DNA of 64,000 nucleotides from Vibrio tritonius. GTDB lineage: Bacteria; Pseudomonadota; Gammaproteobacteria; Enterobacterales; Vibrionaceae. The DNA is taken from the NCBI RefSeq assembly GCF_001547935.1, contig NZ_AP014635.1:1674001-1738000 (forward strand), in the 5' to 3' direction. The notes beneath the pieces are model-generated. The model was not told the DNA's origin. It saw nothing but the letters and a program-made list of their open reading frames with translations, and did not search any database. Made by a program: the position numbers and the translations under genes. Shown in pieces: positions 1-64,000 of the stretch (the first letter of the stretch is position 1; each line of letters begins with the position of its first letter).

Positions 1-366
1 ACCATTGAACCTTCACAACTGTCGGTTGATGGCCATAAACCGCTGCTGATTTTTATCGATGGTAGCTGGCGCGAAGCGAAGCGAATTGTCCGTAAGTCGG
101 CATATTTAGCCTCTTTGCCTATGATTTCTGTTCATCCGACAACCTTATCTGAATATGTGATGCGTAAATCAGACAACGAGCAGCACCTCGCGACAGCAGA
201 AGTCGCCGCTTTGGTATTTGACAGTGTTGGTGAACATCTTGGGGCGAAAACGCTACACTTTTGGTTTGAAGCGTTTAAAGAGAGCTACATGATGGGGAAA
301 AGCCGTATGGCTCATGATGCAGAACGTCCAGCTTTGCAGCGCTACTTAACATTAGAGGCTCATTGA
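1..366 (+). CDS. DTW-domain tRNA-uridine aminocarboxypropyltransferase, 3' part
   Basis: The reading frame is open from the first base of the window to a TGA at 364-366, so only the last 121 residues are visible and the start lies upstream. The visible part carries the family core: a hydrophobic strand LLIFIDGSW followed by REAKRIVRKS, corresponding to the D-T/G/S-W signature of DTW-domain proteins, then LSTAEV-like and LHFWFEAF segments near the C-terminus. DTW proteins of the TapT/YfiP type add an acp group to uridine in tRNA using S-adenosylmethionine. The assignment to that subfamily is from recall of the family. The gene is 32 bp upstream of nagK on the same strand, so co-transcription is possible. 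Confidence 0.75.
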   Translation, partial: TIEPSQLSVDGHKPLLIFIDGSWREAKRIVRKSAYLASLPMISVHPTTLSEYVMRKSDNEQHLATAEVAALVFDSVGEHLGAKTLHFWFEAFKESYMMGKSRMAHDAERPALQRYLTLEAH

Positions 367-398
367 ATGCCTAGTGTAGCGTAAGACGAGGAATAACC

Positions 399-1313
399 AT
401 GTATTACGGGTTTGATATTGGTGGCACAAAAATAGAGTTCGGTGCTTTTGACGAGCAATTTACACGAATCGCGACTGAAAGAGTCGCGACTCCCACAACA
501 GATTATGCCGAATTTATTGCCCTTATTACTGACATCGTGCACCGTTATGATGTTCAGTTTGCGTGCCAAGGGAAGGTGGGATTGGGAATTCCTGGAATCG
601 AAAGCAGAGAAGGCACGTTATTAACTGCCAATGTACCTGCTGCGTTTCATCAACCCTTTCGTCGAGATATCGAAACTGCATTGTCCAGAACTGTGCAAAT
701 TGAAAATGATGCTAATTGCTTTGCGTTGTCTGAGGCGTGGTCGCCACAATGTGCAGGACAGTCATCGGTATTAGGACTGATTTTGGGAACCGGTGTGGGT
801 GGTGGTTGGGTTCACAATGGCAAAGTGTGTTCAGGCTACAATCATGTTACTGGTGAAATAGGACACACGCGCTTACCTGTTGATGCATGGTTAGCATTAG
901 GCGATAAAATGCCTTTATGGCAATGTGGTTGTGGGCAGAAAGGCTGTATCGAAACGTATCTTTCTGGGCGTGGGTTTGAACGTTTGTACCACCATATTGT
1001 TGGCGAGGCTTTAACGGCACCACAAATCATGGAGCGTTACCGTGCTCAAGATAAAAAAGCTATCGAGTATGTCGATCGATTTCTTAATGTTCTGGCGCTA
1101 ACCTTGGCCAATTTGCTAACAGTGCTTGATCCCGATGTGGTAGTGTTAGGTGGCGGTCTATCGAATATTGAATTGCTTTACCAAGAGTTACCAAAACGAA
1201 TCCGCCCTTACTTGCTGTCGGTGGCCCAGTGTCCACCGATTGTACACGCCTGTTATGGCGACGCGGGCGGTGTGCGAGGCGCGGCACTGCTAAATTATAC
1301 GCCTGCAGTTTAA
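399..1313 (+). CDS. nagK: N-acetyl-D-glucosamine kinase (ROK family)
   Basis: Phosphorylates free N-acetylglucosamine with ATP to GlcNAc-6-phosphate, feeding amino-sugar and cell-wall recycling in the cytoplasm. The 304-residue protein has the ROK-kinase phosphate-1 motif DIGGTK at residues 6-11, the catalytic-base motif ENDAN at 102-106, the glycine-rich ILGTGVGGG at 128-136, and a zinc site made of H156 and the C-x-C-x4-C cluster at C176, C178 and C183. The N-terminus MYYGFDIGGTKIE is nearly that of E. coli NagK, which also fixes the start. A GAGGAA ribosome-binding site lies just upstream of the ATG. It is followed by short tandem repeats and a terminator shared with the convergent DUF2960 gene. 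Confidence 0.95.
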   Translation: MYYGFDIGGTKIEFGAFDEQFTRIATERVATPTTDYAEFIALITDIVHRYDVQFACQGKVGLGIPGIESREGTLLTANVPAAFHQPFRRDIETALSRTVQIENDANCFALSEAWSPQCAGQSSVLGLILGTGVGGGWVHNGKVCSGYNHVTGEIGHTRLPVDAWLALGDKMPLWQCGCGQKGCIETYLSGRGFERLYHHIVGEALTAPQIMERYRAQDKKAIEYVDRFLNVLALTLANLLTVLDPDVVVLGGGLSNIELLYQELPKRIRPYLLSVAQCPPIVHACYGDAGGVRGAALLNYTPAV

Positions 1314-1350
1314 GACGTTTTTACCGCAATACGTCATTGGGGAATAAAAG

Positions 1351-1383
1351 CTATTAAAGCTATTAAAGCTATTAAAGCTATTA
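1351..1383. repeat. 9-bp tandem repeat (CTATTAAAG)
   Basis: Three perfect head-to-tail copies of CTATTAAAG followed by a partial copy (CTATTA), flanked on both sides by AATAAAAG. It sits 37 bp after the nagK stop. It looks like a slippage-type microsatellite. No function can be assigned. Confidence 0.85.
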
Positions 1384-1410
1384 ATAAAAGCCGTTGCTTA
1401 ACACTGAGAC

Positions 1411-1446
1411 AATAAAAAAGAGAAACCGTGGTTTCTCTTTTTTATT
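1411..1446. terminator. Bidirectional terminator between nagK and the DUF2960 gene
   Basis: A perfect inverted repeat: 16-bp arms (AATAAAAAAGAGAAAC and its complement) around a 4-base CGTG loop. It gives A/T-rich tails on both strands and lies between convergent genes. Confidence 0.85.
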
Positions 1447-1464
1447 GCTTGGTTTAATGACAAA

Positions 1465-1734
1465 TTACTCTTTGGGCTTTTTACCCACACCAAAGTTTTC
1501 TTTCGCCATCAAGGTGATTTTACCAAAACCCAGTTTCTTAAAATGGTTATCACGATAGTTACGTACGGCTTTACTGTCTGAAATGGCTTCAATCTGTTGC
1601 TCCATTTGCAAGTAGGCAGTTAAATCGATGCCTTCAGCTGCTGCCACTGCTTCATGAATATTACGAAACTTTTGGTAGGTAAATGGCAGTGTTTTTTCTT
1701 CATCTTTGTACGTATAAATAATAGTGCGTGACAT
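1465..1734 (-). CDS. DUF2960 family protein
   Basis: An 89-residue basic, soluble protein without signal peptide or membrane segment. I recognise the family (DUF2960, small proteins of Vibrio and Shewanella) from the N-terminal pattern MSRTIIYTYKDEEKTLPFTY, the YQKFRNIHEAVAAAEGIDL stretch and the C-terminal KKLGFGKITLMAKE. No function is known to me. It lies 27 bp downstream of mobB-moeA on the same strand and could be the last gene of that transcript. It ends at the bidirectional terminator shared with nagK. Confidence 0.75.
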   Translation of the reverse strand: MSRTIIYTYKDEEKTLPFTYQKFRNIHEAVAAAEGIDLTAYLQMEQQIEAISDSKAVRNYRDNHFKKLGFGKITLMAKENFGVGKKPKE

Positions 1735-1761
1735 GTTACTTCTCTTGTCTATCGTCAGTGG

Positions 1762-3540
1762 CTAGATTCTGCCTTGAAGCGGGATGATTGTCACGCTTTC
1801 GCCGGCTTTAATCGTATCAATGTGAGGGCCAATTTCGATTAAACAGTTGGCTTGCGACATCGAATGCAATAACGCCGAACCTTGATGCCCCGTGGATTTT
1901 ACCGTGAGCTGCCCGTGATCATTAACTTGATAGATACCGCGAGTAAATTCCGTCCGACCTTGTTTAGAACGCAAATCAACTTCGGCTACTGCGATCGCTG
2001 ACATCGGTTGCCAATGCGTTTGTCCCTGCATTTTTGCAATAGCAGGTTGGACAAATTGAATGAACGATACCATCGCAGCGACCGGATTCCCCGGAAGACC
2101 AAAAATTGGGGTTTGGTGAATAGAACCAAAGGCAAGAGGGCGCCCTGGTCGCATATTGATTTTCCATAACTCAATGTGTCCCAGACTTTGCATTACCTGT
2201 TTTACGTAATCCGCATCCCCAACCGATACGCCGCCGGAGGTGAGAACCAAATCAGCATGACCACTCATCTCTTCTAGTGCTTGACGAATTTTTTCAGGAT
2301 CGTCGGGTAAAATCCCCATGTCTAACAGTTCGCACTGTTGCTGTTGCAACAAGCCGCGTAAGCTATAGCGGTTAGCATCATAAAGCCCTGAAGTAGAGAC
2401 TTTAGAGCCGGGCTCAAAGACTTCATCACCAGTGGAGAAGATAGCAACCTTTAATGGGCGTAACACCGAAATGCGTTTAAGCCCCAACGCAGCCAACATG
2501 CCTTGCTCTGGCGACTGAATCAACTGACCTTTGGCAAAGACAGCTTGACCCATCTTCAAGTCTTCACCGGGATGACGAACATTTTGTCCAGCTGAAATAT
2601 GGGCGTTGGGAAAGGAGACGTAGCCGTCTTGTTCAATGGCTTCTTCTCGCATAATTACGGTATCCAACTGTGCCGGAATGGGGGCGCCAGTCATTATCTT
2701 GACTGCTTGACCGGCTGCAATGTTCCCTTCAAAGCCATGTCCTGCTAGAACTTGCCCTACTATTTGCCAACGACCTGAGCAAAGGTCGTTATACGCAATA
2801 GCATAACCATCCATCGCTGAATTACGAAAGGCGGGTACATTGATTGTTGATGTGACATTGTCACTTAATATCCGTTGTCCAGCGTCCTTTAAATCAACCG
2901 TTTCACTGTCTGCTACCGCTCGCACGGCTGAGACTATTCGCTGGCGCGCTTCTTCGACGGAAAGTGTATTAGGATGAGCAAAACTATCACAGCTTGCGCC
3001 CTCAACTTTCATTTTTCTTACACGCTTTGACATACTCTGCACATAATCAATCACAAACTGAGCAATGCTGTTGATGTCATTAATATTGAGTTGGGGAAGT
3101 TCTGCATCACAATGTGTGTCTGATGCAATGGCGATAATTTCTGCATCATTAGGGTAGAGCCAAGGCTTGCCGGTCGGCTGGCGATGCAGCTCAATTTTAG
3201 GAAACGCAATGTTTTTACAGCCTTCAACTAAGATAAGGTCAAGCTCGTCTTGATTAAATTGCTTGATGAGTTGTTCAAACGCAGGTTCGCTCTCTGGTGT
3301 CTCGGTAATTTTAGCAAACCGTAATCGCGATGCGATGAGCATTTGGCTTGCACCCGCATGGCGTAATCGGTAACTGTCTTTACCTGGCTTATCTATATCA
3401 AAATCATGGTGGGCGTGTTTGAGCACACCAATTCGTAAACCCGCTTGCGTAAGTTTGGGCAATAAGGCTTCAAGAAGAGTTGTTTTGCCAGTGCCTGAAT
3501 AAGCAGCAAAGCCGAGTAGTGGAACAGAAGAGGAAATCAT
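1762..3540 (-). CDS. MobB-MoeA fusion, molybdenum cofactor biosynthesis
   Basis: A 592-residue natural fusion. Residues 1 to about 170 are MobB: P-loop YSGTGKTTL at 14-22, [11 protein letters not shown], and LILVEGCKN. MobB is the GTP-binding partner of MobA in making the guanine-dinucleotide form of the cofactor. From about residue 190 onward it is MoeA, which inserts molybdate into adenylated molybdopterin. MoeA motifs are [10 protein letters not shown], the PAFR/MTGAPIP region, [15 protein letters not shown] and [10 protein letters not shown] short linker (around residues 172-190) joins them. The start codon overlaps the mobA stop as ATGA, implying translational coupling. A matS site lies inside the coding sequence. 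Such fusions are known in vibrios, but the single-chain arrangement is notable. Confidence 0.93.
2852..2864. other. matS site (MatP binding), exact match
   Basis: GTGACATTGTCAC matches the matS consensus GTGACRNYGTCAC exactly, here inside the moeA part of the fusion gene. MatP, encoded in this window, binds matS to organise the Ter macrodomain. Confidence 0.88.
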
Positions 3541-4124
3541 GAACGTAATTCTCCAAAGTGTGCAAGCTCATCTGGCGTATTTAGATTGAGAAAGCAGTCT
3601 GGAGAGTCACTGAAATCGACTTCTATGGTGTGGCATTCGCGAATAAACCACATGAGCTTGCGTTCACTCCGATTGAGGAAGTCGGTTAGTGAAGGTAACA
3701 AAGAACGGTTTAGTAGCGTAAATACTGGCTGCTGACTTTCGCCATCATGAGCAACTAATAAGTTGCAATTAGCCGTCGCGGTTTGACAAAAGCGATCAAC
3801 GAGATCGGTATTGATCAAGGGGCTATCACAAGGAACAAAGCCTACCCACTCTTTTGTACTATGGGTTAAGCCACTGTGCATACCTGCGAGTGGACCGGGG
3901 TAATTATCAAACACATCGGAAATGACAGGCGCATATTGTTGGTAGATGTGTTGATTGCGGTTTGCGTTGATCCAAATGTCATTGGTTTGCGGTGTTAACC
4001 TCTCTAGGACATGTTCGATTAATGGTCGGCCATTAAGTTTGATAAGACCCTTATCATTTCCATCCATACGACTGGCTTGTCCACCCGCGAGAATAATCCA
4101 TTGGGTTTGGGAAGGAGTGAGCAT
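3537..4124 (-). CDS. mobA: Molybdenum cofactor guanylyltransferase
   Basis: Transfers GMP from GTP to molybdopterin-Mo to give the Mo-bis-MGD cofactor used by nitrate, TMAO and formate enzymes. The 195-residue protein has the nucleotidyltransferase signature [17 protein letters not shown] near residue 12, the LIEHVLERL helix, [15 protein letters not shown], and the metal-binding FVPCDSPL segment. Length is normal for the family (about 190-200). It is the first gene of a mobA-(mobB-moeA)-DUF2960 unit, with a 4-bp ATGA overlap to the next gene. Confidence 0.93.
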
Positions 4125-4519
4125 GCGGCATAAACCTTATTTAACTATGTGCAACTCAACAGGTTGCTATAAAAAATATCCCATTAGATTACTACGATTG
4201 CTTACGGGAGGAAACGTTGTCTCTCATCGATAAAGTTCGTTTAACGTCTGGGTAAGATACTGTTTTCACAAAGACTACTTGACGGAAACCATCCCCATAT
4301 TGAGCTAAATCAGGCTATCTTTGATTGCCCAAGAATTTTCGATAAAACCATATAGGACAAAGAGTTACACCAAAGAGGTATGGTGTGTTGAGTGGTTGCT
4401 GATAGACTCTAACCGTGAAGATAGCGAAAATCCTACACAATTATTCAAACAAATAACGTTATCTCAGCACTGTTAATGGCATGCGAATAGCCCTCGCTAC
4501 TTATTAATGGATACGTCAA
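4125..4519. other. Intergenic region between mobA and the divergent regulator
   Basis: About 395 bp between divergent genes, presumably holding both promoters. I see no clear operator, riboswitch-like fold or small gene. A plus-strand open frame here mostly mirrors mobA and is not supported. Confidence 0.4.
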
Positions 4520-6028
4520 ATGGCCTCTACCTTTAATTCGATATTGTTATCTTGCTATGAGATTGATATGAGCTTAGGAACTGAGACCAAACATTTACCT
4601 CTCTACCATGCGTTCTCTGTACTGGTTATTCACGGTGAATCAGATGAACTTGGTGGGCTACTTAGAACACTCGATACTTGGTTTACAACGGTTGATTGTG
4701 CGGAGACCTGCTTACAAGCACGCAAACAAGCGCATCAAAATCATTATGATTTAGTTCTTGTCGATGTAGGCCTGTTTACGAGCGAGCCTTCACTGTTAGA
4801 AGAGCTATCCCATTGGCATCAAAACCGTTCCGACGTGCTGCTTTTAGTGCATCAAAACGAATTGGACCTCGCTATAGCTGCGTTTCGTCATGGTCTGTTT
4901 GATTTTGTGCTTAATCCTGTTCACCCAGAGCAAATGGCTCATACAGTGAGACGTTTTATGGATAAGCGTTTAAAAGAACGTCGGCTGTGTGCGTTGCAGC
5001 GAGATTTTTCGCGTCATAGTTCGACCCAAATGATAGGTCAATCTGAAAAAACCAAATTGTTACGCCAACACATAGAGCAATATGCGCCATCAAAAGCAAG
5101 TGTGATGATTGAAGGGCAACCTGGGACAGGTAAGGAGTTGATTGCTCGAGAGCTCCATGAGCATAGCCACCGAATCGGTCCCTTTGTTCCGTTCAGTTGT
5201 ACCAAGTCGTCACCGGAGACAATTGAGAAAGATCTCTTTGGTGAGGTCATTACATTAGAAAACGGTAGCCGAAAATTCAATGAAGGCGTGTTTAAAGTCG
5301 CCAATGGTGGAACGATCTATCTTGATGAAGTGGCTCATCTCCCAATGCGAATTCAAGAGCTATTGCTCAGTATGCTTGAAGAGAGAACTATTAAGCCAGT
5401 GGGAGCAAAATACGAATTTCCGATTGATGTTCGGGTCATTGCTGCCACCAATCAAAACCTCAATGTGTTGGTTCAGCAAGGAAAATTTAGGAGCGATCTT
5501 CTCTATCGTTTAAGTGTGCTGAAAATTGAAGTGGCACCGCTGAAAGAGCGTAAAACCGATTTGAAAGAGTTGGTGCCTTTTTTGGCCAATCGTCTCTGTC
5601 ACGATTTGTGTTTGCCTTTGCCTCGCTGGACTGATGAAGACATCGCTATTATTCGTGACTACGAATGGCCAGGTAATGTGCGTGAGCTGCGCAATTTGAT
5701 AGAAAATTGTATTCTGCTAGGTAAGTCGCCCTCGGAATACTGGCGTAATCGTAACCACATTAATAGTGGAACACCCATTACCGTCACTGTTTCACATGGT
5801 AATCAGATTCCATACTACGATGAAAAGCCTGCTCAGGTGAAACAAGAAGGTTATCCCAATTCATGGACACTACGAAAAGTAGAGCGTTGTCATATTGAAC
5901 AAGTGGTGTTGTTTCACGATGGTAATAAATCTGCCGCAGCGAGAGCACTTGCTGTGTCACGCAAGACACTCGAACGTAAGTACAAGGAGTGGGATAGCAG
6001 CGATGATGATAGTCGCTACACAGAATAA
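4520..6028 (+). CDS. Sigma-54-activator-like response regulator lacking the GAFTGA motif
   Basis: A 502-residue NtrC-type protein: receiver domain (about 33-145), AAA+ domain (about 172-400) and Fis-type helix-turn-helix (about 470-495, GNKSAAARALAVSRKTLERKYKE). Walker A is GQPGTGKE at 199-206, Walker B GTIYLDE at 264-270, and arginine-finger region RSDLLYRL at 324-331. The L1 loop after DLFG, normally GAFTGA, reads TLENGS at 245-250, so the sigma-54 contact is missing. The receiver keeps D82 but has IHGE for the acidic pair, V110 for the conserved Thr/Ser and N132 for the Lys. This resembles the situation in VpsR, which acts without sigma-54, though it is not VpsR. The start is uncertain: ATG at 4568 is an alternative. 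Target genes are unknown. Confidence 0.85.
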   Translation: MASTFNSILLSCYEIDMSLGTETKHLPLYHAFSVLVIHGESDELGGLLRTLDTWFTTVDCAETCLQARKQAHQNHYDLVLVDVGLFTSEPSLLEELSHWHQNRSDVLLLVHQNELDLAIAAFRHGLFDFVLNPVHPEQMAHTVRRFMDKRLKERRLCALQRDFSRHSSTQMIGQSEKTKLLRQHIEQYAPSKASVMIEGQPGTGKELIARELHEHSHRIGPFVPFSCTKSSPETIEKDLFGEVITLENGSRKFNEGVFKVANGGTIYLDEVAHLPMRIQELLLSMLEERTIKPVGAKYEFPIDVRVIAATNQNLNVLVQQGKFRSDLLYRLSVLKIEVAPLKERKTDLKELVPFLANRLCHDLCLPLPRWTDEDIAIIRDYEWPGNVRELRNLIENCILLGKSPSEYWRNRNHINSGTPITVTVSHGNQIPYYDEKPAQVKQEGYPNSWTLRKVERCHIEQVVLFHDGNKSAAARALAVSRKTLERKYKEWDSSDDDSRYTE

Positions 6029-6102
6029 TCACTTCCCATAGAGGCCATCAAGGACGATCGCCTTAATTTTGTGCGCCCCAATATGATCCATTGATATCAT
6101 TT

Positions 6103-6118
6103 TGGTGCAACAATTGCT
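6103..6118 (+). promoter_or_regulatory. Candidate sigma-54 promoter for the ammonium transporter
   Basis: TGGTGCAACAATTGCT has the invariant GG and GC elements exactly 10 bp apart (GG at 6104-6105, GC at 6116-6117) and a full TTGCT -12 element. It predicts a transcript start near 6129 and a leader of about 200 nt before amtB. Ammonium transporters are classic NtrC/sigma-54 targets, which supports the call. Confidence 0.55.
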
Positions 6119-6285
6119 TACAATCTCGCCTAGATCAAATTTCTCCCGAAATCTTTCAATTATTAACTCATTGTTATGTAAGGTTTTTACATTTTACTTC
6201 GCTTGTATTTCATGATGGGTACGTTTTTTGCCTAACAAAGTGGAAAACAATAAATCACCAATTTGGTGAGTTGATAATTCTAAGT

Positions 6286-6302
6286 GGCACAGGATTGGTG
6301 CG
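6286..6302. promoter_or_regulatory. Candidate NtrC-binding site upstream of amtB
   Basis: A GCAC-N7-GTGC dyad within GGCACAGGATTGGTGCG, the same layout as the strong NtrC site of enteric glnA (TGCAC-N6-GGTGCA). It lies 26 bp before the amtB start and downstream of the candidate sigma-54 promoter, an unusual position. Moderate to low confidence. Confidence 0.35.
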
Positions 6303-6328
6303 CACAAAACTGATGGAGTAAAACGAGA

Positions 6329-7549
6329 ATGAATCAGACCATGAACCAAATACAAGGAGCTGTTCAGACGCTTACTCAAAGCTCTGACACTTTATTCTTG
6401 CTGTTAGGTGCCATCATGGTATTTCTAATGCACGCGGGTTTCGCGTTTTTAGAAGTCGGTACTGTACGTCGCAAAAACCAAGTCAACGCGTTAGTGAAAA
6501 TATTGGCCGATTTCGGTATTTCTACCATTGCCTACTTTTTCATTGGCTATTGGATTGCTTACGGTCATCATTTCTTTGGCAGTGCAACAGAGCTCGCTCG
6601 GGGGAATGGCTATGAGTTAGTGAAGTTCTTCTTCCTACTGACCTTTGCGGCTGCTATACCCGCTATTGTTTCGGGTGGGATTGCAGAGCGCGCGCGCTTC
6701 TATCCCATACTTATGGCCACATTTTTTACCGTTGGTGTTGTATATCCTGTTTTCGAAGGGATCATCTGGAATGGTAACTTTGGTCTACAAAACTGGTTTA
6801 GCCACCGCTTTGGTGCGCCTTTTCATGATTTTGCAGGTTCGGTCGTAGTGCATGCCGTCGGTGGTTGGATTGCTTTGATTGCAGTACTGTTTCTTGGCAT
6901 GCGTAAAGGGCGTATTCGTGCTGGCAAACATACTAACTTTGCACCATCTAACATCCCATTTCTTGCCTTAGGTGCGTGGATTTTATGTGTTGGTTGGTTT
7001 GGCTTTAATGTGATGTCAGCTCAAACGTTAAACGGCATTAGCGGGTTGGTGGCAATGAACTCATTAATGGCCATGGCTGGTGGTATTTTAGCAGCGTTAG
7101 TCGCGGGTAAAAATGACCCTGGTTTTATTCACAATGGTCCGTTGGCTGGTTTGGTGGCCGTGTGTGCAGGTTCTGATTTAATGCATCCTTTAGGCGCTTT
7201 GGTAACAGGTATCGTGGCTGGTGTGCTATTTGTATGGTTATTTACTCATTTGCAAAATAAAACCCGTATAGATGATGTGCTTGGTGTATGGCCATTACAT
7301 GGTGTGTGTGGTGCATGGGGTGGTATTGCCGCGGGCATTTTCGGGCAAAGTAGCTTAGGTGGTATTGGTGGAGTCAGTTTCACTGTTCAACTAATGGGCA
7401 CGATAGCCGGCATTATTGTTGCAGTAGCAGGGTCGTTTGTCGTTTATGGCACGCTGCACAAAGTAATGGGGCTACGATTGTCCGAAGAAGAAGAGTTTAA
7501 CGGCGCAGATCTTGCGATTCACCGTATTTCTTCCACCAGTGAAGATTAA
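6329..7549 (+). CDS. amtB: Ammonium transporter (Amt/Mep/Rh family)
   Basis: A 406-residue inner-membrane channel for ammonium/ammonia, with about eleven predicted transmembrane segments. Family marks are FLMHAGFAFLEVGTVRRKN near the N-terminus, the FxxxFAxxxPAIVSGGIAERARF segment, the first pore histidine in VVHAVGGWIAL and the second in WPLHGVCGAWGG (the twin-His motif). There is no long cleavable signal peptide. GATGGAG lies about 12 bp before the ATG. Unlike in many bacteria, no glnK gene adjoins it. A candidate sigma-54 promoter and NtrC-like site upstream suggest nitrogen control. A strong hairpin follows 80 bp downstream. Confidence 0.95.
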   Translation: MNQTMNQIQGAVQTLTQSSDTLFLLLGAIMVFLMHAGFAFLEVGTVRRKNQVNALVKILADFGISTIAYFFIGYWIAYGHHFFGSATELARGNGYELVKFFFLLTFAAAIPAIVSGGIAERARFYPILMATFFTVGVVYPVFEGIIWNGNFGLQNWFSHRFGAPFHDFAGSVVVHAVGGWIALIAVLFLGMRKGRIRAGKHTNFAPSNIPFLALGAWILCVGWFGFNVMSAQTLNGISGLVAMNSLMAMAGGILAALVAGKNDPGFIHNGPLAGLVAVCAGSDLMHPLGALVTGIVAGVLFVWLFTHLQNKTRIDDVLGVWPLHGVCGAWGGIAAGIFGQSSLGGIGGVSFTVQLMGTIAGIIVAVAGSFVVYGTLHKVMGLRLSEEEEFNGADLAIHRISSTSED

Positions 7550-7629
7550 GGTTAACTCATTGCACGAAAGCGCATCTTCCGTTATTCAATAGAGCGCGCT
7601 TTAGCGCACAGAATAGAATAGCCCACACG

Positions 7630-7663
7630 AAAAGCGAAGCAGTCTTTGGGCTGCTTCGCTTTT
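7630..7663 (+). terminator. Terminator downstream of amtB
   Basis: 13-bp perfect arms (AAAAGCGAAGCAG and its complement) around an 8-base loop, ending in TTTT. Confidence 0.75.
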
Positions 7664-7823
7664 ACTGAGTAATAATAGGCATATCATGACCGTGATTGGC
7701 ATAACACAGGTCACTAAATTTCATCTAAGTCATTCAACTCTATACTATGGTCTAACGCACAGCACTACAGCTCTTGGGGCACAAGTGTTAAGCTGTCAGT
7801 AAATCAAAGGAAAGGGAAGTGTC

Positions 7824-8546
7824 ATGAAATTTCCATATTGTAATATCGTGGTTTTAACCGGGGCGGGGATTTCTGCAGAATCAGGCATTCAAACTTTTCG
7901 TAGCGAAGATGGGCTGTGGGAGAATCATCGAATAGAAGATGTCGCTACGCCCGAAGGGTTTCACCATGATCCTGACTTAGTCCAAGAATTTTATAATCAA
8001 CGACGCCGAGATCTTCTCTCCGAACATATCCGCCCTAATGCTGCCCACGTTGCTCTAGGACGCCTAGAAGCAGAGTTAGAAGGGCGGGTCACTATCATTA
8101 CGCAAAACATTGATAACCTCCATGAGCGTGGTGGCAGTAAGAATATTATTCATATGCATGGTGAGTTACTTAAAGCGCGCTGTGTTGAGTCAGAACAAGT
8201 TGTAGAGCAGTTAACCGACTTGCACACTGGCGACTTTTGCCATTGTTGTCAGATTCCGTCTCAGCTAAGGCCACACATAGTCTGGTTTGGGGAAATGCCT
8301 TTGCGTATGGGAGAAATATATCAAGCTTTACAAGAAGCGGATCTATTTATCTCTATTGGTACTTCAGGGGTAGTTTATCCAGCAGCAGGCTTTGTTCATG
8401 ATGCTAAGATGTATGGTGCCCATACCATTGAACTGAACTTAGAACCAAGTGCGGTACAAAGTGAATTTGAAGAAAAACGCTATGGTAAGGCGAGTGTTGA
8501 AGTGCCGAAATTGGTTGAAGAAATTCTCGCACTACAAAATGAGTAA
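7824..8546 (+). CDS. cobB: NAD-dependent protein deacylase, sirtuin family
   Basis: Removes acetyl and other acyl groups from lysines, consuming NAD; in bacteria it reactivates acetyl-CoA synthetase. The 240-residue protein has GAGIS at 12-16, FRSEDGLW, the YxxR acyl-selectivity motif in FYNQRRR (class III, as in E. coli CobB), the catalytic-core [12 protein letters not shown] and HMHG with the active-site His, and zinc-ligand cysteines in RCVES and CHCC. An AAGGAAAGGGAAG sequence precedes the ATG. Monocistronic: it ends at a bidirectional terminator facing the convergent potD gene. Confidence 0.95.
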
Positions 8547-8559
8547 ATGAACAGAAAGC

Positions 8560-8589
8560 AAAAAACCACAGCAAATGCTGTGGTTTTTT
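8560..8589. terminator. Bidirectional terminator between cobB and potD
   Basis: 14-bp perfect arms (AAAAAACCACAGCA / TGCTGTGGTTTTTT) separated by two bases, between convergent genes. Confidence 0.88.
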
Positions 8590-8610
8590 ATTATCAGTAG
8601 ATGTCTTTAC

Positions 8611-9648
8611 TTATTGATTAACTTTAAGTTTTTGGAAAAGTTCTTCGTAAAGTTCAGCTTTATCACCAACATCATCTTGCCATGCACCATTGTCCATCAC
8701 ATCTTGTGGAGGGAAAATGTTGCTGTCTTCATGGAATGATTTAGGCAAATATTTGTACGCTGTTTTCACTGGTGTAGGGTAGCCGATCTCTTTCGCGATT
8801 TTTGCTGCATTTTCAGGGCGTAGTAGGAAGTCGATCATCTTATGAGCCGCTTCAATGTGTTTAGCACCTGAAGGGATCGCTAGGCTGTCCATCCAGAAAA
8901 TAGCGCCTTTCTTCGGCCATGCAATTTCCACTGGAGCACCTTCTTGGCGCGCCATGTAAGCAGAACCATTCCAAAGCATACCAAGGCTTACTTCACCCGC
9001 GATATATGGGTTTGCAGGGAAGTCTGAGTTGAATACCAATACGTTCGGCATCAATTTTTTCAGTTCTTCGTACGCTGCTTGGATCTCTTTAGGGTCTTGC
9101 GTATTAGGTGAGTAACCTAATTTGCTTAGGGCAATATGGAACACTTCACGAGCGTCATCCATTAGCAATAGTTGACCTTTGTATTTAGGATCCCATAGAT
9201 CGCCCCAGCTAGTAAATTTAGTTTTGTCGTAAAAGTCTTTATTTACACCAATACCCGTTGCACCCCAAATGTATGGGATAGAGTATTTGTTTGCTGGGTC
9301 AAAAGATTTGTTTAAGTAGTTTGGATCTAAATCTTTAAAGTGGCTTAGTTTAGTGTGGTCGATTTCACGTAACATGCCTTCTTTACGCATCTTTGATACG
9401 AAATAAGTAGAAGGAACAACTAAGTCGTAACCGGTGCCTTGAGTTTTCAATTTAGCATACATAGTCTCGTTAGACTCGTATGTTGAATAGATAACTTTAA
9501 TACCTGTTTCTTTAGTGAAGTCTTGAAGAACCTCTTGAGGAATATATTCTGACCAGTTGTAGAAATACAACTCGTTATCGTCAGCCATCGCGTTTCCGCT
9601 AAACAAAGCCACTGCGCAAAGTGCGCTCGCATACAATTTTGTTTTCAT
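8611..9648 (-). CDS. potD: Spermidine/putrescine-binding periplasmic protein, copy 1
   Basis: A 345-residue solute-binding protein of the polyamine ABC importer. The N-terminal 22 residues form a signal peptide (hydrophobic core ASALCAVALFSG, cleavage after NAMA). PotD signatures follow: LYFYNWSEYIP, DFTKETGIKVIYSTYESNETMYAKL, GYDLVVPSTYFVSKM, and VSLGMLWNGSAYMA. It is the last of five pot genes but is separated from its paralogue by 172 bp that include a terminator, so it probably has its own promoter. In V. cholerae, as I recall, the equivalent copy is the main spermidine-import receptor. Confidence 0.93.
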   Translation of the reverse strand: MKTKLYASALCAVALFSGNAMADDNELYFYNWSEYIPQEVLQDFTKETGIKVIYSTYESNETMYAKLKTQGTGYDLVVPSTYFVSKMRKEGMLREIDHTKLSHFKDLDPNYLNKSFDPANKYSIPYIWGATGIGVNKDFYDKTKFTSWGDLWDPKYKGQLLLMDDAREVFHIALSKLGYSPNTQDPKEIQAAYEELKKLMPNVLVFNSDFPANPYIAGEVSLGMLWNGSAYMARQEGAPVEIAWPKKGAIFWMDSLAIPSGAKHIEAAHKMIDFLLRPENAAKIAKEIGYPTPVKTAYKYLPKSFHEDSNIFPPQDVMDNGAWQDDVGDKAELYEELFQKLKVNQ

Positions 9649-9773
9649 TACTTTTCCATGTTTTTATGCAAGAAACTCACTTGGAGTAATTGTACCGATC
9701 ATCGCAAATTCAAATTGAGAATTACGGTGAGGAGTATTACGAAATGCAATAAGGCACGCATTATAGCAATAAA

Positions 9774-9806
9774 TAAAAAAATAGGCAGCTATTGCTACCT
9801 ATTTTA
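9774..9806 (-). terminator. Terminator after the potABCD transcript
   Basis: On the minus strand a 10-bp stem (one G-T pair) with a 4-base loop, followed by a T-run. It lies 15 bp past the stop of the second potD, separating the two potD genes. Confidence 0.7.
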
Positions 9807-9820
9807 TTGAAACTATTGAA

Positions 9821-10849
9821 CTATTGTCCCGCTTTTAGTTTTAAAAAGTACTGTTCGTATTTCACGTTTTTATCGCCAACTGCAGCTTGCCATTCAACAC
9901 GATCCAAATCTTGTTGAGAAGGGAACAGGGCTGGAAGGTCTTTGAATTTGGCATTGGACTCTTTCACACCAGTAAGATAACCTGTGCCATTAGAGATGCG
10001 TTCAGCAATATCAGGGCGTAATAAGAAATTGATCATCTGGTGTGCTGCGTCAATATGAGTTGCTCCAGAAGGAATGGCAAAGTTATCAACCCAACCGATA
10101 CCCCCTTCTTTAGGGAACACGAGTTTAAGCGGTAAACCTTCTTTTTGCGCAGCTGCAGCAGACCCGTTCCAAAGCATACCAACGCCAACTTCACCACTTA
10201 GGTAAGGGTCTGCTGGGTTGTCTGAGTTAAATACTAATACGTTCGGCATCAGTTTTTTTAGCTCTTCGTAGGCTTCATCGATCTGTTTTTCGTCGGTCGT
10301 GTTACCTGAATAACCCAACTTTTTCAGTGCGATATGGAACACTTCACGCGTATCGTCCATCAACATCAATTGTCCTTTTAGCTCAGGCTTCCATAGATCG
10401 GCCCAGCTTTGGAAATCTTTTGGATCGTACATATCCGTGTTAACAGCAAGACCTGTAATGGCAACAACGTGGGGAATAGAATAATTGTTGTTTGGATCAA
10501 AAGGCTTGTTTAAATAATTTGAGTCCAAGTTCTTGAAGTTAGGTAGCTTTGATTTATCAATCTTTTGTAGCATACCTTCATCACGCATTTTTGAAACAAA
10601 ATAGGTAGAAGGAACAACCAAGTCATATCCATTGTTATAGGTCTTCATTTTGGCATACAAAGTTTCATTTGATTCATAAGTTGAATAAATAACTTTAATA
10701 CCCGTTTCCTTTGTAAAGTCCTCGAGAATATCACTGCTTAGGTACGGTCCCCAGTTCATGAATACGAGTTCTTTGTCCTTGGCCAACGCAGAACCTGATG
10801 CCATTGTGAAAGCACATGCTGTTACTGCTAATGCTGCCCATTTTTTCAT
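9821..10849 (-). CDS. potD: Spermidine/putrescine-binding periplasmic protein, copy 2
   Basis: A paralogue of the downstream potD with the same fold signatures (GYDLVVPSTYFVSKM, TREVFHIALKKLGYSGN, VGMLWNGSAA). I place the start at the ATG at 10849, giving 342 residues beginning MKKWAALAVTACAFTMASG with a typical signal peptide. A longer frame from 10918 would put 23 hydrophobic residues before it and has no ribosome-binding site. The polyamine-contact regions differ from copy 1: VVAITGLAV replaces IWGATGIGV, and GGIGWVDNFA replaces GAIFWMDSLA, so ligand preference may differ. It follows potC by about 100 bp and is the likely last gene of the potABCD operon. Confidence 0.92.
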   Translation of the reverse strand: MKKWAALAVTACAFTMASGSALAKDKELVFMNWGPYLSSDILEDFTKETGIKVIYSTYESNETLYAKMKTYNNGYDLVVPSTYFVSKMRDEGMLQKIDKSKLPNFKNLDSNYLNKPFDPNNNYSIPHVVAITGLAVNTDMYDPKDFQSWADLWKPELKGQLMLMDDTREVFHIALKKLGYSGNTTDEKQIDEAYEELKKLMPNVLVFNSDNPADPYLSGEVGVGMLWNGSAAAAQKEGLPLKLVFPKEGGIGWVDNFAIPSGATHIDAAHQMINFLLRPDIAERISNGTGYLTGVKESNAKFKDLPALFPSQQDLDRVEWQAAVGDKNVKYEQYFLKLKAGQ

Positions 10850-10951
10850 TATGTTTGATACTCCAAACCATTGCCTAATGGCGATGAGATAGAAAAACAG
10901 AATGACTAAGAAAGCCATTCTGTTTCGTGGGTTAAAATAAACTAAAGAAGT

Positions 10952-11722
10952 TTACTTTATTTTTTCCTTTGCTAACAACTGAGAAAGAACAACTAATATT
11001 AAAGATATGATCAGCATTACAGTTGCTAAGGAATTGACTTCTGGTGAAATGCCAACACGTACCATTGAATAAATTTTCAAAGGTAATATTTCGTATGTTG
11101 GACCAGTAACAAAAGAGCTAATAATGACATCGTCTAATGACAGAGTGAAACTTAATAGCCAGCCAGCTGCTACTGCAGGTTTTGCTAATGGTAAAATAAT
11201 ACTTTTTAGTATTGTCCACTCGCTTGCCCCTAAATCTTTTGCGGCCTCGAGCATTTTTACGTCAAAACCATTAAGGCGACTGTATACGGTGATAACCACA
11301 AATGGCAAACAAAAAGTAATGTGTGCAATCAAAAGGGTTAGTAGACCTAAATGTGCGCCTAAAACCAAAAATAGAGCGAGTAGGGAAATGGCCATAACAA
11401 TATCTGGCGACATCATTACGATAAACAGCATGGTGCTGACCATCTTTTTCCCTTTAAACTCATAGCGGTATAATGCGACGGCCGTCAAGCTACCGATCAA
11501 CGTTGCAGCTGTTGCAGAGATAACGGCAACAGTAAGAGAGTGACCAGCCGCTTGAATGAGACTGTCGTTGTTCATCAACGAGTGGTACCACTTTGTTGTA
11601 AAACCACCCCATTTAATACCGAATTTATTGTTATTGAACGAGTTTGCAATCAGCACAATAATAGGTAGGTATAAAAAGAGATAAACCAAACCCATAAAAC
11701 TGAAGCGAATAGATTTACCCAT
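10952..11722 (-). CDS. potC: Spermidine/putrescine ABC transporter permease PotC
   Basis: A 256-residue inner-membrane permease with six predicted transmembrane helices. It has the binding-protein-dependent EAA loop, seen as EAAKDLGASEWTILKSIILPLAKPAV, that docks onto PotA. The N-terminus GLVYLFLYLPIIVLIANSFNNNKFGIKWGGFT is typical of PotC. The start codon overlaps the last base of the potB stop region (1-bp overlap), indicating translational coupling. Confidence 0.95.
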   Translation of the reverse strand: MGKSIRFSFMGLVYLFLYLPIIVLIANSFNNNKFGIKWGGFTTKWYHSLMNNDSLIQAAGHSLTVAVISATAATLIGSLTAVALYRYEFKGKKMVSTMLFIVMMSPDIVMAISLLALFLVLGAHLGLLTLLIAHITFCLPFVVITVYSRLNGFDVKMLEAAKDLGASEWTILKSIILPLAKPAVAAGWLLSFTLSLDDVIISSFVTGPTYEILPLKIYSMVRVGISPEVNSLATVMLIISLILVVLSQLLAKEKIK

Positions 11723-12582
11723 TAGTCCAGCTCCACGTTTTTATTCATTAACTTACCTGCTCTGTAATAGGCATATAACATGACCGCCATAACAATCGTT
11801 AGAGCAATACTAGTAGCAGCACCAAATGGCCAATCTCGAGCGTTCAATACTTGGCTTTTAATCACATTACCAATCAGTGGGTTTTTAGCGCCACCCAATA
11901 AATCGGAAATGTAGAACATCCCTAACGCAGGTAATAGAACTAATAAACAGCCGCCAATAATACCTGGCATAGTTAATGGCAGAATTACCTTAGTCATGGT
12001 TTGGAGCTTATTCGCACCCAAATCACGAGCCGCCTCAATGTAAGTACCATCTAATTTTTCAATTGCAGAATATAATGGCAGAATCATAAATGGTAACAGA
12101 ATATAAACCAGACCAATCATTACTGCGGTTTCGGAATACATAATTCGAAGCGGAGTATCAATAATACCAATACTAATGAGTATCTTATTTAGAATACCTT
12201 GAGTACCTAATACAATTTTGAGTCCATACGTACGAATCAGCGAGTTTGTCCAAAAAGGCACAATCACTAAAAACAGCATAAATGGGCGCCATTTTTCAGG
12301 CATTTTGGCAACACTGTATGCAAAAGGATATCCTACTAATAAGCACAAAATTGTTGCGATGATCGCCATATAAAACGAGTGAGCCACAACTTTTGCATAT
12401 AACGGATCCAACAAGCGCAGGTAGTTATCAAAAGTAAAGGTGAATTCCAGTAAATTGGTTTCATCACGAGTAAGGAAACTTGTACCAATAATCATCAAGT
12501 TTGGTACGAGTACAAACAGGGCCAACCAACCAACGACGGTCAGAATAATGACCTTTTGTAGATTAAATTTGCTGGTCATCAT
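11722..12582 (-). CDS. potB: Spermidine/putrescine ABC transporter permease PotB
   Basis: A 286-residue partner permease of PotC with six predicted transmembrane helices. Characteristic pieces are [42 protein letters not shown], and the EAA loop [25 protein letters not shown]. Two adjacent ATG codons are possible starts (12582 and 12579); GGGAGG lies about 9 bp before the first. The gene overlaps the end of potA by 20 bp and potC by one base. Confidence 0.95.
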
Positions 12583-13696
12583 CGAGAACTACCTCCCAGC
12601 TTTCAACCCAAGTGATCGCAACTTTTTGACCAATTGAGTGGTCAACATCGGGATCGTCCTCGTTAAAGAATTCACTTACCATGACGGTTTCACCGGAATC
12701 AAGCTCAATTAAAGATTCTAGAGTCATGCCTTTATAGGTACGATCGCGAACATAACCGATAATGCCGCTGTTTTCATGTTCTGAAATTTCTTCAATACGT
12801 AAGTCTTCAGGGCGTAATAAAACTTGGAGTTTTTTACTAGGTTGAATCTCGTGATCGTAATAGACCACGCTATCGGTGCCATTGATGTCTACAATAATCC
12901 GTTTCTCATCTAGGCGCTGCTTAGCAATAGCAGAGAACACGTTGATTTCACCAATAAAGCGAGCGACAAAGAGGTTTTTAGGCTCCTCATAAATCTCCCG
13001 TGGTGAGCCGTCTTGTTCAATAATGCCTTCACGCATCACGATAATGCGATCTGACATCGATAGAGCTTCTTCTTGATCGTGCGTAACAAAAATGAAGGTG
13101 ATACCAAGTTTGCGCTGAAGTTGTTTCAGCTCGCTTTGCATTTGTTTACGTAGTTTGTAATCAAGTGCTGACAGAGATTCATCCAACAACAAAACTTTCG
13201 GCTTATTCACAACAGCACGAGCTATTGCAATACGTTGTTGTTGACCTCCAGACAACTGGTGAGGTTTACGTTGCGCCATCTCTTCCAAACGAACCATGCG
13301 TAGTGCTTCTAGCACACGAGGTTCAATGTCTGAATTAGGCACTTTTTGCATGCGCAAACCAAATGCCACATTCTCAAATACCGTCATATGCGGAAAGAGG
13401 GCATAGCTTTGGAATACTGTGTTGACATACCGCTGTTCTGCTGGAACTTGGGTAACATTTTGAGAATCTAGAATGACGTCGCCTGAGTCGACATTCTCAA
13501 AACCAGCAATCATTCTTAATACTGTGGTTTTACCACAACCTGAAGGGCCTAAGATAGTTAAGAATTCACCATGATTTACATCTAGGTTAAGGTTCGAAAT
13601 GATTTCCTTACCATCGAAACTTTTACTGACACCAGCGAGCTGTACCACTGGTTTTTCAACGGAATGCTGTTCGTTCAACTTCTGTTTTTCTCCCAC
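12563..13696 (-). CDS. potA: Spermidine/putrescine ABC transporter ATPase PotA
   Basis: The cytoplasmic ATPase that drives polyamine uptake through PotBC. The 377 residues contain Walker [19 protein letters not shown] (about 52-69), the Q-loop, signature [14 protein letters not shown], Walker [13 protein letters not shown] and switch His in [17 protein letters not shown]-terminal TOBE-type regulatory domain (about 290-375) contains [12 protein letters not shown]. It is the first gene of potABCD. The initiator context starts [12 protein letters not shown]. Confidence 0.95.
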
Positions 13697-14048
13697 CTTG
13701 GTCTGTAGAAATCAACCTACATTTTTGACCGGTTGTTAAGACTTAATTGAGGCGCGCATCATAATAGGCATAAACGCGATTTCATAGTTTTTTCTGGTAT
13801 GAAACACAAAAAAAAGCACAGTTACATACCTTAACAATTTCAGAGTGTAATAACAGCCTCTTATATAGAAGAATCCTGTTTTATAACTAAAAAATCGCAG
13901 AATATGTCAATTGCGATTTAGGTGCTGGTTGCATTCCAGTATAATGAGCAACTACCTTAAAAGTTATAATAGTTGAAATGGATGACAAGACGTTGACTGA
14001 AGCGTCCCAATTTCAGATATGAGAGTGAGAAGACCGTTAGAGCAGTTT
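13697..14048. other. Intergenic region upstream of potA and the membrane-protein gene
   Basis: About 350 bp between divergent units, AT-rich, presumably holding the potABCD promoter. I see no convincing operator or hairpin. The longest plus-strand frame begins at 14019, but the ATG at 14049 is the better start (see that entry). Confidence 0.4.
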
Positions 14049-14852
14049 ATGAGTAATGAAATTGAAAAAGACTTTAATTTAGGGGGAACGGTCGAAAGTG
14101 CCCTCAGTGGACAGTATGAACTGAGTGTAACTAAGGTGTTTAAAGAAGCTTGGGATTGCACTATAAAGCATTTTTTCTCTTTTACACCTGCGATTATCCT
14201 ATTGGCTATCCTGCAAGTTGTAATTTTCTTTATTGCCTTAAATATGCAGGTATTTGATATTACGAGTGTATTTGAACAACTTGCCCAAACAGGAACCATT
14301 CCAGCGGGTTTCATGCAGGCACTGTACATTGCAAACTTTAGTTATGAAGTCATCAGTGCGCCGTTTTTTGCTGGGGTATGTTTAATGGCTATGAGCCACG
14401 CTGCTGGTCTGAAAACCAAGACTCGACAAATAACCAGTGGCCTACAATTTACCGTTATGATCATTTTTGTGACATTAATTAGCTTGCTCTTACAAGGCAT
14501 CGCCAATTTGTTGTTACCGGTGATTTCAATTTACTTATCTTTGGCTTTTAGTAATGCTGTGCTTTTAGTGTGTGAAAAGCATGTTCGACCTCTTAATGCG
14601 TTGCTTTTATCCTTAAGAGCGGTGAATCGGAAGATTTTTCAAATCGCGATCATCTATGCTGTACTTATGGGATTATTTTTGGCTGCTTTGATGTTCTACG
14701 GGGTAGGTTTGCTTTTCGTTTTACCGTTTTACTTTCATGTAAAAGGAATAATCTATCGCAATATGTTTGGAATTAGACTGAAAATTGTCACGACAAATCA
14801 GCACAATGGTGATGACGATCAAAACAATAATAGCCAGGTGTTTAATGCATAA
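14049..14852 (+). CDS. Multi-spanning membrane protein of unknown function
   Basis: About 267 residues with a soluble N-terminus (MSNEIEKDFNLGGTVESAL) and five or six predicted transmembrane segments between about residues 45 and 245. It ends in a polar tail rich in Asn, Asp and Gln. I recognise no domain; a DUF-type relation to bacterial integral-membrane proteins with an EAW-like first loop is possible but unproven. An alternative start is the ATG at 14019 (MRVRRPLEQF); neither has a strong ribosome-binding site. Its stop overlaps the next gene by 8 bp, so it is probably co-expressed with the Bax-type glucosaminidase. It is the conserved neighbour of the pot operon in vibrios, as I recall. 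Confidence 0.7.
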   Translation: MSNEIEKDFNLGGTVESALSGQYELSVTKVFKEAWDCTIKHFFSFTPAIILLAILQVVIFFIALNMQVFDITSVFEQLAQTGTIPAGFMQALYIANFSYEVISAPFFAGVCLMAMSHAAGLKTKTRQITSGLQFTVMIIFVTLISLLLQGIANLLLPVISIYLSLAFSNAVLLVCEKHVRPLNALLLSLRAVNRKIFQIAIIYAVLMGLFLAALMFYGVGLLFVLPFYFHVKGIIYRNMFGIRLKIVTTNQHNGDDDQNNNSQVFNA

Positions 14853-15633
14853 GTACTTCATTATTGCAGCCGTATTAGTGATGGCCAGCTGCAGTGTTTA
14901 CTATGCAAAACAGCATGATAGCTGGGGTATCTCATCATCCCAGCAATACAAACGAATGGCCCCCCCGCCAGCGTTCTCAAAGATAAAAGAGATCTCTGAG
15001 CGTAAAAAGGCTTTCCTTGATTATTTGGGTAAAGGCGTTACTAGTGAGAATGCGCGCATTAGAAAGGAGCGCGCAATGTTACTAGGGTTGCAGGAACGTG
15101 TGGCTAATAATGCTGTCACATCTCGTGACATCGTTAATGCCAAAGTGCTTGGTGAGCTTTATGGGGTTGAATTCGAAGATAAACAGATCACCAAAGCATG
15201 GTTAGATAAAATGTTATTGCGCGTCGATGTGCTCCCCAAAGCTTTGGTACTGACTCAAGCTGCGAATGAGTCAGCGTGGGGAACATCACGTTTTGCAGTA
15301 CAGGCGAATAACTATTTTGGCCAATGGTGTTATCGCACAGGCTGTGGGTTAGTACCAAGGGAACGCAAAAAGGGAATGACTCATGAAGTGGCTAAGTTTT
15401 CATCGGTAAGCGAATCGATTCATCGCTATTACATGAATGTGAACCGTAACCGAGCGTATCGAAAATTACGCGTGATCCGGGCAGACCTTCTAAAACAAGG
15501 TATTGATGTCACAACGACTGAGGCTGCAATGAAGATGGTTGAAGGACTTAATAAGTATTCTGAGCGTGGCCAAGATTACGTGCAAGATATACAAGCTATG
15601 ATTCAGCATAATAAGCAATATTGGGAAAAGTAA
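14845..15633 (+). CDS. Bax-type glucosaminidase (peptidoglycan hydrolase-like lipoprotein)
   Basis: A 262-residue protein starting MHKYFIIAAVLVMASC, a probable lipoprotein signal with the lipobox cysteine at residue 16. The catalytic domain (about 120-260) is of the glucosaminidase/Bax family: the acidic residue is in LTQAANESAWGTSRFA, followed by NNYFGQWCY and FSSVSESIHRYYMNVNRNRAY. These enzymes cleave the glycan backbone of peptidoglycan. I chose the ATG at 14845 because the signal peptide begins there and AGGTG precedes it; a longer frame from 14785 would overlap the upstream gene by 68 bp. The start overlaps the upstream stop. Confidence 0.85.
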   Translation: MHKYFIIAAVLVMASCSVYYAKQHDSWGISSSQQYKRMAPPPAFSKIKEISERKKAFLDYLGKGVTSENARIRKERAMLLGLQERVANNAVTSRDIVNAKVLGELYGVEFEDKQITKAWLDKMLLRVDVLPKALVLTQAANESAWGTSRFAVQANNYFGQWCYRTGCGLVPRERKKGMTHEVAKFSSVSESIHRYYMNVNRNRAYRKLRVIRADLLKQGIDVTTTEAAMKMVEGLNKYSERGQDYVQDIQAMIQHNKQYWEK

Positions 15634-15653
15634 CGCGTATATTTGGAACTATA

Positions 15654-15677
15654 AAAAAGCCGCTAATGCGGCTTTTT
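15654..15677. terminator. Bidirectional terminator between the glucosaminidase gene and ttcA
   Basis: AAAAAGCCGC-TAAT-GCGGCTTTTT between convergent genes: a 10-bp stem with A/T tails on both strands. Confidence 0.88.
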
Positions 15678-15690
15678 CTTATGATGGATA

Positions 15691-16623
15691 TTATAAATTT
15701 GTCACATCCAATTGTAGACTTGGGTCAAAAGACATCACGTTATCTTCTTCATCTACTGGTTGCTGTGGCATTTCTTCTTTGTCAAAACCAATATCGCCAC
15801 CATTTATCACACCTGAATCACGGTCGATTGATTTAAAATCAAACAACTCAAAATCCGCTAGATGGCTAGGCACCACATTTTGCATGGCGCGGAACATTGT
15901 CTCAATGCGACCAGGGAATTGTTTGTCCCATCCATTTAACATCTGTTTGATGTTTTGACGTTGCATATTCGGTTGAGAGCCACATAAGTTACATGGAATG
16001 ATGGGATAACCACGCATATCCGAATATTTGATAATGTCTTTCTCACGGCAGTACGCTAAAGGACGAATGACTACGTGCTCACCATTATCTGAAACTAATT
16101 TTGGTGGCATGCCTTTCATCTTACCGCCGTAAAACATATTCAGAAATAGGGTTTCCAAAATATCGTCACGATGGTGGCCTAGAGCGATCTTTGTTGCGCC
16201 AAGCTCTTTGGCCGTACGATATAAGATTCCACGACGTAGACGAGAACATAGCGAACACGTGGTTTTACCTTCAGGTACTTTGTCCTGAACGATAGAGTAG
16301 GTGTCTTCTTCAACAATTTTATACTCAACCCCCAAACTTTCTAAATACTCTGGCAATATGTGGCCAGGAAAGCCCGGTTGTTTTTGGTCTAGGTTGACTG
16401 CTACAAGTTCAAATGAGACTGGTGCACTTTTTTGCAAACTCATTAGGATGTCTAGCATGGTAAAACTGTCTTTGCCGCCAGATAGACAAACCATGATACG
16501 GTCGCCTTCTTCAATCATGTTGAAATCAGCAATGGCTTGGCCGGTATTACGACGAATACGTTTTTGCAGTTTATTAAAATTATAGTGTTGAGCTTTGGTT
16601 AGCTCTTGAGTTTGCTCGGTCAT
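15691..16623 (-). CDS. ttcA: tRNA 2-thiocytidine(32) synthetase TtcA
   Basis: Installs sulphur on C32 of several tRNAs using ATP and an iron-sulphur cluster. The 310 residues include the PP-loop [10 protein letters not shown] at about 50-59, the first C-x-x-C in [10 protein letters not shown] and the second in [13 protein letters not shown], all hallmarks of TtcA. The C-terminus is a longer acidic tail (about 285-310) than I expect for the E. coli enzyme. Neighbours uspE and fnr on the same strand repeat the ttcA-uspE-fnr grouping known from enterics and vibrios. Confidence 0.95.
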
Positions 16624-16709
16624 TAGCTTGCAGTCTTAATCTTGAAAACAAAATGAAGTGCGTATGATACGCATAAATAGGACAGATTCCAGTTTTTAGC
16701 GAAGTAAAA

Positions 16710-16744
16710 CAAAAAAATCCCCGAGCCAAGGCAAGGCTCGGGGA
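16710..16744 (-). terminator. Terminator downstream of uspE
   Basis: Nine-bp GC-rich stem CCCCGAGCC / GGCTCGGGG with a 7-base loop, followed on the minus strand by a run of seven T. Confidence 0.85.
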
Positions 16745-16754
16745 AGTGTTCGGT

Positions 16755-17702
16755 TTATTTCGCGTTACCGGGATCTAGCGGGCTAATATAGCCTTGTGGC
16801 TTCAGGGCGAGAATGTCGCAGTCAATTTTATCGATAACATGTTCTGCAGTGTTGCCGATAAAAACGGCAGAGAGCCCAGTTCGACCGGTTGTGCCAATAA
16901 TACACATGCCCGCATTCAATTCTCGGGCAGCCTTGGGTATCACGTCTTCGGGAAGACCTTGCTCAACAAGTGTGGACTCTTCACCTAGGCCATGTTTCTG
17001 CCTAAGCGCTTTCATCGCCGTTAGGTGATGACCTCTAACTGCATCGGTGTATGCGGTTGGATCAAACTCAGGCAATTCAATAGTGATGTTTGCGGGAGTA
17101 ACAGGGTAGGCATTAACCAAATAAGGTTTAGCATCTAAGCGGCTGCTCAAACACTGCAACTGCTCGACCATTCTATCGTTAAGGTCTAAGTGCGCTTCTA
17201 TTTCCGATGCGACATGCACTGAAGCAATAATACTCGCTCCGTTAGGCCATTCCTCATTTTTGACTAAAAGAACTGGTGTTGGACACTTGCGTAACAGGTG
17301 CCAATCTGTTGGAGTGAACAGTACCGATTCCAACACATCATGTTTGCGCGTTCCTTTAATGACGATATCGTGTTCACCGCTAAATACCTCACCAATGATC
17401 GCCTCATAAGGGCGATTATGCCAAACCACCTTAACATCAAAGTCAAAATGGTCACCAAGATAAGGTTCGGCAATTTTTCTCATCCACTGTTCACGTTGAT
17501 GGATCACGCCACGTCTCATCGCATCACGCTCATCAGACGATAGCATAGAGGTCATGTCATAAGAAAAATCGTAAATCGACAGGAAGAGGGTAACGTGGCT
17601 TCGTGAGCGACTTTGAGCGGCGAGTTGAGTTGCTCTTGCTAGTGCTGGTTGATCATCACGATTGATATCTGCAACCACTAAAATTTTGCTGTAGATACTC
17701 AT
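16755..17702 (-). CDS. uspE: Universal stress protein UspE
   Basis: A 315-residue tandem-Usp protein: domain one about residues 1-150 and domain two about 160-305. The second carries the nucleotide-binding signature GTTGRTGLSAVFIGNTAEHVI. The family-typical stretches IYDFSYDMTSMLSSDERDAMRRGVI and VKVVWHNRPYEAIIGEV match E. coli UspE. UspE affects motility, adhesion and oxidative-stress resistance. I set the start at 17702 (MSIYSKILVV) because AAGGAGA lies 6 bp upstream and the longer frame from 17732 has only ten extra non-conserved residues. fnr lies 135 bp upstream on the same strand. Confidence 0.93.
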   Translation of the reverse strand: MSIYSKILVVADINRDDQPALARATQLAAQSRSRSHVTLFLSIYDFSYDMTSMLSSDERDAMRRGVIHQREQWMRKIAEPYLGDHFDFDVKVVWHNRPYEAIIGEVFSGEHDIVIKGTRKHDVLESVLFTPTDWHLLRKCPTPVLLVKNEEWPNGASIIASVHVASEIEAHLDLNDRMVEQLQCLSSRLDAKPYLVNAYPVTPANITIELPEFDPTAYTDAVRGHHLTAMKALRQKHGLGEESTLVEQGLPEDVIPKAARELNAGMCIIGTTGRTGLSAVFIGNTAEHVIDKIDCDILALKPQGYISPLDPGNAK

Positions 17703-17798
17703 AACATTCTCCTTGTCATTGGAGGAGGACACTAAGATTACTTTAGCTCAGAACTGAGGATTATATTAGAAATAACGAAAGGAAAGGGAAAGAATTAT

Positions 17799-17824
17799 GA
17801 TGTAGCTCCACAATGAGCTACATC
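17799..17824 (-). terminator. Hairpin downstream of fnr
   Basis: Perfect 10-bp stem (GATGTAGCTC / GAGCTACATC) with a 6-base loop just after the fnr stop. The T-rich tail is weak, so termination may be partial and allow readthrough into uspE. Confidence 0.55.
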
Positions 17825-17837
17825 ATTGATAATCTTA

Positions 17838-18587
17838 CTAAGATTCTTTTGTGACGCCTGCCATTTCCATCAGAGCATCGTGGTCGAGGATAGTAATGTA
17901 TTTACCTTTCACACTTAAAATCTCTGATTTTTGGAAACGTCCAAGTAAACGGCTAATGGTTTCAACCGTTAAACCAAGATAGTTACCGATATCACCACGC
18001 GTCATAGTTAAACGGAATTCGCGAGGGCTAAAACCTCGTTGAGAAAAGCGTGTTGATAAATTGTATAAGAATGCCGCTAGACGTTCTTCAGCGTTCTTCT
18101 TAGACAATAAAAGAATCATCTCTTGGTCGCCTTTGATCTCGTTACTCATCAAACGCATAATTTGTTGACGTAGCTTAGGCATTTTGCCAGACAAATCATC
18201 CAAGATTTCATAAGGAATTTCACAAACCATCGAAGTTTCAAGGGCTTGGGCAAAACTTGGGTGTGCATCCCCCGTGATTGCATCAAAGCCAACTAAATCA
18301 CCTGCAAGATGGAAAGCAGTAATTTGTTCGTCACCTTGTTCGGTTATAGTGTAGCTCTTAATAGTACCGGAACGAATTGCGTAAAGGGACTTTAGTTCAT
18401 CTCCCGCTTTGAAGAGTTCTTGACCTTTTTGAATCGGCTTTTTGCGTTCAATAATTTGGTCGAGTTGATCCAACTCTGACTCATTCAAAGTAAACGGGAT
18501 ACATAACTGACTGATACTGCAATCTTGACAGTGAATAGCACAACCACCAGATTGAATGCGCTTCGCAGCAGGCTTCTCAGAAATCAT
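17838..18587 (-). CDS. fnr: Fumarate/nitrate reduction regulator FNR
   Basis: The oxygen-sensing Crp-family activator of anaerobic genes. The 249 residues show the N-terminal iron-sulphur cysteines in [19 protein letters not shown] (positions 16, 20, 23 and 29) and the fourth in SMVCEIPYE. There is a cyclic-nucleotide-binding-like beta roll, and a C-terminal helix-turn-helix with the FNR recognition helix [16 protein letters not shown] near-perfect FNR box lies 17-30 bp upstream of the start codon, suggesting autoregulation. The neighbours uspE and ttcA are typical. The cbb3 oxidase genes that often adjoin fnr in vibrios are not next to it here. Confidence 0.97.
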
Positions 18588-18603
18588 AATAACCTTTCAC
18601 TAA

Positions 18604-18617
18604 TTGATGTACGTCAA
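18604..18617. promoter_or_regulatory. FNR box upstream of fnr
   Basis: TTGATGTACGTCAA matches the FNR consensus TTGAT-N4-ATCAA at nine of ten defined positions. It lies just before the fnr start, where binding would repress or tune transcription as for the E. coli gene. Confidence 0.65.
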
Positions 18618-18984
18618 TATTTTAGCATTACTAAAACATAAAGCATAGTTAAAATAAAATCCATTAAATTCAATTGGTTATAATGACATTCATGGCGTAT
18701 CCATTCGATATGCATCTGGTAACTTCCAAATCGTAAATTTTGCTAACTCATCTCCATAACAAAAAGAAAAGAGTAAAAATAACTTTATGTTATTAATAGA
18801 GAACCTCACAAAGACATGGCAAATAGGTCTGGACTTCTTTCATCTTCACCGTTGAAATGTAATTGAGCAAATGCAAACCACAAATGATTGCACTAATCAA
18901 ATTTGGCTAATTTTTTTGCATTTAGAGGTAGGTCAATACTGGTCGACTGTCTTGATCAAGGCTTACCTGATAATATTAACACAG

Positions 18985-19013
18985 CCAAATAACCTCAAGA
19001 TGCTGTGTCAGTG
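18985..19013 (+). repeat. Solo fragment of the MITE-like repeat end
   Basis: CCAAATAACCTCAAGATGC and the following bases match the left terminal repeat of the element at 25710 (CCAAGTAACCTCAAGATGC, then GGTTTCAGCG against TGTGTCAGTG). The rest of the element is absent. Confidence 0.6.
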
Positions 19014-19093
19014 CCACAACCAATTGATCGCATTTCGTTATTTTTGGTCGATGTTTTATGAATCGCTGTAGAATCACTATTAAGGGTTAATGA

Positions 19094-19459
19094 ATGGCTG
19101 CGGAAAAACTCACTAAACAAAGATTGATTCAAATAGTGTTTATGTTGACGATACTGATCATCGCTTTTGTTTGGCGTACAGTAACGTATACCAATGAAAC
19201 GATACTTGATTGCAAGGGCGAAGTAGTGTGTAGCGTCACTGTCTCTTCCCACACATTAACGATTTCCAAAATCGCCATGAGTACTTATGAGATTGATGGA
19301 ATACCTAGTCAATGGGAAATCACCAGTGAAGTTGGTGAACTATCACACTTAGACGGAGGAAAATGGAAATTTGCTCTTGATGTTAGCCAAATGGAACAAA
19401 AGCCGACTATTCTCATTAACGGGAACACCCGTATAAATATGACTAGTGAGCAACAATAA
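19094..19459 (+). CDS. Small single-pass membrane protein, unknown function
   Basis: A 121-residue protein with one N-terminal membrane anchor (about residues 12-28, LIQIVFMLTILIIAFVWRTV) and a periplasmic beta-rich domain with a Cys pair (C40 and C46 in DCKGEVVCSVTV). The pair could form a disulphide. I do not recognise a family beyond its conserved place next to nosP-vpsS, as I remember from V. cholerae. AAGGG precedes the ATG. It lies 73 bp upstream of nosP on the same strand and may share a transcript. Confidence 0.7.
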   Translation: MAAEKLTKQRLIQIVFMLTILIIAFVWRTVTYTNETILDCKGEVVCSVTVSSHTLTISKIAMSTYEIDGIPSQWEITSEVGELSHLDGGKWKFALDVSQMEQKPTILINGNTRINMTSEQQ

Positions 19460-19532
19460 AAGCAAAAATTTGCGAGCAATATTGAATCCTTTACAGTTTT
19501 AGCTTCGTTTCAATTTGGAAATTAGGGTATAA

Positions 19533-20750
19533 ATGCAGCCAAATTCAATACTTAACAAATCGATGCGTTTTCTAACCTCAGTATCTCACGATCTCGATGA
19601 AAGGGTTGCTATTTCTCGTTTGAGCGACCATCTAGCTAAAGCTGATCTTGTATCACTGCTTTGTTACTACACCGAAGATTATGTTCCGGATAAGCTTGTT
19701 AACGAATTGCGAGTCGCTTTCCCTGGCATTCCATTTATTGGCTGTTCTTCCTGCAAAGGTGTTATGACGGAAACAGGTTTTCATTTAGGACCTGTGATCG
19801 CCTTAATGGGGATATATGACAAACACCCATGTGCATACGGCACTGGCCTCATCAATATGGCCTCTTGTGAGGATAAACATCAAATAGCGACAAAAGCAAT
19901 CGAGCAAGCTCTTGCTAGTGCTGATCGTATTGGTGAAGTGCCGAGTTTAGTCGTTCTACATGCGACACCTGGTTACGAAGAATCATTTATCGATGCTATC
20001 GACCAAAAATTTGGAACTCAGGTACCGATTATTGGTGGTAGCGCGGCAGACAATCATATTCAGCAGCAATGGTCTATTATCAGTGACAAAGGTGTCAGTA
20101 ATGATGGCCTAACGATGCAACTTTTCTTTCCCTCTAAACCACTAACCACAGGCTTTAGTGCTGGTTATTCACCAACCGAGTTTGAGGGAACAATTACTAA
20201 ATCGCACAACAGAACGATTTATGAAATAGACGGCAAACCAGCCAAAGATGTCTACCGAAAGTGGATTCAACTGCATGCTGGAGAGAATATTTCTGAGCAA
20301 TATATCTTCGACCATATCGCTCGCTTTCCTATTGGTCGTATTGCAGGAACCATCTATGAACAACCTTATTATAAATTGACTCACCCTCTGCAGCTAACGC
20401 CAGAAGGGGGGTTAGAATTGTTCGCTAATGTTGCGGATAACGAATCAATATGTTTAATGACCGGCTCTTTAGACCAGCTCATCTCTCGAGCGTCTCGCGT
20501 TATAAAAGAAGCAAATACGAAAAACTATCATGAATCTTTGGTCTTAGGCGCAATCATTATCCACTGTGGTGGCTCAATGCTACGCTTAGGAGCAGAAATT
20601 GAGAAAGTATATGCCAAGTTACTTTCTCAAATGAATGGACAACCGTTTATTTGTCCTTTTACTTTTGGCGAACAAGGACGATTCATTTGTGGCGAGAATG
20701 CCCACGGCAATCTGATGATTTCATCAGTAATATTTTATGAATCAGAGTAA
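19533..20750 (+). CDS. nosP: FIST-domain nitric-oxide sensor NosP
   Basis: A 405-residue soluble sensor made of a FIST N domain (about 30-225, with PFIGCSSCKGVM and VPIIGGSAADNH) and a FIST C domain (about 235-390, with FSAGYSPTEFEGTITKSHNRTIYEIDGKPA). In V. cholerae the orthologue next to the hybrid kinase VpsS has been described as a haem-containing nitric-oxide sensor that modulates the kinase. That function is inferred here from the FIST architecture plus the adjacent vpsS-like kinase. The stop is 10 bp before the kinase start, so the pair is one operon. Confidence 0.82.
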   Translation: MQPNSILNKSMRFLTSVSHDLDERVAISRLSDHLAKADLVSLLCYYTEDYVPDKLVNELRVAFPGIPFIGCSSCKGVMTETGFHLGPVIALMGIYDKHPCAYGTGLINMASCEDKHQIATKAIEQALASADRIGEVPSLVVLHATPGYEESFIDAIDQKFGTQVPIIGGSAADNHIQQQWSIISDKGVSNDGLTMQLFFPSKPLTTGFSAGYSPTEFEGTITKSHNRTIYEIDGKPAKDVYRKWIQLHAGENISEQYIFDHIARFPIGRIAGTIYEQPYYKLTHPLQLTPEGGLELFANVADNESICLMTGSLDQLISRASRVIKEANTKNYHESLVLGAIIIHCGGSMLRLGAEIEKVYAKLLSQMNGQPFICPFTFGEQGRFICGENAHGNLMISSVIFYESE

Positions 20751-20760
20751 TTAGCGGGTT

Positions 20761-22494
20761 ATGAACTCAGATAAAGCAGAGCTATTAAATGAAACCTTAC
20801 TTGAGTTAGAGCGCAGTAAGGAACGCGAACAACGCTTAGCAGAAGAAAACCGAGTAATTCTTGCGGCGTTGTCTGCACTCAGTAATGCCGACAATAAGTA
20901 CAAAATATTCGACGAGTTAAAAAAAGTACTGAGTCGCTATATCGAGTTTGATGATTTTATTGTTATCTCCAAGAGCAAACATCATTCCTCTTTCTATACC
21001 TTTTTGACGTCTAACGTGGCGTTTCAAGGTAAGCAATGGCAGCACACCGATAAATTTCAACGTGTATTAGACGGTGAAGGGATCATTTTGTTTGACCCCT
21101 GTGAACAGGATGAATTCCGTCACCTTAGTCGACCATTACAAATTCAAATTGGTACGGCCCTAATGACGGGGATTCGTGCTGAAGCCAGTGATTCAGTACT
21201 GCTGTTGATAGGAAGAAGGAAAGGGCAGTTTAGTCTGGAAACAAAAGCGACCCTGTTACGTTTTCGCCCTCTATTAGAACGTGCCATTAGTGATATCGAA
21301 TATAAAGAAGAATTACAGCAACTGGTTAATATAAAAACCCGTGAGTTGTCGATCGCACAGAGACAAGCCGAGCAAGCTAACCAATCCAAATCGCAATTTT
21401 TGGCCATGATGAGCCATGAACTCCGCACTCCATTGAACGCGGTGTTAGGTTTTATTGATGTGCTTCGCCAAGAAAGTAATCAAGAGCAATGTAAACTGCT
21501 TGAGCAAATGGAAAGCTCTGCAGAGTTATTGTTGGTGATCATTAATGATATTTTGGATTTGACTCGGATTGAGTCTGGGCACTTTATGTTACAGTGTAAC
21601 TGGATTAGTTTGGAGAAAAAACTAAGCCATTCATTGATGTACCATAGCCAGTTAGCTAAAGAAAAGGGCATCGATTTCACCGTGAATCAGTCACTGTGTT
21701 CGTCTTGTCTCTACTGGCTTGATCCAACGCGTTTAACCCAGATTTTGTTTAATGTTGTGGGTAACGCTATTAAGTTTACCAAGCAAGGCGCTGTTAATGT
21801 TGATTTGATTACCGACGAAAGTTGGTTGACTATTGTGGTTAGTGATACGGGTATCGGCATGGACGATGCGCGCATTGAACAACTATTTTCTCCATTTATC
21901 CAAGCTGATAACTCCATTACAAGAACCTATGGTGGTACAGGCCTTGGTTTAACGATTACCAAACATCTTGTTGAGCTAATGAAAGGCAAGATTGAGGTAA
22001 AAAGCCAGCTAAATGTGGGCAGCTCTTTTACAATTCGCTTGCCACTGAGATCTAAGCAAAGCGCAGAAAAAACGGAAGCGGAACCAGAAGTTAAAGCGTC
22101 TCAAAGCGAGATAGCAGAACCAATCCTGTCTAATAACCACATATTGGTTGTTGAAGACACCAAAACAAATCAAATGGTTATTAAACTTATCCTAAATCGT
22201 CTCGGATATAATGTTTCGTTAGCCGATAACGGTCAAGATGCCGTTGATTTGCTAACATCCGATGATCAATTTGACTTGGTTTTTATGGATGTTTCAATGC
22301 CAATTCTCGATGGTATTCAAGCCACTCAGCAGATCAGAAATAAAGGATTAAAGATTCCCATCATTGCCTTAACCGCACACACAATGATGGAAGATAAAAC
22401 TCAATGCATTAACGCAGGTATGGATGACTTCATTATGAAGCCAATCCGCACTAAAGATCTTTCCCATGTGCTCGCCAAATACATAGTTCGCTAA
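20761..22494 (+). CDS. vpsS: Cytoplasmic hybrid sensor kinase VpsS
   Basis: A 577-residue hybrid histidine kinase without membrane segments. It has an N-terminal coiled coil (about 3-40), a GAF-like region (about 45-185), a HisKA domain with the phosphorylated His in MMSHELRTPLNAVLG (about 218-232), and a HATPase with N-box NVVGNAIKFTKQG, G1 DTGIGMD and G2 GGTGLGLTI. A C-terminal receiver carries the phospho-Asp in LVFMDVSMP and Lys in FIMKPI. VpsS of V. cholerae feeds the LuxU-LuxO quorum phosphorelay and promotes biofilm genes, and its partner NosP is the gene just upstream. The lack of membrane segments fits control by a soluble partner. A hairpin and the dif site follow. Confidence 0.85.
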   Translation: MNSDKAELLNETLLELERSKEREQRLAEENRVILAALSALSNADNKYKIFDELKKVLSRYIEFDDFIVISKSKHHSSFYTFLTSNVAFQGKQWQHTDKFQRVLDGEGIILFDPCEQDEFRHLSRPLQIQIGTALMTGIRAEASDSVLLLIGRRKGQFSLETKATLLRFRPLLERAISDIEYKEELQQLVNIKTRELSIAQRQAEQANQSKSQFLAMMSHELRTPLNAVLGFIDVLRQESNQEQCKLLEQMESSAELLLVIINDILDLTRIESGHFMLQCNWISLEKKLSHSLMYHSQLAKEKGIDFTVNQSLCSSCLYWLDPTRLTQILFNVVGNAIKFTKQGAVNVDLITDESWLTIVVSDTGIGMDDARIEQLFSPFIQADNSITRTYGGTGLGLTITKHLVELMKGKIEVKSQLNVGSSFTIRLPLRSKQSAEKTEAEPEVKASQSEIAEPILSNNHILVVEDTKTNQMVIKLILNRLGYNVSLADNGQDAVDLLTSDDQFDLVFMDVSMPILDGIQATQQIRNKGLKIPIIALTAHTMMEDKTQCINAGMDDFIMKPIRTKDLSHVLAKYIVR

Positions 22495-22523
22495 CACATC
22501 AAACACAGTTACGAGTCATTGGT

Positions 22524-22570
22524 CCTAATAATCATATTTTTAATCGAAGATGATAAATATGATTATTAGG
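22524..22570. repeat. Long perfect AT-rich inverted repeat after vpsS
   Basis: 16-bp perfect arms (CCTAATAATCATATTT at 22524-22539 and its complement at 22555-22570) around a 15-base spacer, 30 bp past the vpsS stop. It has no T-run, so it may be an RNA 3'-end stabiliser or a protein site rather than a terminator. Confidence 0.8.
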
Positions 22571-22610
22571 TATTTTATGGTAAATACGATTATGTTCAAT
22601 AAAGACCACT

Positions 22611-22649
22611 AGACCAGCCCAAAGAGGGTTATCTAAGGGCTAGTCTTTG
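22611..22649 (+). terminator. Terminator-like hairpin after vpsS
   Basis: AGACCAGCCC / GGGCTAGTCT stem (9 of 10 pairs) followed by TTTGT, the probable end of the nosP-vpsS transcript. Confidence 0.5.
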
Positions 22650-22663
22650 TCTTCTTATACCTT

Positions 22664-22691
22664 ATTTAACATAATATACATAATACGCACT
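22664..22691 (-). other. dif site (XerCD chromosome-dimer resolution)
   Basis: A 28-bp match to the gammaproteobacterial dif site. On the minus strand it reads the XerC arm AGTGCGTATTA, a 6-bp centre TGTATA and the XerD arm TTATGTTAAAT. E. coli dif has GGTGCGCATAA, TGTATA and TTATGTTAAAT, so 25 of 28 bases agree, including the whole centre and XerD arm. FtsK activates XerD here to resolve chromosome dimers. Its position among five matS sites supports the call. Confidence 0.92.
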
Positions 22692-23985
22692 AAGGTGTTA
22701 GGATTTAACATGGCTTTTTAAGCACTTAAATCGGTTCGATTTTACGTTCATCACACGCAAATCATTCAGTTTAAACATCGTCTTTGCTATCTAACAACAA
22801 CTATTACCATTCACTAGAATAAGTTCTAACATCTCGCTATCGACCAAATCATTATGACGATTACCACAGAACTTACACTGGTAGCTGATGTTCAATTTTG
22901 CAATGGTTAACTAAATAATCTATTCCTTCATATCACAGCAGACTTTAATCATTGATGCTTACTAATGATGATGTTGAACACAATACATGTCAGATCTTAT
23001 ATCGTAATTGCTTGAATGCACGCCATGTATTCACTTTGCCTACCGAATAGCCTTTGCTTGTGATTGAAGTTGAAACTTCATCAGTTAGGAATTTGCAACC
23101 AATGACGGTCTCTGGTGTTTTAATCTCTCTGTAAGAATGTGTTAGTCACTTTCTCGATTGGAGATAATCTCATTGCATACTTCATACAAACGTCAAACAC
23201 TCATTAAAAGTGACACTGTCATGATTTAATCATATTCATTTCATAATCACTGTACTTATGTGTCTTAGTGGCAAACTTACTTTCACAGTTCGTCGCTCGA
23301 TATAAAGTACAATTGCATTGGCAAATATGTTCAACGTCTCCGAGCTGTTCGCTGACTGTGAGGACATGTGGTGATTTACGATGTTGAGCAACCAACACTT
23401 GAATGGTCCGGTGTCGTACTAATAACCCAGATGATCTTGAAAGCTATCTAGATATGAGTGTTAACCAGTAGTTAATTAATCTCCAATAGGTATCACACAT
23501 CGCTTTGTGTGACATTGTCACTTTCATCACGTAAAATAACTAACATCCCAACTTATTGATTAATAGATATTATTTTTCTTTTTAAGCACAAAACACCCTA
23601 CTTAATTAGTTGCATCACAAAAGGCCCGCTTTTAGCACTCTCTGCTGCCATGCTAATCAACCTACCTATAGGTTAAACCTTTCACTTGTTACCTGATATA
23701 TAGGTATTTCCATTAGTAACTAGTGACAGTGGTTGTATTCATGTGATAACCGTTTGCCATTTAACAATATGTCTTTGTATGTGTGGCAAAACGTAGGCTT
23801 TTGCTATGGCCTGCCTATCGTTTCTAGAATTCACTAAAGGCTACCGCACAAAATGGCTAATATTTATTTAGCTAGTAAGCACCTTCCACTAAATCCATAC
23901 AGGTTAAGTAATGATGTAAAGGATAGAAAATCGTGAAGAAGATACGGGGAGAGTTAACCAGCTCTAACCATCCGTTAGTTGCTGG
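22692..23985. pseudogene. Gene-free, decayed tract next to dif
   Basis: About 1.3 kb (with the 170 bp before dif, 1.5 kb) that holds no open frame over 60 codons. On the minus strand short open stretches remain, e.g. around 23090-22975 (PETVIGCKFLTDEVSTS, then GKVNTWRAFKQLRYK) and around 23400-23230 (VLVAQHRKSPHVLTVSEQ, then CNCTLYRATNCESKFATKT). They are interrupted by stops and frameshifts, which suggests one or more broken genes. I cannot name the family. It also contains an exact matS site. Confidence 0.4.
23509..23521. other. matS site, exact match
   Basis: GTGACATTGTCAC, identical to the sites at 2852 and 52747, about 0.8 kb from dif. A one-mismatch version (GTGACACTGTCAT) lies at 23210-23222. 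Confidence 0.88.
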
Positions 23986-23990
23986 AATAA

Positions 23991-24019
23991 AAAAAGAGCC
24001 CAACAATTGGGCCCTTTTT
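23991..24019 (-). terminator. Terminator downstream of the coiled-coil gene
   Basis: GCCCAA-CAA-TTGGGC hairpin with A-run before and T-run after, 37 bp past the end of the minus-strand gene. It could work in both directions. Confidence 0.7.
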
Positions 24020-24055
24020 CAATCACTTAGGCGTAATTAATTGTAAAAGAAAAAA

Positions 24056-24502
24056 TTATTTAACTTGGATGATTTTTTGCAGAAGTTCATTAAATTTGGC
24101 TTCTGTTAGGGGTTCCTGTTTGTGAGAGCCTGATTCCCAGGTGCATCCGGCGTCATTTAAAACAAATGAAAAACTTGGGGTATTGTTTGCACCACGAAGT
24201 TCCATTTTTTCGCGACTTGCAGAACCTTCAACTACGATGCCCTTTGGTGTAAGGAATGCGGTGTGTTTACCCGCAGTGAACTCTAAGGCATTTAGGTGAT
24301 AAAGCTCTGATTCAGAATCGTGGAGTGTTTCCTGGATTTGATTTAATTTAACTTTATTGCTTTGAACTAATGGATTGACCCATTGTTTGACTTGAGCGTA
24401 GAACTTTTCAACATGCTGTGTGTATTCATCAGTTTGCGCTTTAGCTGTTTCTATATTTTTTTGGATTTTTTTCTCAATATTTCCAAGATCATGAAAACTC
24501 AT
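24056..24502 (-). CDS. Orphan coiled-coil protein, unknown function
   Basis: A 148-residue soluble protein with a strong AAGGAG ribosome-binding site 7 bp before the ATG, so it is very likely translated. Residues 1 to about 70 are predicted helical/coiled-coil (IEKKIQKNIETAKAQTDEYTQHVEKFYAQV). The C-terminal half is beta-rich (KHTAFLTPKGIVVEGSAS, FSFVLNDAGCTWESG). I do not recognise the family. It sits alone in the gene-poor tract near dif, with its own terminator, so it may be accessory DNA. No signal peptide or membrane segment is visible. Confidence 0.65.
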   Translation of the reverse strand: MSFHDLGNIEKKIQKNIETAKAQTDEYTQHVEKFYAQVKQWVNPLVQSNKVKLNQIQETLHDSESELYHLNALEFTAGKHTAFLTPKGIVVEGSASREKMELRGANNTPSFSFVLNDAGCTWESGSHKQEPLTEAKFNELLQKIIQVK

Positions 24503-25103
24503 TTGAGGCTCCTTTGTTAACTAAGAAACTGATTCGATTGTAGTCCTTTTAAATACAGATGGTTATCCCCTACTCAATCGGCTTATCACTATTGACACTA
24601 AACATATTTAATCGATACTTTTGGACGTAAAATACGATTTCAAACTGGGTGTAAGCATAAGGTGCCTATTCTAGAACACGTATTCGTATGTTTATTGAAG
24701 GTTGAGCAGACTTTTTTGTTGAATGCAGCAAAATAAAAAATAACCCGCCGAAGCGGGTTGAGCAGTTATGCACTGAAAAAGGATATCAGACAACGTAGAT
24801 GCTTTGTCTTCACCAACCAATCTAATGGAGTTATTAACACATGCCCAACATAGTTCTCTCTTTTTTCGAGTCATTTCGCGTTTCTGCTGGTAACAAAATG
24901 TCGAAATATCATGATAGGTTGATAGCGCCGAGAGTTATGAAAAAACTCCCCATTATAGGTAATTCGCCTAATAGACTCCTTTGAATCAGATTCATGAGTG
25001 GTATAGTAAAAAGCAATGTACAACTCATTGTATATTGGCCATTTTTGATGTCTGAACACCAAAAATCGACCTAGACACCTCAATCATTAGGGCAATTAAT
25101 CTC
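24503..25103. other. Intergenic region with an orphan hairpin
   Basis: About 600 bp. It holds a terminator-like hairpin (24742-24759, AACCCGC-CGAA-GCGGGTT) preceded by an A-run, so it would end a minus-strand transcript. The only minus-strand frames here (60 and 70 codons) have unconvincing composition, and I did not call them. A small RNA is possible. Confidence 0.35.
24735..24759 (-). terminator. Orphan terminator-like hairpin
   Basis: 7-bp GC-rich stem with a stable CGAA tetraloop followed on the minus strand by ATTTTTTATTTT. No confident upstream gene. Confidence 0.55.
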
Positions 25104-25442
25104 ATGAAAAAAGTCTTGGAAGAAAAAACTAAACTGTCAGATGGCACTGAACGTTACACTTATACCGATGGTCAGAGTTACCTATTGCACCCAGATGGAT
25201 CTTCAGAAAACATTACACCGCTCAAATCTATCGAACTGCAAAATGGAGTAACAGCAACATCTGACAATAAAGGTCGAGAATCCACAGTAACAACCCGCTT
25301 AGGTTCATTAAGAATTCGTAAAATAACCCTGTCAAACGGAGGTTCCGCAACGATAAAAGTACGAAAAAACGGAACCATTAAAGAGTGGCAAACAGATCAC
25401 GTACAAGCGTTAGCTAAAAATGGCTGCCTATTTTTAGGTTAA
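25104..25442 (+). CDS. Hypothetical protein
   Basis: A 112-residue basic, Thr- and Gly-rich protein with alternating beta-strand character (SDGTERYTYTDGQSYLLHPDG, then LSNGGSATIKVRKNG). It has no membrane segment or signal peptide. No family recognised. The ribosome-binding site is weak (AGGGC about 12 bp before the ATG), but the gene is followed at once by a very strong terminator on the same strand, which supports a real transcript. It lies between the dif-side decayed tract and the MITE-like element. Confidence 0.5.
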   Translation: MKKVLEEKTKLSDGTERYTYTDGQSYLLHPDGSSENITPLKSIELQNGVTATSDNKGRESTVTTRLGSLRIRKITLSNGGSATIKVRKNGTIKEWQTDHVQALAKNGCLFLG

Positions 25443-25480
25443 CGGATTCGATTACGGTTTCATTACCGAACAATTGTTTA

Positions 25481-25530
25481 GCAAAAAAGCAAATACTGTA
25501 CATATAGACAGTGTTTGCTTTTTTGCTTAT
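25481..25530 (+). terminator. Strong terminator after the hypothetical gene
   Basis: 19-bp arms (GCAAAAAAGCAAATACTGT against ACAGTGTTTGCTTTTTTGC, one G-T pair) around an 8-base loop, with a T-run inside the 3' arm. Confidence 0.85.
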
Positions 25531-25709
25531 TTATTATCCTGATATTGAGCAATTACCACACAAAACCTCTATAAATTGTTACGTCAAACCTAAAATCAAT
25601 ATTAAACAATGCTGTACATAAATACAGTATTTAAAAATAAACATCCATTACGGTATTGGTTATTTGATCTAAAATGCATATGAAACGACATCGTGAGCTT
25701 ATTTGGATA

Positions 25710-25975
25710 TATACCCAAGTAACCTCAAGATGCGGTTTCAGCGAGGATGTATTCGCTTATAGGCAAGGCACCGATTTGAATACCTAGTTATTCTACGTAG
25801 AAAATCGGTAACGCAGCATAGGAGCGAATACAACTCGCCCCTTGGGAGCTCATCAACAAGGCCATTTCTGCGCCCAATGACGTTGAAAGGGAATGACCAT
25901 TCCTGCCGTCATTGAGCTTGACCTGTGCTCGTTGATGAAGCTCTGAAGTCTGCATCTTGAGGTCATTTGGGTATA
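25710..25975. mobile_element. MITE-like element with 24-bp terminal inverted repeats
   Basis: A 266-bp non-coding element. Its ends, TATACCCAAGTAACCTCAAG at 25710 and the complement of TATACCCAAATGACCTCAAG ending at 25975, match at 22 of 24 positions. Inside are two nested inverted-repeat blocks. The first is GTATTCGC (25749) with GCGAATAC (25824) enclosing CCGATTT/AAATCGG. The second is GAGCTCATCAAC (25846) with GTTGATGAAGCTC (25931) enclosing CAATGACG/CGTCATTG. It could fold into two long cruciform arms. A solo end occurs at 18985. Ends beginning TA may reflect TA target choice, but I see no clear target duplication beyond that. Confidence 0.75.
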
Positions 25976-26067
25976 CAATGAGAAACAAAATAGCCCCAAT
26001 AGGGGCTTATTGATGGTTGATAAAAGAAAATAATAAAATGGTTTATCCCAAATCTGCTTCACGCTCT

Positions 26068-26274
26068 CTAATCTATATGGCATGTTTCGCAGCAATAGTG
26101 GCAAGCTCTACAACGATGATGGAGCCTAGATGCCTTTTCTAAAGCGTTCTGAACCGAACTAAAGTTGCCTAAATAGGTTCTTTCACTAGGCAAAGGCATA
26201 TGGGTACAACCATCTTCATGAACATGGTATTCACCATTGGTTTGGGCATTTTTATCCAGATAATATACAGGCAT
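26068..26274 (-). CDS. Small Cys/His-rich protein, unknown function
   Basis: A 68-residue protein, MPVYYLDKNAQTNGEYHVH at the start and HRCRACHYCCETCH at the end. The C-terminal cluster of four or five Cys and several His suggests metal binding. I recall a widespread marine-bacterial family with the pattern YYLDKNAQxNGxHxVH...GCxxMP...YLGxF, but not its function. Start chosen at the ATG with AAGGTG 6 bp upstream; a GTG three codons earlier is the alternative. Confidence 0.75.
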   Translation of the reverse strand: MPVYYLDKNAQTNGEYHVHEDGCTHMPLPSERTYLGNFSSVQNALEKASRLHHRCRACHYCCETCHID

Positions 26275-26501
26275 ATTGTTCACCTTATTGGTTTCTCATA
26301 CCACTTAAAACGTTAGTCGTTTATCCCGTCATTTAGGGTGATTTAGTTTCCAATATTGGTTGTTAGCAATGTGATGCCCCGCTCGAATTTAAAAAGTAAG
26401 TAGGTATTAGAGGATTTGACTGAATTTTTATGTACAGGTTCGATGAAGCAAAAGAATATTTCTATGAAATTAAATATAGTTATAGTGCATTAGGTATGTA
26501 C

Positions 26502-26529
26502 AAAAAAGCCTTACTTTAAAGCAAGGCTT
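26502..26529 (-). terminator. Terminator after the matP-DUF3634 unit
   Basis: 9-bp stem (AAGCCTTGC / GTAAGGCTT on the minus strand, one G-T pair) with a T-run, 6 bp past the DUF3634 stop. Confidence 0.7.
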
Positions 26530-26534
26530 GAACA

Positions 26535-26846
26535 TTATCGACTCTTAACTTTCTGATTAACGGTTTTAAACCCTTGATGTGGAAAAACATTACGGATACG
26601 TTGTTGCACTTTTTTGGGTACTTGAGCAGAAAATACCAGCTTAGAACCTGTACGTAACTGGTAAACTTTGATCATGCCGCTAAATGGTGAATGTTCGCCA
26701 ATCTCTTTTAGATGGTGCTTAAACGATGGCGGACAATGCCCTTTTACTGGCCCTAATTTGCCATCTTTAACCTGAATTTTAAGAACAGGACGGTCTAGAA
26801 CCAACCAAACAATGACAACAACTGCAACAATGATCAAATACCACAT
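26535..26846 (-). CDS. DUF3634 family small membrane protein
   Basis: A 103-residue protein with one N-terminal membrane anchor (WYLIIVAVVVIVWLVL, residues 2-17) and a basic cytoplasmic or periplasmic domain containing GHCPPSFKHHLKEIGEHSP. I assign it to DUF3634 from recall of this pattern in Vibrio and related genera. The function is unknown. AGGGGGA precedes the ATG, which lies 9 bp after the matP stop, so it is co-transcribed with matP. Confidence 0.75.
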   Translation of the reverse strand: MWYLIIVAVVVIVWLVLDRPVLKIQVKDGKLGPVKGHCPPSFKHHLKEIGEHSPFSGMIKVYQLRTGSKLVFSAQVPKKVQQRIRNVFPHQGFKTVNQKVKSR

Positions 26847-26855
26847 GGAATCCCC

Positions 26856-27305
26856 CTAGTCAGAAAGCAATTTGCTTAAATCTTCTTTTAAGTTGGTAAC
26901 GGTACGGCTTGCTTTTTCACTTCTTGAGGCTTCACTGAGCAAATATTCAATCGCGTCAGATAAGGTGCACCCTAACTCGTTCGCCCTTTGCGATAATTTT
27001 TCCCACACTCGATAATCCAAATCGATCGACTTTTTACGAGTATGAATTTGCTCAGCATTAAAATGACGTTTACGTTTCGCACGAATGGCTTGTTTGAGTT
27101 TGTTCTCTAATTCAGGAGCCATATGTTTATCAATCCACTCAAGCACCATGGTTGGCTCATGTTCAATGGATCTTAGCTGTGTAATTGCTAACTCAATTTC
27201 ACTACGATCAATGTGTTGCGTAATCGCCTCTCCAGCTTTCCACTTATTGACTAAGTATTGCCATTTCCAACCACATTCAAGGTTTTCAAGTTGTTGATAT
27301 TTCAT
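26856..27305 (-). CDS. matP: Macrodomain Ter protein MatP
   Basis: Binds matS sites as a dimer, condenses and delays segregation of the terminus region, and links it to the division machinery. The 149-residue form starting MKYQQLENLECGWKWQYLV matches E. coli MatP at its N-terminus. The highly conserved RAKRKRHFNAEQIHTRKKSIDLDY region is the DNA-binding four-helix/ribbon-helix-helix core, and the C-terminus is a coiled coil. A frame from 27365 would add 20 non-conserved residues. It is divergent from lonH, as in E. coli. A one-mismatch matS lies in its promoter region. Confidence 0.96.
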   Translation of the reverse strand: MKYQQLENLECGWKWQYLVNKWKAGEAITQHIDRSEIELAITQLRSIEHEPTMVLEWIDKHMAPELENKLKQAIRAKRKRHFNAEQIHTRKKSIDLDYRVWEKLSQRANELGCTLSDAIEYLLSEASRSEKASRTVTNLKEDLSKLLSD

Positions 27306-27331
27306 TATTAACAAGTCCGTATCCGTTGATG

Positions 27332-27344
27332 GTGACAGCGTAAC
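27332..27344. other. Degenerate matS-like site upstream of matP
   Basis: GTGACAGCGTAAC differs from the matS consensus at one position (GTAAC for GTCAC). It lies 27 bp before the matP start, between matP and lonH, where MatP binding could feed back on its own gene. Confidence 0.35.
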
Positions 27345-27467
27345 CCAAGGCAGCAATTGTTGCAATTTAAAAGAGAAAAAACTAGAGATAGATCTTATCC
27401 CTTAACGCTATTCGTCAAGCCAATTTTTCTATATAATTTAGCCCCTTTTATTCAGTACATCATTTCA

Positions 27468-29114
27468 ATGACACAAGAAATTTGGCGTGCAGTTACGCCT
27501 CAATACGACGATTATGCCGAGCACTTCAACAGCTATTCGTCTTTATCAGAAAAAACGCTGCTTGACGTGCAACCACGTCTTTCCATGACGCTTTCTCAGT
27601 TTGTCGAAATGGAAGGCTTTACTCGCCTATTACTGATTAATTCGCCTGATAACACGATCTACCGTGGTGAAATTAAATCCAATCTACAGCAGATAGTTGG
27701 AGGAAATACCCCAGTTATCTCAACAGAAACGCTTGATATGAAGACCGTGTTTGGTCAACTAGTCACCGAACATGGCAAAATTATTGATTCAATTCCCGGG
27801 CTTCTAGATAAAGCGAACGGTGGTTATCTCATTGTTTCGGCAAATTTACTGTTAATTAGTCCAGCGGTGTGGCCGCTATTAAAAGCAGCGGTGCTCGGTG
27901 AGGATACCTACCCGATTCTTAGTAATCCTAAGTCACCGATTGCCGAGATGGCCCCCAAACAGTATCAAGTAAAATTAGTCATCATTGGAGACCGAAATCA
28001 ATTAGGTGACATCGATTACCTTGATGCAGATATCCATTCAGGCCTGTGCTTATACAGTGAAGTGGAATCGGATTTAAAAATCGATGCCAATTCTATTGTC
28101 GATTACCTTAGTTACCTCAAATGGATTTGCCATCAATACGATATTCCTGAGCTTACAATCTCGGGAATTCAAGCACTAATGCGTGCTGGGGCTCGCTATA
28201 CTGAAGATCAGCACTACGCCCCCCTTTGTTTGATGTGGCATCGTGCCATCTTAGTCGAATGCAAACACAAAGCAGCCGGCCGCACGATTGATGAAAACCA
28301 TGTAGAGGCGGTGATCAGCGACCGTTACTTCCGAGCGTCATACCTTCCTGAGCGAGCTATTGATGATATTTTGGACGGTCAAGTGATCATTGAAACCCGC
28401 GGTGCGCAAATTGGTCAAGTCAATGGGCTTACCGTAGTCGATGTGGCCGGTCATCCTATCTCTTACGGTGAACCAGCACGTATCTCCTGCGTGATTCACT
28501 TTGGTGATGGCGATATAGCTGATGTTGAACGTAAAGCTGAGCTTGGCGGCAATCTTCATGCGAAAGGCATGATGATTATGCAAGCATTTGTGAGCAGTGC
28601 ATTAGATCTCGATATGCCGCTGCCATTCTCTGCCTCAATTGTATTTGAACAATCTTATAGTGAAGTAGACGGTGACAGCGCATCATTGGCTGAGCTGTGT
28701 TCATTGGTAAGTGCCCTATCTGGTTTACCGATTGATCAACAAAAAGCCGTTACAGGAGCCGTTGACCAATTTGGCCGAGTTCAAGCTGTAGGCGGTTTGA
28801 ATGAAAAAATTGAAGGGTTTTATCGCGTTTGCGAACATCATGGTTTCACCGGCAAACAAGGTGTCGTCATGCCGCAAAGCAACCTAAAACACCTTGCATT
28901 ACATCCAGCGGTTGTAAAAAGTATTCAATCTGGAGAATTTAACATTTGGCCAGTGGCAACCGTTGATGATGTGATCCCACTTTTAATGAACAAACCTTTC
29001 CGCGGTGATGACGAAAACAGTGTTTTAAGTCAGATCGCGGAACGTATTGATAGTTTTGAAAAACATGAACAGCCAATGTCACTGATCGAACGCTTGAAAA
29101 ACTGGCTATTTTAG
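27468..29114 (+). CDS. lonH: Lon-like protease LonH (YcbZ)
   Basis: A 548-residue protein of the LonH/YcbZ type. The C-terminal S16 protease domain (about 330-520) has the catalytic Ser in YSEVDGDSASLAELC and Lys in FGRVQAVGGLNEKIEGF. The N-terminal half corresponds to an AAA+-like region, but I see no Walker A P-loop (GxxGxGKS/T), so ATP use is doubtful. Start at the ATG at 27468 (MTQEIWRAV), because the longer frame from 27357 runs into the matP promoter and adds non-conserved residues. The matP-lonH-fabA order is the same as in E. coli. Confidence 0.92.
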   Translation: MTQEIWRAVTPQYDDYAEHFNSYSSLSEKTLLDVQPRLSMTLSQFVEMEGFTRLLLINSPDNTIYRGEIKSNLQQIVGGNTPVISTETLDMKTVFGQLVTEHGKIIDSIPGLLDKANGGYLIVSANLLLISPAVWPLLKAAVLGEDTYPILSNPKSPIAEMAPKQYQVKLVIIGDRNQLGDIDYLDADIHSGLCLYSEVESDLKIDANSIVDYLSYLKWICHQYDIPELTISGIQALMRAGARYTEDQHYAPLCLMWHRAILVECKHKAAGRTIDENHVEAVISDRYFRASYLPERAIDDILDGQVIIETRGAQIGQVNGLTVVDVAGHPISYGEPARISCVIHFGDGDIADVERKAELGGNLHAKGMMIMQAFVSSALDLDMPLPFSASIVFEQSYSEVDGDSASLAELCSLVSALSGLPIDQQKAVTGAVDQFGRVQAVGGLNEKIEGFYRVCEHHGFTGKQGVVMPQSNLKHLALHPAVVKSIQSGEFNIWPVATVDDVIPLLMNKPFRGDDENSVLSQIAERIDSFEKHEQPMSLIERLKNWLF

Positions 29115-29149
29115 TACTGATCGGACTTGTTTGGCGTACAGGTGTTCAC
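29115..29149 (+). promoter_or_regulatory. FadR and FabR operator region upstream of fabA
   Basis: TACTGATCGGACTTGTT at 29115-29131 matches the FadR-activation site of E. coli fabA. GGCGTACAGGTGTTC at 29133-29147 resembles the FabR repressor site (AGCGTACACGTGTT). They are side by side as in enterics. Both fit fabA control by fatty-acid status. Confidence 0.65.
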
Positions 29150-29184
29150 TAAGATCGACCTGTCAAAAATTGGAGTAATTGATA

Positions 29185-29703
29185 ATGCAGAATAAACGAG
29201 ATTCATATAACCGTGAAGACCTACTTGCCTCAAGTCGTGGTGAGCTCTTCGGCCCTGGTTACCCTCAGCTTCCAGCACCAAACATGCTGATGATGGATCG
29301 TGTAACTAAAATGTCTGAAACCGAAGGCGAACATGGTAAAGGTCTGATCATTGCTGAACTCGATATCACTCCTGATCTATGGTTCTTTGATTGCCACTTC
29401 CCTGGCGACCCTGTAATGCCTGGCTGTCTTGGTCTAGATGCAATGTGGCAATTGGTTGGTTTCTTCCTTGGTTGGGTTGGTGGCAAAGGCAAAGGCCGTG
29501 CACTAGGTGTTGGTGAAGTTAAATTCACTGGTCAGATTCTACCAACAGCAAAAAAAGTGACTTATGAAATTACGATGAAACGTGTTGTTAACCGTAAACT
29601 AGTCATGGGTCTTGCTGATGGACGTGTTCTTGTAGATGGTAAAGAAATCTACGTAGCAAAAGATCTTAAAGTGGGCTTGTTCCAAGACACTTCTGCTTTC
29701 TAA
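29185..29703 (+). CDS. fabA: 3-hydroxydecanoyl-ACP dehydratase/isomerase FabA
   Basis: Dehydrates 3-hydroxyacyl-ACP and isomerises the C10 product, committing it to unsaturated fatty acid synthesis. The 172 residues contain the active-site His in [24 protein letters not shown], with the catalytic Asp in the same LGLDAMWQ segment. Length is normal. The ATG at 29185 is chosen over an in-frame TTG six bases earlier because it has TGGAG about 10 bp upstream and the family begins MQNKRDSY. lonH lies upstream and rmf convergent downstream. Confidence 0.97.
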
Positions 29704-29720
29704 TTTGCACTGAACTAGAG

Positions 29721-29747
29721 AAAAGCGGCACATTGTGTCGCTTTTTT
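29721..29747 (+). terminator. fabA terminator
   Basis: AGCGGCACA-TTG-TGTCGCT (one G-T pair) followed by TTTTTT. Confidence 0.75.
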
Positions 29748-29789
29748 ATTACCAATGGAATTAGTTATAGTGCGTTACAATACTCTAAT

Positions 29790-29813
29790 AAAGCCCCTAA
29801 TAAGGGGCTTATT
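29790..29813. terminator. Hairpin between fabA and rmf
   Basis: AAGCCCCT-AATA-AGGGGCTT, probable end of the rmf transcript on the minus strand; tails are only moderately T-rich. Confidence 0.5.
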
Positions 29814-29859
29814 TTCCCAATAAAGGGATCATGATGTGTGCTTGCTGATTGTGGACGTG

Positions 29860-30033
29860 TTATTTATAGAGACCGGTGTGTTTGTCTTCCCTTGCATCTC
29901 GCCAACCACCTAACCAGTACGAACGGGCATCCGTTTGTGTATAGGGACATGTTTCTTGCGACCTGCCATTGATACCTGCTTTATATCCTTGAGATTGAGC
30001 TCTTTCTAGGCGATCACGCTTTTGTCTCTTCAT
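29860..30033 (-). CDS. rmf: Ribosome modulation factor Rmf
   Basis: A 57-residue basic protein that pairs ribosomes into inactive 100S dimers in stationary phase. The sequence MKRQKRDRLERAQSQGYKAG and the C-terminal YWLGGWRDAREDK match E. coli Rmf closely. The start is the ATG at 30033 (GAGGAC upstream), not the frame start at 30051. It lies next to fabA as in E. coli. Confidence 0.96.
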   Translation of the reverse strand: MKRQKRDRLERAQSQGYKAGINGRSQETCPYTQTDARSYWLGGWRDAREDKHTGLYK

Positions 30034-30140
30034 AATGGAGTCCTCATACATTACTTTGTATTAAACATCGATTAACGATATGTGGCGTTTTTATGACCAC
30101 TGTTTAAGAATTACCCATTCTGATGTCTTTCTCAAGCACA

Positions 30141-30174
30141 AAAAAAGCACAAACTCATTTTTGTGAGTTTGTGC
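30141..30174 (-). terminator. Terminator of the DUF3466 gene
   Basis: Perfect 11-bp stem (GCACAAACTCA / TGAGTTTGTGC) with a 6-base loop and, on the minus strand, a T-run (TTTTTTTGTG). Confidence 0.85.
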
Positions 30175-30191
30175 CCTTATTGACAAAAAAA

Positions 30192-31955
30192 CTATTTTCT
30201 ACGACGGAACCCAAACAGACCTAAAGCAATCAAAGTACCTAATCCTAGAGAGCCACCACTACGTGATACTTCTTGCGTATCTTCGCCACGCTCAGAAATA
30301 TCGGAAGCTGTCGCACCTGCAATTGGTAATAGCTCAACCGCTACTGTGGTTTCGTCTTGATCACCGCCACCACACGTTGCATTGTAAGCGGTGGAATCAT
30401 ACCCGCCGTCACACTTAAGTGCTGTTGCAGAAATAACCCCTGCATTATTGATTCCAGAGGCATCGATTATACGGAATTCATTGTTAGCAGAAGAATATGT
30501 CCCACCATTGGTCAAGTTATCTAACCACCATGCTTGATTACTAAAACGAGCTCGACGGGTAGAATCGGTACCTGTACCACTGTAAGGATAGATAAAGGCA
30601 CGCTTACGGCGAACTTTACCGTCGTTTTCACGCACATTTTCCGCGTCCACTTGACCAACGATTTCGTTATAATCGTTAATCGCTTCCGCTTTACCACCAG
30701 CACCACTAAAGAAGATACCACCAGAGAAATACGTCGCTTTCGGCGATGACGCAGAAACATCGCTCACCACAAACATTCGGTTTGCAGCAGCGCCGTTGGA
30801 AGGATGGTTACCATCGCGCTTTGCTTCACCAATGGCCACTAAGTTACTGTTCATAGCCGTTAACTTACTGTTACTGTAGATGTAATCGTCGCCATCTTCT
30901 GAGGTCGCGTTAGCAACAGATAGTGTGCTCCAATTACCTGCAGTCTCCCAATCAGTATCGCTTGAACCTGTGTATGCTACCTTAAATACCGCAGCATTCA
31001 TGTAGTTATTGTCATCATCAAACGTACTATAACCGACAGCATAGATTTCATCATTGGTAGTATCGACGTAAAAATCACGAATACTACCTTGTGCGAGACG
31101 GTCATCTTCTTCTTGAGTCACTCCACTCGCCCAACCTAGAGAAACGACACTGCTACCGTCTGCAGACCAGAGAGCAGGCTTGCTCGAATAGTAACTTCCA
31201 TTGTCGGTAGTCGCATAGGTCGCGATACTGCCAGAAATAAACGTGCCGTCGGTTTTCCATGCGCGAACTTGATCGCCGTTATCATCATCAGACGTTGGAT
31301 CGGAATATGACGAACTTGAACCATATAAACCCGTTACGTCGTCACGAATGTAACCGCCATCACTGTCAGCGTATTGAACAGATCCCGTCGCCAACTTAAT
31401 CCCTACAGCATTACCACTGCTGTCTAGGCTATTGACCACCGTGTTATAGGTGTTGCTACTGTCGACTAGCGTTGAATCCACAAACGCAATCGCGTTCGGT
31501 GTTGTGCTACCGCTTTTTTCATTATTCCATACGTCCCAACGAACTTGCGCCCAACTTTCACAAGTCGCGTACAAAAGCTCACTGTTACAGTAATCTTCAA
31601 AGTCGTCTTGATCTTGTATATAGATAAAGGCGTTATCTAGCCCCCAAGGCACTTCTTCCCGGTAGCTAATACCATCAACAGCTTGTCCCGCGTTAATGGC
31701 GACAGTGCGCGTTTCCCCGGCAAAAGCAAAGCTAGTTTCATCACAGTTCGTAGCAGAACTATCAAAACAACCCTGACTTAATGATGCAGAACCATCACTT
31801 GCATCTCCCGGTTGAATTGCAACACCAAAGGCGCTTTCATAACCGGAGACAGATGGACTCTTTTCAACCACCTGATATAACGCGGCAGATGCCTGAGTTG
31901 AGGCCAGCAACACTGCTGCCGAAACTAATGTTCTTTTAAATGTTTTACGTCTCAT
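30192..31955 (-). CDS. DUF3466 exported protein with GlyGly-CTERM sorting tail
   Basis: A 587-residue secreted protein: signal peptide (residues 1-25, FKRTLVSAAVLLASTQASA) and a long, acidic, Ser/Thr/Asp-rich domain with repeated beta-propeller-like strands. The GlyGly-CTERM tail at the C-terminus comprises SGGSLGLG, the hydrophobic TLIALGLFGF and terminal RRRK. That tail is the recognition signal of rhombosortase, which cleaves it and anchors or releases the protein, often after type II secretion. I assign DUF3466 from recall. The ligand or role is unknown. It lies 9 bp downstream of uup's stop on the same strand. Confidence 0.83.
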   Translation of the reverse strand: MRRKTFKRTLVSAAVLLASTQASAALYQVVEKSPSVSGYESAFGVAIQPGDASDGSASLSQGCFDSSATNCDETSFAFAGETRTVAINAGQAVDGISYREEVPWGLDNAFIYIQDQDDFEDYCNSELLYATCESWAQVRWDVWNNEKSGSTTPNAIAFVDSTLVDSSNTYNTVVNSLDSSGNAVGIKLATGSVQYADSDGGYIRDDVTGLYGSSSSYSDPTSDDDNGDQVRAWKTDGTFISGSIATYATTDNGSYYSSKPALWSADGSSVVSLGWASGVTQEEDDRLAQGSIRDFYVDTTNDEIYAVGYSTFDDDNNYMNAAVFKVAYTGSSDTDWETAGNWSTLSVANATSEDGDDYIYSNSKLTAMNSNLVAIGEAKRDGNHPSNGAAANRMFVVSDVSASSPKATYFSGGIFFSGAGGKAEAINDYNEIVGQVDAENVRENDGKVRRKRAFIYPYSGTGTDSTRRARFSNQAWWLDNLTNGGTYSSANNEFRIIDASGINNAGVISATALKCDGGYDSTAYNATCGGGDQDETTVAVELLPIAGATASDISERGEDTQEVSRSGGSLGLGTLIALGLFGFRRRK

Positions 31956-31964
31956 ATCTATTCT

Positions 31965-33881
31965 TTAACTATCCTGTTGCATTGCTTCTAGCTCTTCCCA
32001 TCGCTCAAAAGCAATTTCAAGCTCCTGCTCTGTGGCAGCCAACTTATCTAAAATAGGTTGCGTCGTCTCTACAGGTTGTGCAAAGAAGTCAGCATCGTTC
32101 ACTTGTTCTTGTAAAGTGCCAATAGCGCTCTCTAATTGTTCGAGTTTTTCTGGTAACGCTTCTAATTCGCGCTGCAGTTTATAAGACAACTTCTTCGACT
32201 TCGGCTTGGAAGGTTCAGTTTTGGGACTTTCCTCAACTTCTTTTACCTTCTCTTTACGTTCATCAGGTTTACGTGATGCTTTAACCTGTGCGCGTTGCTG
32301 TTGAGCATCGTGATACCCACCAACAAATTCTTCGATTTGACCGTTACCTTCAAAAATCCAACTCGTTGTCACTGTATTGTCGACAAATTCACGGTCGTGA
32401 CTGACCAACAACAAAGTGCCTTGATAATTGGCAAGCAAATCTTCCAAAAGTTCCAAAGTTTCGATATCTAAATCGTTAGTTGGTTCATCCAGCACCAACA
32501 AGTTATTCGATTTAAGGAAAATACGGGCAAGAAGTAGCCGGTTCTTCTCACCACCAGAAAGGGCTTTTACCGGTGTACGAGCACGTTTAGGGGCAAACAA
32601 GAAGTCTTGTAGGTAACTTAACGCATGACGGGGTTTACCGCCCACCATGACTTCTTGTTTTCCATCGGCAAGGTTATCAATCACCGTTTTTTCTGGATCC
32701 AAAATTTCACGATACTGGTCAAAATAAGCCACTTCTAACTTAGTACCACAATGCAAACGGCCGCTATCTGGCTGTTTCTCACCAAGCATCAGTTTCAATA
32801 AAGTACTCTTACCGCAGCCATTTGGCCCGATTAACGCAATACGATCGCCTCGCATCACATTAAATGAGAAGTTATCGATAATATTTTTACCATCAATGGA
32901 GTACTGCAAGTTTTCCGCTTCAAAGACAATTTTGCCAGAACGTGCGGCATCATCAATTTGCAGGTTAACCTTACCCTGCACTTCACGGCGTTCACTACGC
33001 TCCAAACGAAGCTGTTTTAGCGCGCGTACACGGCCTTCATTACGAGTACGACGAGCCTTGATGCCCTGACGAATCCACACTTCTTCTTGAGCAAGCTTTT
33101 TATCGAACTCCGCATTTTGCATTTCTTCAACACGCAATGCTTCTTCTTTTGCAACTAAGTAATTTTCGTAGTCACCTGGAAAAGAGCTCAACTGGCCACG
33201 GTCGAGATCGACAATGCGAGTTGCCATTGACTTAATAAACGCACGGTCGTGGGAAATAAAGATGATGGAACCCCGAAAATCCTTTAAAAAACCTTCGAGC
33301 CATTCAATCGTACTGACATCTAAGTGGTTGGTCGGTTCGTCAAGTAGCAGTACATCTGGATCACATACGAGCGCTCGAGCTAAAGCAGCCTTACGTTGCC
33401 AACCACCAGAGAGGTCAGTTAAACGTGTTTCACCGTCGAGGTGCAGAGCAGTTAACACATTTTTGATGCGATCATCGAAACGCCAACCACCAGAATGGTC
33501 AAGTTGCTCTTGAATTTTGGCTAACTTATTGATGTTGCTTTCCGATGGGTCTTCAGCAACACGATCTAACAAATCGTGATACGCTTTGAGCTGTTTAGCC
33601 ACTTCGTCTTGGCCACCAGCAACGTAGTCGTATACCGTGCCTTCTTCATCACGAGGGGGATCTTGTTCCAGGCGAGACACAACGACATCTTGAGTCACGG
33701 TCATTTTCCCGTCATCAAGCAAAATATCACCAGCCAGCACTTTCATCAGTGTGGATTTACCCGCACCATTTCGGCCAACTAAACAAACACGTTCATTTTC
33801 TTGCAGAGCAAAATCTGCGTTATCGAGCAATGGATGATCGCCAAAAGCAAGCAGTCCATTATTGATGGTAATCAAAGCCAT
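31965..33881 (-). CDS. uup: ABC-F ATPase Uup
   Basis: A cytoplasmic ABC-F protein, 638 residues with two ABC domains and no membrane segments. Walker A motifs are GRNGAGKSTLMKVLAG (about 36-51) and GPNGCGKSTLLKLMLG (about 352-367). Signatures are LSGGWQRKAALARAL and LSGGEKNRLLLARIF, and Walker B LLLDEPTNHLD and LVLDEPTNDLD. A C-terminal charged coiled coil (about 530-635, with PERKEKVKEVEESPK-like stretch) is the DNA/ribosome-binding tail. Uup affects precise excision of transposons and ribosome function. It overlaps the next gene upstream by 23 bp. Confidence 0.95.
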   Translation of the reverse strand: MALITINNGLLAFGDHPLLDNADFALQENERVCLVGRNGAGKSTLMKVLAGDILLDDGKMTVTQDVVVSRLEQDPPRDEEGTVYDYVAGGQDEVAKQLKAYHDLLDRVAEDPSESNINKLAKIQEQLDHSGGWRFDDRIKNVLTALHLDGETRLTDLSGGWQRKAALARALVCDPDVLLLDEPTNHLDVSTIEWLEGFLKDFRGSIIFISHDRAFIKSMATRIVDLDRGQLSSFPGDYENYLVAKEEALRVEEMQNAEFDKKLAQEEVWIRQGIKARRTRNEGRVRALKQLRLERSERREVQGKVNLQIDDAARSGKIVFEAENLQYSIDGKNIIDNFSFNVMRGDRIALIGPNGCGKSTLLKLMLGEKQPDSGRLHCGTKLEVAYFDQYREILDPEKTVIDNLADGKQEVMVGGKPRHALSYLQDFLFAPKRARTPVKALSGGEKNRLLLARIFLKSNNLLVLDEPTNDLDIETLELLEDLLANYQGTLLLVSHDREFVDNTVTTSWIFEGNGQIEEFVGGYHDAQQQRAQVKASRKPDERKEKVKEVEESPKTEPSKPKSKKLSYKLQRELEALPEKLEQLESAIGTLQEQVNDADFFAQPVETTQPILDKLAATEQELEIAFERWEELEAMQQDS

Positions 33882-34107
33882 TATTTTGTAACCATTGAAT
33901 CAATTCGTTAAAGTTAAAAGGCCAACTCAATTGGGCATCTCGATAACAAAGTACAGGAATAGTGACCCCGTAACGTGAAGACAGTTCATCATCATCTGCA
34001 ATATCGACTGAATTGACCTGTTGGCTTACGCCTGCTTTCACAAGCAGGTCGTAAGCGTCATCACACAGGTGGCAACCCTGTGTGCCATAGAGGGTAAGAG
34101 TAACCAT
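33859..34107 (-). CDS. Small glutaredoxin-like (thioredoxin-fold) protein
   Basis: An 82-residue protein with the N-terminal redox motif GCHLCDDA (C-x-x-C) followed by a thioredoxin-like fold containing the cis-Pro region VTIPVLCYRD. This is the DUF836/glutaredoxin-like family. The ATG at 34107 is preferred to a TTG one codon earlier. Its 3' end overlaps uup by 23 bp, and its start is 6 bp after the rlmKL stop, so rlmKL-grx-uup is one operon. The substrate is unknown. Confidence 0.82.
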   Translation of the reverse strand: MVTLTLYGTQGCHLCDDAYDLLVKAGVSQQVNSVDIADDDELSSRYGVTIPVLCYRDAQLSWPFNFNELIQWLQNNGFDYHQ

Positions 34108-34113
34108 CAAGGA

Positions 34114-36234
34114 CTATCCCTGGTGCGTCACTAACCAGCAGTTATGAATCTGTTTATTGCGCTCGAAATCGAGCGGTAAAGTCTGATTGGAAATGTTTTT
34201 CGCTTGTAGGCCAAGCTCCGCAAGAGCATCCAAATCCATCTTAAAATGGCGTTTATTGTTAGAGAACACAATGGTGCCACCTGCGCGAAGAATGCGCTTT
34301 AAATTGATGAACAGCTCAATATGGTCGCGTTGTACGTCAAAACTCTTCGCCATACGTTTTGAGTTAGAGAACGTTGGCGGGTCGATAAAGATCAGATCAT
34401 AATCGCCACGAGCCGTTTCAAGCCATTGTAAACAATCCGCCTGCTCAAAACGATGCTGACGCCCTACTTGACCATTAAGCTCCATGTTCTCTTTGGCCCA
34501 GTTAAGGTAGGTCTTCGACATATCAACCGTAGTGGTTGAACGAGCACCGCCACAAGCCGCATGCACAGTTGCAGAGCCGGTATACGCAAACAAGTTAAGA
34601 AAATCTTTGTTGTTTGCCATTTCACCAAGGCGGCGACGAGTCAATTTATGATCCAAGAACAAACCGGTGTCCAAGTAATCGTATAGATTCACCTGTAACT
34701 TCACACCGTATTCATGCACGACCATGGTCTCTGACTGTTGCGCCAGTTTTTGATACTGTGCAGACCCCTTCTGCTTTTCACGCACTTTAAGCACAACTTT
34801 ATTCGCATCCATATCCAACACTTGGATAGCAGCACGAATAATATCGGTTAAACGACGCTTCGCTTTCTCTTCTGGTACGTCTTTCGGTGCAGCGTACTCT
34901 TGAATCACCAGACTATCTTGATAAATATCGATCGCAACGTTGTATTCAGGTAAATCCGCATCATAAATACGGTAGCAATCTAAACCTTCACGTTTCGCCC
35001 ATTTACGGACTTTCGCTACGTTTTTCTTCAAACGGTTAGCAAAATCTGGCGCAACCAAACTTTGTTGTTGTTCATTGAGCTGTGATGGCTCACGAACAGA
35101 AATTGAGTAATTTTTCTGGTGACACGGTAACGCACCATTGTTCAGTTTAAATTGTTTATCAGCACGCATGCGTAAACAACTGAGTAACTCGTCAGAGCTT
35201 GAGAAGATAGAGGCTTGGCAACCACCAAATTCCGCTTTTAATTGCCCACCAAAGGCGGTGTATAACGCAATCAAACCAGGATGTGTGCCTAAACGTTCAC
35301 CGTAAGGCGGGTTACAGACGATAACGCCGTTTTCAAACCCTTCAGGACGTGTGAGCTTAGCTGCATCCGCTAGACTGAAATCAATCAAGCTTTCAACACC
35401 AGCGCGGCGGGCATTATCACGTGCAGTTTGCAAGACGCGCGGGTCGTTATCCATACCGAAGAATTTAGTGTCAACATTTTTGACACCACGACGAGCTTGC
35501 ACATTGGCTTCAGCTTTAATCTCAGCCCAAAGCTCTGGTTCAAAGTCTTCTAACGCTTCAAAGCCCCACTTTTGACGTTTCACGCCAGGCGCCATGTTCG
35601 CAGCCATCATCGCCGCTTCAATCAACAATGTACCAGAGCCACACATAGGGTCGAGCATGGGTTTTGATGCATCCCAGCCACTACGAAGCAAAATCGCTGC
35701 AGCAAGCGTTTCACGTAAAGGTGCCTTACCAGCTTCAGGACGATAACCACGCATATGCAAGCCACCACCCACCATGTCGATACCCAAAATGGCTTTTTCT
35801 TTATGTAAGCGAACATGAATACGCAGATCAAAACGATCTTTATCGATCGATGGACGAGGTAAGTTTTTCTTAGTGAAACAGTCAACGATACCGTCTTTTA
35901 CCTTCATTGCACCGTACTGGCTGTTACGAATTTCACGGTTTGTACCGTTAAAATCAACAACGAATTTCTTGGAGCTATGAAAGTGATTGACCCAATTCAC
36001 TGCAGAGGTTGCGAGGTATAAATCCATATCGTCTTGGCAATTGAACTCACTCACAATACGAACAAAACGTGATGCTAAACGACTCCATAAACAGCAACGA
36101 TAAGCTTGTTCATTTGATGCAGTAAAACGCACCCCTGCTTGCACAGGTTTTGCGTCAGAAATTCCTAATTGGGTTAGTTCTTCAACTAATAGGTTCTCAA
36201 GTCCGTTTGAGGTAACCGCCAGATACTGATTCAT
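34114..36234 (-). CDS. rlmKL: 23S rRNA methyltransferase RlmKL (fused)
   Basis: A 706-residue fused enzyme. The N-terminus (about 5-160) is a THUMP/RlmL part that makes m2G2445, with [14 protein letters not shown] and [12 protein letters not shown] (about 200-315). The C-terminus (about 480-700) is RlmK, which makes m7G2069, with [17 protein letters not shown] and [14 protein letters not shown]. Start at the ATG at 36234 ([16 protein letters not shown]), preceded by AAAGAG; the frame from 36279 has 15 extra non-conserved residues. The rlmKL-uup order follows E. coli. Confidence 0.94.
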
Positions 36235-36748
36235 AGTGCTCTTTGACTGGTAAAAATGGTCTGTGATTATAACTGACATTGGTAACCATTCCTAAATGTA
36301 ACTGACGCTTTTTACTAAAAATCCACCCAATCGCTTAACCAAGCATCAATTTTTCCACTTCTCACAACAAATAGGCCTCTCCGATTCTCGTTCAACCATT
36401 TAATCGGGCTTAGCAGGTAAGTGAATGCTTATTCACTACTTAATTGGTCTATACCAGATGATTAATTTAGGTGTAATTTACCTACATTTCTGCATAAACG
36501 GGGAATTTTAGATGAGTATGAAGAGAAAAAATCGCTGAAAACGTGTCACTTTTGCTGGTGGATTGACCGATTAATTTGCACAAACCTCACACAATAACGA
36601 AACAGATGCGACAAAAAATACACAGCTTAGAGCAACCTCAATGCGTTAAGTCCGTAGCATCGACGTTTTTCAGACAAAAAAAATCGGCATAAAGCCGATT
36701 GGAAAATAAAACAAAGGAACGAAATGACTTAGGGAAAAGAGCTCAACC
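36235..36748. other. Intergenic region between rlmKL and zapC
   Basis: About 510 bp: the rlmKL promoter side, a zapC terminator (36676-36700), and otherwise AT-rich sequence without a supported open frame. Confidence 0.45.
36676..36700 (-). terminator. Terminator downstream of zapC
   Basis: AATCGGC-ATAAA-GCCGATT, with a run of T on the minus strand, 49 bp after the zapC stop. Confidence 0.72.
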
Positions 36749-37291
36749 TTAGCCGACTAAGGCTATGGTTTGAGGAACAAGTATATGGTTTGCACAGGTC
36801 ATTCTATCGTGCATGACTTTAATGACCTGACCGAATTCTAGAGACTTACTGCCGTTTAAGCTAAACGATTCCAAATCGACCAAAGCGACCAAACTGGCGT
36901 TCTCTCCCACTTCAAGTACGATGAAGTGGCCTTGATTGTAGCCGTTGGTCAAACTCACTACATCGCCCATCTGAGGCTCGTAACCATAGCCTTGGTAGTC
37001 AAAGAACCAGCTCTTAGGCTGTACAGGCTTATGGAAGCGCTTAGCAGCAACACAGTAAAGGCCCAATTCAGCTTTACGCGGTTCACTCAAAGGTAAATAC
37101 GCGATTTGTTCTTTGTAAGTTTGATAATCTGAAGCATCGTCAACGGAAAAAGGATGACGTTCGAAAGCACAATCAACTAATAGATTACGACTGAGGTTGG
37201 TTCTAAACACCATATCCTCGTCTAGGTCTAACATCAGATAGCCTTCGCCATCCGAGTAGTACCACGTCCATTTGTCACTGGGTTTAAGCAT
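36749..37291 (-). CDS. zapC: Cell division protein ZapC
   Basis: A 180-residue soluble FtsZ-bundling factor that stabilises the Z-ring. Recognised by the N-terminus KPSDKWTWYYSDGEGYLMLDL, the PKSWFFDYQGY segment and IKVMHDRM near the C-terminus, all matching E. coli ZapC/YcbW. It lies next to pyrD, as in E. coli, but a terminator separates the two genes here. Confidence 0.9.
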   Translation of the reverse strand: MLKPSDKWTWYYSDGEGYLMLDLDEDMVFRTNLSRNLLVDCAFERHPFSVDDASDYQTYKEQIAYLPLSEPRKAELGLYCVAAKRFHKPVQPKSWFFDYQGYGYEPQMGDVVSLTNGYNQGHFIVLEVGENASLVALVDLESFSLNGSKSLEFGQVIKVMHDRMTCANHILVPQTIALVG

Positions 37292-37385
37292 TGTGCCCTC
37301 TCTATACGCTCTTCATTATTAGAATTTAGGTAAACGCTTAATTACCTTTGCCAACGAATAGAGGTAATTTTATTAGTGAGTTAGG

Positions 37386-37420
37386 AAAAAAAAAGAGGAA
37401 ATGAATTACTCATTTCCTCT
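37386..37420 (-). terminator. Terminator of pyrD
   Basis: AGAGGAAATGA / TCATTTCCTCT perfect 11-bp stem with a 5-base loop and a long T-run on the minus strand. Confidence 0.85.
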
Positions 37421-37483
37421 GAAAGTCACCCTGTCACATTTATTCTTCGATCGAATATTGCGCAGGTTTTTTTTTGATGGTCT

Positions 37484-38494
37484 CTATAAATTGGTTACAA
37501 TATCGCGAACCAAGCCAGGACCTTTATAGATAAAACCACTATAAACTTGAACTAACTTCGCCCCGGCCATCAATTTCTCTTTAGCCGATACGTAATCATC
37601 AATCCCGCCAACGCCAATGATAGGGATCTCTTCCCCTAGCTCTTGGTAAAGACACTTAATCACTTCAGTGCTACGGGATGTAAGCGGACGACCACTCAAG
37701 CCACCGGTTTCTGATGCAAACTTCATCCCTTCCACTAAACTGCGATCCAATGTGGTATTGGTTGCAATCACACCGTCAATCTTGTTTTTCAATAGTGACT
37801 GACAAATTTGGCGCAATTCGTCATCACTTAAATCTGGAGCGATCTTCAATGCTAATGGGACATATTTGTCGTGCTTTTCAGCTAACTCACTTTGTTTCGC
37901 TTTCAGCGCAGCCAACAATTCATCTAAGGCTTCGCCGTACTGCAGCGTACGAAGTCCTGGAGTATTTGGAGAACTGATATTCACTGCAATATAACCAGCA
38001 AAGTCATAGACTTTATCCATACAAATCAGATAGTCATCTACCCCATTTTCAATCGGTGTATCTTTGTTCTTACCGATATTAATGCCGATGATGCCATCGT
38101 ATTTGGCTTTTTTCACATTCTCTACAAGAACATCAACGCCTTTATTGTTGAAGCCCATGCGATTGATGATCCCCTCAGCAGGAATCAAACGGAAAAGACG
38201 TGGTTTGTCATTACCTGGTTGTGGGCGTGGCGTAACGGTACCCACTTCAACGAAACCAAATCCCATTGCGCCAAATGCTTCAATACACTCACCGTTCTTA
38301 TCCAAGCCAGCCGCCAAGCCAACAGGGTTTTTGAACGTTAAGCCCATACATTCAACTGGACGATTAGGGAGATGTTGACGATAGAAAAGATCAAGAGGAG
38401 TGCCGGTGAAACGTTTGAAATTTTGGATAGCAAGATCATGCGCCTTCTCTGCATCCAATTTGAAAAAGCCAGTTCTGGCTACGCGGTAGAGCAT
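37484..38494 (-). CDS. pyrD: Dihydroorotate dehydrogenase (quinone), class 2
   Basis: The fourth step of pyrimidine synthesis, oxidising dihydroorotate with quinone at the inner membrane. The 336-residue protein has the class 2 N-terminal extension (residues 1-40, [21 protein letters not shown]), [16 protein letters not shown], the active-site Ser loop in [13 protein letters not shown], and the FMN site [30 protein letters not shown] gdh terminator lies just before its start. Confidence 0.96.
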
Positions 38495-38508
38495 TGTGCC
38501 TCCGATAG

Positions 38509-38533
38509 AAAAAAGCCCCGATTAAACGGGGCG
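38509..38533 (-). terminator. Terminator of the NAD-glutamate dehydrogenase gene
   Basis: GCCCCG-ATTAAA-CGGGGC with a T-run on the minus strand, between the gdh stop and the pyrD start. Confidence 0.82.
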
Positions 38534-38567
38534 TTATTATTGACGTATTCGAAGCACAATTCAATTA

Positions 38568-41500
38568 TTATTGCGCAACTTGGCAGTTTAAGTTGAGCAA
38601 CATCAACTCTCGCAGTGCAACAGAGAATTTTGCAAACTCATGAACTGAGCCAACTTTGAACTCATTGAGTATATTTTCCCACCGGTGTAATGAAGTCTCA
38701 TTGAGCTGTAACCAATTCTCCAGTGCATTCATCACGTCAAGCTCTTGCATTGAACAACCACACGATAGTACTTGGGCGGTCAATTGACGCTGTTGCCAAT
38801 CAAGATCTTCACGGAACGCCGCGCGAGCAAGTGCCTGCCAATTATTATCAACTGCTTGGCTATTAATTTGCTTCAAGAACCAATGGAGTGACAAACGATC
38901 GCCCAACATGAAGTAAACCAACGCGGTCTGTTCCATGGTTTGGCCGTTCTCTTTTGCAACACAAGAGATATCGAGCGCAGAGTACAAACTGGATAAACGC
39001 GCAACATAGTTAGCGGTATCACTGTCTATGCCCTGCTCAACCCAGCGCTTGGCCACTTCGTTATGCTCCGTAACCTCTTCTGCAACCAGAACTTGATCAA
39101 GTTTTTGTGTTAGCACGGTTACATCACCGTGGAAACGATCAATCAGCTCTTGAACAGACTGTTTACCCAAACGAGATCGCAATAACCAACGGGTTAAACG
39201 TCTCAAGGTACGTCTTACTGAGAACAACACATCATATTGTGCTTGAGTGGTTGCTTGATTATCTACAAGGCGCACTTTTTTCAAAATATCCGCAAAGCTA
39301 AATATTTCACGTGCCGCCGCGTAGGCATTCGCAATATCCACCACATTGGCGCCCGTTTCATCATGTAATCGTGTCACAAAATTGCATCCCATTTCATTGA
39401 CCATCTGGTTGGCCAACGCTGTTGCAATGATTTCGGCACGTAGCGGATGATTCGGCATATGGGCTTGGTAATGTTGGCGCAACTCGGTTGGGAAATAATT
39501 CACCAACTGCTGTGCGTGGTAATCATCGTTGGCGATGCCGTCACACGCCAATTCCTCTTTCAGTACCATCTTGCCGTACGCAACCAGCACAGCAAGCTCA
39601 GGTCGAGTGAGACCTACCCCTTGCTTTTCACGTTCCAGTAAGGTTTCATCATCAGGAATGTATTCTAACCCACGATCCAGATGGCCCGCTTTTTCCATGG
39701 TGTGAATAAAGCGAATTTGCTCTTTCATCACCGATACGCCCTGATGCTCAGTAACAGAGATCGATTCGGATTGGCAATAAGCATCATCTAACACAATAAC
39801 GCCAACTTCCTCTTCCATTTTTTCCAATGTTTCATTGCGCTGTTTAATGGTGAGGTCACCGTTGGCCACCAACGTATTGAGGAAGATCTTAATGTTGACT
39901 TCATTATCCGAACAATCAACACCACCAACGTTGTCGACAAAGTCGGTATTCACACGGCCGCCTTTCAGTGCGTATTCAATACGACCACGTTGCGTCATCC
40001 CGAGGTTACCGCCTTCACCGACGACTCGAGCATTAAGCTCTCGTCCATCGATACGTAATCCATCGTTGGCTCGGTCTCCGACATCAGTATGGGTTTCAAC
40101 CGATGACTTAACATAGGTGCCGATCCCACCATTCCAGAGCAGATCAACCTCCATGCGTAAAATGGCTTTAATCAGATCATTGGGTGCAAGACTTGCCTTC
40201 TTCACACCCAACATTTTCTGTACTTCACTCGATAACGGGATCGATTTTGCTTTGCGTGAGAAGATACCGCCGCCTTTGGAGATCAAATCGGTTTGATAAT
40301 CCTCCCAACTGGATCGTGGCAATTTAAAGAGACGATCCCGCTCTTTCCAGCTGGCTTCAGGGTCAGTTGGATTCGGATCGAGGAATATATGAAGATGGTT
40401 AAAGGCCGCGAGTAATTTGGTGTGCTTGGAAAGCAACATACCATTACCAAAGACATCTCCCGCCATATCGCCAACACCAATGGCGGTGAAGTCGGTAGTT
40501 TGAGTATCTATTCCCATTTCACGGAAATGACGCTTAACCGATTCCCAGCCACCTTTTGCGGTGATCCCCATCGCTTTGTGGTCATAACCGTTAGAACCAC
40601 CGGATGCAAATGCATCGCCTAACCAGAATTGGTACTCATCTGAGACGGAGTTCGCCAAATCGGAGAACGTTGCCGTTCCCTTATCAGCAGCGACAACCAA
40701 ATACGGATCGTCTTCATCGTGACGAATCACCTGTTTTGGCCCCACCACTTCGCCTTCAATGATGTTGTCTGTCACATCCAGCAGCGCTCGAATAAAGCGC
40801 TTATAACAACGCTGCCCTTCAGCAAATATCTCATCACGAGTGCTTAACAGTGGCTGTTTCTTACATACAAAGCCGCCTTTTGCACCGACCGGCACAATCA
40901 CAGTATTTTTCACCTGCTGCGCTTTCACTAGGCCAAGAATTTCTGTACGGAAATCCTCTTGTCTATCAGACCAACGCAGGCCACCGCGAGCGACTTTACC
41001 GCCACGTAGGTGAACCCCTTCCATGTCAGGTGCATAAACAAAGATTTCGTAAGCTGGTACGGGCGCAGGTATTTCAGGAATATCACGCGGCTTCATCTTT
41101 AAAGCTAACCAAGGCTTGGTCTGCTTATTCTCATCGGTTTGATAATAGTTAGTACGCAAAGTCGCTAAGATCATGTCCATATAGCGACGAATGATCCTAT
41201 CATCATCCAAGCTTTCCACATTCTCGAGCTGTTCGGTCATTTTCGCGATCAACTCTTGCTGCCCTTTTTGCGACCCTTTGTGTTTTGGATCAAAACGCCG
41301 CACAAACAGATCCACCAGCCCTTTAGCTAGATCTGGGTAGTGATTCAGTGTTTCCTCAATGTATTGTTGGCTAAATGGGAAGCCAACTTGGCGCATATAA
41401 CGAGCATAAGCACGTAAAATAGAGACTTCACGGCCTGTTAATGATGCACTGAGCACAAGACGGTTAAAGCCATCACTCTCCAATTCTCCCGCCCACACTT

Positions 41501-43412
41501 GCGCAAACGCTTGTTGGAATCGGTCGCGCGCTTCACGAAGATCCACCGACTTATCGCTCTTATGTAACATTGAGAAGTCAAGGATCCAATAAGTTTGTAG
41601 ATTGGTTTTAACCACTTCATAAGGCGATTCACCAATCACACGTAAGCCTAGGTTTTCCAACATTGGCATCACGTCTGACAAGTGGATAGGCTCTGCACGG
41701 TGGTAGAGTTTTAAACGTACCGCTTTGGAGTTTTTATGTTCTTCTTGTGCTCGATAGAACAACATACCTAAACGGTTATTCTCATCAAGAGCTTCTAGAC
41801 GTTCAATATCTGCCACGGCTGAGCCTGGCATAATGTCTTCTTTGTAGGAGCGAGGGAATGCACGCATGTACTCTTTCGATAGCGGCAAGCCATGACTTTC
41901 ACCAAAATTGGCGATGATCGCTTCAGACAAACGATCATCCCAGCTGGTGGACGCTTCCATCAAATTCTGTTCGATCTTATTGATATTAATTTCCATATTG
42001 TTGTCATCAACCCTGACAATGTAATGGGTACGGGCAAGCGGACTTTCTGAAAAATACGTGGTGAATTCCACATCCTGTTGGCAACCAAAATAGCGCTTAA
42101 ATATTCGCTGAGTTTGTCGCCGTAGTTCGGTGTTATAACGCTCTTTGGATACATAGACCATACAGCTAAAGAAACGGCCAAATGGATCTCGGCGCACAAA
42201 CAAACGCAGCATGTCACGATCTTGCATTTGCACCACACCCATGCCCACTTCGAGAAGTTCCTCTTCTGTCGATTGCAACAGTTCATCGCGCGGGTAGTTT
42301 TCTAAAATATTATGCAATGCTTTGTGAGCATAAGAGGCTTGACGATACCGACTGGCATCAATAATACGTTGCACTTTTTCACAAATAAGTGGGATGCTCT
42401 CTACGCTTTGGTTGTACACCGCTGAGGTATATAACCCCGTGAAGCGATGCTCACCAATGACTTTGCCACTGGCATCGAACTTTTTGATACCAACGTAATC
42501 GGTGTACGCAGGCCTATGAATGCGCGATTGTTTGTTGCCTTTGGTCACAATCAATAGATATGGTTTTTGCGCTTCAAGACGAGCGGAGTTAGGGAACTGA
42601 GATAACTTAACGCCACGAACATGTTGAGGATCGGAAAACAGGCCAAGTCCAACATCCTTGGTCGGTCTTAACTCACTTTCTCCATCCGTTTCAACTAAAT
42701 CAAACTCTTTATAGCCCATAAACGTAAAGTTATGATCCCCAAGCCACCGGAGAAATGCCACGGTTTCTGCGAAACGATCATCTTCGATCGGAATCTGTTT
42801 TCGTTCTTGTTCTAATTGTTCAATAACTTGGTTAAGACGCCCTACCATTGGTTGCCAGTCTTTCACCACTAAAGCGGTATCCGCTAGAATTGAGAGTAGC
42901 TCACTTCGAAGCTCATCCATTTCTTCTTGGGTGTTTAGGCGATCAACCTCAATATGAAACAGCGAATGCCAGTGCCCCTTACTCTGATTAATACTCGTAA
43001 TCGAGCCACGTTTATTACGTGCAATCTGAGTCGGGCCGTTGAGCATTAGGTGGGATGTTAAATCTAAACGACTTAGCGCCATTTTTATCGAATCAACCAA
43101 AAATGGCGTATCGGGAACAACGATTTCAACAATGGTATGAGTGGATTGCCAACCTTGGCGACTGACTGTCGGGTTAAATACCCGAACAGATTGTTCTTCC
43201 GGTGATTTTTCATTGATGTGATGCCATAAACTGACAATCGCACCATACAGATCAGACTCGTTCCGTGAGACTAAATCGTCCTGAGAAATATTACTAAATA
43301 GATGCTGAGCAAGCTGAGTCACTAAAGGCTGTTGGGCAAGCTCTACACGGTCTTGAATCAGTTGATACACTTTTTCAAGTAAAACCGGCATCAGAGTTTC
43401 ACGCGCGGTCAT
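38568..43412 (-). CDS. NAD-specific glutamate dehydrogenase, large (180-kDa) type
   Basis: A 1614-residue cytoplasmic enzyme, length normal for the large bacterial NAD-GDH family that deaminates glutamate catabolically. The N-terminal half holds ACT-like regulatory regions. The catalytic centre includes VHLRGGKVARGGLRWSDRQEDFRTEILGL, VKNTVIVPVGAKGGFV with the substrate Lys, SGGSNGYDHKAMGITAKGGW and IGVGDMAGDVFGNGML. The C-terminus is a long helical domain. Start set at the ATG at 43412 with TTGGAG upstream; a TTG four codons earlier is the alternative. Twin palindromes upstream suggest tight control. Confidence 0.94.
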   Translation of the reverse strand: MTARETLMPVLLEKVYQLIQDRVELAQQPLVTQLAQHLFSNISQDDLVSRNESDLYGAIVSLWHHINEKSPEEQSVRVFNPTVSRQGWQSTHTIVEIVVPDTPFLVDSIKMALSRLDLTSHLMLNGPTQIARNKRGSITSINQSKGHWHSLFHIEVDRLNTQEEMDELRSELLSILADTALVVKDWQPMVGRLNQVIEQLEQERKQIPIEDDRFAETVAFLRWLGDHNFTFMGYKEFDLVETDGESELRPTKDVGLGLFSDPQHVRGVKLSQFPNSARLEAQKPYLLIVTKGNKQSRIHRPAYTDYVGIKKFDASGKVIGEHRFTGLYTSAVYNQSVESIPLICEKVQRIIDASRYRQASYAHKALHNILENYPRDELLQSTEEELLEVGMGVVQMQDRDMLRLFVRRDPFGRFFSCMVYVSKERYNTELRRQTQRIFKRYFGCQQDVEFTTYFSESPLARTHYIVRVDDNNMEININKIEQNLMEASTSWDDRLSEAIIANFGESHGLPLSKEYMRAFPRSYKEDIMPGSAVADIERLEALDENNRLGMLFYRAQEEHKNSKAVRLKLYHRAEPIHLSDVMPMLENLGLRVIGESPYEVVKTNLQTYWILDFSMLHKSDKSVDLREARDRFQQAFAQVWAGELESDGFNRLVLSASLTGREVSILRAYARYMRQVGFPFSQQYIEETLNHYPDLAKGLVDLFVRRFDPKHKGSQKGQQELIAKMTEQLENVESLDDDRIIRRYMDMILATLRTNYYQTDENKQTKPWLALKMKPRDIPEIPAPVPAYEIFVYAPDMEGVHLRGGKVARGGLRWSDRQEDFRTEILGLVKAQQVKNTVIVPVGAKGGFVCKKQPLLSTRDEIFAEGQRCYKRFIRALLDVTDNIIEGEVVGPKQVIRHDEDDPYLVVAADKGTATFSDLANSVSDEYQFWLGDAFASGGSNGYDHKAMGITAKGGWESVKRHFREMGIDTQTTDFTAIGVGDMAGDVFGNGMLLSKHTKLLAAFNHLHIFLDPNPTDPEASWKERDRLFKLPRSSWEDYQTDLISKGGGIFSRKAKSIPLSSEVQKMLGVKKASLAPNDLIKAILRMEVDLLWNGGIGTYVKSSVETHTDVGDRANDGLRIDGRELNARVVGEGGNLGMTQRGRIEYALKGGRVNTDFVDNVGGVDCSDNEVNIKIFLNTLVANGDLTIKQRNETLEKMEEEVGVIVLDDAYCQSESISVTEHQGVSVMKEQIRFIHTMEKAGHLDRGLEYIPDDETLLEREKQGVGLTRPELAVLVAYGKMVLKEELACDGIANDDYHAQQLVNYFPTELRQHYQAHMPNHPLRAEIIATALANQMVNEMGCNFVTRLHDETGANVVDIANAYAAAREIFSFADILKKVRLVDNQATTQAQYDVLFSVRRTLRRLTRWLLRSRLGKQSVQELIDRFHGDVTVLTQKLDQVLVAEEVTEHNEVAKRWVEQGIDSDTANYVARLSSLYSALDISCVAKENGQTMEQTALVYFMLGDRLSLHWFLKQINSQAVDNNWQALARAAFREDLDWQQRQLTAQVLSCGCSMQELDVMNALENWLQLNETSLHRWENILNEFKVGSVHEFAKFSVALRELMLLNLNCQVAQ

Positions 43413-43454
43413 AGGCAACTCCAAGATTACAATGACGTTTTGTTATTGGTGTGT

Positions 43455-43473
43455 TGTAAGCATAGCGCTTACA
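43455..43473. promoter_or_regulatory. Palindromic operator candidate 1 upstream of gdh
   Basis: TGTAAGCATAGCGCTTACA, a 7-bp inverted repeat TGTAAGC/GCTTACA with a 5-bp spacer, about 45 bp before the gdh start. Confidence 0.45.
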
Positions 43474-43492
43474 TTGGATTATGCCTGCTTAT

Positions 43493-43511
43493 TGTAAATA
43501 CTTTATTTACA
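43493..43511. promoter_or_regulatory. Palindromic operator candidate 2 upstream of gdh
   Basis: TGTAAATACTTTATTTACA, an 8-bp perfect inverted repeat with a 3-bp centre. It is the same length and end sequence (TGTAA...TTACA) as candidate 1, with centres 38 bp apart. Confidence 0.5.
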
Positions 43512-43599
43512 TAATGTTAACCACTTTAAATCATTTGTTAGAACAAATAGTTAAATATGTGCGGTAGATAGGAATTTCTCTCTGGAGTGTACGGGCTAA

Positions 43600-43818
43600 T
43601 TATAGAATATCTATCCGTTGAATCTTATTATTTTGGTCAGTAACTAGCCTAAACCGCCCTCTTATACCAAGCTGACTAAGATAAGGACGAAGGCGTGCAG
43701 CAGGAAGTTGCAAACGTAAGCCATTTTCGGTAACAACAAGCACTGTCGAAGCTTGGCCTGAATAATGGTTTAGAAACGTTTGGTAAGAAATGTTTAGTGA
43801 AAAAAAGTATTGATTCAT
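43600..43818 (-). CDS. DUF2835 family small protein
   Basis: A 72-residue soluble protein, MNQYFFSLNISYQTFLNHYSG at the start, then LVVTENGLRLQLPAARLRPYL and a basic C-terminus. I recognise DUF2835, known from vibrios and pseudomonads; the function is unknown. No ribosome-binding site precedes the ATG; the T-run of the pepN terminator ends only about 5 bases before it. A GTG six codons earlier would place the terminator inside the coding sequence. Translation may therefore depend on readthrough from pepN or on a leaderless transcript. Confidence 0.75.
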   Translation of the reverse strand: MNQYFFSLNISYQTFLNHYSGQASTVLVVTENGLRLQLPAARLRPYLSQLGIRGRFRLVTDQNNKIQRIDIL

Positions 43819-43822
43819 AAAT

Positions 43823-43849
43823 AAAAAAAGTGGCACCGAAATGCCACTT
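43823..43849 (-). terminator. pepN terminator abutting the DUF2835 start
   Basis: AAGTGGCA / TGCCACTT stem with a 6-base loop followed by TTTTTTTATTT on the minus strand, running straight into the next ATG. Confidence 0.75.
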
Positions 43850-43867
43850 ATTGTACGAAGGAATGAA

Positions 43868-46474
43868 CTAAGCTTCTAATGCCTTAGTCACTTTTTCGAA
43901 TAGATCGCGAGCTAAGTTATCCATCGCTTTCAGCGTTTCCAACTCTTTTTTGATCAGAGCCTGGCGCGCTTCATCGTAGCGGCGGAATTTTAGTAACGGG
44001 TCAATAAGACGAGAAGCCACCTGCGGGTTACTGCTGTTGAGTTCACGTAAGATCTCACCAGCAAAACGATAACCTTCACCAGATTTCGCATGGAAGTTCA
44101 CTGGGTTATTGTTGAAGAAACTCCCAATCAAACTACGAGTACGGTTCGGGTTCTTCAAACTAAACGCTTCGTGGTTCATGGTTTCTTTAATAGTCTGCAG
44201 TGCATTTTCAGCTGGGTTCGTCCCTTGCAAAATAAACCATTTATCCATTACCAAACCATCATGCGCCCATTTCTCGCTGTAGTCCGCCATAATCTCGGCA
44301 CGGCAAGTTAGTTTCGCATTATTGGCCGCGCTCATTGCCGCCATGGTATCGGTCATGTTGTTAGCTGCTTGGTATTGAGCTTTCACCAATGTGTTACCTT
44401 GCTCGGTAAACGCCAAGTAACCTAGGCAAGAATTACGTAGTGCACGTTGACCAATTGCAGCATGATCAATCGTATATTCTGCTTGTTTCAATGTGTGGTA
44501 CGTGGCGCTAAATTCATCTTCCAACTCAGTCGCAAGTTGAACTTTCATCGCATGCAGCACAGTAGCAATCGCATCAACATCGACACATTTGTACCAACCA
44601 GAGACCTCATTGTGACCCGGTAACGCTAGCATTTCTGCCACAAATGCAGGTTCAAGCTCATCGCTTAGTAGTACACCGCGGAACGCATCAACCACGGTTT
44701 CAGGTAGTTCAACTGCCTGACCATTTTGTACCTTGATAACATTGCTGCGAATGTATTTTGCAAGCAACATTTGACCAGCATCCCAACGAGCAAACTCGTT
44801 ACGAGCATGCACCATCAAAAAGGTTAACTCTTCATCTGAGTATTCGTATTCCAATTTTACAGGGGCAGAAAACTCGCGTAACAGAGATGGAATTGGCTGT
44901 TCAGCAACATTATCAAACACAAATGTTTGCTTCGCTTCTTTCACATCAAGTACGTTATGCACTGACTTACCGTTACGTTGTAACTCAATAACTGAGCCAT
45001 CGGCTGCATACAATTCAATGTCGAATGGGATATGCAGTGGCTGTTTATCTTTTTGCTCATGAGTTGGTTCGGTTACCTGCTCAACCGTCAAAGAATACGT
45101 TTTCGCTTGTGCATCGTATTGGCTTTGAACAGTAAGCGTTGGTGTGCCTGATTGGCTGTACCACAAACGGAACTGTTTTAGATCAACACCAGAAGCATCT
45201 TCCATTGCAGCCACAAAATCTTCACAAGTCGCAGCGGTACCATCATGACGTTCAAAGTACAGCTTCATGCCTTTTTGGAATGCCGCTTCACCCAACAAAG
45301 TGTGCATCATGCGAATCACTTCGCTACCCTTTTCGTACACAGTTACGGTGTAGAAGTTATTCATTTCAATAACTTTTTCTGGGCGAATTGGATGAGACAT
45401 TGGGCTTGAATCTTCAGCAAACTGAGGACCACGAATCACACGCACGTTGTTGATACGATTTACTGCACGAGAACCAAGATCAGAAGAAAATTCTTGATCA
45501 CGGAAAACCGTTAAGCCTTCTTTTAAGCTAAGTTGGAACCAGTCACGACACGTAACGCGGTTACCTGTCCAGTTGTGGAAATACTCATGGCCAATAACAG
45601 ACTCAATACCTAAGTAATCACCATCGGTAGCTGTTTGGTCATTTGCCAAAACGTATTTAGAGTTAAACACGTTCAAGCCTTTGTTTTCCATCGCGCCCAT
45701 GTTGAAGAAATCAACCGCAACCACCATGTAGATATCAAGGTCGTATTCAAGGTCGAAGCGTTCTTCATCCCACTTCATCGCATTAATCAAAGAGACCATT
45801 GCATGATTAGCACGTTCTAAGTTGCCTTTATCAACAAACACTTCTAGCGCAACATTACGTCCAGATTTTGTTTGGTATTGATCACGACGAACATCAAAGT
45901 CACCCGCAACAAGGGCGAAAAGGTAACATGGTTTTGGATGAGGATCTTGCCATTTCACCCAATGGCGACCGTTATCAGCTAGGCCTTCTTCAATACGGTT
46001 ACCGTTACTTAGCAAAAATGGATAAGCCTCTTTATCTGCAATAACGGTTGTGGTGTATTTGGCAAGAACGTCTGGTCGGTCTAAGTAATAAGTAATACGA
46101 CGGAAACCTTCCGCTTCACATTGAGTACAGAACGCACCGCCAGATTTGTATAATCCTTCTAATGCAGTATTCGCTTCTGGATTAATCAAAGTCACAATTG
46201 TCAGTTCACACTGCGCAGGCAATTCGCGAATTTCGAGACTTGATTCGTCCGCGGTATAATCTGACCAATCGGCACCGTCCACTTTTAGTGCTTCTAATGT
46301 GAGTCCTTCACCATCTAAAACGAGTGTCGTTTCATCACCAAGTTGCTTAACGTAAGACACTGCAGTAACGGTAGTTGCAGTATCATGCAAATCGAACGTC
46401 AATTCGATATCGGTGATCGTGTGAGAAGGCTGTTTATAATCTTTTCTGTATTTGGCTTGTGGAGTTTGAGCCAT
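43868..46474 (-). CDS. pepN: Aminopeptidase N (M1 metallopeptidase)
   Basis: An 868-residue cytoplasmic aminopeptidase. The active site shows the substrate loop VDFFNMGAMENKGLN (G-x-M-E-N), the zinc motif IGHEYFHNWTGNRV with the downstream Glu in LKEGLTVFRDQEFS (H-E-x2-H-x18-E), and a catalytic Tyr in FYTVTVYEKGSEV. The C-terminal helical domain is complete. The ATG at 46474 (MAQTPQAKYRKDY) has AAGGAT upstream; a frame from 46531 would add 19 Cys/His-rich non-conserved residues. Terminator directly downstream. Confidence 0.95.
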   Translation of the reverse strand: MAQTPQAKYRKDYKQPSHTITDIELTFDLHDTATTVTAVSYVKQLGDETTLVLDGEGLTLEALKVDGADWSDYTADESSLEIRELPAQCELTIVTLINPEANTALEGLYKSGGAFCTQCEAEGFRRITYYLDRPDVLAKYTTTVIADKEAYPFLLSNGNRIEEGLADNGRHWVKWQDPHPKPCYLFALVAGDFDVRRDQYQTKSGRNVALEVFVDKGNLERANHAMVSLINAMKWDEERFDLEYDLDIYMVVAVDFFNMGAMENKGLNVFNSKYVLANDQTATDGDYLGIESVIGHEYFHNWTGNRVTCRDWFQLSLKEGLTVFRDQEFSSDLGSRAVNRINNVRVIRGPQFAEDSSPMSHPIRPEKVIEMNNFYTVTVYEKGSEVIRMMHTLLGEAAFQKGMKLYFERHDGTAATCEDFVAAMEDASGVDLKQFRLWYSQSGTPTLTVQSQYDAQAKTYSLTVEQVTEPTHEQKDKQPLHIPFDIELYAADGSVIELQRNGKSVHNVLDVKEAKQTFVFDNVAEQPIPSLLREFSAPVKLEYEYSDEELTFLMVHARNEFARWDAGQMLLAKYIRSNVIKVQNGQAVELPETVVDAFRGVLLSDELEPAFVAEMLALPGHNEVSGWYKCVDVDAIATVLHAMKVQLATELEDEFSATYHTLKQAEYTIDHAAIGQRALRNSCLGYLAFTEQGNTLVKAQYQAANNMTDTMAAMSAANNAKLTCRAEIMADYSEKWAHDGLVMDKWFILQGTNPAENALQTIKETMNHEAFSLKNPNRTRSLIGSFFNNNPVNFHAKSGEGYRFAGEILRELNSSNPQVASRLIDPLLKFRRYDEARQALIKKELETLKAMDNLARDLFEKVTKALEA

Positions 46475-46640
46475 TGCCGTAATCCTTTTGACATAATGAA
46501 ATGTGACTAAATGCCAACAATCTAAGCACACGATACAAACTACACTAAATGGAGAACGGTATCTAACGATGGCAGGCTTAGATTAAATTGGTAATACCGA
46601 TCTTAGGCTTGTTGGATTGAATAACAACCCCTAGGCAAAA

Positions 46641-46672
46641 AAAAACGAGGTATTTTCGCTAAATACCTCGTT
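46641..46672 (-). terminator. Terminator of the exported-protein gene
   Basis: AACGAGGTATTT / AAATACCTCGTT 12-bp perfect stem with a 5-base loop and a T-run on the minus strand. Confidence 0.85.
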
Positions 46673-46725
46673 CGCCTTGAACAGTGTTTAATCAGTTAGA
46701 CAAATTTAAAGCTGTTGCATAATCA

Positions 46726-47400
46726 CTATTTCACCCGGTCCATCACCGCAAGCATGGCACCATCTTCCACTTCCAGCGTAAGCTTGTTATCGGTGAGTTT
46801 GAAGCGAGTATCATGCTCACCCTGCTCATAAAAAAGGACCAAGTGGTCTTCTTCTGTATAGTAAACGCCTTGATGTACCTTCTCTTCACCTTTGGCATCT
46901 GTTGCTCTAAATAAGAAGACAAAGTCAGGCTGAAGTAACAAATCCACTCTAGTGACAGCGTCACTTAAATGATCACCATCACTGGTAACATGCTCACTTG
47001 ACCACATGCCCGCTAAATTATTCGACAATGCCTTGGTGAAATAGAGACCATTCACATAAAGCATATTGTGGTTACCCTTATATTGATATATTTGCGGAGA
47101 ATCGTTCCCCATATCCAACATAATAGTGTCTTCCGTTGCGGAATAGAGCCCTTCCCAGTGATCTATTTGAAAATCCTGTTTTTGCACATCAATAGAAAAC
47201 TGATAATTGGAATGAAAGCTCAACTTGATAGCAACAAACTTATCTGGTGCGTTTTCAGGATCGGGATTAATGAAATACCAATCACCTAGCAATAGGGGTT
47301 GGTCAAACTGGGTTAAATCCTGTGAATTATCCTCATGACTCCAAACCAACGGGGAAAAAACCACAATGAAGGTGGATAAGATACGCTTAATCCATTTCAT
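46726..47400 (-). CDS. Exported protein of unknown function
   Basis: A 224-residue periplasmic protein: signal peptide (residues 1-21, KWIKRILSTFIVVFSPLVWS), then a beta-rich domain with repeated WYFINP, HWEGLYS and GMWSSEHV motifs typical of a small barrel or lipocalin-like fold. I recognise no family. A very strong AAGGAGAGGG precedes the ATG. Monocistronic, ending at its own terminator. A matS site lies in the coding sequence. Confidence 0.72.
   Translation of the reverse strand: MKWIKRILSTFIVVFSPLVWSHEDNSQDLTQFDQPLLLGDWYFINPDPENAPDKFVAIKLSFHSNYQFSIDVQKQDFQIDHWEGLYSATEDTIMLDMGNDSPQIYQYKGNHNMLYVNGLYFTKALSNNLAGMWSSEHVTSDGDHLSDAVTRVDLLLQPDFVFLFRATDAKGEEKVHQGVYYTEEDHLVLFYEQGEHDTRFKLTDNKLTLEVEDGAMLAVMDRVK
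46952..46964. other. matS site, exact match
   Basis: GTGACAGCGTCAC, an exact match with A-G-C in the centre, inside the exported-protein gene. Confidence 0.85.
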
Positions 47401-47550
47401 GTCCCTCTCCTTATTTCACAATTTACTCATCTAAGCGTAGGAGAGATACGGTGTAGTGCCCTACACCTTATGGGGGATTTGTGTTTTTATGACTCACAAA
47501 CAATTATGAAACTGACTGCAATATGAGGAAAATGGAACGAATAAATAAGA

Positions 47551-47575
47551 AAAAAGCGGGCTAAGCCCGCTTTTT
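47551..47575. terminator. Terminator downstream of prc
   Basis: AAAAAGCGGGCT-(A)-AGCCCGCTTTTT style hairpin with tails on both strands, 17 bp past the prc stop. Confidence 0.85.
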
Positions 47576-47591
47576 GAATGTTTCAAAACAC

Positions 47592-49595
47592 TTATTTCTG
47601 ATCGTTTACCATGTCGACAGTGATATCCACCGCTTCATCTAGGTAAGCATCTGGTGCTTGATAATCTTTTGGCACATCTTGCAACGTTTTGAAGGTTGCT
47701 TTGCCAGCCGCTTTCTCCCGTTCATTAATACGAGATAGGCGTAATTGATCGGCTTCTTCAGATTGTTGCTTGCGTACCTTTTCGTTAAGAGAAAGCGTGT
47801 TGTCATCTTTCTCTGCTTTGTACTTAGCAATATCCTGCGCAATAAAACCGAATTCGCGGTCTTTTGCAATACGTTGCTTATGTTGCGCCGTTAATTCAAC
47901 AATCAATTTCGACTCATCTTGCACCGGTTGATAGTTCGCTTTATCAATGCTATCCCATGGTAGTGCATTATCTTCAACACTTTCCCCGGTATCTTTTGGA
48001 TCAATCGGAGTTGGGAATGGAATGTCTGGTACGACACCTTTATTTTGCGTACTACCGCCGTTAATGCGATAAAACTTCTGAATCGTGTATTGAACGTAAC
48101 CTAGCGGTTGATCAAACAGATCATAAATGTGGTTAAGAGAACGGTGTTGTTGAACCGTACCTTTACCGAAAGAGTTTTCACCAACCACTACGGCTCTGCC
48201 ATAGTCTTGCATTGCAGCGGCAAAGATTTCAGATGCCGAAGCGCTATAGCGGTTAATCAACACCGTCATTGGCCCGGTGTAACTCTCTTTACCATCTGTA
48301 TCACTGTTTACATTTACGCGACCATAACTGTCGCGAACTTGCACTACAGGACCGCTAGTAATAAACAGACCGCTCAATGCCGTTGCTTCTGTTAGCGCAC
48401 CGCCCCCGTTGTCTCGTAAATCAACGACGATACCATCAACATGCTTGGCTTTAAGATCGGTAATGAGCTTATCGGTATCTTTGGCAAGACCAACGTAAAA
48501 ACTTGGTACTTCTAAAACACCGATTTGCTTACCGCCTTGTTTCATGATCTTCGATTTAACCGCTCGGTCTTCAAGGCGAATCTTATCTCGAACAATTGTG
48601 ACAACGTGACTTTTTGCATCTTTCCCTTCTGGGATAACCTGCAAGTTCACTTTGGTCCCTTTTGGACCTTTAATCAACTGAACAACATCATCAAGGCGCC
48701 AACCAACCACATCGACAATTTTCTCGCCGTCTTGACCAACACCAATAATTTTATCGCCTTCAGCAAGTTGCTTACCCTTTTCAGCCGGGCCGCCTTTCAC
48801 CAAAGAACGAACAACAGTGTAGTCATCAGTATCTTGAAGAACCGCACCAATTCCTTCGAGAGACAAATTCATCTCTGTTTGGAATTGTTCAGCGCTACGT
48901 GGTGAAAGATAACTTGTGTGGGGGTCAATAGAACGAGCGAACGCATTCATATACATTTGGAAGACGTCTTCGCTGTGGGTTTGCGTCAAACGCTTAATCG
49001 CATTGTCATAACGTTTGGTTAGCGTCTTTTTGATTTCAGGCCACTCTTTGCCTGCGAGCTTTAGGTTCAACGCATCGTATTTGACACGTTTACGCCATAA
49101 GTCATCAAGCTCCGCGACCGATTTTGGCCAAGCCTCTTCAGAACGGTCTAACTCGATTGACTCATCGGTGTCGAACTTAATTTCATGATCAAGCAGTGAT
49201 AAAGCGTATTGGTAACGCTCAAAGCGTTTTTTCTCAGACAAGTTATACAAATCGAAAGCGATTTGGTTCTCACCTGCCTTAAGTTGATCATCCAGTTCCA
49301 TCGACCAAGTTTTAAAAGAATCGATGTCCGCTTGAGTAAATATGTTGTGGTTGTAATCCAACATATTTAGGTAGCGATCAAAAATTTTCTTCGAAAACGC
49401 GTCGTCGAGATTGAAGTGTTTGTAATGAGAACGGGTGAATCGAGAAGTTACTCGCTTGCTTGCAATTTCATGTTGAGCTTGAGGTGCAAGTACAGGCAGA
49501 TCTGATTCATGAATGGTGGCTTCGACAGCCTCAGCTGAAAAGGCTGCTAGCCAAACGCTAGCAGCAATCAGAGTCAATTTTGAACGGCATTTCAT
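47592..49595 (-). CDS. prc: Tail-specific protease Prc (Tsp)
   Basis: A 667-residue periplasmic S41 protease that degrades proteins with non-polar C-termini and trims penicillin-binding protein 3 and peptidoglycan hydrolases. Signal peptide at 1-23 (LTLIAASVWLAAFSAEA), a PDZ domain about 240-330 (LEGIGAVLQDTDDYTVVRSLVKGGPA), then the catalytic Ser in INRYSASASEIFAAAMQDYG and Lys in ENSFGKGTVQQHRSLN. Length fits E. coli Prc (682). It lies 17 bp downstream of proQ, the same operon as in E. coli. Confidence 0.95.
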   Translation of the reverse strand: MKCRSKLTLIAASVWLAAFSAEAVEATIHESDLPVLAPQAQHEIASKRVTSRFTRSHYKHFNLDDAFSKKIFDRYLNMLDYNHNIFTQADIDSFKTWSMELDDQLKAGENQIAFDLYNLSEKKRFERYQYALSLLDHEIKFDTDESIELDRSEEAWPKSVAELDDLWRKRVKYDALNLKLAGKEWPEIKKTLTKRYDNAIKRLTQTHSEDVFQMYMNAFARSIDPHTSYLSPRSAEQFQTEMNLSLEGIGAVLQDTDDYTVVRSLVKGGPAEKGKQLAEGDKIIGVGQDGEKIVDVVGWRLDDVVQLIKGPKGTKVNLQVIPEGKDAKSHVVTIVRDKIRLEDRAVKSKIMKQGGKQIGVLEVPSFYVGLAKDTDKLITDLKAKHVDGIVVDLRDNGGGALTEATALSGLFITSGPVVQVRDSYGRVNVNSDTDGKESYTGPMTVLINRYSASASEIFAAAMQDYGRAVVVGENSFGKGTVQQHRSLNHIYDLFDQPLGYVQYTIQKFYRINGGSTQNKGVVPDIPFPTPIDPKDTGESVEDNALPWDSIDKANYQPVQDESKLIVELTAQHKQRIAKDREFGFIAQDIAKYKAEKDDNTLSLNEKVRKQQSEEADQLRLSRINEREKAAGKATFKTLQDVPKDYQAPDAYLDEAVDITVDMVNDQK

Positions 49596-49612
49596 GCGTA
49601 GGAATGTCTCCT

Positions 49613-50242
49613 TTATGCGCGTAGATGCTCCACTTTCACAACCATTTGTAGGCCGTTGCCAAGTTGAACACGCACATCTTCCTTATTGATTTCAACAATG
49701 GTCGCTGCCATGTTGCCTTTGCCCATGTTGACATTCACTTGTTTACCAACGATTACTTCATCAGCATTCAAAGAACGAGTTTCCACTGGCTTTTCTGCTT
49801 TAGGTGCTGATTTCGCTTGTGGACGACGAGGCTGTTGAGGCTTTTTCGCTTTTGGCGATTTGGCTTTTGCTTCTTCACGAGCTTTTTTGTTTTGCTCTTT
49901 ACGACGCGCTTCTACACGTGCTTTGCTTTCTGCAAGAGCTGCTTGAGCATGTTCAACATGTTCTTGCTCTAGCGCACCGCTCTCATTGCCATCTAAGTCC
50001 ACACGTACAGCACCAGGTTTAACACCATGCAGGTAGCGCCATGAAGAAGTATACTGTCTTAACGCAGCACGCAGCTGAGTTTTACTCACTTTCGGGTCGT
50101 CATTTAGGCGATCAGCAAGGTCTTGAAAAATACCAATTTTCAATGGTTTTGCTTCACCTTCTAAAGTAAAGCATTTAGGGAAACATTCAGCAATATATGC
50201 AATCACTTCTTTGCTGTTTTTTAACTTTTCAGTGTTTTCCAT
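49613..50242 (-). CDS. proQ: RNA chaperone ProQ
   Basis: A 209-residue FinO-domain RNA chaperone that binds many small RNAs and 3' ends. Residues about 5-125 are the FinO domain ([50 protein letters not shown]). A Lys/Ala/Pro-rich linker (125-170) leads to the C-terminal SH3-like Tudor fold ([23 protein letters not shown]). The ATG at 50242 has AGGAA upstream; a frame from 50290 has 16 extra residues. prc follows. Confidence 0.96.
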
Positions 50243-50344
50243 GAGGATTCCTGGTTCGTGCGGCTTAATATCCGCTAAACATTTTGACAAATATGTCCGG
50301 TATTATAGTGACCTGTCTAGGAAAAACCACAGGTAAACACCAAT

Positions 50345-50818
50345 TTATGCGTTGTTAGCGTGTGAATTGAGCAGGTTTTCCACTTCAGTCATCAAATTGG
50401 TCAATCCTTGTTGATCAATTTCACTAAATCGGCCAATAGATGGACTATCAATATCCAGTACACCTGCAACTTTACCATTGATAGAAAAAGGAATAACCAA
50501 TTCAGAGTTACTTGCCGCATCACAAGCAATATGTCCTTCAAATTCGTGCACATCATAAATACGTTGCACGCTATTTGTTGACACTGCTGTACCACACACA
50601 CCTTTACCAACCGGAATGCGAACGCAAGCAGGTAAACCTTGGAATGGGCCTAATACCAGCTCATCATTGTCCATTAAATAGAACCCGACCCAGTTTAGGT
50701 CTTCTAGCTCCATATTTAATAAGGCACTGACATTGGCAAGGTTGGCAATAAGATTAGGTTCAGATTCCACCAGAGAAACCGCTTGTTTGGTTAAGCGTTG
50801 GTATTGTTCGATATTCAT
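50345..50818 (-). CDS. msrC: Free methionine-(R)-sulfoxide reductase (GAF domain)
   Basis: Reduces free methionine-(R)-sulfoxide with thioredoxin. The 157-residue GAF-domain protein has the three family cysteines in GLPACVRIPVGKGVCG and HIACDAASNSELVIP, with DIDSPSIGRF near the end. It matches E. coli MsrC/YebR, whose gene lies next to letA as here (with an ABC exporter inserted between). Divergent from that exporter. Confidence 0.94.
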   Translation of the reverse strand: MNIEQYQRLTKQAVSLVESEPNLIANLANVSALLNMELEDLNWVGFYLMDNDELVLGPFQGLPACVRIPVGKGVCGTAVSTNSVQRIYDVHEFEGHIACDAASNSELVIPFSINGKVAGVLDIDSPSIGRFSEIDQQGLTNLMTEVENLLNSHANNA

Positions 50819-50909
50819 AAAAACTTCCGATTGAAAAAAACAAAGACTTCACTTCGAGTAGTTCGTACAATGTTGCCTTACTTTTTATAAGGATGCATTC
50901 CCCACTCTA

Positions 50910-52706
50910 ATGACGTACTCCAGTGACACTATTAACGGTTCTTGGCTGATAACACAAGCGAAAAGACATAAGTCAAAGCTGATTCTCGCCAACATTATTG
51001 CCCTGCTTGCTACCGCAGTAAGCGTTCCTGTTCCACTTTTAATGCCATTAATGGTGGATGAAGTTCTATTGGATAAGCCTGGTAAAGGCTTAGCACTCAT
51101 GAACCAGGTTCTCCCTGGGGCATGGCAAACCGCGACTGGATACATCTTTTTTACACTGTTTTTAGTGGTTCTCATGAGAACCATAGGACAGTTACTTAAC
51201 ATCTTGCAAAACCGCCAGTTTACGTTGGTTTCCAAAACCATCACGTATCAAATGCGCTGCAAGATGATTGATAAATTGGGGCGAATTAGCATAAAACAAT
51301 ATGAGACTCGGGGAAGTGGTGGAATAAACGCCCATTTGATCACAGATATAGAAACGATTGACCAATTTATCGGCACTACGCTGAGTAAGTTTTTAATTGG
51401 CTTACTCACTGTCACCGCCACTGCCGCAGTGCTCCTCTGGTTAGATTGGCGTTTAGGGCTGTTTATTTTATTGGTCAACCCAGTTGTTTTATATTTCTCG
51501 CGTAAACTCGGCAGCAATGTTAAGTCGCTTAAAAAACGAGAGAATCAAGCTTTTGAGACTTTCCAAAGCCGATTAGTCGAAACACTAGACGGTATCTATC
51601 AATTACGTGCAGCAAACCGAGAACGAGAGTTTCTACACCGACTTAAAGCCCAAGCCAATGATGTGAGAATCAACGCAGATAAGTACGCTTGGCAATCTGA
51701 AGCCGCAGGCCGTCTCTCTTTTCTGCTCTTTTTAATGGGCTTTGAGCTGTTTCGCGCCATGGCCATGCTCATGGTGCTGTTTAGTGATATGACCATCGGT
51801 CAAATCTTTGCGGTATTCAGCTACTTATGGTTTATGCTCAGCCCAGTGCAAGAGCTACTTGGAATTCAATTTTCTTGGTATGGTGCCAAAGCAGCGCTCA
51901 AACGCATTAACGACCTGTTAAGCTTAGAAGAAGAACATCGCCCTCAATCGAAAATCAACCCATTTAATGATGAACGTCACGTGGAAGTTCAAGTGAAAGA
52001 TGTCTCCTTCTCTTATAACGGTGAGAATACGGTGCTCGATCACTTAAGTTTAACCATTCCTGCCGGACAAAAAGTCGCCCTTGTGGGGGCAAGCGGTGGG
52101 GGTAAATCCACCCTCATCCAATTGTTAATCGGTGTTTATCGGCAAAACTCTGGCACCATTCGTTACAATGGTGAAACCACAGACGATATTTCGTTTGATG
52201 TCATTCGCGATAAAATTGCGGTGGTATTACAACAGCCCGTACTCTTTAACGATACCCTACGGAACAACCTTACCTTAGGAAAAGATTACACCGAGCAGGC
52301 CTTATGGAACGCTTTAGACGTAGCACAGATGAACGATGTTATTAAGCAATTAACTAAAGGGTTAGATACGCAAATCGGTCGAAATGGCATTCGCCTTTCT
52401 GGTGGGCAACGTCAGCGTCTCGCTATTGCTAGAATGGTGTTATCTGACCCTCAATTTGTCATTCTTGATGAAGCTACCTCCGCCCTTGATACCGCAACAG
52501 AAGCGGCACTGCATCATGCTCTGAGTGTGTTCCTACAAGGACGCACAACATTAATTGTTGCGCACCGTCTGTCTGCAGTAAAACAAGCGGATCTCATTTA
52601 TGTATTAGAAGATGGCAAAGTGACTCAATCGGGCACACATGGAGAACTGGTCAATCAAGAGGGCTTATACCAAACTCTTTATGGTACAGTACAATCTTCA
52701 CAGTAA
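50910..52706 (+). CDS. ABC exporter, fused permease-ATPase
   Basis: A 598-residue half-transporter: six predicted transmembrane helices (about 25-320) then an ATPase domain (about 350-590) with Walker A GASGGGKSTLIQL, signature RLSGGQRQRLAIARM, Walker B FVILDEATSALD and switch His in IVAHRL. Such proteins dimerise and export lipids, peptides or drugs; the substrate cannot be read from sequence. It is not MsbA-specific. It is inserted between msrC and letA, compared with the E. coli msrC-letA-letB order, and is upstream of the letAB genes on the same strand. Confidence 0.85.
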   Translation: MTYSSDTINGSWLITQAKRHKSKLILANIIALLATAVSVPVPLLMPLMVDEVLLDKPGKGLALMNQVLPGAWQTATGYIFFTLFLVVLMRTIGQLLNILQNRQFTLVSKTITYQMRCKMIDKLGRISIKQYETRGSGGINAHLITDIETIDQFIGTTLSKFLIGLLTVTATAAVLLWLDWRLGLFILLVNPVVLYFSRKLGSNVKSLKKRENQAFETFQSRLVETLDGIYQLRAANREREFLHRLKAQANDVRINADKYAWQSEAAGRLSFLLFLMGFELFRAMAMLMVLFSDMTIGQIFAVFSYLWFMLSPVQELLGIQFSWYGAKAALKRINDLLSLEEEHRPQSKINPFNDERHVEVQVKDVSFSYNGENTVLDHLSLTIPAGQKVALVGASGGGKSTLIQLLIGVYRQNSGTIRYNGETTDDISFDVIRDKIAVVLQQPVLFNDTLRNNLTLGKDYTEQALWNALDVAQMNDVIKQLTKGLDTQIGRNGIRLSGGQRQRLAIARMVLSDPQFVILDEATSALDTATEAALHHALSVFLQGRTTLIVAHRLSAVKQADLIYVLEDGKVTQSGTHGELVNQEGLYQTLYGTVQSSQ

Positions 52707-52746
52707 ATTGATACCCCATATGGGGGGCGACACAGCAACTTACTAA

Positions 52747-52759
52747 GTGACATTGTCAC
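52747..52759. other. matS site, exact match
   Basis: GTGACATTGTCAC between the ABC exporter and letA, about 28 bp before the letA start, the only exact matS here in an obvious promoter position. Confidence 0.87.
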
Positions 52760-52786
52760 TTAGTAAAATTAACTACGGACACTGCT

Positions 52787-54055
52787 TTGCGCAAGAAAGA
52801 AACACCACTATATCAATCCTTTACACCTATAAACACCACGATTCGTTTGTGTCAAAGTTGCGACTTACCCGTTGACAGTCTTGAACTTTCATGCGGAAAC
52901 AATGCGTATTGCCCCCGTTGTGGCACACAGTTAAGCCGTGGAGGCAGTCCATCGCTATCGGGTAACCTTGCACTTGCCATCACCAGTTTGCTGCTTTTCA
53001 TCCCCGCCTTTATTTTCCCATTTATTTCGATACATTTACTGGGCGTTACATTTAGTGCCACAGTCCCCGAAGGGGCGTGGAATCTAATGCGGCATGGGTT
53101 TCCCCTACTCTCTATATTGGTACTATTTTGCAGTGTCATCGCACCAGTTGTACTTTGTGCAGCACTAGTCTTATGTCACTTTGCTCTGCGTAACCATTGG
53201 TTTAGCGGAATGAAACTTGGCACCACTATTATTTATCGCCTTAAACCTTGGGCGATGATCGATGTGTTTTTGGTGAGTGTTGCGGTGGCCTGTTTTAAAC
53301 TGAATGACTATGCTGACATTATCGTAGGGCCAGCCCTGTATGCGTTGATCGTTCTGCAGGTGCTGTGTGTTATGTTGATCAGCCGTGTTAGCTTGCGGCG
53401 CTATTGGGAAGCATGGCGACCAGAATACACCTTTGAGCATCAAAGCAAAGAGCGTCATTGTATCGCTTGCCATCTCTCTCAGCCCATTGGAACGCATTGT
53501 CAGCGCTGCCACCAGCCACTGCATTATCGTAAGCCGCGCTCTCTCGAACGCACTCTGGCGTATCTTTTGGCGGCAAGTGTGGCGATATTTCCAGCAAACC
53601 TCATTCCAATCTCAATTTTGATCACCAATGGGCAACGTTTAGAAGATACCATCTATTCTGGTGTGGTTTCGCTGTTTAACAGTCAAATGCCGGGGATTGC
53701 AATCATTATTTTTGTCGCAAGTATCCTTGTACCAATGGCAAAGATATTAGGGTTAGGATATTTACTATTGTGTGCCCATTGGCGTAAAGAAGGATTTCAA
53801 CGTCAACGGATGAAAATCTATTTTGTAGTCAAACTGATTGGCAAATGGTCAATGCTCGACCTTTTTGTTATTTCAATTATGTTAACCTTAGTCGACCGTG
53901 GTCAGATCCTTGATTTTGTGCCAGGACTCGGCGCCGTTGCGTTTGGTTTAGTGGTTTTTCTCACTTTACTTGCCACTGAAAGTTTAGATTCTCGATTACT
54001 TTGGGATAGTCATCCCGATTCTCCTATTCATAGCAGGTCTATTAATGAACGATAA
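52787..54055 (+). CDS. letA: Lipid-transport membrane protein LetA (PqiA family)
   Basis: A 422-residue inner-membrane protein of the PqiA/YebS family, partner of the MCE protein LetB in moving lipids across the envelope. It has two repeats, each a zinc-ribbon-like pair of C-x2-C motifs (CQSCDLP with CPRCG; CIACHLSQ with CQRCH) followed by four predicted transmembrane helices. No ATG is available near the N-terminus; I take the TTG at 52787. The stop overlaps letB by 11 bp. Order msrC-letA-letB-rsmF matches E. coli. Confidence 0.92.
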   Translation: MRKKETPLYQSFTPINTTIRLCQSCDLPVDSLELSCGNNAYCPRCGTQLSRGGSPSLSGNLALAITSLLLFIPAFIFPFISIHLLGVTFSATVPEGAWNLMRHGFPLLSILVLFCSVIAPVVLCAALVLCHFALRNHWFSGMKLGTTIIYRLKPWAMIDVFLVSVAVACFKLNDYADIIVGPALYALIVLQVLCVMLISRVSLRRYWEAWRPEYTFEHQSKERHCIACHLSQPIGTHCQRCHQPLHYRKPRSLERTLAYLLAASVAIFPANLIPISILITNGQRLEDTIYSGVVSLFNSQMPGIAIIIFVASILVPMAKILGLGYLLLCAHWRKEGFQRQRMKIYFVVKLIGKWSMLDLFVISIMLTLVDRGQILDFVPGLGAVAFGLVVFLTLLATESLDSRLLWDSHPDSPIHSRSINER

Positions 54056-56663
54056 TTCCTCATATTCACCTGACATTAAGCGCAGCCGTGGTATTTCTCC
54101 GCTATGGGTTTTACCCATTATTACGATGCTGCTTGCTGGATGGTTGGTCTTTAAAGCCGTTAATGATGCGGGAGAACATATTCAGATCCATTTTTCTAAT
54201 GGTCAGGGGTTAGTGGCAGGTCGCACGACAATTCGCTATCAAGGGCTCGAAGTCGGTATGTTACGGGACATCAAGCTATCCCCAGATTTAGAGAGTATCT
54301 ATGTTGATGCTGAAATCTATCCAGAAGCAAAGAAGCTTCTCTCATCAGACACCCAATTTTGGCTGGTAAAACCCCAAGCCAGTTTGTCGGGTATATCAGG
54401 GTTAGATGCCTTGGTATCGGGTAACTATATTGCGATTCAACCAGGCAATTTAGAAAGTTCTGACCACCCCAAGGAATATCATGCGTTAGATAACGCACCC
54501 GCTAATCAAATTTCCCACAGCGGCTTGTTATTAACGCTAAAAGCCCGAGACTTGGGCGGTTTATCAGTCGGTTCACAAATTATCTATCGCAAAATACCGA
54601 TTGGGGAAGTGTTGAGTTATCAGCTTAACAAAGACAATCAGTCGGTGCTGATTCAGGTATCGATCAAAGATGAATATCAACAAATCATCACCAAACAAAG
54701 CCGTTTTTGGAATGTGAGTGGCGTTTCCGCCGATGTCGGATTTGATGGTATGGATGTACGGTTAGAAAATATGAGCGCCTTAATTGGTGGAGCGATTGCC
54801 GTGGATTCTCCCGACGGTGGCGAGCCAGTTGTGCAAAATACTCAATTTCGCCTCTACAAAGACGTAAAAACAGCTGGTCGCGGCATCCCTATCACCATTC
54901 AATTACCGGATAACAGCCAAGTCAATCCTAAAGGCTCACCGGTTGTCTATCGCGGTATCGAAATCGGTCAGGTGACGGCTATCTCCTTTAGCAAAGATCG
55001 TAAACAGCTTATCGCCTCAGCCTCAATCGAACCTGCGTTTAGCGATATGCTCAACAGTGGCACTCATTTTGTGGTAGAAGAACCTGAATTGTCGCTAAAT
55101 GGGATGCGTAATGTAGCAAATCTGGTCAAAGGTAACTTCTTATCAATAAAACCAGGAAACGGTGAGCGAAGTCGTCAGTTTGTGGCTCAGCGAGCACAAC
55201 TTACCGCCGACGCTCAATCCATCGACATTACCCTAAAGTCCAGCGATTCTTACGGGTTAGAAGCAGGCAGTAAAGTGCTTTATCGCGGCATTCCTGTCGG
55301 TATGGTTTCTTCAGTAACACTTGAAAATGATAACGTGTTACTGCATGTCAGTATTGAAGAACAATATCGCGCTCTTATTCGTCAGCATAACCGTTTCTAC
55401 ATTACAGGTACTGCCAAAGCAGCTTTAGATGAAAATGGTGTGAATCTCACCGTCCCTCCAATGAAATGGCTACTGGCTGGCTCAATAAGCTTTATTAGTG
55501 AGGGGAAAGACGGCAAAGAAGATCTTTACACACTTTACCCAAATCAATCATTAGCTGAGTTAGCCCAATTTCAACAACAAGGGTCTCAAACTATCGTAAT
55601 GACATCGCATGCATTGCCGTCTGTGCAAGTTGGCAGTCCACTGCTTTATCGTAATTTGCAAGTAGGCAGCATTACCCGATACGCGTTGTCGACTAATGGT
55701 GTAACTATTGAGGCAAAAATTGACAACCAATATCAGCATTTAATCACGCCGAACACTGTGTTTTGGAACCATTCAGGGGTGAAGATTGATGCCTCTCTTG
55801 CCGGCGTTTCCGTGCAAACCGCCCCACTCCAAAGCCTAATAAAAGGCGGTATAGCCTTCGATTCAATTAAAGGAGTCGACAATAAAACAGGTAAACAGTG
55901 GCGACTGTATGATAGCTACCAGCAAGCCAGCCAACACGGTCGGGAAATCACATTAACCAGTCACACCAACCCTGGCGTGAAAGTGGGCACCGCTCTTGAG
56001 TATCAAGGTATTAAAGTGGGTGAGATCAATCAGATAACACCAAACTTTGCTCAAAACAGCGTTACCTTTACGGCGGAACTCAATCCTCAATACGCCGATG
56101 CGATTGCTAAGCAAGGCTCAGTATTTTGGCTGCAAAAAGCTCAAGTGAATCTACAAGGGATTGATCATATCGATAAGTTGTTACAAGCCAGTATTGCCGT
56201 ACAACCGGGCCAAGGCGTGGCTCTTGCCCACTTTGTTTTACACAAGCAAGCACAGCAACCTAGCGGGGTTCGGTTTGTGTTGCAAAGTCGTTCACGCGGC
56301 TCTGTTGTGGTTGGTACCCCAGTGTTGTATCGCGATATTGAGGTAGGTCAGGTGGTGGATGTACGGCTCGGCGAGCTGTCAGATCGCGTCATCACAACCA
56401 TCAACATTGCCCCTAAATACGCCTATTTAATTCGCAATAATACGCTGTTTTGGAATGCTTCTGGTGTCGACGTTTCCATTGGCCTAAGTGGTGCAAATAT
56501 CAAATCGGGTACTGTGGACAGTTTACTCCGGGGCGGGATAAGTTTCGCAACTCCACCAGACCTACCACTTAAACCCAAAGCACAAGCCGACAGCAGTTTT
56601 CTGCTGCATTCTGAGGTTGAGAGCGACTGGCTTACGTGGCAAACCCCAATACCGAAGCCGTAA
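54045..56663 (+). CDS. letB: Seven-MCE-domain envelope protein LetB
   Basis: An 872-residue protein with one N-terminal membrane anchor (about 18-38, LWVLPIITMLLAGWLVFKAV) and seven tandem MCE domains. I count the repeats by their core G-x-x-[VY]-x-Y-R/Q-x-[IL]-x-V/I-G signatures: VAGRTTIRYQGLEVG, SVGSQIIYRKIPIG, KGSPVVYRGIEIG, AGSKVLYRGIPVG, VGSPLLYRNLQVG, VGTALEYQGIKVG and VGTPVLYRDIEVG. In E. coli LetB stacks these rings into a hydrophobic tunnel linking inner and outer membranes. The length equals E. coli LetB. Confidence 0.95.
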   Translation: MNDNSSYSPDIKRSRGISPLWVLPIITMLLAGWLVFKAVNDAGEHIQIHFSNGQGLVAGRTTIRYQGLEVGMLRDIKLSPDLESIYVDAEIYPEAKKLLSSDTQFWLVKPQASLSGISGLDALVSGNYIAIQPGNLESSDHPKEYHALDNAPANQISHSGLLLTLKARDLGGLSVGSQIIYRKIPIGEVLSYQLNKDNQSVLIQVSIKDEYQQIITKQSRFWNVSGVSADVGFDGMDVRLENMSALIGGAIAVDSPDGGEPVVQNTQFRLYKDVKTAGRGIPITIQLPDNSQVNPKGSPVVYRGIEIGQVTAISFSKDRKQLIASASIEPAFSDMLNSGTHFVVEEPELSLNGMRNVANLVKGNFLSIKPGNGERSRQFVAQRAQLTADAQSIDITLKSSDSYGLEAGSKVLYRGIPVGMVSSVTLENDNVLLHVSIEEQYRALIRQHNRFYITGTAKAALDENGVNLTVPPMKWLLAGSISFISEGKDGKEDLYTLYPNQSLAELAQFQQQGSQTIVMTSHALPSVQVGSPLLYRNLQVGSITRYALSTNGVTIEAKIDNQYQHLITPNTVFWNHSGVKIDASLAGVSVQTAPLQSLIKGGIAFDSIKGVDNKTGKQWRLYDSYQQASQHGREITLTSHTNPGVKVGTALEYQGIKVGEINQITPNFAQNSVTFTAELNPQYADAIAKQGSVFWLQKAQVNLQGIDHIDKLLQASIAVQPGQGVALAHFVLHKQAQQPSGVRFVLQSRSRGSVVVGTPVLYRDIEVGQVVDVRLGELSDRVITTINIAPKYAYLIRNNTLFWNASGVDVSIGLSGANIKSGTVDSLLRGGISFATPPDLPLKPKAQADSSFLLHSEVESDWLTWQTPIPKP

Positions 56664-56700
56664 AGCCAATTCAATCGATATCATTCGCGTACTTTTGCCT

Positions 56701-56724
56701 AAAACCACCCATTGCGGTGGTTTT
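56701..56724 (+). terminator. letAB terminator
   Basis: AAAACCACC / GGTGGTTTT stem with a 6-base loop, then ATTTT, before the rsmF promoter. Confidence 0.8.
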
Positions 56725-56764
56725 ATTTTGCCTGGATAAGCCTGCCACCCAGCTTCGTTTTAGG

Positions 56765-56770
56765 TATAAT
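56765..56770 (+). promoter_or_regulatory. Probable -10 element of the rsmF promoter
   Basis: A perfect TATAAT just past the letAB terminator. It predicts transcription from about 56777, so a protein start at the ATG at 56769 is unlikely, which favours the TTG at 56802. The -35 is weak. Confidence 0.45.
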
Positions 56771-56801
56771 GCGCGCCAAGTTCAGTAATCGAGATACCAT
56801 T

Positions 56802-58226
56802 TTGCATTCCAATATCCAACTTCCAGATGCTTTTATCGCTGCGATGAAAAACATCATGCCAGCTTCCCTCTCTATGGATGAGTTTATTGCTGCCTGTCAG
56901 CGACCTCTGCGCAAAAGTATTCGTGTGAACACGTTAAAAATCAGCGTTGCCGATTTTATGCAACGAGCACAACACAAAGGCTGGCAACTTGAGCCCGTAC
57001 CTTGGTGCGAAACAGGCTTCTGGATTGAGGCAGATGAATCTCAAGTACCACTAGGCAATACCGCAGAGCATATGGCTGGGCTTTTCTATATTCAAGAAGC
57101 CAGCTCAATGATGCCACCAGCAGCACTATTTCTAAACGAAAACGATCAATTTAGTGCGGTGCTTGATACTGCCGCAGCTCCCGGTTCTAAAACCACCCAA
57201 ATTGCTGCATTAATGAATAATGAAGGCGTGTTGGTAGCCAATGAATTTTCTGCAAGCCGCGTTAAAGTACTGCATGCCAATATTGAACGTTGCGGTGTTC
57301 GTAATGCCGCATTAACAAATTTTGATGGCCGAGTATTTGGCGGTTGGTTACCTGAACAATTTGACGCAGTTCTACTCGATGCCCCTTGCTCAGGCGAAGG
57401 AACCATTCGTAAAGACCCAGATGCAATGAAAAACTGGAGTATGGATTCCATCCACTCTATTGCTCAAACACAAAAAGATCTTATTGAGAGCGCGTTCCAA
57501 GCCTTAAAAGTTGGTGGCGTGATGGTGTACTCCACTTGTACGCTCAGTGTTGAAGAGAACCAGCAAGTCTGCAGCCATCTTAAAGACCTTTATGGTGACG
57601 CCGTCACGTTTGAATCCCTAGAGGCTCTGTTTACCGACGCACACAAGACACTGACACCGGAAGGCTTTCTGCACATTTTCCCTCAAGTTTACGATTCTGA
57701 AGGGTTCTTTGTTGCCAGAATCAGAAAAAATGCCTCAGTACCCAATCCTGAAGTGAAGAAAAAACTAGGCAAGTTCCCATTCGAAAAAGCCGCTAAAAAA
57801 ATCGACCAAGCCATTCGCGAGCAATTAAACAACACATTAGGTATTGAGTTGCCAGCAACGGGCCAGATTTGGCTAAGAGACAAAGATGTGTGGCTGTTTC
57901 CAAGTGCTTTAGAGCCAATGCTGGGTGAACTTCGCTTTTCTCGTATGGGAATCAAGATTGCGGAAACCCACAAACAGGGGTATCGCTGGCAACATCAAGT
58001 GGCAACCTGCCTAGCAAAATGGAATGCGGATCACGGCGTTGAACTAAATACAGAACAAGCTCGAGAGTGGTTTATGGGCCGCGACATTCGTCCTGAACAA
58101 GCCGCTGGTAAAGGTGAAGTGATCGTCTGTTATGGTAACGATGTGATTGGATTAGGGAAATGGGTTGGGAACCGCGTTAAGAATGGCCTACCACGTGAAT
58201 TGGTGCGTGATAAAAACCTATTTTAA
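56802..58226 (+). CDS. rsmF: 16S rRNA m5C1407 methyltransferase RsmF
   Basis: Methylates C1407 of 16S rRNA. The 474-residue protein has the Rossmann methyltransferase core with the two catalytic cysteines in LLDAPCSGEGTIRKDP and VYSTCTLSVEENQ, AAPGSKTTQIAA, and a C-terminal PUA-like part ending MGRDIRPEQAAGKGEV. The start is a TTG at 56802 reading MHSNIQLPDAFIAAM, matching the E. coli N-terminal region; ATG at 56769 and 56712 are in frame but upstream of the likely transcript start. A matS site lies in the coding sequence. Confidence 0.92.
   Translation: MHSNIQLPDAFIAAMKNIMPASLSMDEFIAACQRPLRKSIRVNTLKISVADFMQRAQHKGWQLEPVPWCETGFWIEADESQVPLGNTAEHMAGLFYIQEASSMMPPAALFLNENDQFSAVLDTAAAPGSKTTQIAALMNNEGVLVANEFSASRVKVLHANIERCGVRNAALTNFDGRVFGGWLPEQFDAVLLDAPCSGEGTIRKDPDAMKNWSMDSIHSIAQTQKDLIESAFQALKVGGVMVYSTCTLSVEENQQVCSHLKDLYGDAVTFESLEALFTDAHKTLTPEGFLHIFPQVYDSEGFFVARIRKNASVPNPEVKKKLGKFPFEKAAKKIDQAIREQLNNTLGIELPATGQIWLRDKDVWLFPSALEPMLGELRFSRMGIKIAETHKQGYRWQHQVATCLAKWNADHGVELNTEQAREWFMGRDIRPEQAAGKGEVIVCYGNDVIGLGKWVGNRVKNGLPRELVRDKNLF
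57595..57607. other. matS site, exact match
   Basis: GTGACGCCGTCAC, a matS exact match with G-C-C in the centre, inside rsmF. Confidence 0.85.
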
Positions 58227-58241
58227 TCGCCCTTATACCCT

Positions 58242-58268
58242 AGCGACTTCCCCGTGATCGAAGTCGCT
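58242..58268 (+). terminator. First hairpin after rsmF
   Basis: AGCGACTTC / GAAGTCGCT, 9-bp stem, 9-base loop, then ATTTTGG; a probable rsmF terminator. Confidence 0.6.
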
Positions 58269-58386
58269 ATTTTGGCAGCCTGTACTAAACTTGAGTTTAA
58301 GAAACAACGCTTCTTCGTATTAGCGCAGGCTCTTAGGAGCCATTCCCCTAGGCCCTTAACCGGCAAGGTTACGGGCCTCTTTTTTT
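58269..58386 (+). ncRNA. Possible small RNA or structured 3' region
   Basis: Between two plus-strand hairpins lies a 118-bp stretch with several internal complementarities (CAGCCTG/CAGGCTC and GGCTCTTAGGAGCC). It ends in a strong terminator, AGGCCC-TTAACC-...-GGGCCT with a run of seven T (58350-58386). This could be a second rsmF terminator or an independent small RNA. Confidence 0.25.
58350..58386 (+). terminator. Strong terminator upstream of cvfB (convergent)
   Basis: AGGCCC / GGGCCT outer stem plus AACC / GGTT inner pairs, followed by CTTTTTTT. Confidence 0.85.
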
Positions 58387-58404
58387 CTGGGGTATTAGGC
58401 AAAT

Positions 58405-59247
58405 TTAGTCAGCTTTGACCAAACGAATCCCATCAGCTTCAATCACAAGTAAGCCTTGCTTATAAAGGGAACCAATGGTCTTTTTAAACGTCCCTTTACT
58501 GGTACGGAATTCAGCAAAAATCGCTTCTGGAGAAGACTTATCAGATAAAGGAAGAAATCCCCCTTTCTTTTCTAAGGCTTCAATGATTTTAGAACTTAAA
58601 TCGTCCATTTTAGCGGTGCCGACTTTTTGCAGAGCTAAGTCAATTTTTCCATCTTCACGAATGTGTTTTATGTAGCCCTTAAGCTTTTTGCCAATAAACA
58701 GCTTACCAAATACATCCGATGGAAAAATCATACCCCAGTGACGACCATTAATGATCGCTTTAAAGCCTAATTCAGACCGCTCGGCAATGATCAAATCCAC
58801 CTGCTCGTTACGGGTATAACGCGCGGGAGTTTTATCCAACCACTTATTGAATTTGGTGGTTCCAACAATGCGTCCTGATGCTTTGTCTGTGTATACATAA
58901 ACGAGGATATTCTGTCCTACAGACAAACGACCCCGTTGTTCACTAAATGGTATCAGCAGATCCTTGCCTTTGATTCCCCATCCGGCAAATGCGCCTGTGC
59001 TATTTACGCCTTCGATTTTCATCAAGCCCCACTCGCCTACTTTAGCGACGGGTTGCTCCGTTGTAGCGGCGATTTGGTTTTCAGAATCGAAATAGAGAAA
59101 CACATCCACTTGTTGACCAATCTCGATACCTTCAGGAACGAAACGATTTGGTAATAAAGTGGTGCCATACTCTCCAGCATCTAGAAAGACGCCAAATTCA
59201 GCGATTTTAACTACTTCCAGGCGGTTAATTTGACCTACATTAATCAT
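58405..59247 (-). CDS. CvfB-like S1 RNA-binding protein
   Basis: A 280-residue cytoplasmic protein with two or three S1-type modules (about 1-60 INVGQINRLEVVKIAEFGVFLDAGEYGTTLLPNR; 65-130; 145-215 with GYIKHIREDGKIDLALQK) and a C-terminal winged helix (about 220-275, FLPLSDKSSPEAIFAEFRTSKGTFKKTIGSLYKQGLL). This matches the YitL/CvfB family, linked to RNA-level control of virulence and motility in some bacteria. The exact role here is unknown. Divergent from the next gene. Confidence 0.85.
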   Translation of the reverse strand: MINVGQINRLEVVKIAEFGVFLDAGEYGTTLLPNRFVPEGIEIGQQVDVFLYFDSENQIAATTEQPVAKVGEWGLMKIEGVNSTGAFAGWGIKGKDLLIPFSEQRGRLSVGQNILVYVYTDKASGRIVGTTKFNKWLDKTPARYTRNEQVDLIIAERSELGFKAIINGRHWGMIFPSDVFGKLFIGKKLKGYIKHIREDGKIDLALQKVGTAKMDDLSSKIIEALEKKGGFLPLSDKSSPEAIFAEFRTSKGTFKKTIGSLYKQGLLVIEADGIRLVKAD

Positions 59248-59346
59248 CTAAAACTGTCTCACATCAAATTTGCAGAGATTATACGTTATCTCTGTTATGC
59301 TTTCTCTAAAGAAAAGAGAAATTTATAAGTTTTTGGGGAGTTTTCT

Positions 59347-60720
59347 TTGATCACGGTAGATAAGCATGATGCAGTGACGCTAAAAATGGCCACACAAGTA
59401 TCCGAGAGTAAAGAACTCGATCTTGATGTGTATCTGTTTGTCCCCGGTGAGTTAGGCCTTGGGCCAGATATTCTCTCTGAAGTGGAATTTTATCTCAGTT
59501 CCATCCATCAAAAACGTGCGTATTACAGTAACCAAATGCATTTGCCTTTGGTACACAGCCGGCTAGCCCAACGCGGCGGCTTATCCAGCACACAATATCG
59601 TGTCAGCTTAAGTTTGTATGCGTATCAATATGTTGTCGCACTTGATAAAGCGGTTAATAATATCAAAACAACCGATGAGGCGGATCTTTCCGATGAAGTC
59701 GATACTGTTATCGAATTATCAATAGATATTCTTAAGCGCTTACGCCGCACTATTCCTTACGACGAAAGCTTAAAACGCTACTATGCCAATATCGACAACT
59801 ATCTTTCGTGGTACACCGAACAAAAGTTTCTCTCTATCGTTTCTGGCTTACCGCGAGATCGCGATTACGCGACCATTAAAGAACGCTTGATAACACTAGC
59901 AGAAAAAGAGCAAGCTCACCGTGCGCTTAACCACTACAACAGTGACAAAGCCGACAACGACATTACACGCCTGAGTAATAAAATGCGTTTATTACGCCGC
60001 TTAATTGAGCACCCTATCGTGCTCAATGAAAAGATCATCTCTCTCGGTAAAAATGTTCAACGAATGGTCAAAGGTGGCGCAACTGGCTTTATCATGATTT
60101 TTGTGACCATTTTAGCGGTTACCGCTCGTGATTACCTCGGAGAGATCACCGCCTCATTTATTATCGCCATGTCGATACTCTATGCGATTCGGGAAATATT
60201 TAAAGATGAAATGCGCGAATGGCTCTGGCGGTGGGTGCGTAAAGGCAAACCAAGATGGCGTCGCCACTATTTTGACCCTAGTACCAATAAACAAGTTGGA
60301 CAAAAATACGAATGGCTAGATTACACTAAGTTAGCAGAGCTGCCTGACACCATTCAGGCCATTCGCAAAAAGCGCATTGTGCAAAGAGAAGAGCAGATTT
60401 TACACTATCGCTCTAAGGTCACTATGAGTACATCACGCTTTTTAAGTGGCTATGAACAAACCAAAGAAACCATGTTGTTCGACCTACGTGCCATCACTCG
60501 CCTGATGGATAAAGGCTCAAACAAGATTTATGTGCTTAATAAGGGACAAGTCAGTCGTGAAAGAGTGGAAAAACGCCACCTAATCAACTTGATCGTAAAA
60601 GAAAATGATCATAACTCGGCTCCCCGTTTTTATCGTTGGAAGGTAGTACTTAACCGTAGCAAAATTGTCGATATCGAAGCGATTCCGTTGCCAGATAACC
60701 TCCATCCTATCGACAGCTGA
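59347..60720 (+). CDS. Membrane protein of unknown function
   Basis: A 457-residue protein: a cytoplasmic N-terminal region of about 235 residues, two predicted transmembrane helices (about 240-280, TGFIMIFVTILAVTARDYL and SFIIAMSILYAIREIF), then a basic C-terminal domain of about 175 residues with WLWRWVRKGKPRWRRHYFD. I recognise no family. The start is a TTG at 59347 with GGGGAG 6 bp upstream; the first in-frame ATG (59386) lacks a ribosome-binding site. Monocistronic; ends at a bidirectional terminator. Confidence 0.72.
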   Translation: MITVDKHDAVTLKMATQVSESKELDLDVYLFVPGELGLGPDILSEVEFYLSSIHQKRAYYSNQMHLPLVHSRLAQRGGLSSTQYRVSLSLYAYQYVVALDKAVNNIKTTDEADLSDEVDTVIELSIDILKRLRRTIPYDESLKRYYANIDNYLSWYTEQKFLSIVSGLPRDRDYATIKERLITLAEKEQAHRALNHYNSDKADNDITRLSNKMRLLRRLIEHPIVLNEKIISLGKNVQRMVKGGATGFIMIFVTILAVTARDYLGEITASFIIAMSILYAIREIFKDEMREWLWRWVRKGKPRWRRHYFDPSTNKQVGQKYEWLDYTKLAELPDTIQAIRKKRIVQREEQILHYRSKVTMSTSRFLSGYEQTKETMLFDLRAITRLMDKGSNKIYVLNKGQVSRERVEKRHLINLIVKENDHNSAPRFYRWKVVLNRSKIVDIEAIPLPDNLHPIDS

Positions 60721-60800
60721 CTATCAGCGGCTAAATGTGAGTCTTTTCGGCAAAGGCTGAACGCAGATTCCTCCCCTATGGAGTTTCGCTTTACGAATGA

Positions 60801-60828
60801 AAAAACCAGAGTGCTCACTCTGGTTTTT
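60801..60828. terminator. Bidirectional terminator between convergent genes
   Basis: AAAAACCAGAGT-GCTC-ACTCTGGTTTTT, 12-bp perfect stem. Confidence 0.9.
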
Positions 60829-60851
60829 GCTACTTAACACACTCATCAGTT

Positions 60852-61736
60852 TTAGATGTTAAACAGACAGGTGTTTGGCTGATTTTCAAGTAGATAAGCC
60901 TGAAGTTTTGGATATTGATCCAATGCTGTAGTCAGAATAACCAGTGGCTTATTTGCCTGTTCTGCCGCTTTGGCTGCCATTTCAAACAGTAAGGTTACGG
61001 CTTCACTCTCAGGGTTATACAAATGCTCTAACTCAGGGTTTTGCTTATCAATTCCTAAGGTACATTGTGTTAGCAAATCCCAATCAACAACCACACCGTC
61101 AAAGTACTTCAGCATACGATCAGCAAGTAACGCAGCCGAAGGCACATTACAGGTATAAGATACTTTTAACCCTTTCAAGCCACGTGGTAGCCCTTGTTCC
61201 GCAAGGCGGTCAATAATGGTGGCGGCATCGCTAAGTGTTCGCACAAACGGCACCACAATTTCAATATCGTGACCTTTATCACGAAGTGTTTTGATCACTT
61301 TACACTCAAGCGCAAAGCCAGCTGCATAAGAATTCGATGCGTAACGGGAAACGCCACGAAGACCAATGGCCGGGTTCACTTCACTGTTTTCAACACTTCC
61401 GCCAATCAATGCCTGAAAATCATGACTATCTGCCTGGCTTAGTGCCACTCGAATATGTTGTTGTGCTGTAATTGCCTGCTCAATCTTTGTAACTAAGGTA
61501 TTAACAAAATGCTCTTCTATCGATAAGCCGCCTAATATGGCGTCTAATGAGCTTTTTTCCAGCTCAGAGAGACTGTCAGTTGAACACACTAACGTTGGAT
61601 GATAGAACACACTCTCTGCAATCAGTTCTGACAGAGAGACAAACAGATAAGGACTGTTACTTGGCTGTTGGTCGCCTAATAAGCTATTGCCCAGAACCAA
61701 TTGTTCATGGATCATGCTTGGATGCTCAAAACTCAT
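60852..61736 (-). CDS. Free-standing PEP-synthase C-terminal-like domain
   Basis: A 294-residue protein whose second half aligns with the C-terminal PEP/pyruvate-binding barrel of phosphoenolpyruvate synthase: AIGLRGVSRYASNSYAAGFALE, IEIVVPFVRTLSDAATIIDRLAEQGLPRG, LLADRMLKYFDGVVVDWDLLTQ. The ATP-grasp and swivelling phospho-His domains are absent. The catalytic C-G-Q motif near the end is replaced (LVILTTALDQYP), and S-N-D-x-T-Q is reduced to WDLLTQ, so catalysis is unlikely. Start at 61736 (MSFEHPSM, GGAG upstream). It lies divergent from an AroH-type enzyme; in E. coli ppsA lies in the same relation to aroH. Confidence 0.78.
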   Translation of the reverse strand: MSFEHPSMIHEQLVLGNSLLGDQQPSNSPYLFVSLSELIAESVFYHPTLVCSTDSLSELEKSSLDAILGGLSIEEHFVNTLVTKIEQAITAQQHIRVALSQADSHDFQALIGGSVENSEVNPAIGLRGVSRYASNSYAAGFALECKVIKTLRDKGHDIEIVVPFVRTLSDAATIIDRLAEQGLPRGLKGLKVSYTCNVPSAALLADRMLKYFDGVVVDWDLLTQCTLGIDKQNPELEHLYNPESEAVTLLFEMAAKAAEQANKPLVILTTALDQYPKLQAYLLENQPNTCLFNI

Positions 61737-61944
61737 TACTGCTCCGTTGTTATCGTTATGATGATATGAATAAAAATACCTATCCAGCGCGATAAACTCA
61801 AGTATAAATTTCAATATTTATTGATTTTTATTGCATAACTTTTCATTTTTACACCAAAAATTATCGCCAATTACACTCAAGAGTTTATTCCTTGCACTAA
61901 ATTCGCTATCTTAACCGCTTCGTAATAAATGGACAGGCACCCCC

Positions 61945-63024
61945 ATGCCACTGAAAACTGATGAATTAAGAACCCGATCACTGGGTCCTATGCCCACCCC
62001 GGCTCAATTAAGTGATACTTACCCAATTTCTGACGTCGTCGCGCAACGGATAGCCAAATCGCGCCATCACATCGAACGCATTCTTACTGGTCAAGATGAT
62101 CGCCTACTGGTGATTGTCGGTCCATGCTCTATTCATGACCCTGATGCTGCAATTGATTACGGACGCCGTTTAAGTGAACTACAAACTCACTATAGCGAAG
62201 AACTCTTCGTGGTAATGAGAACTTACTTTGAAAAACCGCGTACCGTTATTGGTTGGAAAGGATTGATTACCGATCCAAACCTAGATGGTTCTTATGCATT
62301 AGAACAAGGCTTAAATATGGCTCGTCATTTACTGCTTAAGGTAAATGAAATGGGACTCGCCACGGCGACTGAATTTCTCGATATGATCACCGGTCAATAC
62401 ATCGCCGATTTAATCAGCTGGGGAGCCATTGGTGCTCGCACTACCGAATCGCAAATACACCGTGAAATGGCGTCCGCGCTGTCTTGCCCTGTTGGCTTTA
62501 AAAATGGCACCAATGGCAACGTAAAAATCGCCGTTGATGCCATTCGAGCAGCGCAAGCCTCTCACTATTTTTATTCGCCTGATAAACATGGCCAAATGAC
62601 CGTTTATCAAACCAGCGGGAACCCTTATGGTCATGTTATCCTGCGTGGGGGTGATACAGGGCCAAACTACTTTGCTGAAGATGTGGCACAAGCATGCCAG
62701 CGTTTAGCTGAATTTGATTTGCCGCAGAAGCTGATTGTCGACTTTAGCCATGCAAACTGCGAGAAAAAACATCGTAAACAATTGGATGTTGCTGCAAATA
62801 TCTGTGAACAAATTCGCTCAGGTAGTGATAAAATCGCTGGTGTGATGGCGGAAAGTTTTATCGTTGAAGGTAATCAATCAATGGACGATTTGCAAAATCT
62901 GACCTATGGTCAATCCATCACCGACCCTTGCTTGGGTTGGGAAGATACCGCAACGATGCTAGACATGCTGGCGCAAGCCATTAAAGACCGTCGCACTCGT
63001 AACTCACTAACAGGACAAAATTGA
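61945..63024 (+). CDS. aroH: DAHP synthase, AroH-like
   Basis: Condenses PEP and erythrose-4-phosphate to 3-deoxy-D-arabino-heptulosonate-7-phosphate, the first step of aromatic amino acid synthesis. The 359 residues contain VIVGPCSIHDP with the metal Cys, MRTYFEKPRTVIGWKGL, TEFLDMITGQYIADLISWGAIGARTTESQIHREMASALSCPVGFKNGTNGN and VDFSHANC. The ISWGAIGARTTESQIH and YQTSGNPYGH pieces resemble the Trp-sensitive AroH isozyme more than AroG, but feedback specificity cannot be fixed by eye. yajQ follows 3 bp downstream. Confidence 0.9.
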   Translation: MPLKTDELRTRSLGPMPTPAQLSDTYPISDVVAQRIAKSRHHIERILTGQDDRLLVIVGPCSIHDPDAAIDYGRRLSELQTHYSEELFVVMRTYFEKPRTVIGWKGLITDPNLDGSYALEQGLNMARHLLLKVNEMGLATATEFLDMITGQYIADLISWGAIGARTTESQIHREMASALSCPVGFKNGTNGNVKIAVDAIRAAQASHYFYSPDKHGQMTVYQTSGNPYGHVILRGGDTGPNYFAEDVAQACQRLAEFDLPQKLIVDFSHANCEKKHRKQLDVAANICEQIRSGSDKIAGVMAESFIVEGNQSMDDLQNLTYGQSITDPCLGWEDTATMLDMLAQAIKDRRTRNSLTGQN

Positions 63025-63027
63025 TTT

Positions 63028-63510
63028 ATGCCTTCTTTTGATATTGTTTCAGAAATCGATAACGTTGAACTACGTAATGCTGTCGATAATGCGAACCGTG
63101 AATTGTCGACTCGTTTTGACTTTCGTAACGTGCAAGCCAGCTTCGAGCTGTCTGACAGCACGGTAAAACTAGCGGCAGAAGGTGATTTTCAGTTAACCCA
63201 AATGATGGACATTCTGCGCGGTAACCTAGCGAAACGCGGCGTAGACCCACGTTCTATGGAGTCTAAAACTGCGACTCAGTCAGGCAAAAACTGGCATAAA
63301 GACGTGGTATTCCAACAAGGTATTGAAACCGATGTGGCGAAGAAAATCGTCAAATTGATCAAAGACGCCAAGCTTAAAGTTCAAGCCTCTATCCAAGGTG
63401 ATAAAGTGCGTGTGACAGGGAAAAAGCGTGACGACTTGCAGTCGGTTATTGCGTTGATCAAAGGGTCTGATTTGGATCTACCATTCCAATACAACAACTT
63501 CCGCGACTAA
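63028..63510 (+). CDS. yajQ: YajQ family nucleotide-binding protein
   Basis: A 160-residue two-domain protein binding cyclic di-GMP or nucleic acids in some species. Recognised by [32 protein letters not shown], and [16 protein letters not shown]. The ATG is 3 bp after the aroH stop and thus translated by coupling or from CAGGA at the end of aroH. A strong bidirectional terminator follows. Confidence 0.95.
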
Positions 63511-63534
63511 TTTATAATTTAGCGAGAGTTTTAT

Positions 63535-63566
63535 AAAAGAAACCCAGCAAAAGCTGGGTTTCTTTT
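63535..63566. terminator. Bidirectional terminator after yajQ
   Basis: AAAAGAAACCCAGC-AAAA-GCTGGGTTTCTTTT, a 14-bp perfect stem between convergent genes. Confidence 0.92.
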
Positions 63567-63591
63567 ATCTATTTATCTTTTAGTACTCACA

Positions 63592-64000
63592 CTAATTAAC
63601 ACCAATTTCTTGAGACAACTCTTTAATCTGTTGTAAATCCAATTGATGAACATGAATCATTTGATCCAATTGACTTAACCGTGCTTTGGCTTGGTCTTGC
63701 TTGTCACATGAATCGGATGTCGCATCCCAAGAGGTGCCAGCAAGATAGACATCACACTCTTTCTTTAAAGCCGCGATCTTAGGAACCAAGGTGTCTCGCT
63801 CTTTTTGTAGCGACTCAAGCTCTTGCTTGGTTTTCAACTCTTTTTGGAATAATTCGCGTGAGCGCTCAAAAACCCCGGCCTGAATATCCGTCTTACGCAC
63901 AAGTTTTGTATTGGTCGCATCAGCTTTGGCCAATTCCTGCTTCTGATCAGTAACTTTGGTATCTAAAGTGGTATTCACTTTCTCAAGTTCAGACACTTGT
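63592..64000 (-). CDS. Coiled-coil protein, C-terminal part
   Basis: A minus-strand frame open to the right edge; 136 residues are visible ending at the stop at 63592. It is highly charged and helical (KVNTTLDTKVTDQKQELAK, ELKTKQELESLQKERDTLV) with strong coiled-coil character, and has one Cys pair in DATSDSCDKQ and KKECDV. The GTG near the edge is probably internal. No family recognised. Confidence 0.6.
   Translation of the reverse strand, partial: QVSELEKVNTTLDTKVTDQKQELAKADATNTKLVRKTDIQAGVFERSRELFQKELKTKQELESLQKERDTLVPKIAALKKECDVYLAGTSWDATSDSCDKQDQAKARLSQLDQMIHVHQLDLQQIKELSQEIGVN

Follow-up and report, generated by a model that had tools for sequence, protein, structure and literature searches.

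Chromosomal dif has been described as a self-sufficient 28-bp site; plasmid sites need accessory sequence. Vibrio serves as a model both for dimer resolution in two-chromosome bacteria and for phages that use the Xer machinery.

According to the accessible part of a 2008 study (PMC2533119), FtsK controls the recombination of plasmid-borne V. cholerae dif1 and dif2 in E. coli, and no conserved motif flanks Vibrio dif sites. In the portion available of PMC2731167, dif is likewise placed in no apparent specific genetic environment. CTX-type phages have folded attP1/attP2 sites, that is, two inverted Xer sites, separated by ~90 bp, that base-pair with each other when the DNA is single-stranded (described in PMC5357621 and PMC4246890, in the sections available). 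A precedent for an island bearing a spare is SE-6283, which carries a copy of bcp, the gene it disrupts (PMC9345347, available text).

Here, we describe a conserved hairpin-bearing element beside dif1 of Vibrio tritonius, analyzed within a stretch of 64,000 nucleotides (the window), and refer to this element as the companion. It is apparently undescribed: a literature survey by title and opening of the abstract, with most subscription papers beyond its scope, found no description of it, and the accessible parts of PMC3025954 and PMC4177673 contain nothing on a companion. The locus resembles V. cholerae dif1/dif2 in having a 28-bp site with a XerD arm and a 6-bp centre, one per chromosome, with centres that differ between the chromosomes, a terminus position and KOPS polarity. 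It differs in the companion, which is absent from the published description of the V. cholerae sites as far as the text of PMC2533119, with its statement on flanking motifs, is accessible.

dif1 and the replication terminus

The site dif1 occupies positions 22664–22691 of the window on the minus strand, with the XerD arm at 22664–22674, the central 6 bp at 22675–22680 and the XerC arm at 22681–22691. The plus strand of this segment is ATTTAACATAATATACATAATACGCACT, and the minus strand reads AGTGCGTATTA-TGTATA-TTATGTTAAAT. A sequence-only reading of this DNA had proposed a perfect XerD arm and a TGTATA centre at this place, and both were confirmed in the sequence, as were the three differences of the XerC arm from E. 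coli dif. Within the window, a 24-bp core pattern with ≤3 mismatches gave one match, compared with none in 100 shuffles. The genome scanned comprises 5,221,926 bases in two contigs, C1 (3,434,724) and C2 (1,787,202 by subtraction). With a degenerate Vibrio dif pattern at ≤3 mismatches, the sole match on C1 was dif1 (reversed control, 0), and C2 contained one match, dif2, at 922239–922266. At this threshold, the expectation that the same replicon has no better dif held across the 3.43-Mb C1.

dif1 lies at C1 1,696,664, or 49.4% of its replicon, and dif2 at C2 922,239, or 51.6%. GC skew and KOPS polarity were assessed in the 400 kb around dif1. There, the best change point of the skew fell 563 bp from dif1 and the cumulative maximum 550 bp from it, in line with the anticipated skew switch, and all KOPS (GGGNAGGG) pointed to dif1 (left, 9/9 on the plus strand; right, 4/4 on the minus strand). 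Perfect matS sites were clustered around both dif sites, with 44 genome-wide (21 on C1 and 23 on C2) and 3 for a reversed-pattern control. One of them, at 23509–23521 (C1:1697509–1697521), is 0.8 kb from dif1, and matP, encoding the terminus-organising protein (PF06303, PF17414), is found 4.2 kb away at 26856–27365 on the minus strand. The location of dif1, the GC skew, the polarity of KOPS and the clustering of matS sites together support the earlier claim that dif1 marks the replication terminus.

The 28-bp layout of XerC arm, 6 bp and XerD arm fits a chromosomal dif, with one per replicon. dif1 is one base apart, in the central region, from the V. cholerae chromosome I dif printed in the available part of PMC2731167. 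By itself, dif1 would be ordinary.

The domains encoded upstream bear out the earlier placement of dif1 just after nosP–vpsS, gene names that we take over from that reading. A NosP-like FIST protein (FIST and FIST_C domains) is encoded at 19533–20750 and the upstream neighbour, a VpsS-like hybrid histidine kinase (HisKA, HATPase_c and Response_reg), at 20761–22494, both on the plus strand. A vpsS search in named genomes returned 13 loci, 12 of them from Vibrio. The vpsS-like gene was followed by dif in 11 of the 12 Vibrio loci, and no dif was found in the stretch examined after the V. ruber gene. In the 11 loci with dif, a hairpin is followed by TTTATGGTAAAT and TTATGTTYAAT, ~50–90 bp before dif; the V. 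furnissii copy was read from the stretch and not from the alignment. In V. furnissii, ~1.5 kb separates vpsS from dif, and the companion adjoins dif, not vpsS.

Three further features of the window were observed. On the XerC side of dif1, ~1.36 kb (22692–24055) contains no ORF of ≥60 aa and may be a decayed insertion. An SdsR/RyeB small RNA with an antisense partner is found at 58260–58388. A 24-nt inverted repeat, TATACCCAAGTAACCTCAAGATGC, at 25710–25733 and 25952–25975, with a related copy at 18985, resembles a small repeat element.

Parts and fold of the companion

The companion is a conserved element at 22524–22600, located 63 bp from dif1 on the XerD-arm side, and all of its parts are given here on the plus strand. 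A hairpin at 22524–22570, with arms at 22524–22545 and 22549–22570, was delineated from the inverted repeat, covariation and relatives. It is overlapped by a dif-like core at 22565–22585, which consists of ATTA (22565–22568), the centre GGTATT (22569–22574) and a XerD-type arm, TTATGGTAAAT (22575–22585), and is inverted relative to dif1. A second XerD-like arm, TTATGTTCAAT, at 22590–22600, is able to base-pair, in single-stranded DNA, with the XerD arm of dif. The remaining 63 bp up to dif1 (22601–22663) form a spacer with a purine-strand bias in relatives. In effect, the companion is dif turned round (ATTA-N6-TTATGGTAAAT versus ATTA-N6-TTATGTTAAAT), with a self-complementary stem in place of the outer XerC half; of the XerC arm, only the inner ATTA is conserved and the outer part is not. 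Across 72 copies, the whole two-arm motif varies in length from 25 to 28 nt.

This core invites comparison with the plasmid sites cer and psi. The companion arm TTATGGTAAAT is the XerD arm of the cer core, and in both cases extra sequence lies beside a Xer core. A 30-mer taken as the cer core matched 30/30 in NC_001371 (ColE1) and was present in 646 plasmid records at ≥99%, its right end being TTATGGTAAAT. However, the companion has a centre of 6 bp, with ATTA placed 6 bp before the arm in 41/43 loci, whereas that of cer is 8 bp; in addition, the companion is Xer-like in its own right and sits on the XerD side.

In 62 copies of the stem, we counted 224 both-sided changes against 88.1 ± 7.6 in shuffled data, a value reached in 0/500 shuffles. 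Of the cells, 83.5% pair, a share favoured by the derivation of the structure from the same sequences, and sliding the partner abolished the signal. Two other measures of covariation were less decisive (pairs with a double change, 48/500 shuffles; pair types, 19/500). An initial count, based on 49 selected copies, is consistent with this, with 83.8% paired and 170 double changes compared with 64.6 ± 5.9; it excluded 10 of the 72 copies as atypical or without dif and then 13 of the remaining 62, among them some near-duplicates and six with imperfect stems. When all 72 copies were scored without alignment, the stem score was ≥10 in 53 and <8 in 10, the shuffled mean being 4.9. Among loci chosen by their dif site (see below), the stretch before the arm folded with z < −2 in 35/41, compared with 5/40 at the mirror position. 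The spacer showed little structure (z < −2 in 14/70).

When the dif1 locus was folded as one DNA strand, the second arm paired with the dif XerD arm (z −6.1). With two inverted Xer-like sites, this locus, the only one for which the comparison was drawn, can fold in the manner of the CTX-type attP. Yet the likeness is to the XerC side of dif for the phage sites and to the XerD side for the companion, and the companion is chromosomal and conserved across the family.

A covarying stem would also suit an RNA element, namely a small RNA, or a 3′ leader, that is produced at dif and acts like Rcd of ColE1 cer, a known precedent in the accessible part of PMC5357621. The spacer does favour purines on one strand (L036–L107: AGAGA in 21/70 versus 2 for its complement; GAGAG in 18 versus 2). 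We nevertheless regard such an RNA as improbable: around dif1 there was no Rfam match near the gathering score, promoter-like matches in the region were at chance (7 found, 7.4 expected), and the most conserved part is Xer-arm-like, which would be a DNA signal. A promoter reading of the two arms themselves (TTGAAC-16-TAAAAT, minus strand) was rejected, as the implied spacing varies and the matches are at chance level.

Distribution of the companion

The genome of V. tritonius contains two copies of the exact two-arm motif, one 63 bp away from dif1 and the other 59 bp away from dif2, and a covariance model of the companion recovered the same two sites only. These distances indicate that nothing has been inserted between companion and dif at either site. 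Across the family, the exact motif was present in 88 of 296 genomes at 136 places, and the reversed control gave 0. We examined 72 of these 136 places, accepting dif at ≤5 mismatches; in 70, dif lay 47–120 bp downstream on the opposite strand with its XerD arm facing the companion, the exceptions being L054 and L076.

Loci were also sampled by dif itself. A dif pattern matched 125 places in 58 of 61 genomes, and the 50 examined comprised 30 loci belonging to further genera of the family plus 20 hand-picked ones (17 from the window's genus). Five places at which a companion had already been seen were omitted from the picks, and one locus, L162, is the same as L041 of the motif-chosen set. In this Vibrionaceae sample, the exact arm was found within 250 bp on the XerD side in 41/50 loci, and in 0/50 on the XerC side and 0/50 on the opposite strand. 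Allowing ≤1 mismatch, the arm was present on the XerD side in 43/50, one of which (L161) is another dif, and ATTA-N6 preceded the arm in 41 of these 43. Nine loci lacked the exact arm (L142, L150, L161, L170, L173, L176, L177, L178 and L188). In L176, one base is changed and the hairpin and ATTA-N6 are kept; L173 has a hairpin with a changed arm; and L170 has the island of G012 (see below). Two genomes, G030 and G170, had no match to the companion model.

On the published statements that Vibrio dif sites have no conserved flanking motifs (PMC2533119) and no apparent specific genetic environment (PMC2731167), both taken from the accessible parts of those papers, dif1 could be an ordinary dif whose neighbour is due to chance or shared ancestry. 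We give this reading practically no credence, since it is refuted by the contrast of 41/50 with 0/50 in both controls of the sample chosen by dif and by the stem covariation in 62 copies. The family results contradict the statement on flanking motifs, as it stands in the accessible text, but not the recombination experiment of the same study.

Beyond the family, the covariance model was applied with stricter filters to 148 genomes of the order; apart from those of the window's genus, the genomes with a match were four of a single genus (f12/g24). Three of the four loci examined there have the double arm beside dif, arm 1 being a perfect XerD arm; the fourth (L198) has neither double arm nor dif, and the second match of its genome lies outside the four. 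Among 30 order loci chosen by dif, two (L223 and L224; genus g14) have the exact arm and a hairpin 100 bp from dif. In the other 28, no arm with ≤1 mismatch was present at the corresponding position and orientation; in L227, the XerC side bears an arm with one mismatch. On these results, the companion is limited to part of the order.

We compared the spacers of the two chromosomes in 20 genomes. In 10 of them, the identity was ≥0.76, the 95th percentile between genomes being 0.57; no such likeness within the genome was seen in the other 10, including V. tritonius (hairpin 0.90, spacer 0.43). The central hexamers of the two dif sites differed in 20/20 genomes. The likeness of spacers raises the question of gene conversion next to dif. 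As a separate observation, contig C1 of G270 (3.24 Mb) carries two companions (L098 and L099), each beside a separate dif (C1:1739813 and C1:2510840), an arrangement expected from a fusion of two chromosomes.

An element that adjoins dif on both chromosomes, in the region of clustered matS sites, could instead be a DNA element with a terminus task unrelated to Xer, such as a role where forks meet, the shielding of dif from transcription or the binding of a terminus factor. We consider this quite unlikely, as it leaves the dif-like core ATTA-N6-TTATGGTAAAT and its 6-bp centre unexplained.

Islands at dif and a possible role for the companion

The companion motif also identified 32 viral contigs. 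In 31 of these, dif lies 49–113 bp from the companion, and we infer that these contigs are prophages located at dif together with flanking chromosomal DNA; on these grounds, the possibility that the companion resides inside phage genomes was rejected. The remaining contig (L113) has no dif and, by eye, shows no hairpin but repeated coding-like sequence.

Islands at dif were first noticed via two elements in one contig. They encode a tyrosine recombinase (IntA-like, 484 aa) with a Pfam integrase domain, followed by two large ORFs (516 and 811 aa) without a Pfam match at 1e-5; relatives are found in the same order in G236. The cargo includes type I restriction-modification, MoxR–VWA and OLD-like genes. 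Like SE/GInt elements, the islands have a tyrosine recombinase ahead of two large ORFs, and a 6-bp core (TTTAAC). SE elements are marked by the order intA–tfp–intB–srap at one end, by inverted repeats C/C′ and by strand bias, and the islands may belong to them. They differ in that their target is the dif XerD arm and that what they replace is non-coding; the word dif is absent from the main text of PMC10214605, on strand-biased circularizing integrative elements/GInts.

The island cuts the dif XerD arm between ATTTAAC and ATAA, with clean junctions and TTTAAC shared by both borders. At one junction, the resident companion ends in ATTTAAC and the island begins; at the other, TTTAAC and ATAA come after the island-borne companion and lead into the remainder of dif. 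This layout indicates insertion of the island within the dif XerD arm, which separates dif from its companion. A resident companion cut off on the same contig as the island was found in 11 genomes (G236, G278, G281, G012, G037, G223, G277, G279, G142, G117 and G115) of 17 searched, nearly all chosen for the integrase or for odd double elements. In G117 and G115, the resident copies have weak model scores (E 0.16 and 0.28), with the exact core present; in G218, two copies lie on different contigs. The new companion adjoins the rebuilt dif in 9 of the 11 same-contig cases, and in G012 and G142 it lies ~6 kb from dif, beyond the island core genes.

Islands that carry a companion beside their integrase suggest an alternative, in which the companion is the end of dif-targeting mobile elements and the host copies are old attachment scars refreshed by island traffic. 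In keeping with this, the hairpins of islands, read by eye, can differ strongly from resident ones, and such islands occur in two genera of the sample. However, the integrase was found in only 19 of the 296 family genomes, as against 88 for the exact motif. dif is present in the upstream flank of the integrase in 13 of these 19, and the companion lies between integrase and dif in 10 of the 13, the loci L237, L272 and L279 having no adjacent companion. Integrase relatives also occur in 212 plasmid records. Of three examined, those of the V. harveyi and Klebsiella plasmids (L285 and L286) have a dif-like site ~170 bp upstream and no companion, and the third (L287) has neither. In one genome, G170, the model finds no companion anywhere, and the island at dif is also without one. 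Since relatives of the integrase occur without a companion, the site used by the integrase does not necessarily include one. We consider this alternative unlikely; the island companion behaves like a spare for something that the host has at dif.

By coordinates, G037 adds one more integrase near dif, making 14/19. Together with the 31/32 viral contigs, this supports for relatives the insertion hot spot proposed by the sequence-only reading. On the XerC side, dif sites of the same genome (L239 with L258, and L244 with L257) share a near-identical stretch after dif.

We directly observed conservation, orientation, the spacing range, stem covariation, presence at both dif sites and replacement copies on islands. 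The best reading of the companion, which we put a little short of an even chance, is a host cis-element that would act with the Xer proteins at dif. Under this reading, the companion would be a second, inverted Xer-type site (ATTA-N6-TTATGGTAAAT plus a XerD-like arm) 47–120 bp from dif, with its putative XerC half inside the conserved hairpin. XerD, perhaps with XerC, may bind it, as the arm sequences suggest, and the hairpin may gate the XerC half. Such binding could tune when, or with what, XerCD recombines at dif, possibly by looping to dif, through a folded strand or by holding Xer proteins there, and the host would be under selection to keep the companion.

Several observations bear on how far such a role could extend. 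As V. cholerae dif1 and dif2 recombine on plasmids in E. coli, the basic reaction can probably proceed without the companion, which is likely a modifier rather than a requirement. The variable spacing argues against a rigid complex, and loss in some genomes argues against an essential role.

More broadly, we see an even chance that the dif locus of Vibrionaceae, and of two or more additional groups of the order, has two parts, the known 28-bp site and an inverted, hairpin-bearing Xer-type partner, and that islands cutting between the two carry a replacement because the partner matters to the host. Many relatives keep a companion beside dif, often on both chromosomes, and inserting islands often bring a spare copy. 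The companion is also a sequence handle for finding dif-targeting islands and the Xer insertion hot spot. If the reading is true, a partner beside both dif sites, kept by compensatory changes and resupplied by islands, would be a missed layer of control.
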